Below the pieces are notes generated by a model. It made no database searches. It was not told the DNA's origin and was given only the letters and a program-made list of their open reading frames with translations. A stretch of 41,332 nucleotides of DNA from positions 1 through 41,332 of the forward strand of contig JADFGO010000009.1 in NCBI GenBank assembly GCA_022567655.1, in the 5' to 3' direction. The position numbers were made by a program, and so were the translations under genes. This DNA is from Candidatus Neomarinimicrobiota bacterium (lineage in GTDB: Bacteria; Fidelibacterota; SORT01). Of the stretch, positions 1 through 41,332 are shown piece after piece. Every line of letters starts with the position of its first letter. The stretch's first letter is position 1.

Positions 1-819
1 ATCGTGAGTTACGATTATGCCGCTTACGCTCGACCCTACGACAACGACAAAGCGCTCGGTTTCAGCATAATTCGTCTCGGTGTTGACGGCATATCCAATA
101 CGACGAATGCGCTTCTCGATTACGGCAGCGACGGCATTCCCGGAACCAACGATACCGACGGCACCGAAGGAAACGGGCAACTTGACGAAGGCGAACGGCT
201 GAACGAAGACGCCATTACAAAATTCGGTGACTCCGAGTGGGCTATATATCTCTCGTACGGCAGACAGCTCACCGAGAGATTCGCTTATGGGGGCAGCGTG
301 AAATTCATCCGCAAGGCGTTTGCGAATCACTCCGCGAACGGACTCGGTTTTGACATCGCACTTCGATATAAACTGAGGGAACGGATCTTCCTCGGAATGA
401 ATTTACAGGACGCCACGACTACACTGTTGGCGTGGGACACCGGAACCAAAGAACTCATTGCGCCGACGCTCCGTTCGGGAATTTCCGCTCAGATAGAACT
501 GCCCATAACCGACGCCTGGATAATGCCGAGTATTGAAATTGTAACGAGAACCGACGGCGAAAGACCGTATTCGGACGGCATCAGCATCGGCTCGGCGTTC
601 AGCGCTTTGACCTACGGAGCGGAGCTGCATGTCAACGAACGGCTTATCTTGAGAGCGGGCAGGGGGGAAGTCGAACCGTTCAGCGCCGGAATGGGGATAA
701 AAGTCCGGGGAGCTACGGTCGATTATGCCTTCGGCTCAGTCGGTTCTCAGGAAAACCTGGGCGATACTCACCGCGTCTCGCTCATGGTCGATTTCAATTC
801 GGGGCTGTGGATTCAGTAA
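1..819 (+). CDS. PorV/UPF0164-like outer-membrane beta-barrel, 5' partial
   Basis: This frame is open from the first base, so the GTG at position 4 is probably internal and the N-terminus with its signal peptide lies outside the window. The visible 272 codons alternate polar and hydrophobic residues as in amphipathic beta strands, with short turns. The pattern ending in a strand with HRVSLMVDF, and the stretch with LQDATTTLLAWDTGT, resemble PorV-type barrels of FCB bacteria. Such proteins act in the outer membrane, some of them with type IX secretion. Residues about 40-65 form an Asp/Gly/Glu-rich insert (DGIPGTNDTDG, then GQLDEGE) that looks like a surface loop able to bind calcium; that role is inferred. 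It is followed by a repeat-rich gap and no obvious partner gene. Family assignment is fairly good; function is not defined. Confidence 0.7.
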   Translation: MVSYDYAAYARPYDNDKALGFSIIRLGVDGISNTTNALLDYGSDGIPGTNDTDGTEGNGQLDEGERLNEDAITKFGDSEWAIYLSYGRQLTERFAYGGSVKFIRKAFANHSANGLGFDIALRYKLRERIFLGMNLQDATTTLLAWDTGTKELIAPTLRSGISAQIELPITDAWIMPSIEIVTRTDGERPYSDGISIGSAFSALTYGAELHVNERLILRAGRGEVEPFSAGMGIKVRGATVDYAFGSVGSQENLGDTHRVSLMVDFNSGLWIQ

Positions 820-881
820 TTTAAGTCGGGGAATAAATCTGTGCGAGTCAGGGCTTGCCCTGACCGCAACCAAGTTGCAGG

Positions 882-922
882 GGAGGGTTTGTGTCGAAGA
901 CACTCCTTTGGAGCAACCCTCC
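882..922 (+). repeat. Three-way-junction repeat, copy 1
   Basis: A 41-nt element. GGAGGGTT (882-889) pairs with AACCCTCC (915-922) and encloses two hairpins, GTGTC-GAA-GACAC (891-903) and TCC-TTT-GGA (904-912). Copy 2 at 3552-3592 differs at only three positions, all of which are unpaired in this fold. Strand is arbitrary. Confidence 0.75.
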
Positions 923-952
923 AGTTAAATAGCAGGAGAACCACCCCTTGTG

Positions 953-978
953 TTCCCCTCCTTGCTTAAGGAGGGGAA
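953..978. repeat. 11-bp-stem hairpin
   Basis: TTCCCCTCCTT and AAGGAGGGGAA are perfectly complementary around a GCTT loop. A shorter, imperfect relative (TCTCCTCCTTGCTTATAGAG) follows near 1125-1144, and a related CCCCTC/GAGGGG stem lies in the second array at 3498-3518. No T-tract follows, so it is not called a terminator. Confidence 0.65.
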
Positions 979-1209
979 TTTCTAACTCTCCCATTGAGGG
1001 GAGTACTCCGCAGGAGGGAGGGGTGTTATCGCACGATATTCGTTAAATCACACCCTCCGTCCCGATCCCGAAACTTCGGGACGGGACACCTCCCTCGAGG
1101 GAGGAGGATATGGACTATGCCCTTATCTCCTCCTTGCTTATAGAGCTGGACATGACTAACTTAAAAAGAGTAAATATTAATCGAGAAGCATTAAAATCTG
1201 GGGAAGAAA

Positions 1210-3264
1210 ATGAATAAGTTTAAGTCACTATTATTATTGATATTAGGAGTGGTATTATTGATGAGTTGTGCAAAAAATGATAGAGCCGATTCTGATTCAG
1301 AAGGGGATAGAAAATATTTTCTCGAAAAAGTCCGAAACGTCTTAGTTGTACAGGTTTACGCTGATGAGTTCGAAGGCTTATCGCTTAAGCAAAAGACTCT
1401 CGCATGGCATCTTTACAGGTCGGCGATTGCGGGGCGGGACATCTATTACGACCAGAGTCATAAACACGCCCTGAAAATCAGGAATATACTCGATGCGGTT
1501 ATCGAGAACCCCGAAGGGATAGACCCGGAAGTATATGAGAACATCCTCGAATACACCAAAATGTTCTGGATAAACACCGGTCAGTATGATAATAAAACGT
1601 CACGGAAATTTGCTCCGAAATTCAGTTATTTGCAATTCTCCAAAGCAGCCAGCATAGCTCAGGCGGAGGGAGCTGATTTCGGTTTGGAAGAGGGAGAGGA
1701 CCTCGATGTCGTATTGCGACACCTCAGACCGTACATCTTTGACAGAGATTTCGAGCCCGTCAAGACGAATAAGAATCCGGCAGGCGGCAAGGATATGCTG
1801 CAGGCGAGCGCGGTGAACTTCTACGACGGCGTCACTCTCGCTGATCTTGAGGGTTTCAGGGAGATCAATCCGTTAAACTCGAAAATAGTCGTCGAAGATG
1901 GTGAAATTAAAGAACTTGTGTACCGGGCGGGCGGAGACGGCATCGAGCCGGGACTCTATTCAATGGAGCTCGAAAGGGCGGCGAAGGAGCTTGAAGAAGC
2001 TGCTGAGTACGCCGATGAGGGACAGGCGAACGTACTTAGACTCCTCGCCAAATATTTCCGTTCCGGCGACCTCGAAGATTTCCGCCGCTATAACATCGCA
2101 TGGGTCCAGGACAGCTCGTTTTTCGACCTCATCAACGGATTTATCGAAGTTTACGATGATCCGCGGGGGCAAAAAGCGTCGTATGAGGCGGTAGTTGAAA
2201 TGATCGACGTGGAAGGCTCAATACTTATGAGACTGTTTGCGGACAACGCATTGTATTTCGAGGGAAAAGCGCCCTGGGCTGATGAGTACAAGAGGACGGA
2301 GATCGACCCGCCGATCGCAAACGTCATGACGATATTGGTCGAAACGGGACACGCCGGACCTATAAGTCCTGGCGGGATCAATCTGCCGAACGAGCAGTAC
2401 GTACGCGAAAACTACGGCTCAAAAAGCATAATTCTCGGAAATGTCGTTAAGGCGAGAAAGGAAGCGGCGGCGAGCGTATCGATAGAAGAGTTTGCCTCTT
2501 CAGAAGAGGAAAAAGCGTTATACAATAAATACGGCGGGCTGTTGTACGACCTGAGTGTGGCGATGCATGAGGTTGTCGGGCACGCTTCCGGTAAAAAATC
2601 AGAAACGCTCGAAGGCGACCCGGCGGAATATATAGATGAATACTACTCGACTTTAGAAGAAGCCCGCGCCGACCTTATTGCGCTCTGGAACTTTGATGAC
2701 CCCAAATTAGTGGAGATGGGTGTAGCCCCGTCGACTGAAGTCGGAAAGGCGGGATTCGACAGATATGTCAGGAGAGCCCTGACGCAGCACAGAACGGTTC
2801 CCGAAGGTGATCAGTACGAAGAGGACCATGACCGGGGAACGCAGATGATCGTCGAGTATATCAGAAAGAACACATCCGCTATCGAGATCATTAAAGTTGA
2901 AGGAAAAACCTACTACAAGGTTGTCGATTATGCGGAGATGAAACGGGGCGTGGGAGAAATTCTCTCTAAGCTTATGGAGATCAAGGCAACAGGCGATTAC
3001 GAGGGCGCAAAATCTATCATCGAAGAGTACGGTCTGAAGTTCGATACGGAACTCAGGGATGAGGTCTTAGAACGTTCGCGCGCTATCGGACTGACCGACT
3101 ACACTGCTGTCGTATTCCCACGGTTGGAAGCGGTCTACGATGACGACGGCACTATTAAAGATATTTTAATTTCGTATCCTCTCGACTTCAAAACTCAGAT
3201 GCTCGAGTTCAAACACTTTTTTGACGAAGATGAAGAAGAGATGGATGAAATTGCGATGAAATAA
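1210..3264 (+). CDS. M49-family zinc dipeptidyl peptidase (DPP III-like), lipoprotein
   Basis: The 684-residue protein starts at an ATG preceded by GGGGAAG. It has a lipoprotein signal ending in LLMSC (Cys20; next residue Ala), so it should be lipidated and face the periplasm or outer membrane. The M49 zinc site is clear: HEVVGH with His453, Glu454 and His458, and the second helix motif EEARAD with Glu483/Glu484 providing the third ligand. The usual EECRAE/D motif has Ala in place of Cys. M49 enzymes remove dipeptides from peptide N-termini, and the length fits the roughly 670-residue bacterial branch. Known DPP III enzymes are mostly cytosolic, so the lipobox suggests peptide scavenging in the envelope (inference). 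It stands alone between two hairpin arrays, with no operon partner. Confidence 0.9.
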   Translation: MNKFKSLLLLILGVVLLMSCAKNDRADSDSEGDRKYFLEKVRNVLVVQVYADEFEGLSLKQKTLAWHLYRSAIAGRDIYYDQSHKHALKIRNILDAVIENPEGIDPEVYENILEYTKMFWINTGQYDNKTSRKFAPKFSYLQFSKAASIAQAEGADFGLEEGEDLDVVLRHLRPYIFDRDFEPVKTNKNPAGGKDMLQASAVNFYDGVTLADLEGFREINPLNSKIVVEDGEIKELVYRAGGDGIEPGLYSMELERAAKELEEAAEYADEGQANVLRLLAKYFRSGDLEDFRRYNIAWVQDSSFFDLINGFIEVYDDPRGQKASYEAVVEMIDVEGSILMRLFADNALYFEGKAPWADEYKRTEIDPPIANVMTILVETGHAGPISPGGINLPNEQYVRENYGSKSIILGNVVKARKEAAASVSIEEFASSEEEKALYNKYGGLLYDLSVAMHEVVGHASGKKSETLEGDPAEYIDEYYSTLEEARADLIALWNFDDPKLVEMGVAPSTEVGKAGFDRYVRRALTQHRTVPEGDQYEEDHDRGTQMIVEYIRKNTSAIEIIKVEGKTYYKVVDYAEMKRGVGEILSKLMEIKATGDYEGAKSIIEEYGLKFDTELRDEVLERSRAIGLTDYTAVVFPRLEAVYDDDGTIKDILISYPLDFKTQMLEFKHFFDEDEEEMDEIAMK

Positions 3265-3266
3265 TG

Positions 3267-3366
3267 CTGTCATTCTGAGTCTGCCAGCTGGCGGACGACA
3301 AAGCAATCTCGGGATGCCTTCCGACTCCCCGCCTGACAGCAGTCGCGCAGGCGCTCAGCATGACAG
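3267..3366. mobile_element. MITE-like palindromic element
   Basis: The 100-bp unit starts with CTGTCATTCTGAG and ends with CTCAGCATGACAG, which are inverted repeats matching at 12 of 13 positions. Inside are a perfect 10-bp palindrome GCCAGCTGGC (3283-3292) and a GCCTG/CAGGC stem (3331-3352). It contains no ORF. Elements with TGTCATTCTGAG-type ends are widespread non-coding repeats in bacterial genomes; no transposase is nearby. No clear target-site duplication was seen. Confidence 0.55.
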
Positions 3367-3497
3367 CCGTGAAGAGATTGCCGCGGTCATACGGCTAACG
3401 CCGTACTCCCTCGCAAAGACAGAATCTATCGTGACACAGTCCCCGCCGCTGGCGGGGCCTGCGTTGATTTGGGGTGGATAGATAACCACCCCTAAAT

Positions 3498-3525
3498 CCC
3501 CTCCTTTACAAAGAGGGGGCTTTTT
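3498..3525 (+). terminator. Possible rho-independent terminator
   Basis: CCCCTC (3498-3503) pairs with GAGGGG (3513-3518), with inner TTT/AAA pairing. The stem is followed by GC and then TTTTT (3521-3525). It lies about 230 bases past the M49 stop and could end that transcript, but it may simply be one more member of the hairpin array. Confidence 0.4.
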
Positions 3526-3551
3526 ATCCCATCTTCGATGGGATATGTAGG

Positions 3552-3592
3552 GGAGGGTTTGTGTCAAAGACACTCCTTCGGAGTAACCCTCC
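3552..3592 (+). repeat. Three-way-junction repeat, copy 2
   Basis: Second copy of the 41-nt element at 882-922. Outer stem GGAGGGTT/AACCCTCC and inner hairpins GTGTC-AAA-GACAC and TCC-TTC-GGA are intact. Differences from copy 1 are at 3566, 3579 and 3584, all in loops or the junction. Similarity extends a few bases upstream (TGYAGG before GGAGG). The unit just upstream is a different hairpin (3526-3544) from the one preceding copy 1. Confidence 0.75.
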
Positions 3593-3648
3593 CGTATTAG
3601 AGGCAGATCCGCCTGACAACAGTCGGGCCTGTCCGAATGATGCCAGAC

Positions 3649-3669
3649 GGGCAGGTCACAGACCTGCCC
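3649..3669. repeat. 9-bp-stem hairpin, extragenic palindrome
   Basis: GGGCAGGTC (3649-3657) and GACCTGCCC (3661-3669) are perfect complements around an ACA loop. It resembles the GTCAGGGC/GCCCTGAC palindrome at 847-864 in composition and context. There is no T-tract on either side. Confidence 0.65.
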
Positions 3670-3776
3670 CTACACTTCATCTGAACTTTGAGATTACTTC
3701 AAAGGAGTCCTCCGGGGGAGTCCTTTGTGACCTTTCGGAACAAGCTCTGACTCGCATATAAAGCCAGGGCCTTGGA

Positions 3777-5414
3777 TCAGAGTTTTACCATTAATGATTT
3801 CTCTTTTTTAACGTGGACAGTTCCGGGAGGTCCGCCTTTCTTCTTCCATACGTATTTACACAAAGTGTAAATGACCGGCACGATCGCCGAGTGCTTTTGC
3901 TTGCTGTGGCGCGCGGCGAGCTGCGCAGCCCTGACTATCACCTCCCGCGGAAACGGTTCTCCCTTTTTAATCACAGGCACTACGACATGCGAGCCTCCCG
4001 ACCCCTGTGCGTGCAGCCAAAGATCGTTCTTTTTTGCTATCCTGAAAGTCAATTCGTCGTTGTTTTTTGCGCTTTTGCCGACAAGTACCGTATATCCTCC
4101 GGGCGCATCGAACGAGCGGTACGGCAATGAAGGAGTTTCCTGTTTCCGCAATCGGGGCGGTGATTTCAGACGACTCTTGAACAGTTTTTTCTCTAACTGA
4201 TCCCATTCTTCAAGAGTGTTCGCCGTTTCAATCTGTTTTTTAATATCATCTAATTTTGGGAGTTCATTTTCGCCTTCTGATATAGTCTTTAAAAGTTTCT
4301 TCTCACCGGAGCGGGCGGATTTGGATTTTTTATAATAGTGTGCGGCATTCGCGGATGGTGAGACGAGAGGATCGAGCGCAATCTCTATCTTATTCCCGTC
4401 AAAATCATTGAGCGAAATCTTACTCATCCCTTTTTTGATCAGGTGCAGATTTGATATCACCAGATCACCTATTTTGTTCCAATCCCGCCGTTCTCTGAGT
4501 TTTATGAGGTCTGCCTTCTGTTTTTTTATCCGTTCAAATATGGACAAAATTCGGCTGTTCACTGATTTTAGACTTTCACGTTTCTTTCTTTCGAGAGAAG
4601 TATGAGCTCCCTTCAGTTTCAAAAATTCAATGACAGCTTCGTTAACAGAGTTAAAAGTTGTATAGGGCGTGTCAGTCATATGCTTTAGTTTTAATAATGA
4701 GAAGAGGGGAGGAGAAGAATGAAAAATGAAAAATTTGGGCTTGGAAAGCATCCGATCTATTCTTTTATAGGCATCCCAAAGCTTCTGAACATCACCTTTC
4801 CTGAGATTATGACTCTTCATTTCCATTTCAACCCCGGCAAGATAAGCGATCTCGGCTGCCGTCGATTTGCTCACAAATGGTAAAGATTTTCTCAATGCTT
4901 TTAACAGGTTCATTGAAGGTATATTTTTAATATTACGATCAAGTTCCTCAGGATTTTCGGGTGAGTCAATATTTCTATGCGCAAATTCATCATAGTTTCG
5001 CCCTATTAATTCCGATGACGTTTTGAAGCTGTTTAAGATCTCATTCTGCTCATTTAATAAAATTGCATTCGGTTGTGATCCATAGAAAGTGAAGATCAGT
5101 GACCGCGATGCCTCGAAATGAAAGTTTATCTCCCGGTTTTCGGCAGACGCTTCAACCTTTGAGAGTTTTATACCTTCCATCTCTTCAAACAGCCGGACCG
5201 TTTGCTTTTTTTTCGGCTTAAAATCTCCCTCCTTGAGGAAAAGGTGGGGCTCGCCCTTAACCCCGTTGAAAAACAACGTTTTGAGCGTTTTTCCAGAGAA
5301 CAGGATCTGAAGTTGGTTTTTGCGATATGTAAAAGCAGAATCAAAATATGTGTCCTTCAGAATTTCGTTTAGTTCCCGGGAAAGCGATCTAAGTGTGATT
5401 AAGTGATTTATCAT
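3777..5414 (-). CDS. rqcH: NFACT-family ribosome quality-control protein (RqcH-like)
   Basis: The 545-residue product has the NFACT layout: an N-terminal domain (about 1-200), a charged central helical region (about 260-400, many Lys/Glu, likely coiled coil), and a C-terminal NFACT-R domain from about residue 432 with DLWLHAQGSGGSHVVV. RqcH/Rqc2/NEMF proteins bind stalled 50S-peptidyl-tRNA complexes and, in bacteria, direct alanine tailing of the nascent chain. The Asp-Arg pair needed for tRNA handling in Bacillus subtilis RqcH appears as Ser103-Arg104 here (motif EASRSL), so tailing activity is uncertain. The ATG at 5414 is the natural start. It is divergent from yicC and convergent with the M49 gene across a hairpin array. 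The family call is strong; keeping the full RqcH function is inference. Confidence 0.85.
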   Translation of the reverse strand: MINHLITLRSLSRELNEILKDTYFDSAFTYRKNQLQILFSGKTLKTLFFNGVKGEPHLFLKEGDFKPKKKQTVRLFEEMEGIKLSKVEASAENREINFHFEASRSLIFTFYGSQPNAILLNEQNEILNSFKTSSELIGRNYDEFAHRNIDSPENPEELDRNIKNIPSMNLLKALRKSLPFVSKSTAAEIAYLAGVEMEMKSHNLRKGDVQKLWDAYKRIDRMLSKPKFFIFHSSPPLFSLLKLKHMTDTPYTTFNSVNEAVIEFLKLKGAHTSLERKKRESLKSVNSRILSIFERIKKQKADLIKLRERRDWNKIGDLVISNLHLIKKGMSKISLNDFDGNKIEIALDPLVSPSANAAHYYKKSKSARSGEKKLLKTISEGENELPKLDDIKKQIETANTLEEWDQLEKKLFKSRLKSPPRLRKQETPSLPYRSFDAPGGYTVLVGKSAKNNDELTFRIAKKNDLWLHAQGSGGSHVVVPVIKKGEPFPREVIVRAAQLAARHSKQKHSAIVPVIYTLCKYVWKKKGGPPGTVHVKKEKSLMVKL

Positions 5415-5478
5415 AATTTTACAGTGTATTTTACCAGTCGAAAAGTAAATGAAACCAGTGATTTATGTTAGTAAAATT

Positions 5479-5511
5479 ACTGTTGACACTCCATCTTTTT
5501 TTATATACCTT
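5479..5511 (+). promoter_or_regulatory. Candidate promoter for the yicC-gmk-rpoZ run
   Basis: ACTGTTGACA (5479-5488) contains a perfect -35 TTGACA. It is followed by a T-run and TATACCTTAT; TACCTT at 5506-5511 lies 17 bases downstream. The identical ACTGTTGACA plus an ATATACC also precedes ecfT. The -10 assignment is weak, and promoter rules for this lineage are unknown to me. Confidence 0.4.
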
Positions 5512-5579
5512 ATCCTGACTATAGTAAAATGGGTAAAAACGCCCTGTTAAACAGTAAAAACCGGGATGCGGAGATTTAA

Positions 5580-6452
5580 ATGCTGAAAAGCATGACAGGA
5601 TATGGTAGAGGAGAGGCGGTTGGAGACAACTCTGTTATCTCCATAGAAATACGCTCGGTCAACAACCGCTTTTGCGACGTGATCATGCGGAGCAACAAAG
5701 GTTTTATGAAATGGGATGACGAAATAAAAAGGCATATTCAAAAAAGGTTAGACAGGGGTAAAATATTCTGTAACGTAAACGTTGAAGTTACGAAATCGAA
5801 TGGTGAAATGTCTGAATTGGACGTGGAAGCGCTAAAAAAATATGCCGGGCTTCTCGGAGAGATCAAAAAACATGCGGAGATAGAAGAACCGATTCAACTG
5901 AATCATCTGCTCGGCAACAACAGCATATTTATGCACCCGACCAATGAAGGCTTTGAGGAACTCCGCGAGTTAATGCTCGAGGCTCTTGAGGCTTCTCTCG
6001 GGGAAGTCAGCAGGATGAGGTCGGAGGAAGGTGAAATGCTTTCAACCGACATAGTAGAAAGAGTGACAAGAGTAGATATGAGTGTTAAAGAAATCGAGGG
6101 AATGTCTGAAAACAATGTCAGTACTCAATTTAAAAAGATGAAATCGCGGGCGGAAGAGTTGCTTGCGGGTAACATGGAAGAGAGACGGCTTGATCATGAG
6201 TTGGCGTTATTGGCGGATAAATTGGATATTTCGGAAGAATGTGTCAGGATCAGGAGCCACGTCGAGCAATTCCTGAATTATGTTGATTTAGATGAACCTG
6301 TCGGTAAACGGCTTGATTTCTTGTTGCAGGAAATGAACAGGGAGACCAACACAATTTCATCCAAGACAAATGAAGCCAAGATATCTCATCTGATAGTGGA
6401 GATGAAGAACGGTATAGAGTCGCTCCGGGAGCAGGTTCAAAACATAGTATAG
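5580..6452 (+). CDS. yicC: YicC/YloC-family endoribonuclease
   Basis: The 290-residue protein starts MLKSMTGYGRGE, the hallmark N-terminus of the YicC/YloC family. The C-terminal DUF1732 region contains RLDHELALLADKLDISEE and GKRLDFLLQEMNRE. Members are endoribonucleases involved in small RNA and mRNA decay, acting in the cytoplasm. Length matches the family (about 290). It opens a tight run with gmk, rpoZ and coaBC, an arrangement seen in many bacteria. The upstream divergent region holds a TTGACA box. The ATG at 5580 has GGAG at 5570-5573, a slightly close ribosome binding site. Confidence 0.92.
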   Translation: MLKSMTGYGRGEAVGDNSVISIEIRSVNNRFCDVIMRSNKGFMKWDDEIKRHIQKRLDRGKIFCNVNVEVTKSNGEMSELDVEALKKYAGLLGEIKKHAEIEEPIQLNHLLGNNSIFMHPTNEGFEELRELMLEALEASLGEVSRMRSEEGEMLSTDIVERVTRVDMSVKEIEGMSENNVSTQFKKMKSRAEELLAGNMEERRLDHELALLADKLDISEECVRIRSHVEQFLNYVDLDEPVGKRLDFLLQEMNRETNTISSKTNEAKISHLIVEMKNGIESLREQVQNIV

Positions 6453-6459
6453 TATGACC

Positions 6460-6475
6460 GGGGAAGGTAAAAATT
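6460..6475 (+). promoter_or_regulatory. Ribosome binding site deciding a non-canonical gmk start
   Basis: GGGGAAGG (6460-6467) is a strong Shine-Dalgarno sequence. No ATG, GTG or TTG lies in the gmk frame between the upstream in-frame stop (TGA at 6455-6457) and the P-loop codons. The best-placed codon is ATT at 6473, five bases after the site. The A-run 6469-6473 just before it is also a natural place for a one-base sequence error. Confidence 0.55.
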
Positions 6476-7039
6476 AAGAACAGAGGTTTTCTCGTAGTAG
6501 TTTGCGCACCGTCAGGCTCAGGGAAGACATCTATTTGTAAAGCATATATGGATCAAAACGAGAGGGCGAGATATTCTATTTCGATGACGACGCGACCATT
6601 GAGAAAAAATGAAGTGAACGGTAAGGATTATCTCTTTGTGAGCCATGATGAGTTTATGAATGCGGTAGAAAAAAACGAGTTCGTCGAATATGAAAAGGTA
6701 CACGACTGGATGTACGGTACTCCCAAAAAGGAGATTACCGATGCCCTGAATAACGGAGAGGTTCTGCTGATAGACATCGATGTCAAGGGCGGTATGGCGA
6801 TTAAATCCGAATATCCGGAAGATACTCTAACGGTGTTTATCAAGCCGCCGTCTATAGAGGAATTAAAAAAGCGATTGAGGGCGAGGGGAACGGAGTCAGA
6901 AGATAAAATTGAAAAGCGGTTACAGCGGTATGAGCTCGAGCTCTCAAAAACAGACGAGTTCGATATAATTATTATGAATGAGGATTTTAATAAGGCTGTA
7001 AGACAATTTGCAACGTCGATAAACGAAAAAGGAGAATAA
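6473..7039 (+). CDS. gmk: Guanylate kinase
   Basis: Guanylate kinase phosphorylates GMP to GDP with ATP. The first ATG in frame (6548) would remove the essential P-loop, which is encoded upstream as APSGSGKT, so the true start must lie before it. Beginning at ATT 6473 gives a 188-residue protein of normal length with N-terminus x-KNRGFLVVV, typical for the family. GMP-binding elements follow: SMTTRPLR, then EFVEYEKVHDWMYGTP. An alternative is the ATG at 6454, which would read through in frame if one A of the five-A run at 6469-6473 were an error. The gene sits between yicC and rpoZ, as in many genomes. Identity is certain; the start is not. Confidence 0.88.
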   Translation: MKNRGFLVVVCAPSGSGKTSICKAYMDQNERARYSISMTTRPLRKNEVNGKDYLFVSHDEFMNAVEKNEFVEYEKVHDWMYGTPKKEITDALNNGEVLLIDIDVKGGMAIKSEYPEDTLTVFIKPPSIEELKKRLRARGTESEDKIEKRLQRYELELSKTDEFDIIIMNEDFNKAVRQFATSINEKGE

Positions 7040-7045
7040 ACAGAA

Positions 7046-7381
7046 ATGGGATTGGAAACTATTAAATTGAGGGATCTCGAAGGTAAAGCCGTTAATATCT
7101 TTGAGGCGATAACGGTTATGGCGAAACGGGCAAGGCACATTAATAACGTCAGGCTCGCTGAAAAAGAGGAGATCCTTGACGGACATGATGATGATAACGA
7201 GGAATATATCACCGAACCTATGGTTCCTATAAACATGAAGAAGGAAACGAAAGTCGCTACGATAGCGTTAAATGAGTTTTTGAGGGGCGAAATCGAATTC
7301 GAGTACGTCGAGCCGATGCCGATATCGGAGGACGAAGTGGTTCAAGAATCAACCGGTGAGGATAAGCCGAGCGAAGATTAA
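7046..7381 (+). CDS. rpoZ: RNA polymerase omega subunit
   Basis: This 111-residue protein carries the omega/RPB6 core: NIFEAITVMAKRARHIN followed by a later ATIALNEFLRGEIEFEY helix-strand. Omega helps assemble the beta-prime subunit and in some bacteria mediates ppGpp response, which is apt given rel in the same run. An acidic insert (DGHDDDNEE, about residues 46-54) separates the two conserved helices, and the C-terminal tail is Glu/Asp rich. GGAG at 7031-7034 is the ribosome binding site. It lies 6 bases after gmk and 11 before coaBC. Confidence 0.9.
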   Translation: MGLETIKLRDLEGKAVNIFEAITVMAKRARHINNVRLAEKEEILDGHDDDNEEYITEPMVPINMKKETKVATIALNEFLRGEIEFEYVEPMPISEDEVVQESTGEDKPSED

Positions 7382-7392
7382 CTCAAAAATTC

Positions 7393-8595
7393 ATGAAGTT
7401 AGCGGGTCGAAATATAATATTAGGGGTTACAGGCGGGATAGCGATTTATAAATCGGCTTCCCTGCTTCGAAAACTCAGAGTGGAGGAAGGCGCCGACGTT
7501 CAGGTGATAATGACCGCCTCCGCCCTGAAATTCATGACTCCGTTGATATTTGAAACCTTTTCCGGCAAACCGGTCTGGACAAATCTATTCTCAGACTCCG
7601 AGATGGTCGGCGTGCGTCATGTGGATATATCGAAATGGGCCGATGCTGTACTGATCTGTCCGGCTACGGCAAACATAATAGGAAAAGCGGCAAACGGAAT
7701 TGCAGATGATCTGCTTTCCACGGTCATCTGCGACGCGGGAACGAAATCTATTTTCGCTGCTGCCATGGAATCCGGAATGTATAATAACCCTGTGGTAAAG
7801 GAAAACGTGAAGAGACTCAAGGATGCGGGTTTCGGATTCATAGAACCTGAAACCGGAGCGCTGGCATCGGGAGCGGAAGGAATAGGCAGGCTGGCTGACG
7901 AGGATACGATTATTCAGGCGCTGAAAAATCATTTGCCTTCCGGGACGCTCGAGGACAAGAAGATAATTGTCACAGCCGGTCCGACAAGGGAGTATATCGA
8001 TCCGGTAAGGTTTATATCAAATCCTTCGACCGGTAAAATGGGCTATGCGCTTGCTGACGCCGCTAGGAAAGCGGGCGCTGACGTCACATTGATCAGCGGT
8101 CCTGTAGATTTATCTGAACCGGTCGGCGTTGATGTGAAGAGAGTCACGACTGTCGAAGAAATGAAAAACGCTCTTTTAGAAAAATTTGCGGATTGCGACG
8201 CTCTACTTATGGCTGCCGCAGTCGGGGATTACGCTCCGTCGGAAGTCTATGAGCAAAAGATAAAAAAGAACGGCGAGGATCTGACACTGAAATTAAGACG
8301 GACAGAAGATATATTAAAGACGGTAAAAAGCCTGAAAAAGAATAAGATTGTTATCGGATTTAGTGTTGAGACCGAAAAGTTAACGGAAAATTCTAAATCC
8401 AAATTGAAAGAGAAGGGTCTTGATCTGATTATTGCCAACAATCCAAATGAAAACGGCGCCGGTTTCGCCCACGACACCAACAAAGTTTCTATTATCGACT
8501 CGAAAGGAGAGATAGAAGAGTTAGATCTGATGAGCAAGCAGGAGCTCTCAGCTGTTATTATTGACAAGCTCTCAATTTTATTAAACGGGAGTTGA
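7393..8595 (+). CDS. coaBC: Bifunctional phosphopantothenoylcysteine decarboxylase / phosphopantothenate-cysteine ligase
   Basis: The 400-residue protein has an FMN-dependent CoaC domain (about 1-180) and a CTP-dependent CoaB domain (about 188-400), giving two steps of coenzyme A synthesis. CoaC shows GGIAIYK, the catalytic His76 (VRHVD) and PATANIIGK. CoaB shows TAGPTREYIDPVRFISN, AAAVGDYAP and KIKK. Two CoaC positions differ from the E. coli pattern: the PAMN motif reads AAME (Glu126), and the flap ACG motif reads ASG (Ser159), replacing Asn125 and Cys158 of E. coli. Similar substitutions occur in other phyla as I recall, so loss of function is not implied. It is tightly placed between rpoZ and the UDG gene. 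Confidence 0.93.
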   Translation: MKLAGRNIILGVTGGIAIYKSASLLRKLRVEEGADVQVIMTASALKFMTPLIFETFSGKPVWTNLFSDSEMVGVRHVDISKWADAVLICPATANIIGKAANGIADDLLSTVICDAGTKSIFAAAMESGMYNNPVVKENVKRLKDAGFGFIEPETGALASGAEGIGRLADEDTIIQALKNHLPSGTLEDKKIIVTAGPTREYIDPVRFISNPSTGKMGYALADAARKAGADVTLISGPVDLSEPVGVDVKRVTTVEEMKNALLEKFADCDALLMAAAVGDYAPSEVYEQKIKKNGEDLTLKLRRTEDILKTVKSLKKNKIVIGFSVETEKLTENSKSKLKEKGLDLIIANNPNENGAGFAHDTNKVSIIDSKGEIEELDLMSKQELSAVIIDKLSILLNGS

Positions 8596-8598
8596 CGA

Positions 8599-9297
8599 TT
8601 GCCCGATCCGATTAAAGTAAAGGCAGCACGCTATCTTCAGCAGCAATCAGAAATCTACGGTCCGGAGTTACTAACAGACGGGAGATTGGTGAAACATTCC
8701 GATGAAGTTTCCCCTAATGACGCAGCTGAGGCTCTTGAATCGTTTTACAAGGAAATAAACGGCTGTCTGCTCTGTTCCTTAGGGAAAACACGCACGAAAT
8801 TCGTATTCGGCGTGGGAAACCCGAACGCGGACCTGATGCTTATCGGAGAAGCGCCCGGGAGGGATGAAGACCTGAAAGGCGAACCTTTCGTAGGAAGAGC
8901 CGGACAGTTGTTGGATAAAATACTTTCCGCTATTAACTTGTCGAGAGAGGAAGTATATATAGCTAACGTATTGAAATGCCGCCCCCCAAATAACAGAGAT
9001 CCGTTGAAAACAGAATCTGACACATGCAAACCTTACCTCCTGAGGCAGATCGAGATCATAAAACCGAAAATAATTCTGGCGCTCGGAAGGATTGCGGGAG
9101 TCTGGTTGACCGGAGAAGATATGTCGCTCGGTGCGATGCGCGGTAAGACTTTTTCATTTGGGGATAGTGAACTTATGGTAACATATCACCCCGCAGCCCT
9201 TCTGCGTAATCCCGGCTGGAAGAGACCGTGCTGGGAGGATATGCAGAGAGTGCAAAAACGATACTTAGAACTGACCGGGAATAAGGGTGCATCATAA
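8599..9297 (+). CDS. Family 4 uracil-DNA glycosylase (4Fe-4S)
   Basis: This 232-residue enzyme should remove uracil from DNA as the first step of base excision repair. Motif 1 is GEAPGRDED (residues 83-91), followed by GEPFVGRAGQLLD. Motif 2 is HPAALLRNP with His197. Four cysteines expected to bind the iron-sulfur cluster are Cys56, Cys59, Cys127 and Cys143, the pattern of family 4 (thermophile-type) enzymes. The start is TTG at 8599, three bases after the coaBC stop, with GGGAG at 8587-8591 well placed. It has about 50 extra residues at the N-terminus before the first Cys pair. The gene ends one base before the dnaB ATG. Confidence 0.92.
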   Translation: MPDPIKVKAARYLQQQSEIYGPELLTDGRLVKHSDEVSPNDAAEALESFYKEINGCLLCSLGKTRTKFVFGVGNPNADLMLIGEAPGRDEDLKGEPFVGRAGQLLDKILSAINLSREEVYIANVLKCRPPNNRDPLKTESDTCKPYLLRQIEIIKPKIILALGRIAGVWLTGEDMSLGAMRGKTFSFGDSELMVTYHPAALLRNPGWKRPCWEDMQRVQKRYLELTGNKGAS

Positions 9298-9298
9298 G

Positions 9299-10678
9299 AT
9301 GGCTGAATCTAAGTCCACGCAAGCGATAGTGCCGCCTCACTCAAAGGAAGCCGAGGAGTCTGTTCTCGGCGCCATGATGATGAGTAAAGAGGTTACTTTC
9401 AAGGTATTCGAGCGTATTTGGGATTCCACCGTGTTTTACTTTGACGTGCACCGGTTTATTTTTACGGCGATGAGGGAGCTATTCGACGATGCGTCGCCGA
9501 TAGATCAGATAACCGTATCGGATAAACTGAAACAGCAAAACATGCTCGAAAAGGTAGGCGGCAGCTATTTCGTCACGGGGCTTCTCGAGAGCACTCCTTC
9601 GGTATCGAACGCAGACTATTATATAGATATCGTCATAGAGAAGGCTCTCCTAAGAAGAATTATTTCACTCGGAGTCACCATGACCGCAGATGGATATGGG
9701 GCTTCCGAAGGAGCTCCGGAACTCATCGAGCGATATGAGCAGAAGATATATCAGCTGACCGAAGGCAGGTGGGACAGCTCGTTCCGTCCGATAGAGCCGA
9801 TCATTCACGAGACGATGGAACATCTCGATAAAATATCCAAGTCTAAGGGGTTCGTCACCGGTATTGCCAGCGGTTACGCGGATCTCGATAAGAAAACAGC
9901 GGGATTTCAGAACTCGAACCTTGCCATCATAGCTGCCCGTCCGTCGATGGGGAAGACGTCTCTCGCGCTATCGATAGCGAAAAATATCGCTCTGAACGAC
10001 AAAATTCCTGTCGGCTTCTTCAGTCTTGAAATGTCTGCCCAGGAGATAGCGCTCAGGCTGTTATGCATGGAAGCAAGAGTAAATTCACACGACGTGAAGA
10101 TCAAAAAACATTCGAGTCAGGAACATACCCGTTTGATAAACGCCAGCAATAAACTTTATAAATCACCTATTTTTATCGATGATACACCCGGCATAACTCC
10201 CTTAGAATTAAGGGCAAAAGCGAGGCGACTTAAATCAGAACATGATGTGGGTATAATCTTCCTGGACTATATACAACTTATGACGGGTTCAGGGAGATCG
10301 GAGAACAGGCAGCAGGAGATATCGATGATTTCCCGCTCTCTCAAAGCTACGGCAAAAGAGCTCGACATCCCCTTGGTTGCCCTTTCGCAACTTTCGCGAG
10401 CGCCTGAACAGAGGGGAACAAAAGACCGCCGTCCGCAGCTCTCCGACCTGAGGGAAAGCGGTGCATTGGAGCAGGACGCAGACCTCGTTCTTTTCATATA
10501 CAACGAGCAGGTATATAATAAATACGAAGAAGGTTACGAGCAGCCGAAGGAAGCTCTGGCCGAAATCATTATCGGCAAACAGAGGAACGGTCCCACCGGC
10601 ACTATTTTTCTCACATTCCTCAGCGAGTACGCTAAGTTCGAAAGTAAGGCATTGGATTACGAAGCTCCTCCATTTTGA
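9299..10678 (+). CDS. dnaB: Replicative DNA helicase
   Basis: The 459-residue protein matches DnaB in length and layout. An N-terminal helical domain starts VPPHSKEAEESVLGAMM and is followed by a RecA-like motor. Walker A is ARPSMGKTS with Lys219; Walker B is FLDYIQLM with Asp323. Further hallmarks are FSLEMSAQEI, LSQLSRAPEQR and SDLRESGALEQDAD. No intein interrupts these motifs, although DnaB often carries one. DnaB unwinds DNA at the replication fork. I prefer ATG 9299; a GTG at 9287 overlaps the upstream gene and would add four residues. A rel gene follows after 12 bases. Confidence 0.95.
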   Translation: MAESKSTQAIVPPHSKEAEESVLGAMMMSKEVTFKVFERIWDSTVFYFDVHRFIFTAMRELFDDASPIDQITVSDKLKQQNMLEKVGGSYFVTGLLESTPSVSNADYYIDIVIEKALLRRIISLGVTMTADGYGASEGAPELIERYEQKIYQLTEGRWDSSFRPIEPIIHETMEHLDKISKSKGFVTGIASGYADLDKKTAGFQNSNLAIIAARPSMGKTSLALSIAKNIALNDKIPVGFFSLEMSAQEIALRLLCMEARVNSHDVKIKKHSSQEHTRLINASNKLYKSPIFIDDTPGITPLELRAKARRLKSEHDVGIIFLDYIQLMTGSGRSENRQQEISMISRSLKATAKELDIPLVALSQLSRAPEQRGTKDRRPQLSDLRESGALEQDADLVLFIYNEQVYNKYEEGYEQPKEALAEIIIGKQRNGPTGTIFLTFLSEYAKFESKALDYEAPPF

Positions 10679-10690
10679 GGATAAATAAAT

Positions 10691-12871
10691 TTGATTCAAG
10701 TATTAGAAGCAATCGAGAAGAGAGTAAAGCCGAAGTATCCGCGAAAATTTCGCAAACTTCTCAGCAGCATAGTATATCAAATAAGCGGTAAAAACGAAGA
10801 AGCTCTCTGGGAAGCCTACACGTTTGCCCGCCGAGCGCATAAGGGTCAACTCCGTCTGTCCGGAGAACCGTATTTCGAACACTGCTATCAAACCGCTCTG
10901 AACCTCACCCGAATGAATATGGATGTGGTAACAATCATCGGTGGATTGCTTCATGACGTGTTAGAAGATACAAATGTAACTATCGAGGATATTACAGAAA
11001 GCTTTGGCGAGGAAGTCAGCCGGCTCGTCAACGGCGTCACAAAAATCTCAGAGCTGGATTATCAAAGCAATGAGGAAAAGCAGGCCGGTAACTTCAGGAA
11101 GATGCTTTTTTCGGTCATTGAAGACATTCGTGTGATTATCATTAAGTTTGCCGACCGCTTGCATAACATGCAAACTCTTGAACATCTCCCGGCGAAGAAG
11201 GCAAAACGAATAGCTCTTGAAACGAGGGACGTGTACGCTCCGCTTGCACATCGGCTCGGCATGGGTAGAATTAAATGGGAACTTGAGGACCTATCGCTGA
11301 AAGTGCTTGAGAAGGAAGCATACGATAATATCGATAAAAGGGTTAAGGACAGACGGGGTGAGCGTGAGCGGTATATTCGAAAAGTAGCAAAACCGTTGAA
11401 AAACAAGCTGAAAGATGCGAATATCAAAGCGGAAATTTCCGGTCGCCCTAAGCATTTTTACAGTATTCACGGCAAGATGACACGGAGGCAGAAACCGTTT
11501 GAGGAAATATACGATCTCTTCGCAATCAGGGTGGTGGTTGAAACTATATCGGAATGTTACGCGACACTGGGACTTGTGCACGCAATGTACAAGCCGGTCG
11601 CGGAACGGTTTAAGGATTTTATAGCGATTCCCAAAGCGAACGGCTATCAATCTGTTCACACTACTATCATGGGCCCGGGTGGTAAAATTGTAGAACTGCA
11701 GATTCGTACGCATGAAATGGACCGTACCGCCGAAGAGGGTATAGCGGCACACTGGCGATATAAAGAGGGGAATTCCGATGATGAAGACCTCGATCAGTAT
11801 ATGAAATGGCTCAGAGATCTGATCGAATCCCTTCAGAGCGAAGACTCCGATCCTTCAGAATTTATGCAGTCTCTTAAGATCGATCTATTCAATGATGAAA
11901 TATTCGCGTTTACGCCGAAGGGTGAGTTAAAACAGATGCCGATAGGGTCAACGCCTGTAGATTTCGCGTATGCGGTACATACAGAGGTCGGGAATCATTG
12001 TATCGGAGCCAAAGTAAACGGCAAGATGGTTCCTTTGAACACGAAATTGTCGAGCGGGGATTCCGTTGAGATAATCACGAGCGACTCACAAACGCCGAAT
12101 CCGGCCCATCTTAAATTCGTGATAACCGGCAAGGCGAGAAGCCGAATCAAGAGATGGGTGAACAATGAGAGACGGGAACAGGCGATAAAGCTCGGCAAAG
12201 AGATGATTGATAAGGAGTTCAAGCGGAAAAAGATCGCAAAAGCGGGTAAACGAATTGAAGCTGCCCTGAGTTCAACAGATTTCGACACTATTGAAAACCT
12301 GCAAAGAGCCGTCGGTTCCGGAAATTATGCTATCGAAAAACTCCTCAGAATCGTAAATCCTTCGGAGGTCAAGGAAAAAGTGAAAGGTGAGGAGGAAGGG
12401 AAAAGGAGCTTCCTTGCGCGAGCGCGGAAACGGGTCAAGGGAATCAAGGTGCAGGGTATGAACAACATTATGATCAATTTCGGTAAATGTTGTCAGCCGA
12501 TTCCCGGTGATGATATAATAGGATTTATTACAAGGGGAAAGGGAGTCACGATTCATCGCGTGGACTGTAAGGATTCTGCTCACTTATTCGGCTCTCAGGA
12601 CAGGTCAATAGAAGTTGAATGGGACACGGGTAAAAAGGACGAATTTCTCGTACGCGTAAAGATTGAGGGACGGGAGAGGAAACATTTCCTGAGAGACCTC
12701 ACGGAGGTAATATCTTCCACAAACACCAACATACTCAGTCTTGACCTTGAGGTAGTTGAAGCGATAGCGAGCGTGAACCTTGTGATTCAGGTTCGTGACC
12801 TCAAACACTTCAACAACGTGAGCAAGAAAATTGTTGATATTAATGGGATAATCACGGTTGAAAGAGGATGA
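10691..12871 (+). CDS. rel: Bifunctional (p)ppGpp synthetase/hydrolase
   Basis: This 726-residue Rel/SpoT-type enzyme controls the stringent response. The hydrolase HD domain is intact: His64, the HDVLED motif (His88-Asp89, Glu92-Asp93) and FADRLHNMQTL. The synthetase domain has the RFKD motif (306-309) typical of bifunctional enzymes rather than the EXDD of RelA, plus KANGYQSVHT and ELQIRT. A TGS domain (IFAFTPKGEL) follows, then a zinc-finger-like CCQPIPGD region and a C-terminal ACT domain. The start is TTG at 10691 with GAGG at 10677-10680. The clean HD motif argues against a synthetase-only RelA. Confidence 0.95.
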   Translation: MIQVLEAIEKRVKPKYPRKFRKLLSSIVYQISGKNEEALWEAYTFARRAHKGQLRLSGEPYFEHCYQTALNLTRMNMDVVTIIGGLLHDVLEDTNVTIEDITESFGEEVSRLVNGVTKISELDYQSNEEKQAGNFRKMLFSVIEDIRVIIIKFADRLHNMQTLEHLPAKKAKRIALETRDVYAPLAHRLGMGRIKWELEDLSLKVLEKEAYDNIDKRVKDRRGERERYIRKVAKPLKNKLKDANIKAEISGRPKHFYSIHGKMTRRQKPFEEIYDLFAIRVVVETISECYATLGLVHAMYKPVAERFKDFIAIPKANGYQSVHTTIMGPGGKIVELQIRTHEMDRTAEEGIAAHWRYKEGNSDDEDLDQYMKWLRDLIESLQSEDSDPSEFMQSLKIDLFNDEIFAFTPKGELKQMPIGSTPVDFAYAVHTEVGNHCIGAKVNGKMVPLNTKLSSGDSVEIITSDSQTPNPAHLKFVITGKARSRIKRWVNNERREQAIKLGKEMIDKEFKRKKIAKAGKRIEAALSSTDFDTIENLQRAVGSGNYAIEKLLRIVNPSEVKEKVKGEEEGKRSFLARARKRVKGIKVQGMNNIMINFGKCCQPIPGDDIIGFITRGKGVTIHRVDCKDSAHLFGSQDRSIEVEWDTGKKDEFLVRVKIEGRERKHFLRDLTEVISSTNTNILSLDLEVVEAIASVNLVIQVRDLKHFNNVSKKIVDINGIITVERG

Positions 12872-12952
12872 TTAAATTAGCTTGAAGCTGATGAACCTGT
12901 TATTTATTTTAAGTTTACATATAAATGCAATAATTTTAACAAGGAATGAGTG

Positions 12953-13279
12953 ATGAGTTCAATTACTTATACCAAGCGGGACGTTGCCAGAAGAACCGCA
13001 AGGAAGCTGGGTCTCAAGATTTACATGGTTGAAGAGATAGTGGATGGCGTGTTCATGACGCTCAGAGAGATGATGAGTGAACCTTCACCTCAAATAAGAA
13101 TTGAAGTTCGAAATTTTGGCGTGTTCGAGGTAAAGCCGACAAAGGCGAAGCCGAAAGCTAGGAATCCACGCACAAATGAGATCATCCATGTCCCGCCGAG
13201 AAGAAAAACTCACTTCAGACCCGGTAAATTACTCAAAACGACATTGAGGCTACCCCTGGATTCCCTGAAGGGATTTTAA
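12953..13279 (+). CDS. HU/IHF-family DNA-binding protein
   Basis: The 108-residue protein has the HU fold signatures: an N-terminal helical pair (YTKRDVARRTARKLGL) and the beta-arm region RNFGVFEVKPTKAKPKARNPRT with the DNA-contacting Pro in RNPRT. HU proteins bend and compact DNA as dimers. AAGGA at 12941-12945 favours ATG 12953 over GTG 12950. A basic, Pro-containing tail (about residues 80-108) makes it longer than a standard 90-residue HU. The 80 bases upstream are AT-rich and probably contain its own promoter. I cannot say whether it is the main HU or a variant. Confidence 0.88.
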   Translation: MSSITYTKRDVARRTARKLGLKIYMVEEIVDGVFMTLREMMSEPSPQIRIEVRNFGVFEVKPTKAKPKARNPRTNEIIHVPPRRKTHFRPGKLLKTTLRLPLDSLKGF

Positions 13280-13343
13280 AGCAACGGGCTCAGATTTCGG
13301 TGATGCAGCCTGACAGCATTTGAAAGTCAGCTAACTGAAGGGT

Positions 13344-13775
13344 ATGTATTTGGAAAAGCCCGGACGCATTTTAGGAATCGATTATGGAGAAAAGAGGGTC
13401 GGTCTCGCCATTACGGACCCATTAGCGATTACCGCACGCGGGTTCGAGACAATTTTCAACAAAGACAGGAAAGAATTACTTAAATCTCTTCAGAGTATAA
13501 TTTCATCCAACGAGATTAAAAAGATCGTAGTCGGTATTCCTTATTCACTTAACGGCAATAAAGGACCGATGGCGGAGGTCGTAGAAGAGTTCACGCGCGA
13601 TCTTTCTTCGTTCACGGAAGTAAAGGTTGATACTTGGTCTGAGGAATTCTCATCCGAAGACGCAAAGACGGCTCTAAGACAAATCGGGGTCGACTACAGG
13701 AAGAACAAGGGAGAGATCGATAAAATGGCTGCTGCGCTAATTTTGCGCTCCTACCTTGACCATCATGCCGGTTAA
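13344..13775 (+). CDS. ruvX: YqgF/RuvX-family Holliday junction resolvase-like nuclease
   Basis: This 143-residue RNase H-fold protein shows GIDYGEKRVGLAIT with catalytic Asp13, VVGIPYSLNGNKGP, DTWSEEFSSEDA and KGEIDKMAAALIL with a late Asp. These are the motifs of YqgF/RuvX, linked to pre-16S rRNA end processing and possibly junction resolution. ATG at 13344 is only one or two bases after GAAGGG, so TTG at 13350 (removing two residues) has better spacing and may be used. The 3' end overlaps the start of the next gene by 11 bases, suggesting coupling. Confidence 0.9.
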   Translation: MYLEKPGRILGIDYGEKRVGLAITDPLAITARGFETIFNKDRKELLKSLQSIISSNEIKKIVVGIPYSLNGNKGPMAEVVEEFTRDLSSFTEVKVDTWSEEFSSEDAKTALRQIGVDYRKNKGEIDKMAAALILRSYLDHHAG

Positions 13776-14799
13776 ATCTACGAAAAAAAAGGATCGGGCG
13801 TTAAGGGTAGGTATCATCGGTCTGGGCGGGATAGTTCAGACGACACATCTACCGATTTTAAAGGGCATGGATGACATAGAAGTGCACGCCGTTTGTGACT
13901 CTAATGAGCAAAAAGCGTCATGGGTATCGGAAAAATTCCATGTACCGAACGTTTATACCGATGTTGACCGGATTGTGATGTCCGAAGAGATTGATGCCGT
14001 AATCATCTCCACACCGAACAATCTTCATTATCCAATGGCGACAAGAGCGCTGAAAACCGGAAAGGCGGTCTTTATTGAAAAGCCGGTGGCTAAGAATCTG
14101 AAAGAAACGATAGCCCTCTCCAAATTGGCTAAATCAACAGGGAAACTCGTAATGGTCGGTATGAATCAACGCTTTCGACAGGATGTCGAGATTCTCAAGA
14201 ATTTTGTGGATTCAGGCGAGCTCGGTGAAGTGTTTTACGTTAAAAGCGGCTGGATGATCCATAGGGCTATCCTCGACCGGAACAGGTGGTACTACAGAAA
14301 AAAGGTCTCCGGCGGCGGAGTGTTGATAGACCTTGGTGTGCAGCTTTTCGACCTATGCCTGTGGATAATCGGAAATCCCCCACTCAAATCGGTTTCGTGT
14401 AACATGTTCAACAAGGCTTCCGGATTGGAAGTAGAAGACTCAGCCGCGGTTCAATTGGTATGCGCCGGCGGGGAGACTATTAACGTAGAGGTAACATGGT
14501 CATTGATGACCGAAAAGGAAGTAACGTATACAAATATCTTCGGGACGGACGGCGGAGCTCTCTTGAATCCGCTCAGGATACATAAAGAGCTTGCCGGTAA
14601 CCTTGTCAACGTGACTCCTGATAAACCGATAGACCGCAAGCAAATCCGGAAATCCTACGAAAATGAGCTGCAGCATTTTGCCGATTGCCTTCTCAGCGGA
14701 ATAAAATGTCGTTCGTCCATAGACGATTCGATACATTCGATGAAAGCTCTTGATGCCGCTTACAGGTCTGCGTCGACCGGCAAACAGATCCGTTTATAA
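13765..14799 (+). CDS. Gfo/Idh/MocA-family oxidoreductase
   Basis: The 344-residue protein has the Rossmann signature GIIGLGGIVQTTH (about residues 16-28) and the EKPVAK motif (Glu105, Lys106, Pro107), with Lys106 the usual catalytic lysine. The C-terminal alpha/beta domain binds substrate, normally a sugar, inositol or nucleotide-sugar. NAD(P) dependence is known for the family, but the substrate cannot be read from sequence. ATG 13765 overlaps ruvX; a TTG at 13756 is an alternative. It lies between ruvX and lnt, which gives no clear hint about the substrate. Confidence 0.88.
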   Translation: MPVKSTKKKDRALRVGIIGLGGIVQTTHLPILKGMDDIEVHAVCDSNEQKASWVSEKFHVPNVYTDVDRIVMSEEIDAVIISTPNNLHYPMATRALKTGKAVFIEKPVAKNLKETIALSKLAKSTGKLVMVGMNQRFRQDVEILKNFVDSGELGEVFYVKSGWMIHRAILDRNRWYYRKKVSGGGVLIDLGVQLFDLCLWIIGNPPLKSVSCNMFNKASGLEVEDSAAVQLVCAGGETINVEVTWSLMTEKEVTYTNIFGTDGGALLNPLRIHKELAGNLVNVTPDKPIDRKQIRKSYENELQHFADCLLSGIKCRSSIDDSIHSMKALDAAYRSASTGKQIRL

Positions 14800-14814
14800 T
14801 CAGCCGGAAGCAGA

Positions 14815-16392
14815 TTGAACGAATTATCATCGACCGACGAGAGATTAAATCTTGTGTACGAAAAAAGGGTGGATTATGCCTTATTAGGGTTTTTTGCTCT
14901 GACTTTCGGCGGCGCTTTCCCCCCCCTTAACGCCGGATACTTATCGTGGATCTCGTTCGTTCCTTACTTCTTTTTTCTCGAACGGAATATCTACTCCGGA
15001 ATATTCAGGAAAAACTTCGCTGCCGGTTACGCAGCGAATTTGCTGATAGTTTACTGGATCGCCGCAAACTCCGGCGCCGCTCTGCCCGTTGCGTATTTCA
15101 CGCTCTTCGGCTCTCTGGCGATACTTGCGCTCTGGTTTACGCTGTACGGGTGGGCTCAATCCCGTTTGTGGAGAATATGGGGTGAGAAAACGATCTGGAC
15201 AGCGCCTCTGTTATGGGTCGGAATAGAGTTCATAAGGTCGCACGGTTCGCTTGCGTTTCCATGGACGATGGTCGCCAACACGCAGACTTCATATACCAAC
15301 CTGATACAGATCTCATCAGTTACGGGCGCCTGGGGAGTTTCATTTATGATAATTTTGGTGAACGTCTTCTTTTACCAGGCGGTAAAATCGATCGCTCGCT
15401 TAAAAAGGGCTCTTGTTTACCTGTCGGCGGCGGTTTTGACTCTTTCGTCGGTTTGGATTTACGGCTTTTATGTCATGGATGATGCGGATGAGCTGCTCGA
15501 CGGGACTGAAAAATCCATCAAGGTAAGTATCGTACAGCCGAATCTCGACCCGAAGGAGAAATGGGACGTAACTAAAAGGGACGAGGTTTACGATTTATAC
15601 AGCAGGCTTTATGCTGAGGCGGCATTGACGAAACCTGATCTGATCATCTGGCCCGAGACGGCAACCCCTGCGTACCTCAGAGCCAATAAAGACAATAGAT
15701 TGGACCAAATTCTGTCAATGGTAGATTCATTTAATGTTCCTCTGTTAACGGGTACGTTGGATTACAAATTCTCAAGCGATGGAAAAACCAGGAAATACAA
15801 TTCCGCTTTTCTGCTTCGTCCCGGTTCGAGAAGAATCGAGAGTTACAGCAAGATTCACCTCGTTCCGTTCGCGGAAAAAGTACCCTTCGAGGATAGATTT
15901 CCTATTCTCTCCCTGATTGATCTCGGTCAGGCGAATTTCTCACAGGGAACCGAACTAACGGTCTTTGATCTGTCGGGCAAGAAATTTTCGGTTGAGATAT
16001 GCTTCGAGTCGGTCTTTCCTTCGCTCGCCCGCAAGTTTATTCAGCGGGGAGCGGAGCTCATAGTTATAATAACCAACGACGCATGGTTCGGGAACACGTC
16101 GGGGCCGTATCAACACGCGCAGACGGCTGTTATGCGTGCGGTAGAGAACAGGCGCGCTGTCGCCCGCTGTGCAAACACGGGTATTTCCGAACTCATTGAC
16201 CCGTATGGCCGGATAATCGATTCTATTCGATTGAACGAGAGGGGAGTTCTTACGGGTGAGTTGAAATTGTTGAACATAGAGACCTACTATGCCCGTCACG
16301 GCGATTATCTGGGCTGGATCACCGCCGGTCTAAGCGTTTTACTTATGTTGTCAACACTGCAAAGGGTCAGGGTGAAAAAAAGTGCTTCATAA
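14815..16392 (+). CDS. lnt: Apolipoprotein N-acyltransferase
   Basis: Lnt adds the third acyl chain to lipoproteins in the inner membrane. The 525-residue protein has several N-terminal membrane helices (about 25-210), a periplasmic nitrilase domain (about 235-480) and a last membrane helix near 495-515. The catalytic triad is visible as Glu281 (WPETATP), Lys346 (YSKIHLVPFAE) and Cys396 (VEICFESVFP), close in spacing to E. coli Glu267-Lys335-Cys387. The start is TTG at 14815. It overlaps the next gene by 11 bases. Several lipobox proteins in this window (M49, SPOR, TPR) are likely substrates. Confidence 0.95.
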   Translation: MNELSSTDERLNLVYEKRVDYALLGFFALTFGGAFPPLNAGYLSWISFVPYFFFLERNIYSGIFRKNFAAGYAANLLIVYWIAANSGAALPVAYFTLFGSLAILALWFTLYGWAQSRLWRIWGEKTIWTAPLLWVGIEFIRSHGSLAFPWTMVANTQTSYTNLIQISSVTGAWGVSFMIILVNVFFYQAVKSIARLKRALVYLSAAVLTLSSVWIYGFYVMDDADELLDGTEKSIKVSIVQPNLDPKEKWDVTKRDEVYDLYSRLYAEAALTKPDLIIWPETATPAYLRANKDNRLDQILSMVDSFNVPLLTGTLDYKFSSDGKTRKYNSAFLLRPGSRRIESYSKIHLVPFAEKVPFEDRFPILSLIDLGQANFSQGTELTVFDLSGKKFSVEICFESVFPSLARKFIQRGAELIVIITNDAWFGNTSGPYQHAQTAVMRAVENRRAVARCANTGISELIDPYGRIIDSIRLNERGVLTGELKLLNIETYYARHGDYLGWITAGLSVLLMLSTLQRVRVKKSAS

Positions 16393-16978
16393 ATTTCTCG
16401 TTGGCATAGTGCTTTTAATTCCTCTTTCAATAACAACTGCGCAGGTAAAGGTCATCGATAACCTGACGTTTTCTACTACCGTCATCAAAAAGGCGGTAAT
16501 TGAAAGGCTGGCAGAGGAAAAGCTGACCAAGGAGGGATGGTATCACATCATTGGAGTGGAAAATGATTCACTCGTTTCGTTTCTGTCGGGAATTGTAAAA
16601 GATGCTCTTGAAGAATCGGGTTACAATACTGCGATCACCGATGCGGCACAAGATTCGGTTGACGCAGCGGTGATAAGAATTTTCGACGCACAATTGAGTT
16701 TGAAGATCAACAGGAATGTCAGAGAGATAACAGGTTCTTTCACCATGCTCGTTTATTCTTCGGACAGGGGCGAAATTAGATCAGGCAGGGAAATCAATGT
16801 GGAACTGAACGGGTCGGATAACGTTGAAGGAATGCGTCAGAAGGATTTGATTTCGGGATCGCCCGGATTTTTGGTTAGCGGAGGCAGAGCATCATATTCA
16901 GGTGGAAGATTTGAAAAACTTCTTGCAGTTGCAGTAGCGGGAATCATCACATATTTATTCTATTCGGTGAGAATCTGA
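16382..16978 (+). CDS. Secreted protein of unknown function, Lnt-linked
   Basis: I do not recognise this 198-residue protein. It starts at GTG 16382 inside the 3' end of lnt. A signal peptide (about 1-20, ending ITTAQ) precedes a mixed alpha/beta region with IKKAVIERLAEE, VKDALEESGYNT and a repeated hydrophobic strand pattern. The C-terminus has a Gly/Ser-rich segment (SGGRASYSGGRFEK) and a short hydrophobic helix (LLAVAVAGIITYLFYSV), so it may be anchored at the C-terminus. It overlaps lnt and lies five bases before a second secreted protein, which suggests a joint envelope role (inference). Confidence 0.75.
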   Translation: MLHKFLVGIVLLIPLSITTAQVKVIDNLTFSTTVIKKAVIERLAEEKLTKEGWYHIIGVENDSLVSFLSGIVKDALEESGYNTAITDAAQDSVDAAVIRIFDAQLSLKINRNVREITGSFTMLVYSSDRGEIRSGREINVELNGSDNVEGMRQKDLISGSPGFLVSGGRASYSGGRFEKLLAVAVAGIITYLFYSVRI

Positions 16979-16983
16979 GGAAA

Positions 16984-17754
16984 TTGAAGTCCATATCTCA
17001 GATAACTTTTTCAATAATTTCAGTCATTACACTTTTTTGCAGTGTTGCAGAATCGTCAGAGCTCGAGGATAAGACTCCGGTCCCCTTAGGCTTTCTACAA
17101 AAGTTCGGTCAGGCAGATGAATTGGTTTTCACCGGAATAGGCAGGGGGGAATTCGTAAATATCATGTCTCCTGAATCAAATCACGGCCAAACTTCGTCCA
17201 AGGCAAAGGTGGTGATGATGTCGATCATATTACCCGGAACGGGAGAAAGAGCAACCGGAAACTACACTTCCGCGAAGCTGTTTAATTCGACCGAATCCGC
17301 TCTCTGGTTATCTCTTCTTTGGTTCAAGAAAACCAAAGATTGGAGGAGGGAGGATTATGAAGTATACGCCTCGGTAAACGCCGGTGTAAACAACGAAGGA
17401 AAAGACGAAGTATATTATGCAAATGTAGGAAATTACAGTGACGTCGATGAGTATAACTCCGCCGTGAGAAGAAGCCGCAATCCGTCCGGAACATATGACT
17501 CTCAGGATTTTTTCTGGAGCTGGAGTTCGGATGAGACAAGGTTGCAGTATAAATCACTCAGAAAAGAGAGCGAATTAGCCGGACAGAATCTACAGTACAC
17601 AATCGTGGGATTAATATTGAACAGGCTGTTGAGTGTAATGAATACCGTTTACAGGTACAACAAAAATGTAAGCATGGCAATGTCCGTTGAGAGCGGTTCG
17701 GTTTTAATTGATAAAGCGGGCACAACGAAGCTGTCGCTGTCGGTTAGATTCTAA
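16984..17754 (+). CDS. Secreted/membrane protein, DUF5683-like
   Basis: This 256-residue protein starts at TTG 16984 with GAGG at 16977-16980. A signal peptide (about 1-24) is followed by MMSIILPGTGERATGN and KLFNSTESALWLSLLWF, a pattern recalling DUF5683-type proteins, where a short hydrophobic hairpin precedes a soluble part. A region rich in Asp, Tyr and Asn (VYYANVGNYSDVDEYN) and another hydrophobic helix (about 203-221) follow, and it ends like a beta-barrel strand (LSLSVRF). The function is unknown. It is paired with the preceding secreted gene behind lnt. Its last 11 bases overlap the convergent aminopeptidase gene. Confidence 0.75.
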   Translation: MKSISQITFSIISVITLFCSVAESSELEDKTPVPLGFLQKFGQADELVFTGIGRGEFVNIMSPESNHGQTSSKAKVVMMSIILPGTGERATGNYTSAKLFNSTESALWLSLLWFKKTKDWRREDYEVYASVNAGVNNEGKDEVYYANVGNYSDVDEYNSAVRRSRNPSGTYDSQDFFWSWSSDETRLQYKSLRKESELAGQNLQYTIVGLILNRLLSVMNTVYRYNKNVSMAMSVESGSVLIDKAGTTKLSLSVRF

Positions 17755-18697
17755 TATTTCCCCGGGAGAGAATGATTCTTTCGTCTATAACGAGAGTCGG
17801 TTTTAGGAGGATTCCGTCTAAATGACTTCCAACGTCACAGCTGCCTCCCATGCTGATGTTGTTTCCGAGCGCGACATGAACAGTTCCGAGAATTTTTTCG
17901 TCTTCGAGAACTTTCCCGCTTAGTTTTGCCTTTTGATTTGTTCCGATGCCGAGCTCGGCGATATTCCTCCCCTGTTTACCAAACGGGGCGAGTTGTTTTC
18001 GTATGGTACGAGCTTCCCTGTTTCCCAGAATCTTGGTCACATATCCGTTTGAAACGTACATCTTGATCGGTTTTTTGATTATTCCCGTCTCCCCCATCGA
18101 GCCGTCCACAACGAGAATACCTTCCGACGAGCCTTCGACGGGAGCAAGAAACGCTTCCCCTGCCGGAAGATTGCCTGTTTCACCGGGGTTACAAACGTAA
18201 CCCGTATCCGCTATCCCTTTTTTGTTTTTAATCGACATGTGGAGATCTGTGCCCGCCGGAGTGGTAATATGAACCGTACTTCCGATTGTCAGCACATCGG
18301 TGAATTTACTTGTAATCTTTAACATGCGTTGCATATCAACGTTTCCAGCCCTTGCGAGCATCTCTTCGTTTACCCCCGGAAGCGATATAGTCCGCGCTCC
18401 CTTTTTACTCGCTGCTCTTCGGGCATTCGTGTGAGTGAGCGATTTTGTGGTCGGGCAGATAAGAACATCGGCATCTTTCATCAGCTTTGCTACCGCCTCA
18501 GGAGGTTCTTCGCCGTCAGCTGAAAGAGGTTTTATATCTAAAAGATATGATTCGGCTCCGAGTCTTTTAGCTCTTTCGTGAAACATTATCCCTATATTCC
18601 TTTTGTTCACATCGGTTATGATCACTACTCGTTCACCTTTGCGCACCGCAAGGCAGTCACGCAGAGCCGATTCGATTGCATCAGACAATTTTTTCAA
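17744..18697 (-). CDS. M29-like metallo-aminopeptidase (AmpS/AmpT family)
   Basis: The 317-residue protein resembles the M29 aminopeptidase family, which binds a pair of metal ions and trims N-terminal residues. Likely ligands are Glu181 (LPAGEAF), Glu248 (AELGIGTN), His274 (VHVALG), His292 and Asp294 (SHLDG). The C-terminal order E-E-H-H-D matches the family, and it is shorter than classical 400-residue AmpS, as in a compact branch. The start is TTG at 18697 with AGGAT about eight bases upstream. The 2,5-dihydroxypyridine dioxygenase branch of the same superfamily is an alternative. It converges with, and overlaps, the upstream secreted gene. Confidence 0.78.
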   Translation of the reverse strand: MKKLSDAIESALRDCLAVRKGERVVIITDVNKRNIGIMFHERAKRLGAESYLLDIKPLSADGEEPPEAVAKLMKDADVLICPTTKSLTHTNARRAASKKGARTISLPGVNEEMLARAGNVDMQRMLKITSKFTDVLTIGSTVHITTPAGTDLHMSIKNKKGIADTGYVCNPGETGNLPAGEAFLAPVEGSSEGILVVDGSMGETGIIKKPIKMYVSNGYVTKILGNREARTIRKQLAPFGKQGRNIAELGIGTNQKAKLSGKVLEDEKILGTVHVALGNNISMGGSCDVGSHLDGILLKPTLVIDERIILSRGNIRI

Positions 18698-18719
18698 CTG
18701 TTATCCTGTAGAGAGCGTT

Positions 18720-18735
18720 AAATTTTGTAAAATTT
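18720..18735. repeat. AT-rich inverted repeat between divergent genes
   Basis: AAATTTT and AAAATTT flank GT in the 267-base gap between the aminopeptidase and ecfT, about 25 bases upstream of the aminopeptidase start. It could be an operator for that gene. The remaining gap is AT-rich with no ORF. Confidence 0.35.
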
Positions 18736-18910
18736 CAGGAAGGCTAAAAACAACTATAAATTCAAGATAAAGTCAAGAAAAATATACATAGGATTTTAAT
18801 CGAACAGAAAAGATTTAAAATTAATGTCCGATGTCTACGGCAGGTTAAAATGAAAGCGTCCATCGGAAAAGGCTGAATTGACTTTTAAATCAAACGGCTT
18901 AACTTATAGC

Positions 18911-18943
18911 ACTGTTGACAACATTTAACACATATACCATTTT
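18911..18943 (+). promoter_or_regulatory. Candidate promoter for ecfT
   Basis: ACTGTTGACA (18911-18920) includes a perfect -35 box and repeats exactly the ten bases found upstream of yicC. ATATACCATTTT follows, but with short spacing to a -10 element. It is 45 bases before the ecfT ATG. Confidence 0.4.
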
Positions 18944-18964
18944 GCACCGTAATCTTCAGCCCAA

Positions 18965-19684
18965 ATGATTCTTGATCCGCGCGTAAGAGCTATAATATTC
19001 TTTTGTTTGATATTTCTATCTATGAAAGGGAGTTGGATTGCCACACTATCGGCAGTTTTTATAATACTGATCCTCTTGCTGTTCGAGAATTCTGGATTCA
19101 AACGATTCTGGAAGGTTGCAAAATATTCACTTATACTCATCCCGCTGACGTTCATCTTCCATGTTGTATCGCTTTCGGGAATATTTGGAGTCTCCGAGGA
19201 AATTTTTATTGCGGACAACGTTCAAAAAGCAACGTTTTTCATGAGCAGAGTCGGGGTTCTCGTATCCGCCGGCGCCTATTTTGCCATGACGGTAGAACCT
19301 TCCAACCTTGCTGAATCTTTGAGAGAAATGGCAGCACCGCTTGGCAAATTAGGGCTGCCCATAGACCGGATCATGCTTCTGTTTCTTCTGACGTTTTCGT
19401 TCATTCCTATTATTTCTCAACAGGCGAACAGGATAAGAGAAGCTCAAATTGCGCGCGGCTTGTCGATGGGAAAGGGAATTGTAAATAGAATCGGAAAAGC
19501 TCTTCCATTGATGATCCCGCTTATTGTGTTGAGTATATCGAGAGCCGAACAGTTATCCCTCGTTCTTGAATCGAGGGGTTACAACTCGCCCATAAAGAGG
19601 ACAAGTTTGAAAAAATTCAGGTTTTCGTCTCTCGATTATACGATGGCGATTGCCGTGATTACGATTACGGCGTTTATTGATTAA
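18965..19684 (+). CDS. ecfT: ECF transporter transmembrane component (EcfT)
   Basis: This 239-residue membrane protein has four to five hydrophobic helices and the two coupling-helix motifs of EcfT: Ala163-Arg164-Gly165 (AQIARGL) and Ser203-Arg204-Gly205 (LESRGY). EcfT links substrate-binding S components to a pair of EcfA ATPases for vitamin or metal uptake at the inner membrane. No ATPase or S component is in this window. The adjacent truA preserves part of the ecfA-ecfA-ecfT-truA order known from Firmicutes. Its substrate cannot be told. It ends directly where truA begins. Confidence 0.9.
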   Translation: MILDPRVRAIIFFCLIFLSMKGSWIATLSAVFIILILLLFENSGFKRFWKVAKYSLILIPLTFIFHVVSLSGIFGVSEEIFIADNVQKATFFMSRVGVLVSAGAYFAMTVEPSNLAESLREMAAPLGKLGLPIDRIMLLFLLTFSFIPIISQQANRIREAQIARGLSMGKGIVNRIGKALPLMIPLIVLSISRAEQLSLVLESRGYNSPIKRTSLKKFRFSSLDYTMAIAVITITAFID

Positions 19685-20428
19685 ATGCAAAACGTGAAGC
19701 TTCTAATAGAATATGACGGCACCGATTACAGCGGCTGGCAGATTCAGCAGAACGGAAGGACGGTTCAGGGGGAGATTGAAAACGGACTCGAGACGATATT
19801 AGGGTCTAAAACTGCGCTGATTGGCGCAGGGAGAACGGATAGAGGGGTACATGCACTGGCGCAATCAGCGAATTTCAAAATTGAAAATTCCATGCCGCCT
19901 GATAAGATCAGATCGAGCCTTAACGGGGTCTTACCGAGGGATATCAGAATTTTAAACGCGATGTATGTCGATGATAATTTTGATTCGAGGCGGGACGCAT
20001 CCGCAAGACAGTATCTTTACAAAATGGTAAAAAGAGAGACAGCTTTAGATAGGTTATATGCCCTGAAGGTGGTAAAAAATCTGAACTATCAGGAGATGGA
20101 TTCAGCCGCGGAATTGGTGCGGACAAAAACGGATTTCAATTCATTTTGTAAGGCATCCTCGGAGACTGAGAACAGAAAATGCAAGGTATCCAAATCCGAA
20201 TGGCATGATAATGGCGATTTTTTGTATTATACTATAAGAGCGGACAGATTTTTGCATCATATGGTCAGATCACTTGTTGGAACGATGATCGAAATCGGGA
20301 GAGGTAAATTGAATATTGACGATCTTGAAGGGATATTCGCTGAATCGGATAGGCGGGCAGCCGGTCCGACTGCGCCTGCTCATGGCTTATATCTTGAAAG
20401 AGTATTTTATCCGAACATTAATAATTGA
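19685..20428 (+). CDS. truA: tRNA pseudouridine(38-40) synthase
   Basis: TruA makes pseudouridine at positions 38-40 of the tRNA anticodon arm. The 247-residue protein begins with KLLIEYDGTDYSGWQ and carries GRTDRGVHA with catalytic Asp52. Later motifs (FNSFCKASSE, FLHHMVRSLVGTMIEIGRGK) fit the family, and the length is typical. It starts immediately after the ecfT stop, so the two are likely cotranscribed. The transaldolase-like gene follows after 12 bases, with AAGGGAAC as ribosome binding site. Confidence 0.94.
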   Translation: MQNVKLLIEYDGTDYSGWQIQQNGRTVQGEIENGLETILGSKTALIGAGRTDRGVHALAQSANFKIENSMPPDKIRSSLNGVLPRDIRILNAMYVDDNFDSRRDASARQYLYKMVKRETALDRLYALKVVKNLNYQEMDSAAELVRTKTDFNSFCKASSETENRKCKVSKSEWHDNGDFLYYTIRADRFLHHMVRSLVGTMIEIGRGKLNIDDLEGIFAESDRRAAGPTAPAHGLYLERVFYPNINN

Positions 20429-20440
20429 GAAGGGAACAAT

Positions 20441-21088
20441 ATGAAAATTTTCCTTGATACGGCAAACGTAGAAGAAATAAAGGAGGGAGCTTCGTGGGGG
20501 ATCGTGGATGGTGTTACCACAAACCCGTCACTTATCGCAAAAGAGGGACGGGATTTTGAAACGGTGATAAAAGAGATATGCGAATTGGTCGACGGTCCGG
20601 TAAATGCCGAAGTTGTCGGATTAAAAACCGAGGAGATGATAGCCGAAGGAAGAAAGCTCCGGGAGATTCACGATAATGTTTGCGTCAAGATACCTATGAC
20701 GGTCGACGGGATTAAAGCCGTCAAAGTGTTGAGCGGAGAGGGAACGATGACCAACGTTACACTGATATTCTCCTCTCTTCAGGCGCTTTTGGCTGCAAAA
20801 GCCGGAGCATCTTTTGTAAGTCCGTTTGTCGGCAGGATAGACGATATCGGGGGTGATGGAATGGACCTTATAAGTGATATAGGGCAGATTTACGGTAATT
20901 ACGGCTATGAGACGGAAATCATCGTGGCAAGCGTCAGAAATCCGACTCACGTGATCGAATCAGCCCTTTATGGAGCTGATATAGTGACACTGCCGATGAA
21001 AGTGCTCAAGCAGATGGCAAAACATCCTTTAACGGATATCGGTCTCGAAAATTTTCTCAAGGATTGGAAATCGATGAAAACCAAGTGA
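20441..21088 (+). CDS. Fructose-6-phosphate aldolase / transaldolase (small TalC type)
   Basis: The 215-residue enzyme belongs to the small transaldolase branch. It shows [10 protein letters not shown], the TTNPSLI motif (26-32) and the Schiff-base lysine Lys83 in VCVKIPMT. Branch members are either transaldolases of the pentose phosphate pathway or fructose-6-phosphate aldolases, and sequence alone does not separate these. In a genome without a large transaldolase it would supply the pentose pathway step (inference). It sits between truA and htrA with short gaps, and AAGGGAAC precedes the ATG. Confidence 0.92.
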
Positions 21089-21102
21089 GACCGGAACTGA
21101 TT

Positions 21103-22236
21103 GTGAAAATAGTATTTCAAGAAATTATATTTGCTCTGATCCTGGCATTTGCCATTCAAGGGAAGGCAACAGCGTTCGCTCAGGAAAAAGATGAGGTGAA
21201 CTCATCAATATATTCCGGGAGGATGAACGCCATAACCCGCACTGTTGCCGAAGCCAGCCCCGCTGTCGCCGGCATAAACGCGATACAGGTTCGGGAATAT
21301 TCCAGAACACCATTCGCCAATGATCCGATATGGTCGCTCCTCTTTCCCGACAGGATATTCAGACAGCGGGTGAAGAGCCTTGGGTCCGGGTTCCTGATTT
21401 CCCCCGATGGTTACATTCTAACCAATTCACATGTAATCGAGAACGCTGTCGAGGTAGTTGTTACCCTTTCGGACGGGACGGATCACGAAGCAGAGATCAT
21501 AGGAGTAGACGAGGTTTCCGATATAGCATTGATAAAGTTGAAAGGTAAAGGCTTTCCGTACCTGAAGTTAGGAGAGTCCGATGATATCATTATCGGGGAA
21601 TGGGTGATCGCTCTCGGAAATCCGTTCGGACTATTCGACGTAAGCAAAAAACCGACTGCTACAGTGGGGGTGATATCAGGAGTGGACCTCGATTTCGGGC
21701 TGCAGGAATCAGGCAGGGTGTATCAGGACATGATCCAGACGGACGCATCAATTAATTCCGGTAACAGCGGTGGACCTTTGCTCAACGCGGTAGGTGAGGT
21801 AATAGGAGTGAATACCTTCATATTCACAGGCGGCAGGTTTTCAGAGGGGTCTATCGGGATCGGATTCGCGATTCCGATCAATCGCGCAAAATCCGTCTAC
21901 GAAGAGCTTAAAGCTTACGGAAAGGTGGACAGGAGTTTCTGGACAGGAATGACGGTGCAGGATCTCAACCGGCTGCTTGCGAAGCACCTCGATCTTGAAA
22001 ATGAAAAGGGCGTGATTGTCACTAACGTTGAAAAGAATAGCCCTGCTTCGGGCTCCGGAATTCAAGTCGGCGATATCATATTGAAAGTCAACGGCAGTGA
22101 AATAATTGATGATGATGATATTCTAAAGATAATTGAAGAAAATTTCCTTCGCGCCGGGGATTCGCTGACTCTTCTTATCAGGCGGGGAACTACCGAAAAG
22201 ACCGTTCACCTCAGACTCGGTAACGTCAAAAAATAG
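21103..22236 (+). CDS. HtrA/DegP-like periplasmic serine protease with one PDZ domain
   Basis: This S1C-family protease has the triad His110 (LTNSHVIEN), Asp140 (VSDIALIKL) and Ser222 (NSGNSGGPL). A single PDZ domain occupies about residues 285-375 (VEKNSPASGSGIQVGDIILKVNG). I chose GTG 21103 because it gives a clean signal peptide (MKIVFQEIIFALILAFA, cut near AFAQ). TTG at 21064 would overlap the aldolase gene. HtrA enzymes degrade or refold damaged envelope proteins. One PDZ places it nearer DegS/HtrA than DegP. It has no obvious regulator nearby and is followed 5 bases later by purB. Confidence 0.9.
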   Translation: MKIVFQEIIFALILAFAIQGKATAFAQEKDEVNSSIYSGRMNAITRTVAEASPAVAGINAIQVREYSRTPFANDPIWSLLFPDRIFRQRVKSLGSGFLISPDGYILTNSHVIENAVEVVVTLSDGTDHEAEIIGVDEVSDIALIKLKGKGFPYLKLGESDDIIIGEWVIALGNPFGLFDVSKKPTATVGVISGVDLDFGLQESGRVYQDMIQTDASINSGNSGGPLLNAVGEVIGVNTFIFTGGRFSEGSIGIGFAIPINRAKSVYEELKAYGKVDRSFWTGMTVQDLNRLLAKHLDLENEKGVIVTNVEKNSPASGSGIQVGDIILKVNGSEIIDDDDILKIIEENFLRAGDSLTLLIRRGTTEKTVHLRLGNVKK

Positions 22237-22241
22237 TTGAA

Positions 22242-23537
22242 ATGATACCCCGTTACACACCTGAAGAAATCGGCAGAGTATGGACGGAAGAACGAAAGTA
22301 TGAAACTTGGATGGAGATCGAATCAACAGTCGCAGAGGTTCAGGCTGAGAACGGGATCATACCCGCTGAAGCTGCAAAATCAATCAGGGCAAGGGGAACT
22401 TTTTCTGTTAATAGGATAGAAGAAATAGAGAAAGAAGTCGATCATGACGTAATAGCATTCCTGACTAACGTCGCTGAAAACGTCGGCGAAAATTCCGGAT
22501 ATATGCATTACGGAATGACCTCTTCAGACCTGCTCGATACCTCCTTAGCGCTTAGGATGAAGGAAGCGGGTGATATTATTTCGAAAGAGCTTCAGAAGCT
22601 CGAAGAAATATTGATAAGGAAGGCAGTGGAGCATAAAAAATCCGTTATGGTGGGCAGGACACATGGAATTCACGCAGAACTTATTACCTTCGGGTTAAAG
22701 CTCTCTATTTGGATAGAGGAAGTCAGAAGACACAGGAGGAGATGGACGGAAGTCGTGGGAGAGATTTCAGTGGGAAAACTTTCAGGCGCTGTAGGGACGT
22801 ACTCCCATTTTGAACCGTATATAGAAGAAGCAGTTTGTGAGAGGTTGGGGCTGCTTGCTGCCCCTGTTTCAAACCAGATAATCCAGCGGGACAGGCACGC
22901 TAATTTCATCTCATGTCTCGCTCTTATAGCGTCAAGCCTTGAAAAATTCAGTATCGAGATACGCCATCTTCAGCGCACAGAAGTGGGAGAAGCTCAGGAG
23001 TACTTCGGGAAAGGTCAGAAGGGTTCTTCTGCTATGCCCCACAAGAAGAATCCTATCCTCTCAGAAAGGATAAGCGGTATGGCGCGCCTCGTGAGGGGAT
23101 ATGCTATTGCGGCGTTGGAAAACGTCGCATTATGGCATGAACGGGATATATCTCACTCTTCAGTCGAAAGGGTTATTATTCCCGATGCAACTATCACGGT
23201 AGTTTATTGCCTTCAAAAATTCTCCTTCCTGATGGAAAACCTGATTGTGAATCGGGAGAGGATGGAAGAGAATATCGGTCAATCCTTCAACCTGGTTTAC
23301 TCGGGAAGTGTGTTGCTGAAGCTCATCGAAAAAGATCTGTCAAGAGAAGATGCTTATGCTATTGTTCAAGAATCCGCGATGAAAGCCTGGCAGGAAAAGA
23401 TTGATTTTAAGGAGTGCCTCAAAAAAAATAATAAAGTAACGGAATTACTCTCGAGCAGTGATCTTGAAGAGTGTTTCAATCCTGATAATAGTCTTAAGCA
23501 CGTGGATACTATCTTCAACAGATTGAAATTAACATAA
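22242..23537 (+). CDS. purB: Adenylosuccinate lyase
   Basis: PurB acts twice in purine synthesis, releasing fumarate from SAICAR and from adenylosuccinate. The 431-residue protein has the fumarase-superfamily signature SSAMPHKKNP at 262-271 with the catalytic Ser263. MHYGMTSSDLLDT (about 88-100) and GRTHGIHAE (about 139-147, with a catalytic His) also match. Length is normal. It begins the purine block: purC follows after 13 bases, with GGAGG as its ribosome binding site. Confidence 0.95.
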   Translation: MIPRYTPEEIGRVWTEERKYETWMEIESTVAEVQAENGIIPAEAAKSIRARGTFSVNRIEEIEKEVDHDVIAFLTNVAENVGENSGYMHYGMTSSDLLDTSLALRMKEAGDIISKELQKLEEILIRKAVEHKKSVMVGRTHGIHAELITFGLKLSIWIEEVRRHRRRWTEVVGEISVGKLSGAVGTYSHFEPYIEEAVCERLGLLAAPVSNQIIQRDRHANFISCLALIASSLEKFSIEIRHLQRTEVGEAQEYFGKGQKGSSAMPHKKNPILSERISGMARLVRGYAIAALENVALWHERDISHSSVERVIIPDATITVVYCLQKFSFLMENLIVNRERMEENIGQSFNLVYSGSVLLKLIEKDLSREDAYAIVQESAMKAWQEKIDFKECLKKNNKVTELLSSSDLEECFNPDNSLKHVDTIFNRLKLT

Positions 23538-23550
23538 ACGGAGGAACAGT

Positions 23551-24255
23551 TTGGAGAAAGAAAAGCTGCTGTATGAAGGAAAAGCGAAAAAGATATATTC
23601 GACGAGTGATGAGAATCTCGTGATACAACTCTTCAAGGATTCCGCAACGGCGGGTGACGGCGCGAAAAAAGGTACGATAAAGAAAAAAGGAGAGGTAAAC
23701 AATCAGGTATCCTCTTTTCTGTTCGATTATCTCAAGAGTTACAGTATTCCGAACCATTTCGAAAAGAAACTTACCGCTACATCTATGCTTGTTAAAAATC
23801 TTAAAATGTTTAAGCTCGAAGTGGTTATGAGGAATATAGCTGCCGGGAGCCTCGTGAAGAAATATGCCATCAAGGAAGGCACCGAGCTTGAGCAGCCGAT
23901 TCTCGAATATTATCTCAAGGACGACAAGCTTCATGACCCGATGATAAGCAGTGAACATGCCGTCGCATTTGAACTTGCAGACCAAAATCAAATAGCGGAA
24001 ATAGGGAGGTATGCGAAAAGGATAAACGTTGTGCTTAAAGATTTTCTCTTAAGGCGAGAGATACTGCTTGTGGACTTCAAGCTGGAATTTGGCGAACAGG
24101 ACGGCGTTATCTATCTTGGGGACGAAATTTCTCCTGATACGTGCAGGTTTTGGGATGTGGAATCAAAGAAAAAGTTAGACAAAGACCGCTTCCGGCAGGA
24201 TTTAGGCGGAGTCGAGGAAGCCTACATGGAAATCCTGCATAGAGTTCTTGGATAG
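23551..24255 (+). CDS. purC: Phosphoribosylaminoimidazole-succinocarboxamide synthase (SAICAR synthetase)
   Basis: PurC couples aspartate to CAIR with ATP. The 234-residue protein starts LLYEGKAKKIY, the family N-terminus, and carries EVVMRNIAAGSLVKK and LVDFKLEFG with DEISPDTCRFWD, the ATP and substrate sites. The start is TTG 23551 with a GGAGG site just upstream. It sits between purB and psd. The product of PurC is the substrate of PurB, so the pair supplies consecutive steps. Confidence 0.95.
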   Translation: MEKEKLLYEGKAKKIYSTSDENLVIQLFKDSATAGDGAKKGTIKKKGEVNNQVSSFLFDYLKSYSIPNHFEKKLTATSMLVKNLKMFKLEVVMRNIAAGSLVKKYAIKEGTELEQPILEYYLKDDKLHDPMISSEHAVAFELADQNQIAEIGRYAKRINVVLKDFLLRREILLVDFKLEFGEQDGVIYLGDEISPDTCRFWDVESKKKLDKDRFRQDLGGVEEAYMEILHRVLG

Positions 24256-24269
24256 GAGGTAAGGGCGGA

Positions 24270-24923
24270 GTGGCGTTAGAGGGAATACCGTTTGTTGTGG
24301 CAGCCGGAGTGCTGCTGCTCGCATTGGGATTGGCCGCTACGATGACCGGAATCGGATTCCTCTGGGGGCTCACTTACGCAGAGGCAGCCCTTCTGCTTTT
24401 TATCGTCTTCTTTTTCCGGGATCCTGACAGAACTACCCCTAAGGGAAGGGGAGTGATCGTTTCAGCCGCTGACGGTAAAGTGGTAACCGTAAAGGAAGTA
24501 GAATTTCCGGATATTTCAGCCGAAAAGTTAATTCAGGTCTCGGTTTTTTTATCAATATTTGACGTTCACGTAAACAGAATTCCCGTATCGGGTAAGGTAA
24601 GGGAAGTTAAATATTTTCCGGGTAAATTCATGTTAGCATGGAAGGAAAAAGCCTCTCTCGATAATGAGCAAACGCTTATTTCCATTGACAGTGAGGGGAA
24701 AACAATTTACCTTAAACAGATAGCCGGGTTAGTGGCGAGAAGGATTTCCTGGCAGCTGGACGCAGGTCAATCTGTCGAAGCCGGTGAACGATTTGGATTG
24801 ATCAGGTTCGGGAGCAGGGTGGATTTATTACTTCCTACTGATTCCCGAATAGAAGTCAAAGTGGGGGATAAGGTCAAAGGAGGAGAAACGGTGATAGGAG
24901 CTTTGAGTCATGAAACTGATTAA
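24270..24923 (+). CDS. psd: Phosphatidylserine decarboxylase (short proenzyme type)
   Basis: Psd converts phosphatidylserine to phosphatidylethanolamine. The 217-residue protein is the short proenzyme form, with two N-terminal membrane helices (8-28, 35-49). FDVHVNRIP carries the catalytic His100 region. The self-cleavage site is FGSR, where Ser182 should become the pyruvoyl group. Start is GTG 24270 with AGGAGGT at 24254-24260. It overlaps pssA by 14 bases, so the two enzymes of PE synthesis are translated together. Confidence 0.92.
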   Translation: MALEGIPFVVAAGVLLLALGLAATMTGIGFLWGLTYAEAALLLFIVFFFRDPDRTTPKGRGVIVSAADGKVVTVKEVEFPDISAEKLIQVSVFLSIFDVHVNRIPVSGKVREVKYFPGKFMLAWKEKASLDNEQTLISIDSEGKTIYLKQIAGLVARRISWQLDAGQSVEAGERFGLIRFGSRVDLLLPTDSRIEVKVGDKVKGGETVIGALSHETD

Positions 24924-25641
24924 AGCGGTCGTTCCAAGCGTATTTACGGTCATGAACCTGATATGCGGTTATCTTTCTATTCTTCTCGTGGTCAACGGAA
25001 AACTCTTAGCTGCGTCTTACCTCATATTATTGGCGATATTTTTTGATGTGCTTGACGGGAAGATCGCCCGCAAGTTAAATCAACCATCGAGGTTCGGTCT
25101 TGAATTCGATTCACTTGCGGATATAACCTCATTCGGTGTTGCGCCGAGCGTATTGATCTACAATGCGTTTTCAGGAGATTGGGTGGTCAGCGGCGCATTG
25201 GTTGCCTTTTTGCCGCTGCTATTTACGGGTATCCGGCTGGCGAAATTTAACGTCCATTCGGAGCGGCATAAACGGCAATTTATAGGGCTACCGGCTCCGA
25301 GTATGGCGGCTGTACTTGCCGGGTTTGTGCTCTTCAACTTGGAAATTTCCTACGATATCGGTACGGCTAAGTTTGTTTTGCCTTTGATATTAAGTACCGC
25401 GATATTGATGGTAAGTACGATGCCGTTTAACAAATTCCCGAATTTTTCCATGAAAAAGGAGGGGAAATATAATATCTTATTATTTGTTTTTCTCTTTTCT
25501 ATTACACTCATGTTTATTTACAGAGGTTTGGTTATTTTCCCCATCAGCTTCATATATGTTCTTTATTCCTTCGTTCACTGGGTTTTTCACATGTCGAAGG
25601 GAGACGAATCAGAAATGGCGGACAGCGCCATCGGGGACTGA
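24910..25641 (+). CDS. pssA: CDP-diacylglycerol-serine O-phosphatidyltransferase
   Basis: PssA makes phosphatidylserine from CDP-diacylglycerol and serine. The CDP-alcohol phosphotransferase signature is complete: Asp49-Gly50, Ala53-Arg54, Gly63, Asp67, Asp71 (DGKIAR, then FGLEFDSLAD). The 243-residue protein has about six to eight membrane helices. Its start lies inside psd. purS follows after 7 bases, so lipid and purine genes are interleaved in one probable transcript. Confidence 0.93.
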   Translation: MKLIKAVVPSVFTVMNLICGYLSILLVVNGKLLAASYLILLAIFFDVLDGKIARKLNQPSRFGLEFDSLADITSFGVAPSVLIYNAFSGDWVVSGALVAFLPLLFTGIRLAKFNVHSERHKRQFIGLPAPSMAAVLAGFVLFNLEISYDIGTAKFVLPLILSTAILMVSTMPFNKFPNFSMKKEGKYNILLFVFLFSITLMFIYRGLVIFPISFIYVLYSFVHWVFHMSKGDESEMADSAIGD

Positions 25642-25648
25642 TTAAAGG

Positions 25649-25897
25649 ATGATAAGGGCTAAAGTGATAGTCACCTTAAAAGACGGGATATTAGACCCGC
25701 AGGGCAAAACTATTGCAGAAGCGTTCCCGGGCGTGGGTATCGAAGGGATCAAGAAGATTAATACCGGAAAGTTTTTCGAATTATTTTTTGAGTCCGGTGA
25801 ATTAGAGCAGGCACGCACTTCAACCGAAGAGGCTTGCCGGAAGCTGCTTTCAAATCCTGTTATAGAAAATTATTCATATGAGTTGTCAGAGGAGTGA
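25649..25897 (+). CDS. purS: FGAM synthase subunit PurS
   Basis: PurS is the small structural subunit of the three-part FGAM synthase (PurS-PurL-PurQ) used by bacteria without the fused PurL. The 82-residue protein shows VTLKDGILDPQGKTI and the late ENYSYEL strand, with usual length. PurQ is next, 8 bases on. PurL is not in this window and must be elsewhere. Start ATG 25649 follows TAAAGG. Confidence 0.93.
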   Translation: MIRAKVIVTLKDGILDPQGKTIAEAFPGVGIEGIKKINTGKFFELFFESGELEQARTSTEEACRKLLSNPVIENYSYELSEE

Positions 25898-25905
25898 CGT
25901 CCTGA

Positions 25906-26592
25906 GTGAAATTCGGAGTGGTCGTATTCCCCGGTTCAAATTGCGATCTTGACACTAAACACGTGCTGAGTGAGCTGTTGGGTCAGGAAGTAACAATGCT
26001 CTGGCACAAGCAAAAGGACCTTGAAGGGGTGGACGTTGTAATTCTTCCCGGAGGGTTCAGCTACGGAGATTATCTGAGGACAGGGGCGATAGCGCGTTTT
26101 TCACCGATCATGGATTCCGTGATAAAATTCGCATCGAGCGGGAAGCCGCTGCTCGGGATATGCAACGGATTTCAAATTTTAGTGGAATGCGGGCTGCTGC
26201 CGGGCGCTCTCGTAACGAACGGTTCTCTTAGGTTCATAAGCGATGAGATAACGATGAAAGTGGAATCGGAAAATTCAACGTTCACAGGAAAATACAATGA
26301 GTCAGAAGTCCTGCGTATGCCGATAGCGCATATAGGAGGAAGCTATTACACCGATGCCGAAACAGTCGAATCTCTTAAAGAAAACGGACAAATCGCATTT
26401 AAATATTGTGATTCCCGAGGGGAAGTGAACGAAAAAGCCAATCCGAACGCTTCACTCGAGAATATTGCCGGAGTATATAATAAAAAAGGAAATGTGCTTG
26501 GCATAATGCCTCATCCGGAACGTTCGAGTGATCCGATCCTCGGCTCCTCGGACGGGTTAGGCTTATTCGAATCCCTGATTGCGGCAAACTAA
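25906..26592 (+). CDS. purQ: FGAM synthase glutaminase subunit PurQ
   Basis: PurQ releases ammonia from glutamine for PurL. The 228-residue class I amidotransferase begins FGVVVFPGSNCDLD and has LPGGFSYGD, the nucleophile Cys86 (GICNGFQIL) and the catalytic His203-Pro-Glu205 (MPHPER). Start is GTG 25906, with AGGAG at 25890-25894. It continues the purS reading block and is followed by a small membrane protein gene after 8 bases. Confidence 0.95.
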   Translation: MKFGVVVFPGSNCDLDTKHVLSELLGQEVTMLWHKQKDLEGVDVVILPGGFSYGDYLRTGAIARFSPIMDSVIKFASSGKPLLGICNGFQILVECGLLPGALVTNGSLRFISDEITMKVESENSTFTGKYNESEVLRMPIAHIGGSYYTDAETVESLKENGQIAFKYCDSRGEVNEKANPNASLENIAGVYNKKGNVLGIMPHPERSSDPILGSSDGLGLFESLIAAN

Positions 26593-26600
26593 AGAAATCC

Positions 26601-26879
26601 ATGGTATTGCTACAGAGCAAAAACAAACCGATCGCAGTCGTTACGTCTGTTCTTGTGTTAGGAGCTATTCTGGGTACGCTTGTAGGAGAGATTTTAGGCT
26701 TTGTTCTGCCCGAAGGCGTTGTCAAGCAATTCTTTTTACTGTCGAAAACCATATCTATAGGGCCGGGAACTGTTGACCTTATCATGTTCAGATTTACTCT
26801 TGGGTTCAGTATTACTCTTAACGTAATAAGCTTGATAGGAATAGGCGTTGCGTATTACATTTTGCGTTGGTGGCGATGA
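26601..26879 (+). CDS. Small membrane protein, DUF4321-like
   Basis: This 92-residue protein has two strong hydrophobic segments, VVTSVLVLGAILGTLVGEIL (about 13-32) and the C-terminal FSITLNVISLIGIGVAYYIL (about 69-88). The short GPGTVDLIMFRFTLGF stretch between them fits DUF4321 proteins, which have no known role. It precedes tatA by 21 bases. A structural or translocation-related role cannot be supported beyond this neighbourhood. Confidence 0.7.
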   Translation: MVLLQSKNKPIAVVTSVLVLGAILGTLVGEILGFVLPEGVVKQFFLLSKTISIGPGTVDLIMFRFTLGFSITLNVISLIGIGVAYYILRWWR

Positions 26880-26900
26880 TAAAACCTTAAGGAGTATTAC

Positions 26901-27104
26901 ATGGGATTCCCCGGCGGTTGGGAATGGATAATAATCTTTCTTGTGATCCTTTTATTATTTGGAGCAAAACGGCTTCCCGATCTTGCGAAAGGACTCGGAA
27001 GAGGTATATCCGAGTTCAGAAAAGCAGCGAGGGAAGTTTCGGATGAGCTTCAAAATGATGAACTGGATAAACCGAAAAACGAGAAAGACACCCCAAAAGA
27101 ATAG
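26901..27104 (+). CDS. tatA: Sec-independent protein translocase subunit TatA/TatE
   Basis: The 67-residue protein has one N-terminal membrane helix (WIIIFLVILLLFGAKRLPDLAKGLG), the conserved Phe-Gly hinge, and an amphipathic helix (ISEFRKAAREV). It ends in a charged tail rich in Lys, Asp and Glu. TatA forms the pore-like part of the twin-arginine export system for folded proteins. TatC is not in this window. AAGGAG precedes the ATG. Similar size to TatA/E; TatB is less likely because of the short tail. Confidence 0.92.
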   Translation: MGFPGGWEWIIIFLVILLLFGAKRLPDLAKGLGRGISEFRKAAREVSDELQNDELDKPKNEKDTPKE

Positions 27105-27169
27105 GCTATCTGCCGGCATGCGGCATGGTCGGTACAAATAATCTCAATCTATCTTAAAACTACTGAATA

Positions 27170-28564
27170 TTGGGTGTGAGGGTGGAGCATAATCAGTATC
27201 TGAAGAAAGTCGATGATTCTCTCAGCCTTGTTGAGGAGATGAGCGACCTGAACATCTTTATCTCCTTGGACAGGGAGGCAATCCGGAAGTCGGCGGAAGA
27301 GATTTCTGCTAAGATGCAGAAGGGTGATACGGGTCCTCTATCGGGTAAGACGGTAGCGATCAAGGACGCTATCTGTACAAAGAATATCCCTACCACCTGC
27401 GGTTCACAGATTCTAAAAGATTTTGTCCCGCCGTACGATGCTACTGTAGTAGAAAAGATAAAATCCGGCGGCGGGTTGATATTCGGCAAGACGAATATGG
27501 ATGAGTTCGCCATGGGTTCGTCCACCGAGAACTCGTCATTCGGTCCGGTAAAGAATCCCCACAACAAAGCAAAAGTCCCCGGTGGATCGAGTGGAGGTTC
27601 CACGTCCGCTGTCGCTGCGGGGATAGTCGATATGGCGCTCGGAAGCGATACGGGAGGCTCAATCCGGCTGCCGGCATCGTTTTGCGGAGTGGTAGGAATG
27701 AAGCCTACATACGGAAGAGTGTCCAGATACGGATTAGTGGCGTTTGCGTCTTCGCTCGACCAAATTGGACCGATTGCCAGTAGCGTAAGAGAATGCGCCG
27801 AACTGCTTACGGTTATCTCAGGGAGCGACGAGTGCGATTCCACATCCTCCGATAATCCGGTTGATGATTATGCGAGTCTGCTCGAGAACGATGTTAAAGG
27901 GTTGAAGATAGGACTGCCGGAGGAATATTACGGGGAAGGTTGTGACCCGGAAGTTCTCGAAAGCGTAATGGACGTCGTAAACGAATTGAAATCACTCGGG
28001 GCATCGGTGCAGGAAGTTTCACTTCCTCATACCGTGTACGCCGTCGCAGCGTACTATATTATAGCCACAGCGGAAGCCTCATCGAACTTAGAGAGGTATG
28101 ACGGTATGCGTTACGGCATCAGAGGAGAGGGAACCGACCTCTCCGAAGTGTACAAGTCTTCGAGGAGCATGGGTTTCGGAGACGAGGTCAAGAGAAGGAT
28201 AATGCTCGGAACGTACGTCCTGTCGGCGGGGTATTACGACGCTTACTATAAAAAGGCTCAGCAGGTTAGACGACTCATCCGGGATGATTTTCTTAATGCG
28301 TTCGAAAAGATTGACGTGTTCGTCACCCCTACTGCTCCTACCACCGCATTCAACCTCGGAGAAAAGATCGAAGATCCGCTTTCGATGTACCTCGTGGATA
28401 TCTACACAACTTCTCTCAACCTTGCGGGTTTACCGGGCATAAGCGTTCCCTGCGGTAAATCGTCCGAAGGAATGCCGATAGGGGTTCAAATTACCGGAAA
28501 ACCTTTCGCTGAGTCTGAAATCTTGAATGTCGCCGCAAGGATAGAAGAATCAGTTTCCTCTTAG
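27170..28564 (+). CDS. gatA: Asp-tRNA(Asn)/Glu-tRNA(Gln) amidotransferase subunit A
   Basis: GatA releases ammonia from glutamine to amidate mischarged Glu-tRNA(Gln) or Asp-tRNA(Asn). The 464-residue protein has the amidase signature: catalytic Lys65 (VAIKDAICT), then [14 protein letters not shown] and [11 protein letters not shown] with the cis-Ser and nucleophile Ser. The in-frame stop at 27164-27166 forbids extension, so the N-terminal helix is about 20 residues shorter than in most GatA. TTG 27170 and GTG 27182 are both possible starts. gatB and gatC are not nearby. It is followed by an AT-rich 48-base gap before batA. Confidence 0.92.
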
Positions 28565-28612
28565 ATTTTTACAACATTTTTATTTAATTTACCGTCTTAT
28601 TAGTGGATTATT

Positions 28613-29563
28613 ATGTATACGTTTGAAAATATAGAAATTCTTTATTTGCTGATTCTACTGCCGTTTCTGGCGCAGTGGTATGTTAAGAAAAACGCATCAA
28701 TCCGAACTGAGATGAGGTTTTCGGATACGGCGGTGTTCAGAGCGGTTCAAAAGAGGAAGATACCGCTAAGGGTCTATCTGCCGTTCGCACTGCGACTACT
28801 TGCCCTTTCGCTCATAATTGTCGGATTCGCGCGACCCCGTTCGGGAGTCACCGATCAGGAGGTAACTACTCAGGGGATAGACATCATGCTGGTGCTTGAT
28901 ATTTCAAGCAGCATGGAGGCAAGAGACTTTAGACCGAACAGGCTTGAAGCGGCGAAGGCAGTCGCGGATTTATTCGTAAAAAACCGGAAGAACGATCGAA
29001 TCGGGTTGGTTGTGTTCGCCTCAGAATCGTTTATACAGTCTCCCCTGACACTCGATTACGAAGTGCTGCGTTCGTTCCTGAAAAAGGTGACGATCGTCCC
29101 TAAAAAATATGACGGCACGGCAATCGGTCTTGCGATAGCGAGCGGTGTTAACAGGCTGCGTAGGAGCGACGCGAAAAGTAAAGTCATGATCCTTCTCTCC
29201 GACGGAAGCAACAACTCCGGCGAAATTCAACCTCTTACGGCTGCCGAGCTCGCTGCGACGTTTGACATCAAAATATACACGATAGGGGTAGGTTCGAATT
29301 CCCGAAGATTACTTCGGGGCAAACTGGACGAGGAAATGCTGAAAAGTATCGCCGAAGCTACCAACGGGAGATATTACCACGCTACGGATGAAAAACGCCT
29401 CCACGATATTTATGAAGAGATAAACGAACTTGAAAAAACCGAAATCAAAGTGAAGGAATATACGAGATACGCGGAGCTGTATTCGTATTTGTTACTTCCC
29501 GGCTTACTCATTCTTCTTATGGAAATGTTTGCCGGTATGACCTATTCGAGGAGACTGCCCTGA
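28613..29563 (+). CDS. batA: BatA-like VWA-domain membrane protein
   Basis: The 316-residue protein has two N-terminal membrane helices (about 8-24 and 55-73), a von Willebrand A domain with the metal-site motif DISSS (Asp96, Ser98, Ser100) and LLSDGSNN, and a C-terminal membrane helix (about 292-312). This is the BatA layout from Bacteroides aerotolerance operons, where VWA proteins form a membrane complex with unknown biochemical role. It starts the bat block, but moxR and the DUF58 gene usually upstream are absent; gatA is there instead. Its TGA overlaps the batB ATG by one base. Confidence 0.9.
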   Translation: MYTFENIEILYLLILLPFLAQWYVKKNASIRTEMRFSDTAVFRAVQKRKIPLRVYLPFALRLLALSLIIVGFARPRSGVTDQEVTTQGIDIMLVLDISSSMEARDFRPNRLEAAKAVADLFVKNRKNDRIGLVVFASESFIQSPLTLDYEVLRSFLKKVTIVPKKYDGTAIGLAIASGVNRLRRSDAKSKVMILLSDGSNNSGEIQPLTAAELAATFDIKIYTIGVGSNSRRLLRGKLDEEMLKSIAEATNGRYYHATDEKRLHDIYEEINELEKTEIKVKEYTRYAELYSYLLLPGLLILLMEMFAGMTYSRRLP

Positions 29564-30594
29564 TGTTCAGATTTGCGAATTATCATTTCGTTTATCTTCT
29601 CTGGGTGATTCCTCTTCTCGGAATTATGCTCCTCTATATGCTTAAAAAGAAGAAACGACTACTGAGGATACTCGGGAGCAGCAAAGTGATAGATCGGCTC
29701 CACCGCTCTACAAGCCCGAAACGACAAGCAGCAAAAATCATGATAACGTTGTTTGCAACCTCGGTTCTGACTTTCGCACTGATGGGTCCGCAGATGGGGA
29801 CTGTATTATCTACACTGAAACGCGAGGGGATAGACATTGTGGTGGTGATAGACGTCTCAAGAAGTATGCAGGCGGAAGACCTGTCACCCAACAGGCTAGA
29901 AAGGGCGAAATTTGAAACCGCCCGTTTTATAGACAGGCTCAGCGGAGACAGGATCGGACTGGTAGCTTTCGCGGGCGCATCCTATCTGCAAGTACCTCTG
30001 ACGCTCGACTATTCAGCCGTCAAGATGATGTTAGGCATTCTCGACAGTGATATTATCGGTACACAGGGAACGGCAACGGCCGATGCGATCAATACAGCCG
30101 CAGAGTCCTTTAAATCCGGGAACGCCAGCCAAAAAGTGATACTGATATTGACGGATGGAGAAGACCACGAAGACGATCCGGTAGAAGCGGCAGAGGAAGC
30201 ATATAAACGCGGAATAAGGATATACACTGTCGGGATCGCTTCGATCACCGGAGCGCCCATCCCGTTGTATGACAAGCGTGGAAATAGAATAGGGTTTAAG
30301 AGAGACGCTGAGGACCAGATAGTAACGAGCCGGTTGAACGAGGCGGTTCTTGACGAAATAGCGGGCGTCACAGGAGGGAGATATTTCCGGATTCGAACGA
30401 GGGCAAACGGTCTTGAAATGGTATATAACGAAATCTCGCAGCTTGAAAAAAGTGAGATCGAATCGAGAGAGTTCGCCGAATACAAAGAATGGTATCAATA
30501 TGCTGTAGGGTTTGTTTTGATGTTGCTTTTTATCGAACCTTTTATTCCCGAGAAACGTAAAACGGTAGAAGAGTGGCATGGCAGATATAACTAA
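29563..30594 (+). CDS. batB: BatB-like VWA-domain membrane protein
   Basis: Paralogous to BatA in layout: membrane helices at about 10-27 and 58-75, VWA motif DVSRS (Asp97, Ser99, Ser101), LILTDGEDHEDD and a C-terminal helix near 308-325. The 343-residue protein has the conserved Thr of GTQGTATADAI. In Bat systems BatB is cotranscribed with BatA and probably contacts it through the VWA domains (inference). The ATG overlaps the batA stop, implying translational coupling. BatC follows after 18 bases. Confidence 0.9.
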   Translation: MFRFANYHFVYLLWVIPLLGIMLLYMLKKKKRLLRILGSSKVIDRLHRSTSPKRQAAKIMITLFATSVLTFALMGPQMGTVLSTLKREGIDIVVVIDVSRSMQAEDLSPNRLERAKFETARFIDRLSGDRIGLVAFAGASYLQVPLTLDYSAVKMMLGILDSDIIGTQGTATADAINTAAESFKSGNASQKVILILTDGEDHEDDPVEAAEEAYKRGIRIYTVGIASITGAPIPLYDKRGNRIGFKRDAEDQIVTSRLNEAVLDEIAGVTGGRYFRIRTRANGLEMVYNEISQLEKSEIESREFAEYKEWYQYAVGFVLMLLFIEPFIPEKRKTVEEWHGRYN

Positions 30595-30612
30595 CCAGAG
30601 GCGATTAACTCT

Positions 30613-31338
30613 GTGAACTACAGGATTTCACTGCTGCATATATTGATTGTTTTCGTCGGCGCACCGCAGCTGCCGGCGCAGGAAAGCACATCTGATCCCG
30701 CTTTGAACGCTTTCAGGGAGGGGGATTTTGATAAGGCGATCCAGCTGTATTCCGATATGTTAGCGGAGAAATCGGGAGACGAAAATCTTAAATTCAACTT
30801 AGGAAGCGCTTTTTACAAAAAAGGTACCTTCAACGCCGCAAGATCGGGCTTTGAGGATGCGCTCACAATTGAAGATTCGCAAACCAAGTCAAAAGTCTAT
30901 TACAACCTCGGCAATACGCTATTCAAGATGAACAAACCGGGAGAAAGCCTCGAGGCGTTCAAGCGGGCGATAAAGCTGAACCCGGAGGATGAAGACGCGA
31001 AATACAACTACGAATTCGTAAAAAGCCTCATCGAAGAACAGGAGAAGGATCAGGAGGGCGACCAAAACGAAGAAGAGGAGAACGAGGACTCCGAGGAGAA
31101 AGACGAGACCGATAAGAGTGAGGACGACAGCGATAAAAAGGAGGAAGAGGAGGAGAAAGGAAATGAACAGCGGCAAGAAGAGCAAAACCGGCAGAATCAG
31201 CAGCAGAAAGAGAAAGAAAGATCTCAGGCTGAATATCAGGATATATTAGATGCGTTGGAACAGGAAGAGATGCAGGTGCTGAAAGATTATATATCGGCGC
31301 GCACCGTCAAAAAAAGGCAGCCGGAGAAAGACTGGTGA
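30613..31338 (+). CDS. batC: BatC-like TPR protein with acidic tail
   Basis: The 241-residue protein has a signal peptide (1-22), three TPR-like repeats (about 28-140: ALNAFREGDFDKAIQLY, KVYYNLGNTLFKM and SLEAFKRAIKLNPED) and then a long Glu/Lys/Gln-rich stretch (about 145-210) likely to be coiled or disordered. The GTG start at 30613 follows no strong Shine-Dalgarno. In Bat operons BatC carries TPRs and precedes BatD. Its TGA overlaps the batD GTG (GTGA). The low-complexity tail is charge-dense but contains no recognisable domain. Confidence 0.85.
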   Translation: MNYRISLLHILIVFVGAPQLPAQESTSDPALNAFREGDFDKAIQLYSDMLAEKSGDENLKFNLGSAFYKKGTFNAARSGFEDALTIEDSQTKSKVYYNLGNTLFKMNKPGESLEAFKRAIKLNPEDEDAKYNYEFVKSLIEEQEKDQEGDQNEEEENEDSEEKDETDKSEDDSDKKEEEEEKGNEQRQEEQNRQNQQQKEKERSQAEYQDILDALEQEEMQVLKDYISARTVKKRQPEKDW

Positions 31339-33146
31339 TATACCTGTTTAAATTCACACTCGCCGCAATGACGTTGTCATTTTCTTATCTGTATGCCCAG
31401 AGCGGTATTGAAATCGAAGCCTCTGTTTCAAAAAACAGGATGAGCTTACAGGATAGATTCAGCTACAGAGTAGAAATCCGCGGCGAGAGCCGGGGAACTT
31501 TACCGGAAGTACAGGTATCCGATTTCAATGACTTCTATATAGCAGGAGGACCGAATCAATCGACGAATTTTCAGTTCATAAACGGCGAGATAAGTTCTTC
31601 TGTTATATACAGCTGGGAGTTAGTGCCGAGGAGGAGCGGCTCATTCAAGATTCAACCGGCGACAGCGGAGTACCGTGGAAAAACATACGCGACAAAAGAG
31701 ATAAACATTACGGTATACGCGCAAGGCAGCAGCGCGCGGGGAACAACTGAAAATTCCGGTAAAAACACCGGTACAAGGGAAGCGACATTCCTGCTTGCTT
31801 CGGTCGACAAAGAAAAGGTTTATAAAGGTGAACAGGTAACAGTCACCTACCGAATATACACGAAGGTGCGATTGGTCAATTTTAATACACCCTCCCCGCC
31901 GGCTGCTGTCGGATTCTGGGTCGAGGAGATTCCTCAGCCGTCCCAGCCGATCGTAGAGGAAGAGGTCGTCGACGGCACACGTTACAGCACAGCCGTGGTG
32001 GCAAAATTTGCACTCTTTCCCACGCGGTCCGGTGAATTACACTTAGACCGTATAGCAATCGACTACAAGGAAAGAGTGAGAAGGCGGAGGTCAAACAGTA
32101 TTTTTGATGATTTTTTCGACGATCCGTTCTTTGGCAGATATGCGAACAAAAGAGTGGTTTCCAACGACCTCAGCATAGAGGTTTTGCCATTGCCGGAAAA
32201 GGGTAAACCCGATGATTTCAGAGGGGCTGTGGGGGATTATAAACTTAGCGCCGAGATCGTTGAATCCGAGGCAAAAGTAAATGACGCCGTGACACTTCGC
32301 GTGCGGCTGTCAGGATCAGGGAATATAAAGACTGTCAAGGCTCCGGAAATCGATTTCCCCGATGCTGTTGAAGTTTTCGAGCCTGAAATCAAGCAGAAGA
32401 GCTCCATCAAACGGGGCAGAGTAACCGGCGAAAAGACATTCGAATATGTACTTATATTACGCCGGGAGGGCGTTTTAGACCTCGGAAGAATCGGAATTTC
32501 TTACTTTAACCCTGAATCGGGAAGCTACGAGAGCTCTTTATCCGATCGGGTCAGGTTTGAGGTTGAGGAGGGAGACCGTTCAATTGTTGCTGTTTCTCCC
32601 GGCCTTTCCAGGGAGGAAGTCGCTATCCTGAGCAGAGATATTCATTTTATTAAAAGGGATCTGCCGGAGTTGGTGAAGCGGGATAGCAGGGGTTATCTTA
32701 GTGCCTGGTTGATAGTCTGGGGCGTTTCACCGATGTTTGGTTTGGCGGGCGCTTTCCTGCTCAGAAGACACCTGGATCAAATGAACACTAACGTCGCCTA
32801 TCAAAGAAGGAGAAGGGCTTCGAGCGAATCGAGGAAAAAGCTCAAAGCGGCAAAGGGGGAAATGGAGTCTGAGAACGCGAAGGGTTTCTATTTTGAGCTC
32901 GGCAGGGCTTTGCTCGGAGCAGCCGCCGACCGGATGAATCTTTCGGCAGCAAGAGTGACGGCTGAGGAAATTGCGCGAGCGTTGAAAGAGAGAGGCGCCG
33001 ACGAAAAGGACGCAGATGAATTCCTCAAGATTATCAGTTTATGCCGGGAGGCGGTTTATTCTCCGGAACAGGCGGAGGAGAGCAGAATGGAAGAAATTTA
33101 CACCGCGGCGGAGAGATCCCTCGATAAACTCCTGAAGGTATTATAA
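31335..33146 (+). CDS. batD: BatD-like oxygen-tolerance protein
   Basis: This 603-residue protein begins with a signal peptide (about 1-22) and contains the tandem beta-sandwich BatD region (IEIEASVSKNRMSLQDRF, then EVTVTYRIYTK-like strands). A membrane helix lies near 452-475 (YLSAWLIVWGVSPMFGLAGAFLL), followed by a helical cytoplasmic tail. BatD proteins belong to the aerotolerance operon and are thought to sit in the periplasm facing BatA/B. The GTG start overlaps the batC stop (GTGA). batE follows after 4 bases. Confidence 0.88.
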   Translation: MIYLFKFTLAAMTLSFSYLYAQSGIEIEASVSKNRMSLQDRFSYRVEIRGESRGTLPEVQVSDFNDFYIAGGPNQSTNFQFINGEISSSVIYSWELVPRRSGSFKIQPATAEYRGKTYATKEINITVYAQGSSARGTTENSGKNTGTREATFLLASVDKEKVYKGEQVTVTYRIYTKVRLVNFNTPSPPAAVGFWVEEIPQPSQPIVEEEVVDGTRYSTAVVAKFALFPTRSGELHLDRIAIDYKERVRRRRSNSIFDDFFDDPFFGRYANKRVVSNDLSIEVLPLPEKGKPDDFRGAVGDYKLSAEIVESEAKVNDAVTLRVRLSGSGNIKTVKAPEIDFPDAVEVFEPEIKQKSSIKRGRVTGEKTFEYVLILRREGVLDLGRIGISYFNPESGSYESSLSDRVRFEVEEGDRSIVAVSPGLSREEVAILSRDIHFIKRDLPELVKRDSRGYLSAWLIVWGVSPMFGLAGAFLLRRHLDQMNTNVAYQRRRRASSESRKKLKAAKGEMESENAKGFYFELGRALLGAAADRMNLSAARVTAEEIARALKERGADEKDADEFLKIISLCREAVYSPEQAEESRMEEIYTAAERSLDKLLKVL

Positions 33147-33150
33147 GATC

Positions 33151-33909
33151 GTGAGGATATTTAATTTATATATTGCGTTCCTTATTCTCTCTATTTCTGC
33201 CGCCCATGCGCAGACGGAAATAGAGTTCTTCCTGAAGGGCAATGGTCACTACGAAATGGGTGAGTATGAAGACGCCGTGAAGAATTACCGTTCACTGCTC
33301 GATTCCGGTTATGAAAGTTCTGAATTATGGTACAATCTCGGAAACGCCTATTATAAACTCGGAAGAATCGGGTATTCGGTACTTTCCTATGAACGGGCGA
33401 AAAAACTGGAACCTTCTGATGAAAGTATACTCTATAATCTCAGTGCTGCCAACCTCCTCGTAAAAGATAAGATAATTCCTCCTCCTGAAAATTTTCTTAT
33501 TAAAGGGCTAAGAAATCTTCGGGATTCGCACAAAACCGACAGTCTCATATCAATATTAATAACGCTTTACATTTCATCAATAGTGATTTATTCTTTAACT
33601 TTATTCATGCCGAAGGGTAGATTGATCAGGACGTCGCATTATGCGCTGTTCTTAATCGGTTTAATATTTTTTTCGGTATCAATTATGACAGGGATTAAAA
33701 TCGAACACGAGTTAAACAACATAAGAGCGGTAGTAATGGTACAGGAGATGTCGGTGTCAAGCGCGCCGGAAGAAATTGGAGAAGAACTTTTTATTCTGCA
33801 CGAAGGTACCAGAGTCGAAATAATCGGCGGCAGCCAGGAGTGGGCACAAATCAGATTGTCGGACGGAAAAGCCGGCTGGGTACCGACTGAAATGATAGAA
33901 GTGATATAG
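33151..33909 (+). CDS. batE: BatE-like TPR and SH3 protein
   Basis: The 252-residue protein has a signal peptide (1-21), TPR-like repeats (about 25-110), two membrane helices (about 130-152 and 163-184) and an SH3-like domain at 195-252 (TRVEIIGGSQEWAQIRLSDGKAGWVP). That order is characteristic of BatE. GTG start 33151. It closes the bat block and lies only three bases before the SPOR lipoprotein, so the six genes are probably one transcript. The SH3 domain suggests contact with peptidoglycan or partner proteins (inference). Confidence 0.88.
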   Translation: MRIFNLYIAFLILSISAAHAQTEIEFFLKGNGHYEMGEYEDAVKNYRSLLDSGYESSELWYNLGNAYYKLGRIGYSVLSYERAKKLEPSDESILYNLSAANLLVKDKIIPPPENFLIKGLRNLRDSHKTDSLISILITLYISSIVIYSLTLFMPKGRLIRTSHYALFLIGLIFFSVSIMTGIKIEHELNNIRAVVMVQEMSVSSAPEEIGEELFILHEGTRVEIIGGSQEWAQIRLSDGKAGWVPTEMIEVI

Positions 33910-33912
33910 AAA

Positions 33913-34437
33913 TTGAGAATAAATTTATCACAAACCGTTCTTTTGTTAAGCATGACAGCACTGCTTTCAGGCTGCGCAGCCGGAACTACTATCGAAGACC
34001 TTCCCCAAGGAGGAGGCAGGGAATCTCCGCACGGATGGTTCGACCCGCTCGCTCTCGATGACGACGACATCTTTGTCAGCGGCATTGAAATGCCTACTTT
34101 CGCCAACCAAACTGATAGATTGAACAATGAGATGGATATCGATTACGAAGCAATGACCGAGGGGTATAGAGTACAGATATTTGTCACCCAAATTTTGTAT
34201 GAGGCGGACAGTGTATTGACACTCTCAGATTCGCTCTTCGAGGGTGAAGCCTACATGCGGTTCGATCCCCCGAATTACAAAATAAGAGTCGGAAATCTGA
34301 AGTCGAGGTCAGAGGCGGAAATTTTTCAAAGAGAAACAAGACGAGCGGGATTCCCGAGATCGTGGGTATTGAGAACCAGAGTCTTTGTAAATCCGAGGAA
34401 ATTGGACATATCTCCTCCCGTCACAGAGCAGGAATAG
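33913..34437 (+). CDS. SPOR-domain lipoprotein
   Basis: The 174-residue protein has a lipobox LLSGC (Cys21), a low-complexity linker with Asp-rich DDDDI, and a C-terminal SPOR domain (about 83-160: RVQIFVTQI, KIRVGNLKSRSEAE, ARRAGFPRSWVL-like). SPOR domains bind denuded septal glycan, so this should sit at the division site facing the cell wall. Start is TTG 33913. It follows batE by three bases and appears to belong to that operon, an unusual partner. Confidence 0.85.
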   Translation: MRINLSQTVLLLSMTALLSGCAAGTTIEDLPQGGGRESPHGWFDPLALDDDDIFVSGIEMPTFANQTDRLNNEMDIDYEAMTEGYRVQIFVTQILYEADSVLTLSDSLFEGEAYMRFDPPNYKIRVGNLKSRSEAEIFQRETRRAGFPRSWVLRTRVFVNPRKLDISPPVTEQE

Positions 34438-34490
34438 ATCGTACAACGCATATCAACCGGTATCCCCTTTCGGCTCTGAGATAAAAATCA

Positions 34491-34502
34491 ATTCCCGGGA
34501 AT
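34491..34502. promoter_or_regulatory. 12-bp perfect palindrome ahead of the YbhN-like gene
   Basis: ATTCCCGGGAAT is a perfect palindrome ending 5 bases before the ATG at 34507, in the 69-base gap after the SPOR lipoprotein. It could be an operator or chance. No ribosome binding site lies between it and the start, so it may mask the translation start. Confidence 0.35.
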
Positions 34503-34506
34503 GTGA

Positions 34507-35505
34507 ATGAGCATGAATCTTAAGAAAATATCTTTTTATATCCGCATGCTCGTTACCCTTCTTCTCATTTATTTCGTCTATAATTTTTTCGATATACGAT
34601 TCGATGGATTAATGAGCTCGTTCTATGAATCAAACAAGAAATATGTTTTTTCAGCGTTTGCGCTTATGCCGCTGACGTTGTCAATTCAAATATCCAAGTG
34701 GCATCTATTATTGCGAACGCTGGATAAAAACATGAAATTACGATCGGCTGCAACTTCTTATCTTGCCGGAATGACACTCGGAATAGTCACCCCTGCGAGA
34801 ATCGGGGAACTCGGCAGGGCTTGGTTTTTGCGCGGCGTGCCGCAGTTGGAGGTGGTGGGTCTCACTATTATAGATAAATTCTATTCTACTCTCGCATATT
34901 TTTCTATCGGGATATTGACTTCGCTCATACTTCTATACGATTATGTTGATCTGAACGTTTCTTTAAGGATTTTATATTACACGATTGCTGCCGGAAGCTA
35001 TCTCTTTATATTGGTTGCGCTTTTGAATCCCGTGAAAATCGGAAAGATGATAAAGTTCGCCGGAAAGATATTCCGGAAAAAAGAGGCTTTGAACGTTATT
35101 ACGAATTCATGGTCCATGGTACCTCGAAAAAGAATTTTAGTAGTATATGGACTTGCCACTGCAGTTTGGAGTTCCGTGATTACACAGCTTTACATCCTTA
35201 TCCGGGCTTTTGACGCAGTGCCGTTATTTGACGGTCTTATAAGCGCCTCTACAGCGCATTTCGTAAAAACGCTGCTGCCTCTCACCTTAGGGGAATTAGG
35301 TATAAGAGAAGCATCTGTATCATATTTTTTCGGTAAACTCGGGGTAGGTGAATCGGAGGCATTCAGCGCAGCTCTGCTTATGCTTTTGATTAATGTTCTT
35401 CTCCCTGCCTTGGTCGGAGCAATATTCATTATGCGCTTAAAAATCGGAAGAGGCTCAAATAGTAATCAAGAGAGCAGTCTAACCGGGCATGAGGAGCAGG
35501 TATGA
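34507..35505 (+). CDS. Integral membrane protein, YbhN/LPG-synthase-TM family
   Basis: This 332-residue protein is hydrophobic throughout, with about seven to eight membrane helices. It carries the family marks TPARIGELGRAWFLR (about 98-112) and LPLTLGELGIREASVSYFF (about 258-276), as in the transmembrane module of lysyl-phosphatidylglycerol synthetases (PF03706). Family members without the transferase domain are thought to flip or handle lipids or polyprenyl-linked substrates in the inner membrane. The substrate is unknown. It overlaps the PHP gene by 4 bases (ATGA), so the pair is translationally coupled. Confidence 0.83.
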   Translation: MSMNLKKISFYIRMLVTLLLIYFVYNFFDIRFDGLMSSFYESNKKYVFSAFALMPLTLSIQISKWHLLLRTLDKNMKLRSAATSYLAGMTLGIVTPARIGELGRAWFLRGVPQLEVVGLTIIDKFYSTLAYFSIGILTSLILLYDYVDLNVSLRILYYTIAAGSYLFILVALLNPVKIGKMIKFAGKIFRKKEALNVITNSWSMVPRKRILVVYGLATAVWSSVITQLYILIRAFDAVPLFDGLISASTAHFVKTLLPLTLGELGIREASVSYFFGKLGVGESEAFSAALLMLLINVLLPALVGAIFIMRLKIGRGSNSNQESSLTGHEEQV

Positions 35506-37106
35506 TTGAATTTCTTATGCCGGTGATGGCTTACGCCGAAGTGCATTACAGGTGGAGATTTTTTCCAAGCAGAATTTATATGCCATATCCGGAGATAATC
35601 GCCGACGTGCCTTTCAGGCTCGAACCTGATACGGCTCTGCCGGTTCTATGCATAATCAAAGACGCACATAGATTTCCCGTGCGATTGGAAAAGATAGAGG
35701 TGGCCATTTCTATGACCGGAGGCGATTCACAGGCTCGGCAGTTTGATTTTGAAAACGTCCTTATTGAGGAGAGATTCTGGAATAGAACGCTTTCTCTGAG
35801 TTTACCCGGCAACAGTGCCGGGGTTGTAAGCGTAACGGTGAAGTTCAGCCTGTCAAACGAAGCCGATGGAAAGTTCGAGGTAGTGAATGATAATTTCAAA
35901 ACGTTGCCTCCGTTAAATTTGAGCGTTTTGATCCCGGAATATGCCTTACCTTCATTACCCGGCTGGAGCTACGGTGATTTTCATACGCATTCGGAGTTTA
36001 CCGATGACAAAGTGGAGTTCGGCGCTCCTATCATGTCGTCATCCATAATCTCGAAATCAATCGGACTCGATTTTTTTGTTGTTGCGGACCATTCGTACAA
36101 TCTCGATAATTCGATCGAATTTCCGTACGAAAACGATGCTGATCTGCCCCGCTGGCATAAATCAAGGGAAGAGATGAGAGAAGCAGGGACGAAAGAGGGC
36201 GCTCTGCCTATACCAGCCGAAGAAGTCTCTTGCGGTAATAGAAAAGGGGAAAACGTACATCTTTTAGTGGTTGATCCCCCTGTTTTTATTCCCGGCAACG
36301 GAGACTGCGAGGACGATTATCCCGATACCGAACCAACACTCTCTGTGGCAGAGGTACTCGATCTCATGGGGAATGGTGCAGTTGCCATAGCAGCCCACAC
36401 GCTGGAAAAACCGCCGTTCGGACAACGACTTCTGTTCAACAGGGGATATTGGGCGAAAGAAGATCTTTTGGATGATCGTATAATCGGATTACAGATTTTG
36501 AACGGTCTTCCGGATGATTCGTTCCGTCGGGGATATGAAGTATGGATAGATCTCATACTCGAAGGTAAGAGAAAGATTATCCTCGCGGGCAACGATGCTC
36601 ACGGCAACTTTAACCATTTCAGACAGATAAAAATTCCTTTCCTTTCGATGCATGAGCACAGGAAGCAATTGTTCGGACAGGTGCGCACCGCACTGAAGCT
36701 TGACGGCGGAATGGAACTCAACGCTGTTCTGCAAGCATTGAAAAAGGGGCGGGCACAGATAACTACTGGGCCTATATCCGATATCTCCCTGAAGACTCAA
36801 AATGGCGAGCTGTATGAGATTGGGGATGAATATCCTTATGATGAAGGAAAATTGAGCATCACCGCGGCTTCGACAAAAGAGTTCGGGAAACTAAAACGAA
36901 TTGTTGTTATCAAAGGAGAGATTTCGGCCCGGAAAGAGGAAGAGATTCACAAATATACGGATTTCGCTGATGGATACAGATTTGAGGATGTTCTCACCAT
37001 ATCACGATTGAGTCGCGGTTACGTTAGAATCGAGGTATATACCGAATCCAACGATAAGGAGTCGTTCTCGATAACCAATCCGATATGGCTAACAGGAGGA
37101 GCTTAG
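35502..37106 (+). CDS. PHP-domain metal-dependent phosphoesterase-like protein
   Basis: The 534-residue protein has an N-terminal beta-rich domain of about 155 residues that I do not recognise. A PHP domain follows (about 156-410) with metal ligands HTH (161-163), DH in VVADHS, AAHT and NDAH (364-367), then a beta-rich C-terminal domain (about 415-534). PHP enzymes hydrolyse phosphoesters using two or three metal ions; CehA-type members are similar. No signal peptide is obvious, though residues 1-15 are hydrophobic. It overlaps the YbhN-like gene upstream, suggesting a joint job on a lipid-linked phosphate. Its stop overlaps the convergent DUF1704 gene's stop. Confidence 0.82.
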   Translation: MIEFLMPVMAYAEVHYRWRFFPSRIYMPYPEIIADVPFRLEPDTALPVLCIIKDAHRFPVRLEKIEVAISMTGGDSQARQFDFENVLIEERFWNRTLSLSLPGNSAGVVSVTVKFSLSNEADGKFEVVNDNFKTLPPLNLSVLIPEYALPSLPGWSYGDFHTHSEFTDDKVEFGAPIMSSSIISKSIGLDFFVVADHSYNLDNSIEFPYENDADLPRWHKSREEMREAGTKEGALPIPAEEVSCGNRKGENVHLLVVDPPVFIPGNGDCEDDYPDTEPTLSVAEVLDLMGNGAVAIAAHTLEKPPFGQRLLFNRGYWAKEDLLDDRIIGLQILNGLPDDSFRRGYEVWIDLILEGKRKIILAGNDAHGNFNHFRQIKIPFLSMHEHRKQLFGQVRTALKLDGGMELNAVLQALKKGRAQITTGPISDISLKTQNGELYEIGDEYPYDEGKLSITAASTKEFGKLKRIVVIKGEISARKEEEIHKYTDFADGYRFEDVLTISRLSRGYVRIEVYTESNDKESFSITNPIWLTGGA

Positions 37107-38359
37107 CTCATTATCTGTTCGTAATGCTCTTCAACTTCTTTAAAACTGATAGTGTCCATAAAAGCCGCGAAATTGAAGAATGTGACGAGATACCTCATAT
37201 CCTTTACCCAGTTCGGGAGATATTTCGGTTTCCTGACCATCCCGTCTCTATAAAGATCATAAAGTATCGGCACACTTTCCGCGGTGATCTTGCCGGTGAA
37301 GAGGAATTTTACAAACTCGGGCTTCCCTTTTTTTAATGCTACGCTGACAAAATTATAAATCCTGACCAATCCGTCAAGATATGCGACGTCCTTGGTAAAA
37401 GGCGCGCCGCCTTCCATCAATCCTCCTCTGAAACACCGGGCGGAAGCGTCAAATGCGTCGTCCTCGGAAAAATTCTTGTCCAGATAGAAATTGTAAACAT
37501 CGATGAAGTCTGCGCCTTCTTCGCACATCTTGATAGCGATAGTTCTGTAAGCGAGTTTTTTGACCCGCATCGGATCGATCTGCTGACTCATGAATTCCGC
37601 AAATACGGCTAATCCCTCCTGATAAATTGTCGTTCCGGGAGTACCCTTCGAGAGGAATTTCAGCACCGGCTGTGAAGAGCCGTTAAGCGTGGTAGCAAGG
37701 TGCACCTCGCCTTCGTGTCTGATAAGCTGCTGAATTTGTCTTTTTGTATAAGAGGCGCCCTTTCTTAGTTTTAAGTAATCGGCTCCAGCAGAAGCGTCGG
37801 CGGTCATACGGTTTGAGATGATCACCTTGATTTTTCTTTTAGGGAAGAGCTTATGCAATTTATCGGAAAGAAGCTTTTTAGCTTCGAGGGAAGTGAGTTT
37901 CGATTTGGAAGCTTTTTTATCGCCGGGAAGATCGTATCCAGTAAATCCCTCGCTAAGATGCTTGGCGAGATCAAGAATTGAAACATTTCCGCCGATGTAG
38001 CGATAATCAGGATAGCCGAAGAGTTCCTTGGAATATTTATAAAAATCCTTTGTGCCTCTGGACTCAAGCATCCTTATAGTCAGCAGGTATTCTTTGCAGG
38101 CTCTGTGAATCATCTTTTCAGCCGGATTTGATTTGTCGAGATGGGATTGGATATCAAGAAACATCCTTCTCCGTTCATCCGCATCCCACCTGAGAGGAGG
38201 ATATTCATACCGTGGCAACCGCTTACTTCTTCGCGCGAGAAACCGCTTTTTAACCGTGATGGGAATGTGTATGGAAGATAGGATCCGTATAGGGCGTTGT
38301 GCCATTAATAGTGATTTGCTCACGCCGCGCAGGAATTTTCTATAAGAACTTTTTTTCAT
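37103..38359 (-). CDS. DUF1704/QEGLA-motif metalloprotease-like protein
   Basis: The 418-residue protein has the HExxxH zinc motif HEGEVH (His215, Glu216, His220) and the QEGLA motif (247-251), which together define the DUF1704/TIGR02421 family, once labelled as modulating flavohemoglobin expression. The eukaryotic relatives MATCAP/TMCP are tubulin tyrosine carboxypeptidases, so peptidase activity is plausible here; a bacterial substrate is unknown. It lies downstream of a TPR lipoprotein with 39 bases between them and shows no clear Shine-Dalgarno. The N-terminus (1-45) is basic and not like a secretion signal. Its stop codon overlaps the PHP gene's. Confidence 0.85.
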   Translation of the reverse strand: MKKSSYRKFLRGVSKSLLMAQRPIRILSSIHIPITVKKRFLARRSKRLPRYEYPPLRWDADERRRMFLDIQSHLDKSNPAEKMIHRACKEYLLTIRMLESRGTKDFYKYSKELFGYPDYRYIGGNVSILDLAKHLSEGFTGYDLPGDKKASKSKLTSLEAKKLLSDKLHKLFPKRKIKVIISNRMTADASAGADYLKLRKGASYTKRQIQQLIRHEGEVHLATTLNGSSQPVLKFLSKGTPGTTIYQEGLAVFAEFMSQQIDPMRVKKLAYRTIAIKMCEEGADFIDVYNFYLDKNFSEDDAFDASARCFRGGLMEGGAPFTKDVAYLDGLVRIYNFVSVALKKGKPEFVKFLFTGKITAESVPILYDLYRDGMVRKPKYLPNWVKDMRYLVTFFNFAAFMDTISFKEVEEHYEQIMS

Positions 38360-38398
38360 AGATGAAGGAATATGCGGATAAGGAGTTTGGAGCTGTTC

Positions 38399-39355
38399 TT
38401 ATTTACCCCAAAATTCGTCAAGCTTCTTTTTCCGCTTCCTCTGTCTATCCAACTCCTTCTTTATCTTGGAAGTGAATTTTCCGTCGGTATCGAGTTCGAG
38501 AGCTTTTTCGTAATGGCTAAGGATATTTTCGAAATCTTTATCGTCCTTTTTCAGATATCCGAGCGCAAGATAATAGTTCGGCTCCGCTTCATTCGTCCTC
38601 ACTTCAGCGGCTTTTCCAAATTCGACGATTGCATCCCAAATTTGCCAGCGGCTCCCCTTTTTATACAGATAGAGACCGTTGGACATAAAGGAATAATATC
38701 TTATGTCATCGCTGTCCCGGTTGTTTGAAATCGCTTTATCCAGATATTTTTTTGCAGTTACGATATTATTGTTCTCATACGCTTTTTTGCCTTTAACGTA
38801 GTTAGACTCGGCTACAGTTCTGCGTTTTTCTATTTCGGTTTTAATCTCCTCGACTCTATTTTTCTCCCTGCCGCCTCTTCCCGCTTTTTCCAACAATTCG
38901 GATGCCAATGTTAATAGTCCGTACTCCGTATATGCTTGAGCAAGCCCTAACGTGATCCCGGGATCATTTTTATTTAAGCTGTATCCCTTTTTATAAATTG
39001 CAATGGCATCCTCAATTTCCCCTGCGTTCAACTTTGATCCGGCATCTTTGGAGTAGATTACCTGGAGCGACGCTATCGTTCCTTTGTTGTTCTTGTCTAA
39101 CTTATATGATATTTCGAATTCTTTTTTTGCTTCAGTGTGCTTATTCTGCGCCTGGAGCGACATTCCGAGCATAAAGTGTGCCTGTGCGTTATCCGGATCA
39201 GCATCAAGAGAAGACCTGTATGAGCTCTCAGCCGCCTTATAATCACCCGCATCATATAGTGCATCAGCTTCATTTAGCGTTCCGGAGCATGAGATTAAGA
39301 GAAGACACGGTATTAAAATTAAGAGATAGAATCCCCTGATACCTATATGAGACAT
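38399..39355 (-). CDS. TPR lipoprotein
   Basis: The 318-residue protein has a lipobox LLISC (Cys23) and about six TPR units (from residue 28: ADALYDAGDYKAAESSYRS, then AQAHFMLGMSLQAQNKHTEA and others). A Lys/Arg-rich C-terminal end (RQRKRKKKLDEF) follows. TPR lipoproteins act as adaptors in envelope assembly or secretion. It is likely cotranscribed with the DUF1704 gene, separated by 39 bases. The hairpin just upstream (39381-39407) ends the preceding unit, so this is probably the first gene of its transcript. Confidence 0.85.
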   Translation of the reverse strand: MSHIGIRGFYLLILIPCLLLISCSGTLNEADALYDAGDYKAAESSYRSSLDADPDNAQAHFMLGMSLQAQNKHTEAKKEFEISYKLDKNNKGTIASLQVIYSKDAGSKLNAGEIEDAIAIYKKGYSLNKNDPGITLGLAQAYTEYGLLTLASELLEKAGRGGREKNRVEEIKTEIEKRRTVAESNYVKGKKAYENNNIVTAKKYLDKAISNNRDSDDIRYYSFMSNGLYLYKKGSRWQIWDAIVEFGKAAEVRTNEAEPNYYLALGYLKKDDKDFENILSHYEKALELDTDGKFTSKIKKELDRQRKRKKKLDEFWGK

Positions 39356-39380
39356 TTTATTGCTTCATTCTGTTTACAAA

Positions 39381-39407
39381 ATAAAAGGGCAGGCAATAAT
39401 GCCTGCC
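39381..39407 (-). terminator. Rho-independent terminator, minus strand
   Basis: GGCAGGCA (39388-39395) and TGCCTGCC (39400-39407) form an 8-bp stem with an ATAA loop. Read on the minus strand the stem is followed by CTTTTAT. It lies 30 bases past the stop of the DUF350-like gene, separating it from the TPR gene. Confidence 0.75.
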
Positions 39408-39438
39408 GCTAAAATTGAGATGAAATATCTCACGGGTT

Positions 39439-39669
39439 CTATATGACGCGATGCACAAGCAAACCCACCATAAGGATCAGTGTCACCAATATTGCCGCGA
39501 CACCGTAATTGCGGTCCTTAATTTCCGCCCACTCGTCGATATCCTTAGAAAGCCAGTTGAAAACCTTAAGAGCGAGCCCAACTCCAAAAGCAAACCCTAT
39601 TGAAGCAACAATCGCCCATAACAAAGACCATAGGTATCCGGCCAATCTCGTCATTATAGGTATGTCCAT
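39439..39669 (-). CDS. Small two-helix membrane protein, DUF350-like
   Basis: The 76-residue protein has helices at about 12-36 (WSLLWAIVASIGFAFGVGLAL) and 56-74 (GVAAILVTLILMVGLLVHRV), joined by KVFNWLSKDIDEWAEIKDRN. The middle resembles the DUF350/YjfL family, where a Lys/Asp-rich hydrophilic loop (DIDEWxEIKxxN) is conserved. Function is unknown. AGGAGG-type sequence (reading AAGGAGG on the minus strand) lies just ahead of the ATG. It forms a two-gene unit with the secreted protein upstream and ends at a clear terminator. Confidence 0.78.
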   Translation of the reverse strand: MDIPIMTRLAGYLWSLLWAIVASIGFAFGVGLALKVFNWLSKDIDEWAEIKDRNYGVAAILVTLILMVGLLVHRVI

Positions 39670-39688
39670 TTAAATCCTCCTTATCCTA

Positions 39689-40111
39689 TTAATACCAGCT
39701 CACGTTAGAGCTTACAAATTGGTTTGTGCTGATCTTCTTGTTCAGAAGTGAAAGAATATCCTCTGTATTAGCTGCGAGCATGATGCGTTCATCATCCTTC
39801 TTAGAGATAGTGAGCATAATGTTTACAGTGTCGAAATTGTAGTCTGTTTTCCGTATTGCCACACCACAAGCGTAAAAGCCTACCAGCATGACCCGGTCGA
39901 TATCCGTTCTTCTCGCTTCGAGAGTCAGGAGAAAATGGCGTTTGTCACCATCGTTCACAAACTTCATATTATCGTATGAAACGTGTAATCCCTGGGTTCT
40001 GAAAACTTTCTGAACGGTACTGTAAAAAGCGAAATCGTTGGCCCGGATGACTCCAGAGAATAAAATCAGGAACATCAATCCGGTCAGGTTTATCAGCCGC
40101 CTATTTTTCAC
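39689..40111 (-). CDS. Small secreted protein of unknown function
   Basis: The 140-residue protein has a signal peptide (about 1-25, ending IRAND) and one compact domain of alternating strands: YDNMKFVNDGDKRHFLLTLEA, VMLVGFYACGVAIRKT, VNIMLTISKK. A single Cys (in YACGV) lies in a hydrophobic strand, so it is not a redox pair. I do not recognise the family. It precedes the DUF350-like gene by 19 bases and is probably cotranscribed with it, making a small envelope unit. Confidence 0.72.
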   Translation of the reverse strand: MKNRRLINLTGLMFLILFSGVIRANDFAFYSTVQKVFRTQGLHVSYDNMKFVNDGDKRHFLLTLEARRTDIDRVMLVGFYACGVAIRKTDYNFDTVNIMLTISKKDDERIMLAANTEDILSLLNKKISTNQFVSSNVSWY

Positions 40112-40240
40112 AATGACTCCTTGTTATAGTTAGATGCTTCAAAGAATACAGGATTTCATTGTTTTCATCAAAATCAATACGGACGAATAATACTCCCGGC
40201 ACTCGGATAAGTCAAGAATAATTTGAGATTGCATTTCGGC

Positions 40241-40259
40241 TATAATAATTGACTTGACA
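40241..40259 (+). promoter_or_regulatory. Candidate promoter boxes ahead of the dehydrogenase gene
   Basis: A perfect TATAAT (40241-40246) has no good -35 at standard spacing; TTGAGA at 40223-40228 is only 12 bases away. TTGACA (40254-40259) lies just downstream with weak -10 candidates (TATTAA at 40274). Either could start a transcript containing the inverted repeat in its leader. Confidence 0.35.
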
Positions 40260-40286
40260 ACACATTCGTTTCCTATTAATCTCTAC

Positions 40287-40331
40287 CAATGGGTTGATAT
40301 TTATGGCTATGTTGTCTATATCAACCCATTG
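40287..40331 (+). repeat. 14-bp perfect inverted repeat in the leader
   Basis: CAATGGGTTGATAT (40287-40300) and ATATCAACCCATTG (40318-40331) are exact reverse complements with a 17-nt spacer. As RNA this is a strong stem-loop; as DNA it could bind a dimeric regulator. No T-run follows, so it is not a simple terminator. Confidence 0.8.
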
Positions 40332-40458
40332 ATTTATATTGGACTAAGGCGGGAATATTTGAAATACTTATTTGATTTGAACATAGACGAGGTTATTGAC
40401 AGCCCTGTAGGGAATTATCTTATTCCTAAGAATGCCGATTTCGAAGGATTCAGATAGA

Positions 40459-41301
40459 TTGAAAATTAGCGTATACGGATTAGGTTACGTAGGTTGTGTC
40501 CTCGCAGTATGCCTAAAAACAATGGGCCATGACGTAACCGGAGTGGACGTTGTCGTTGATAAAGTAGAAGCGATTAACTCAGGGAAGTTGCCCTTTTATG
40601 AACCGGACCTTGATGAAACCAACACTGCAAGCAGTACGGGGTCATTAATTGCCACAACCGACGGTTCGGAAGCCGTGAACGGCTCAGTAATATCTTTTGT
40701 GTGTGTAGGAACTCCGAGTACCGCTTCAGCGGGTGTAGATCTAAATCAAATCATATCAACCGTTAAAGAAATCGGTAGGTCGATAAAAGCTAAAGGGGAG
40801 AAACACTTAATTGTTATCAGAAGCACCATCCCCCCGGGAACCATTGATGAAGTTATAATACCACTTCTGAATGAAAATATTGGACTTAAAGAAGGTATAG
40901 ATTATGAGGTCTGTTTCTATCCTGAATTTTTACGGGAGGGGAATGCGGTCGCCGATCTATTGAAGCCGTCTCTTAACGTGCTTGGCGCGCAGAAGAATTT
41001 TCCTGTCGAAGTCATGGAAGAGATTTTCGAGCAAATAGATATACCTTTTGAGTTAACCGATTTCAAGAGCGCGGAGATGTTGAAATACGCTTGTAACGCG
41101 TTTCACGGATTAAAAGTAACTTTTGCAAATGAAATCGGCGCTTTAAGCAAGGAATTCGAGATTGACGGGGCGGGAGTGGTTTGTTGCGGGAGGGGCGCGA
41201 ATCGCGAAGGCGGGAGACGCGGGAAGGGATTCTCGCACGAGCGGGATGTGCCGGTCTTAGACGGAGACAAACGAGCCCAGCGGGTCAATAGATCAACCTG
41301 A
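40459..41301 (+). CDS. GDP-mannose/UDP-glucose 6-dehydrogenase family, 3' part degraded
   Basis: I choose TTG 40459 with GAAGGA upstream because it gives the family N-terminus ISVYGLGYVG (NAD-binding GxGxxG). An ATG at 40432 would add nine residues without a ribosome binding site. SFVCVGTPS, VIRSTIPPGT, YPEFLREGNA and SAEMLKYACNAFHGLKVTFANEIG match the AlgD-like group, which oxidises sugar nucleotides to uronic acids for capsule or exopolysaccharide. After about 41165 similarity stops: a GC- and Gly/Arg-rich stretch replaces the expected FGGSCLPKD segment with the catalytic Cys, and the frame ends early at 41301. This is likely a damaged contig end rather than a true gene end. Other exopolysaccharide genes may lie beyond the window. 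Confidence 0.75.
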   Translation: MKISVYGLGYVGCVLAVCLKTMGHDVTGVDVVVDKVEAINSGKLPFYEPDLDETNTASSTGSLIATTDGSEAVNGSVISFVCVGTPSTASAGVDLNQIISTVKEIGRSIKAKGEKHLIVIRSTIPPGTIDEVIIPLLNENIGLKEGIDYEVCFYPEFLREGNAVADLLKPSLNVLGAQKNFPVEVMEEIFEQIDIPFELTDFKSAEMLKYACNAFHGLKVTFANEIGALSKEFEIDGAGVVCCGRGANREGGRRGKGFSHERDVPVLDGDKRAQRVNRST

Positions 41302-41332
41302 CCCCTTTCCAAGCCGAACTGGCGGCACAGGC

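Follow-up and report, generated by a model that had tools for sequence, protein, structure and literature searches.

The window, a 41,332-nucleotide stretch of DNA from a Candidatus Neomarinimicrobiota bacterium, carries a gene for a MATCAP/DUF1704 metallopeptidase-like protein that lies between a convergent gene for a CehA/McbA-type metallohydrolase and, upstream on the same strand, the gene of a TPR lipoprotein, with two further small genes beyond it (Table 1). The G+C content of the MATCAP gene (0.446) is close to that of the window (0.458) and does not mark it as foreign DNA.

Table 1. Genes at and around the MATCAP locus (positions in the window)
Feature	Position	Strand	Remarks
CehA/McbA-type metallohydrolase	35502..37106	+	Convergent with MATCAP, 4-bp overlap
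MATCAP/DUF1704 metallopeptidase-like protein	37103..38359	-	418 aa, without signal peptide; H215, E216, H220 and E248 are active-site candidates
TPR lipoprotein	38399..39355	-	318 aa; C-terminal region invariant, with LDEFWGK at its end; separated by 39 bp from MATCAP, upstream of it; a neighbour rather than a demonstrated partner
Membrane protein resembling DUF350	39439..39669	-	76 aa; 25.2 bits, slightly below the cut-off (26)
Probably exported protein	39689..40111	-	140 aa; hydrophobic N-terminus; no family match

Active-site residues and relatives of the MATCAP protein

An earlier note on this DNA had recognized a bacterial relative of the tubulin carboxypeptidases from its HEGEVH and QEGLA motifs, and this assignment stands. 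Indeed, the protein matches positions 1–363 of the 365 of the PF08014 profile (MATCAP, formerly DUF1704) with 399.2 bits (cut-off 27, E 2.1e-119), and the two motifs occupy residues 215–220 and 247–251. In an alignment of 21 MATCAP proteins, drawn from Neomarinimicrobiota and Proteobacteria, H215, E216, H220, Q247, E248, G249, R308, R311, K323, D324 and Y327 are invariant, HExxxH and QEGLA residues included, and the loss of HExxxH in relatives, which the earlier note had named as an argument against its own proposal, is not observed. A profile built from these 21 relatives finds the structures 7z5g (E 1.6e-6) and 7z6s of human KIAA0895L/MATCAP, with the HExxxH, EGLA and R-x-x-R-G...KD-x-Y segments all aligned, while a search with the single window sequence does not retrieve the human MATCAP/TMCP enzymes and overall identity is low. 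The window protein thus shares with the human tubulin metallocarboxypeptidases MATCAP/TMCP1 (KIAA0895L) and TMCP2 (KIAA0895) the PF08014 domain, this Arg- and Tyr-containing segment and the HExxxH and EG(LA) motifs, including the two glutamates that mutation shows to be essential, and differs from them by its low overall identity and a bacterial context devoid of tubulin. Membership of the MATCAP family is virtually certain and the gene, judged by its sequence, codes for an apparently intact bacterial relative of the human tubulin-trimming enzymes. It is the sequence profile that predicts the MATCAP fold, the AlphaFold2 model, computed from an alignment of four sequences only, having a mean pLDDT of 44.5.

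According to PMC10499314, the E281A and E316A substitutions strongly lower the activity of human TMCP1. No functional study of a bacterial MATCAP was found in the literature searched, and catalysis and C-terminal specificity are therefore carried over here from eukaryotic relatives at low identity. By analogy with these, the window protein is probably a C-terminal carboxypeptidase, which would trim residues from the C-terminus of, most likely, a cytoplasmic protein or peptide. Its metal would be bound by the two histidines of HExxxH (H215 and H220) together with the QEGLA glutamate E248, and water would be activated by E216, the roles played in human TMCP1 by the equivalent glutamates (E281 and E316). 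Near the N-terminus of the window protein, the best 19-residue hydropathy reaches 0.88, compared with 2.23 in the lipoprotein; since there is no hydrophobic N-terminal segment, the earlier note was right to see no secretion signal in the peptidase, and a cytosolic site is probable.

The protein scores 308.8 bits, below the equivalog cut-off of 338.65, against TIGR02421, the NCBIfam model for the "flavohemoglobin expression-modulating QEGLA motif protein", which also belongs to the MATCAP family, and no flavohemoglobin gene is seen beside it; the Pseudoalteromonas MATCAP lies above this cut-off with 369 bits. In the tree, the MATCAP proteins of family f1, the window's own bacterial family, group with gammaproteobacterial solo genes (99/97). 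No MATCAP match was obtained in viral contigs; one phage record, marked UNVERIFIED and unannotated, does match.

Linkage with the TPR lipoprotein across genomes

The TPR lipoprotein reported in the earlier note is indeed adjacent to the MATCAP gene, and its hydrophobic N-terminus ends in LLISCSG, a stretch that reads as lipobox-like and whose Cys is invariant in 5/5 family f1 genomes. The note had seen in it a possible adaptor of the peptidase and had proposed to judge this by the conservation of the pair across genomes, a lack of conserved linkage being what would refute it. MATCAP has a patchy distribution, occurring in 23 of the 245 genomes surveyed (five of family f1 and 18 others of the phylum), and the two genes are linked in all five f1 genomes and in 0/18 of the other MATCAP-bearing Neomarinimicrobiota. 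Within f1, the same strand and order are kept at 55–73% protein identity, with a gap of 39 bp in the window and 35–45 bp in the four relatives; together with the strongly conserved C-terminal region of the lipoprotein, this would suit a pair that functions in f1 only, in which the lipoprotein would bring in the peptidase or present its substrate. However, a whole block of about ten genes is syntenic in these five genomes, the lipoprotein bears an export signal and MATCAP none, and relatives of the C-terminal half of the lipoprotein are found in 73/245 genomes, mostly without MATCAP. Furthermore, in each of the 12 MATCAP genomes of family f27 that have a lipoprotein homologue, it lies on another contig. 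It is instead the 140-aa gene that recurs next to the lipoprotein gene, in families f1, f3 and f10, and the two adjoin at the 6/6 f10 and f3 loci fetched that are without MATCAP; the DUF350-like gene is present at 5/5 f1 loci and was not found at the f3 and f10 loci. We thus reject the adaptor on linkage and consider a functional pair confined to f1 very unlikely: in all likelihood the lipoprotein is not a partner of MATCAP, and probably stands beside it by chance.

At 3/3 loci of family f10, a CehA homologue (33–35% identity to that of the window) is directly convergent with the lipoprotein gene with no MATCAP gene between them, and the three genomes have no MATCAP match. This empty site suggests a gain rather than a loss, whereby in family f1 the MATCAP gene would have been inserted between the convergent lipoprotein and CehA/McbA genes. 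The reading that we favour, with a probability of about 0.55, is that of an intact cytosolic metallo-carboxypeptidase-like enzyme of the MATCAP family acting independently of the upstream lipoprotein; the latter would be an envelope protein that belongs with the 140-aa secreted protein, and the MATCAP and lipoprotein genes would at most be co-transcribed. MATCAP enzymes remove a C-terminal Tyr, which led us to consider the invariant C-terminal -SWY of the 140-aa protein as a detyrosination target. This candidate was discarded: the protein appears to be exported, its f10 homologues end in -IFH, and MATCAP is probably cytosolic.

RimK, RimB and the S6 tail

In the eukaryotic tubulin-tail cycle, the ATP-grasp ligases TTL/TTLL are the writers and MATCAP enzymes the erasers. 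A bacterial counterpart of this cycle, in which an ATP-grasp ligase, RimK-like or glutathione-synthetase-like, extends a C-terminus with glutamate or other residues and MATCAP takes them off again, is a tentative and rather improbable explanation, and the odds are similarly low that such a ligase writes the tail on which the window enzyme acts. Polyglutamate removal by human TMCPs, reported in PMC10499314, argues for it, as does the presence of RimK in the window's genome and in 15/23 MATCAP genomes compared with 11/222 of those without MATCAP. The corresponding raw Fisher p of 7.7e-12 over the 245 genomes is nevertheless dominated by kinship. Within family f27, RimK is found in 9/17 MATCAP genomes and in 4/16 of the others (p 0.16), or in 4/5 against 3/6 when counted by genus (p 0.55). 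At the level of families, the value of about 0.005 was obtained post hoc and assumes 29–32 families. RimK co-occurrence was accordingly dropped as strong evidence; the idea of an eraser of ATP-grasp glutamate is attractive but weakly supported, its link to RimK being lost after correction for kinship. Moreover, RimK was not seen in eight MATCAP genomes, one of them 88% complete, and in the window's genome it lies on another contig than MATCAP.

A precedent for a bacterial eraser of C-terminal polyglutamate is RimB, the retropepsin-like deglutamylase of RimK-modified S6, described together with the common occurrence of RimK without RimB in bacteria in PMC11957791; it differs from MATCAP as an unrelated aspartic protease. 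The RimK genomes of f27 and f3 already possess RimB, the known eraser, which counts against MATCAP in this role. On the other hand, all five f1 genomes have RimK and no RimB match; the writer in this family could be RimK, there without its usual eraser, even if the frequency of this state elsewhere lessens its weight. A replacement of RimB by MATCAP would fit f1, yet RimK, RimB and MATCAP occur together in nine f27 genomes and in one other (G238), and this replacement is therefore not a general rule. S6 was also set aside as substrate: its tails are acidic, but those read in f1 end in -KV, -SA or -PA and not in glutamate, the crude script used having given no readable tail for 10/30 loci.

Gene contexts in other clades and possible targets

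Stable MATCAP contexts exist in other clades. In family f27, the gene directly follows rimO, which encodes a modifier of ribosomal protein S12, at 16/16 loci with upstream DNA. In another clade, it accompanies an ATP-grasp ligase gene and a gene for an N-formylglutamate-amidohydrolase-like (FGase-like) protein (5/5): FGase-like and glutathione-synthetase-like ATP-grasp genes flank it in the 4/4 Rhizobiales-type records opened (domains checked in one), and in Photobacterium, where FGase and MATCAP are fused in one gene, the start of this gene overlaps with an ATP-grasp gene. These arrangements all speak for removal of ligase-added residues. The MATCAP domain of this proteobacterial operon shares HExxxH and QEGLA with the window protein, but the protein that contains it is longer (about 620–660 aa) owing to an additional N-terminal region, and a ligase gene adjoins it, while at the window locus the neighbours of MATCAP are other genes, RimK is not adjacent and the genome yields no FGase match.

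It remains rather unlikely that bacterial MATCAP proteins in general erase C-terminal tails made by ATP-grasp ligases, and that the tubulin-tail cycle continues an older bacterial writer-eraser chemistry with peptides or proteins, ribosomal or not, as its substrates. If MATCAP does reverse ATP-grasp tagging, tubulin-tail editing would have a bacterial ancestry. The interest of the locus lies in the target of the bacterial enzyme and not in the lipoprotein pair, and the removal of the lipoprotein as partner, with the clades of stable operon (rimO; ATP-grasp and FGase) now listed, directs attention to more suitable systems, the rhizobial operon among them.

It is likewise doubtful that MATCAP is a housekeeping metallopeptidase that clears small peptides and has no dedicated protein target. 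The patchy distribution agrees with such a role, as does Pseudoalteromonas, where MATCAP is a solo gene whose neighbours change between two annotated records, whereas the fixed operons of two other clades point to a specific function, in those clades at least.

The MATCAP gene and its active site

The window carries a real, ordinary-looking bacterial MATCAP gene, and the earlier note's claim of kinship to this metallopeptidase-like family is borne out by a full-length PF08014 match to its product, which also matches the NCBIfam QEGLA model TIGR02421 with a score under the cut-off. The HEGEVH and QEGLA motifs, which that note had taken as marks of the family, begin at residues 215 and 247, and their HExxxH and QEGLA residues are invariant in an alignment of 21 proteins from Proteobacteria and from three families of Neomarinimicrobiota (f1, the window's own, f3 and f27). 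The invariant columns include H215, E216, H220, Q247, E248, G249, L250 and A251, together with R308, R311, K323, D324 and Y327. The view that the peptidase has no secretion signal holds as well, as an N-terminal hydrophobic segment was not found in the window MATCAP and is present in the TPR lipoprotein and the 140-aa protein encoded nearby. A search of the window's genome gave no second MATCAP gene, the only further match having an E value of 0.07.

The human enzyme in the PDB was not found by a search with the single window MATCAP sequence; a profile search of the PDB retrieved human KIAA0895L (TMCP1; 7z5g, E 1.6e-6; 7z6s, E 6e-5), whose active-site segments line up with the bacterial profile. 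In this alignment, E216 and E248 of the window protein are the counterparts of TMCP1 E281 and E316. Passages of PMC10499314 describe a strong reduction of human TMCP1 activity by E281A and by E316A, its inhibition by chelators, and the removal of polyglutamate as well by TMCPs. Because E216 and E248 match glutamates needed by the human enzyme, catalysis by the bacterial protein is likely, judging from its sequence. AlphaFold2 on four sequences gave a mean pLDDT of 44.5 for the window MATCAP. Among the papers searched, the relevant work on MATCAP/TMCP was eukaryotic only; a "flavohemoglobin expression-modulating" QEGLA gene appears among genes changing with salinity in a passage of PMC10308900.

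Features of the MATCAP region and of the adjoining contig end
Feature	Coordinates	Strand	Remarks
CehA/McbA gene	35502-37106	+	
MATCAP protein, 418 aa	37103-38359	-	PF08014 full-length, E 2.1e-119
TPR lipoprotein, 318 aa	38399-39355	-	39 bp upstream of MATCAP, same strand
140-aa protein, probably exported, no Pfam family	39689-40111	-	upstream of TPR lipoprotein; N-terminal hydrophobic segment
Nucleotide-sugar dehydrogenase	40432-41301	+	family match ends at residue 250 of 289, near contig end

Linkage of MATCAP to the TPR lipoprotein

MATCAP is carried by 23 of the 245 genomes of the phylum, namely five of f1, 17 of the 33 of f27 and one of f3. The 140-aa gene, a DUF350-like gene, the TPR lipoprotein and MATCAP are grouped together in 5/5 f1 genomes, where further neighbours, among them CehA/McbA and a flippase-like gene, likewise keep their order, but in 0/18 MATCAP genomes outside f1 does a listed flanking ORF match any window ORF except MATCAP; in some of these (e.g., G168 and G178) a nearby contig end cuts the flanks of MATCAP short. 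Furthermore, 12 f27 MATCAP genomes hold a homologue of the C-terminal half of the lipoprotein, on a different contig from MATCAP in 12/12. The partnership of lipoprotein and peptidase suggested in the earlier note is thus not borne out and is most likely incidental.

Relatives of the lipoprotein C-terminal half occur in 73/245 genomes (E 1e-10) and those of the 140-aa protein in 138/245 (E 0.001). Both genes lie close on one contig in 12 genomes (five f1, three of a further family of the phylum, f10, and four f3) and are direct neighbours on the same strand at the six f10/f3 loci examined, at which a profile of f1 sequences did not find the 76-aa DUF350-like gene. The 140-aa protein and the TPR lipoprotein with its conserved C-terminal end form an unnamed module in three families.

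In f10, three loci have the lipoprotein gene and a CehA/McbA homologue (33-35% identity with that of the window, E 2.5e-97 or lower) as directly adjacent convergent genes, with MATCAP absent between them and no MATCAP match in the three genomes. In the window, MATCAP fills exactly this gap and overlaps CehA by 4 bp. MATCAP may instead have been lost at the f10 locus; since it is rare in the phylum, its insertion at the locus in f1 is the simpler reading.

At the contig end, the nucleotide-sugar dehydrogenase seems to leave its reading frame over the final residues, which an assembly error or a frameshift might explain.

MATCAP neighbours in other clades

At all 16 f27 loci with upstream sequence (L047-L061 and L064), MATCAP shares the strand of rimO and either begins no more than 31 bp beyond it or overlaps it, rimO being called by sequence motif in 16/16 and confirmed by TIGR01125 in one. 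At L064 (G154:C52), several stop codons interrupt the C-terminal half of MATCAP, which is apparently degraded.

In four alpha/beta-proteobacterial records examined, MATCAP stands between an FGase-like gene and a glutathione-synthetase-like ATP-grasp gene, the domains being verified in one, and Photobacterium sp. DA100 encodes an FGase-MATCAP fusion (L074 7110-9098) whose start is overlapped by the upstream ATP-grasp gene. Comparative-genomic work on ATP-grasp amidoligases reportedly described peptidase-ligase operons, so this proteobacterial operon may already be published. Two annotated Pseudoalteromonas records have MATCAP without FGase-like or ATP-grasp partners; the Aeromonas and phage records are unannotated and were viewed as ORF lists only. 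The record OQ572403.1 ("Pseudomonas phage Y1", marked UNVERIFIED) contains a MATCAP gene of bacterial type, which may mean that bacterial DNA has entered the record. In a midpoint-rooted tree of few rows, f1 MATCAP forms a group (99/97) with four solo proteins of gammaproteobacterial type, separate from f27 and the proteobacterial operon clade.

RimK and a possible writer-eraser role

C-terminal tails are written by ATP-grasp ligases, namely TTL/TTLL in the case of tubulin and RimK in that of S6, and in eukaryotes such tails are removed by MATCAP enzymes, which makes the ATP-grasp genes beside MATCAP suggestive, by analogy, of a writer-eraser role. This reading is not the best-supported one. 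RimK and MATCAP coincide in 15 of the 245 genomes (26 and 23 carriers, respectively); within f27, RimK occurs in 9/17 MATCAP genomes versus 4/16 others (p 0.16), so kinship accounts for most of the coincidence. We rejected MATCAP as a simple substitute for RimB, the known eraser of tails written by RimK, because nine f27 genomes and G238 carry all three.

The window's genome encodes a RimK with both RimK domains, and no RimB was found in it; RimK without RimB is described as common in a passage of PMC11957791. In other families of the phylum the order is rimB-rimK, whereas in f1 rimK lies beside an inositol-monophosphatase-like gene, identified from our reading of the sequence, which it overlaps on another contig of the window's genome (L071 2275-3947, G000:C39).
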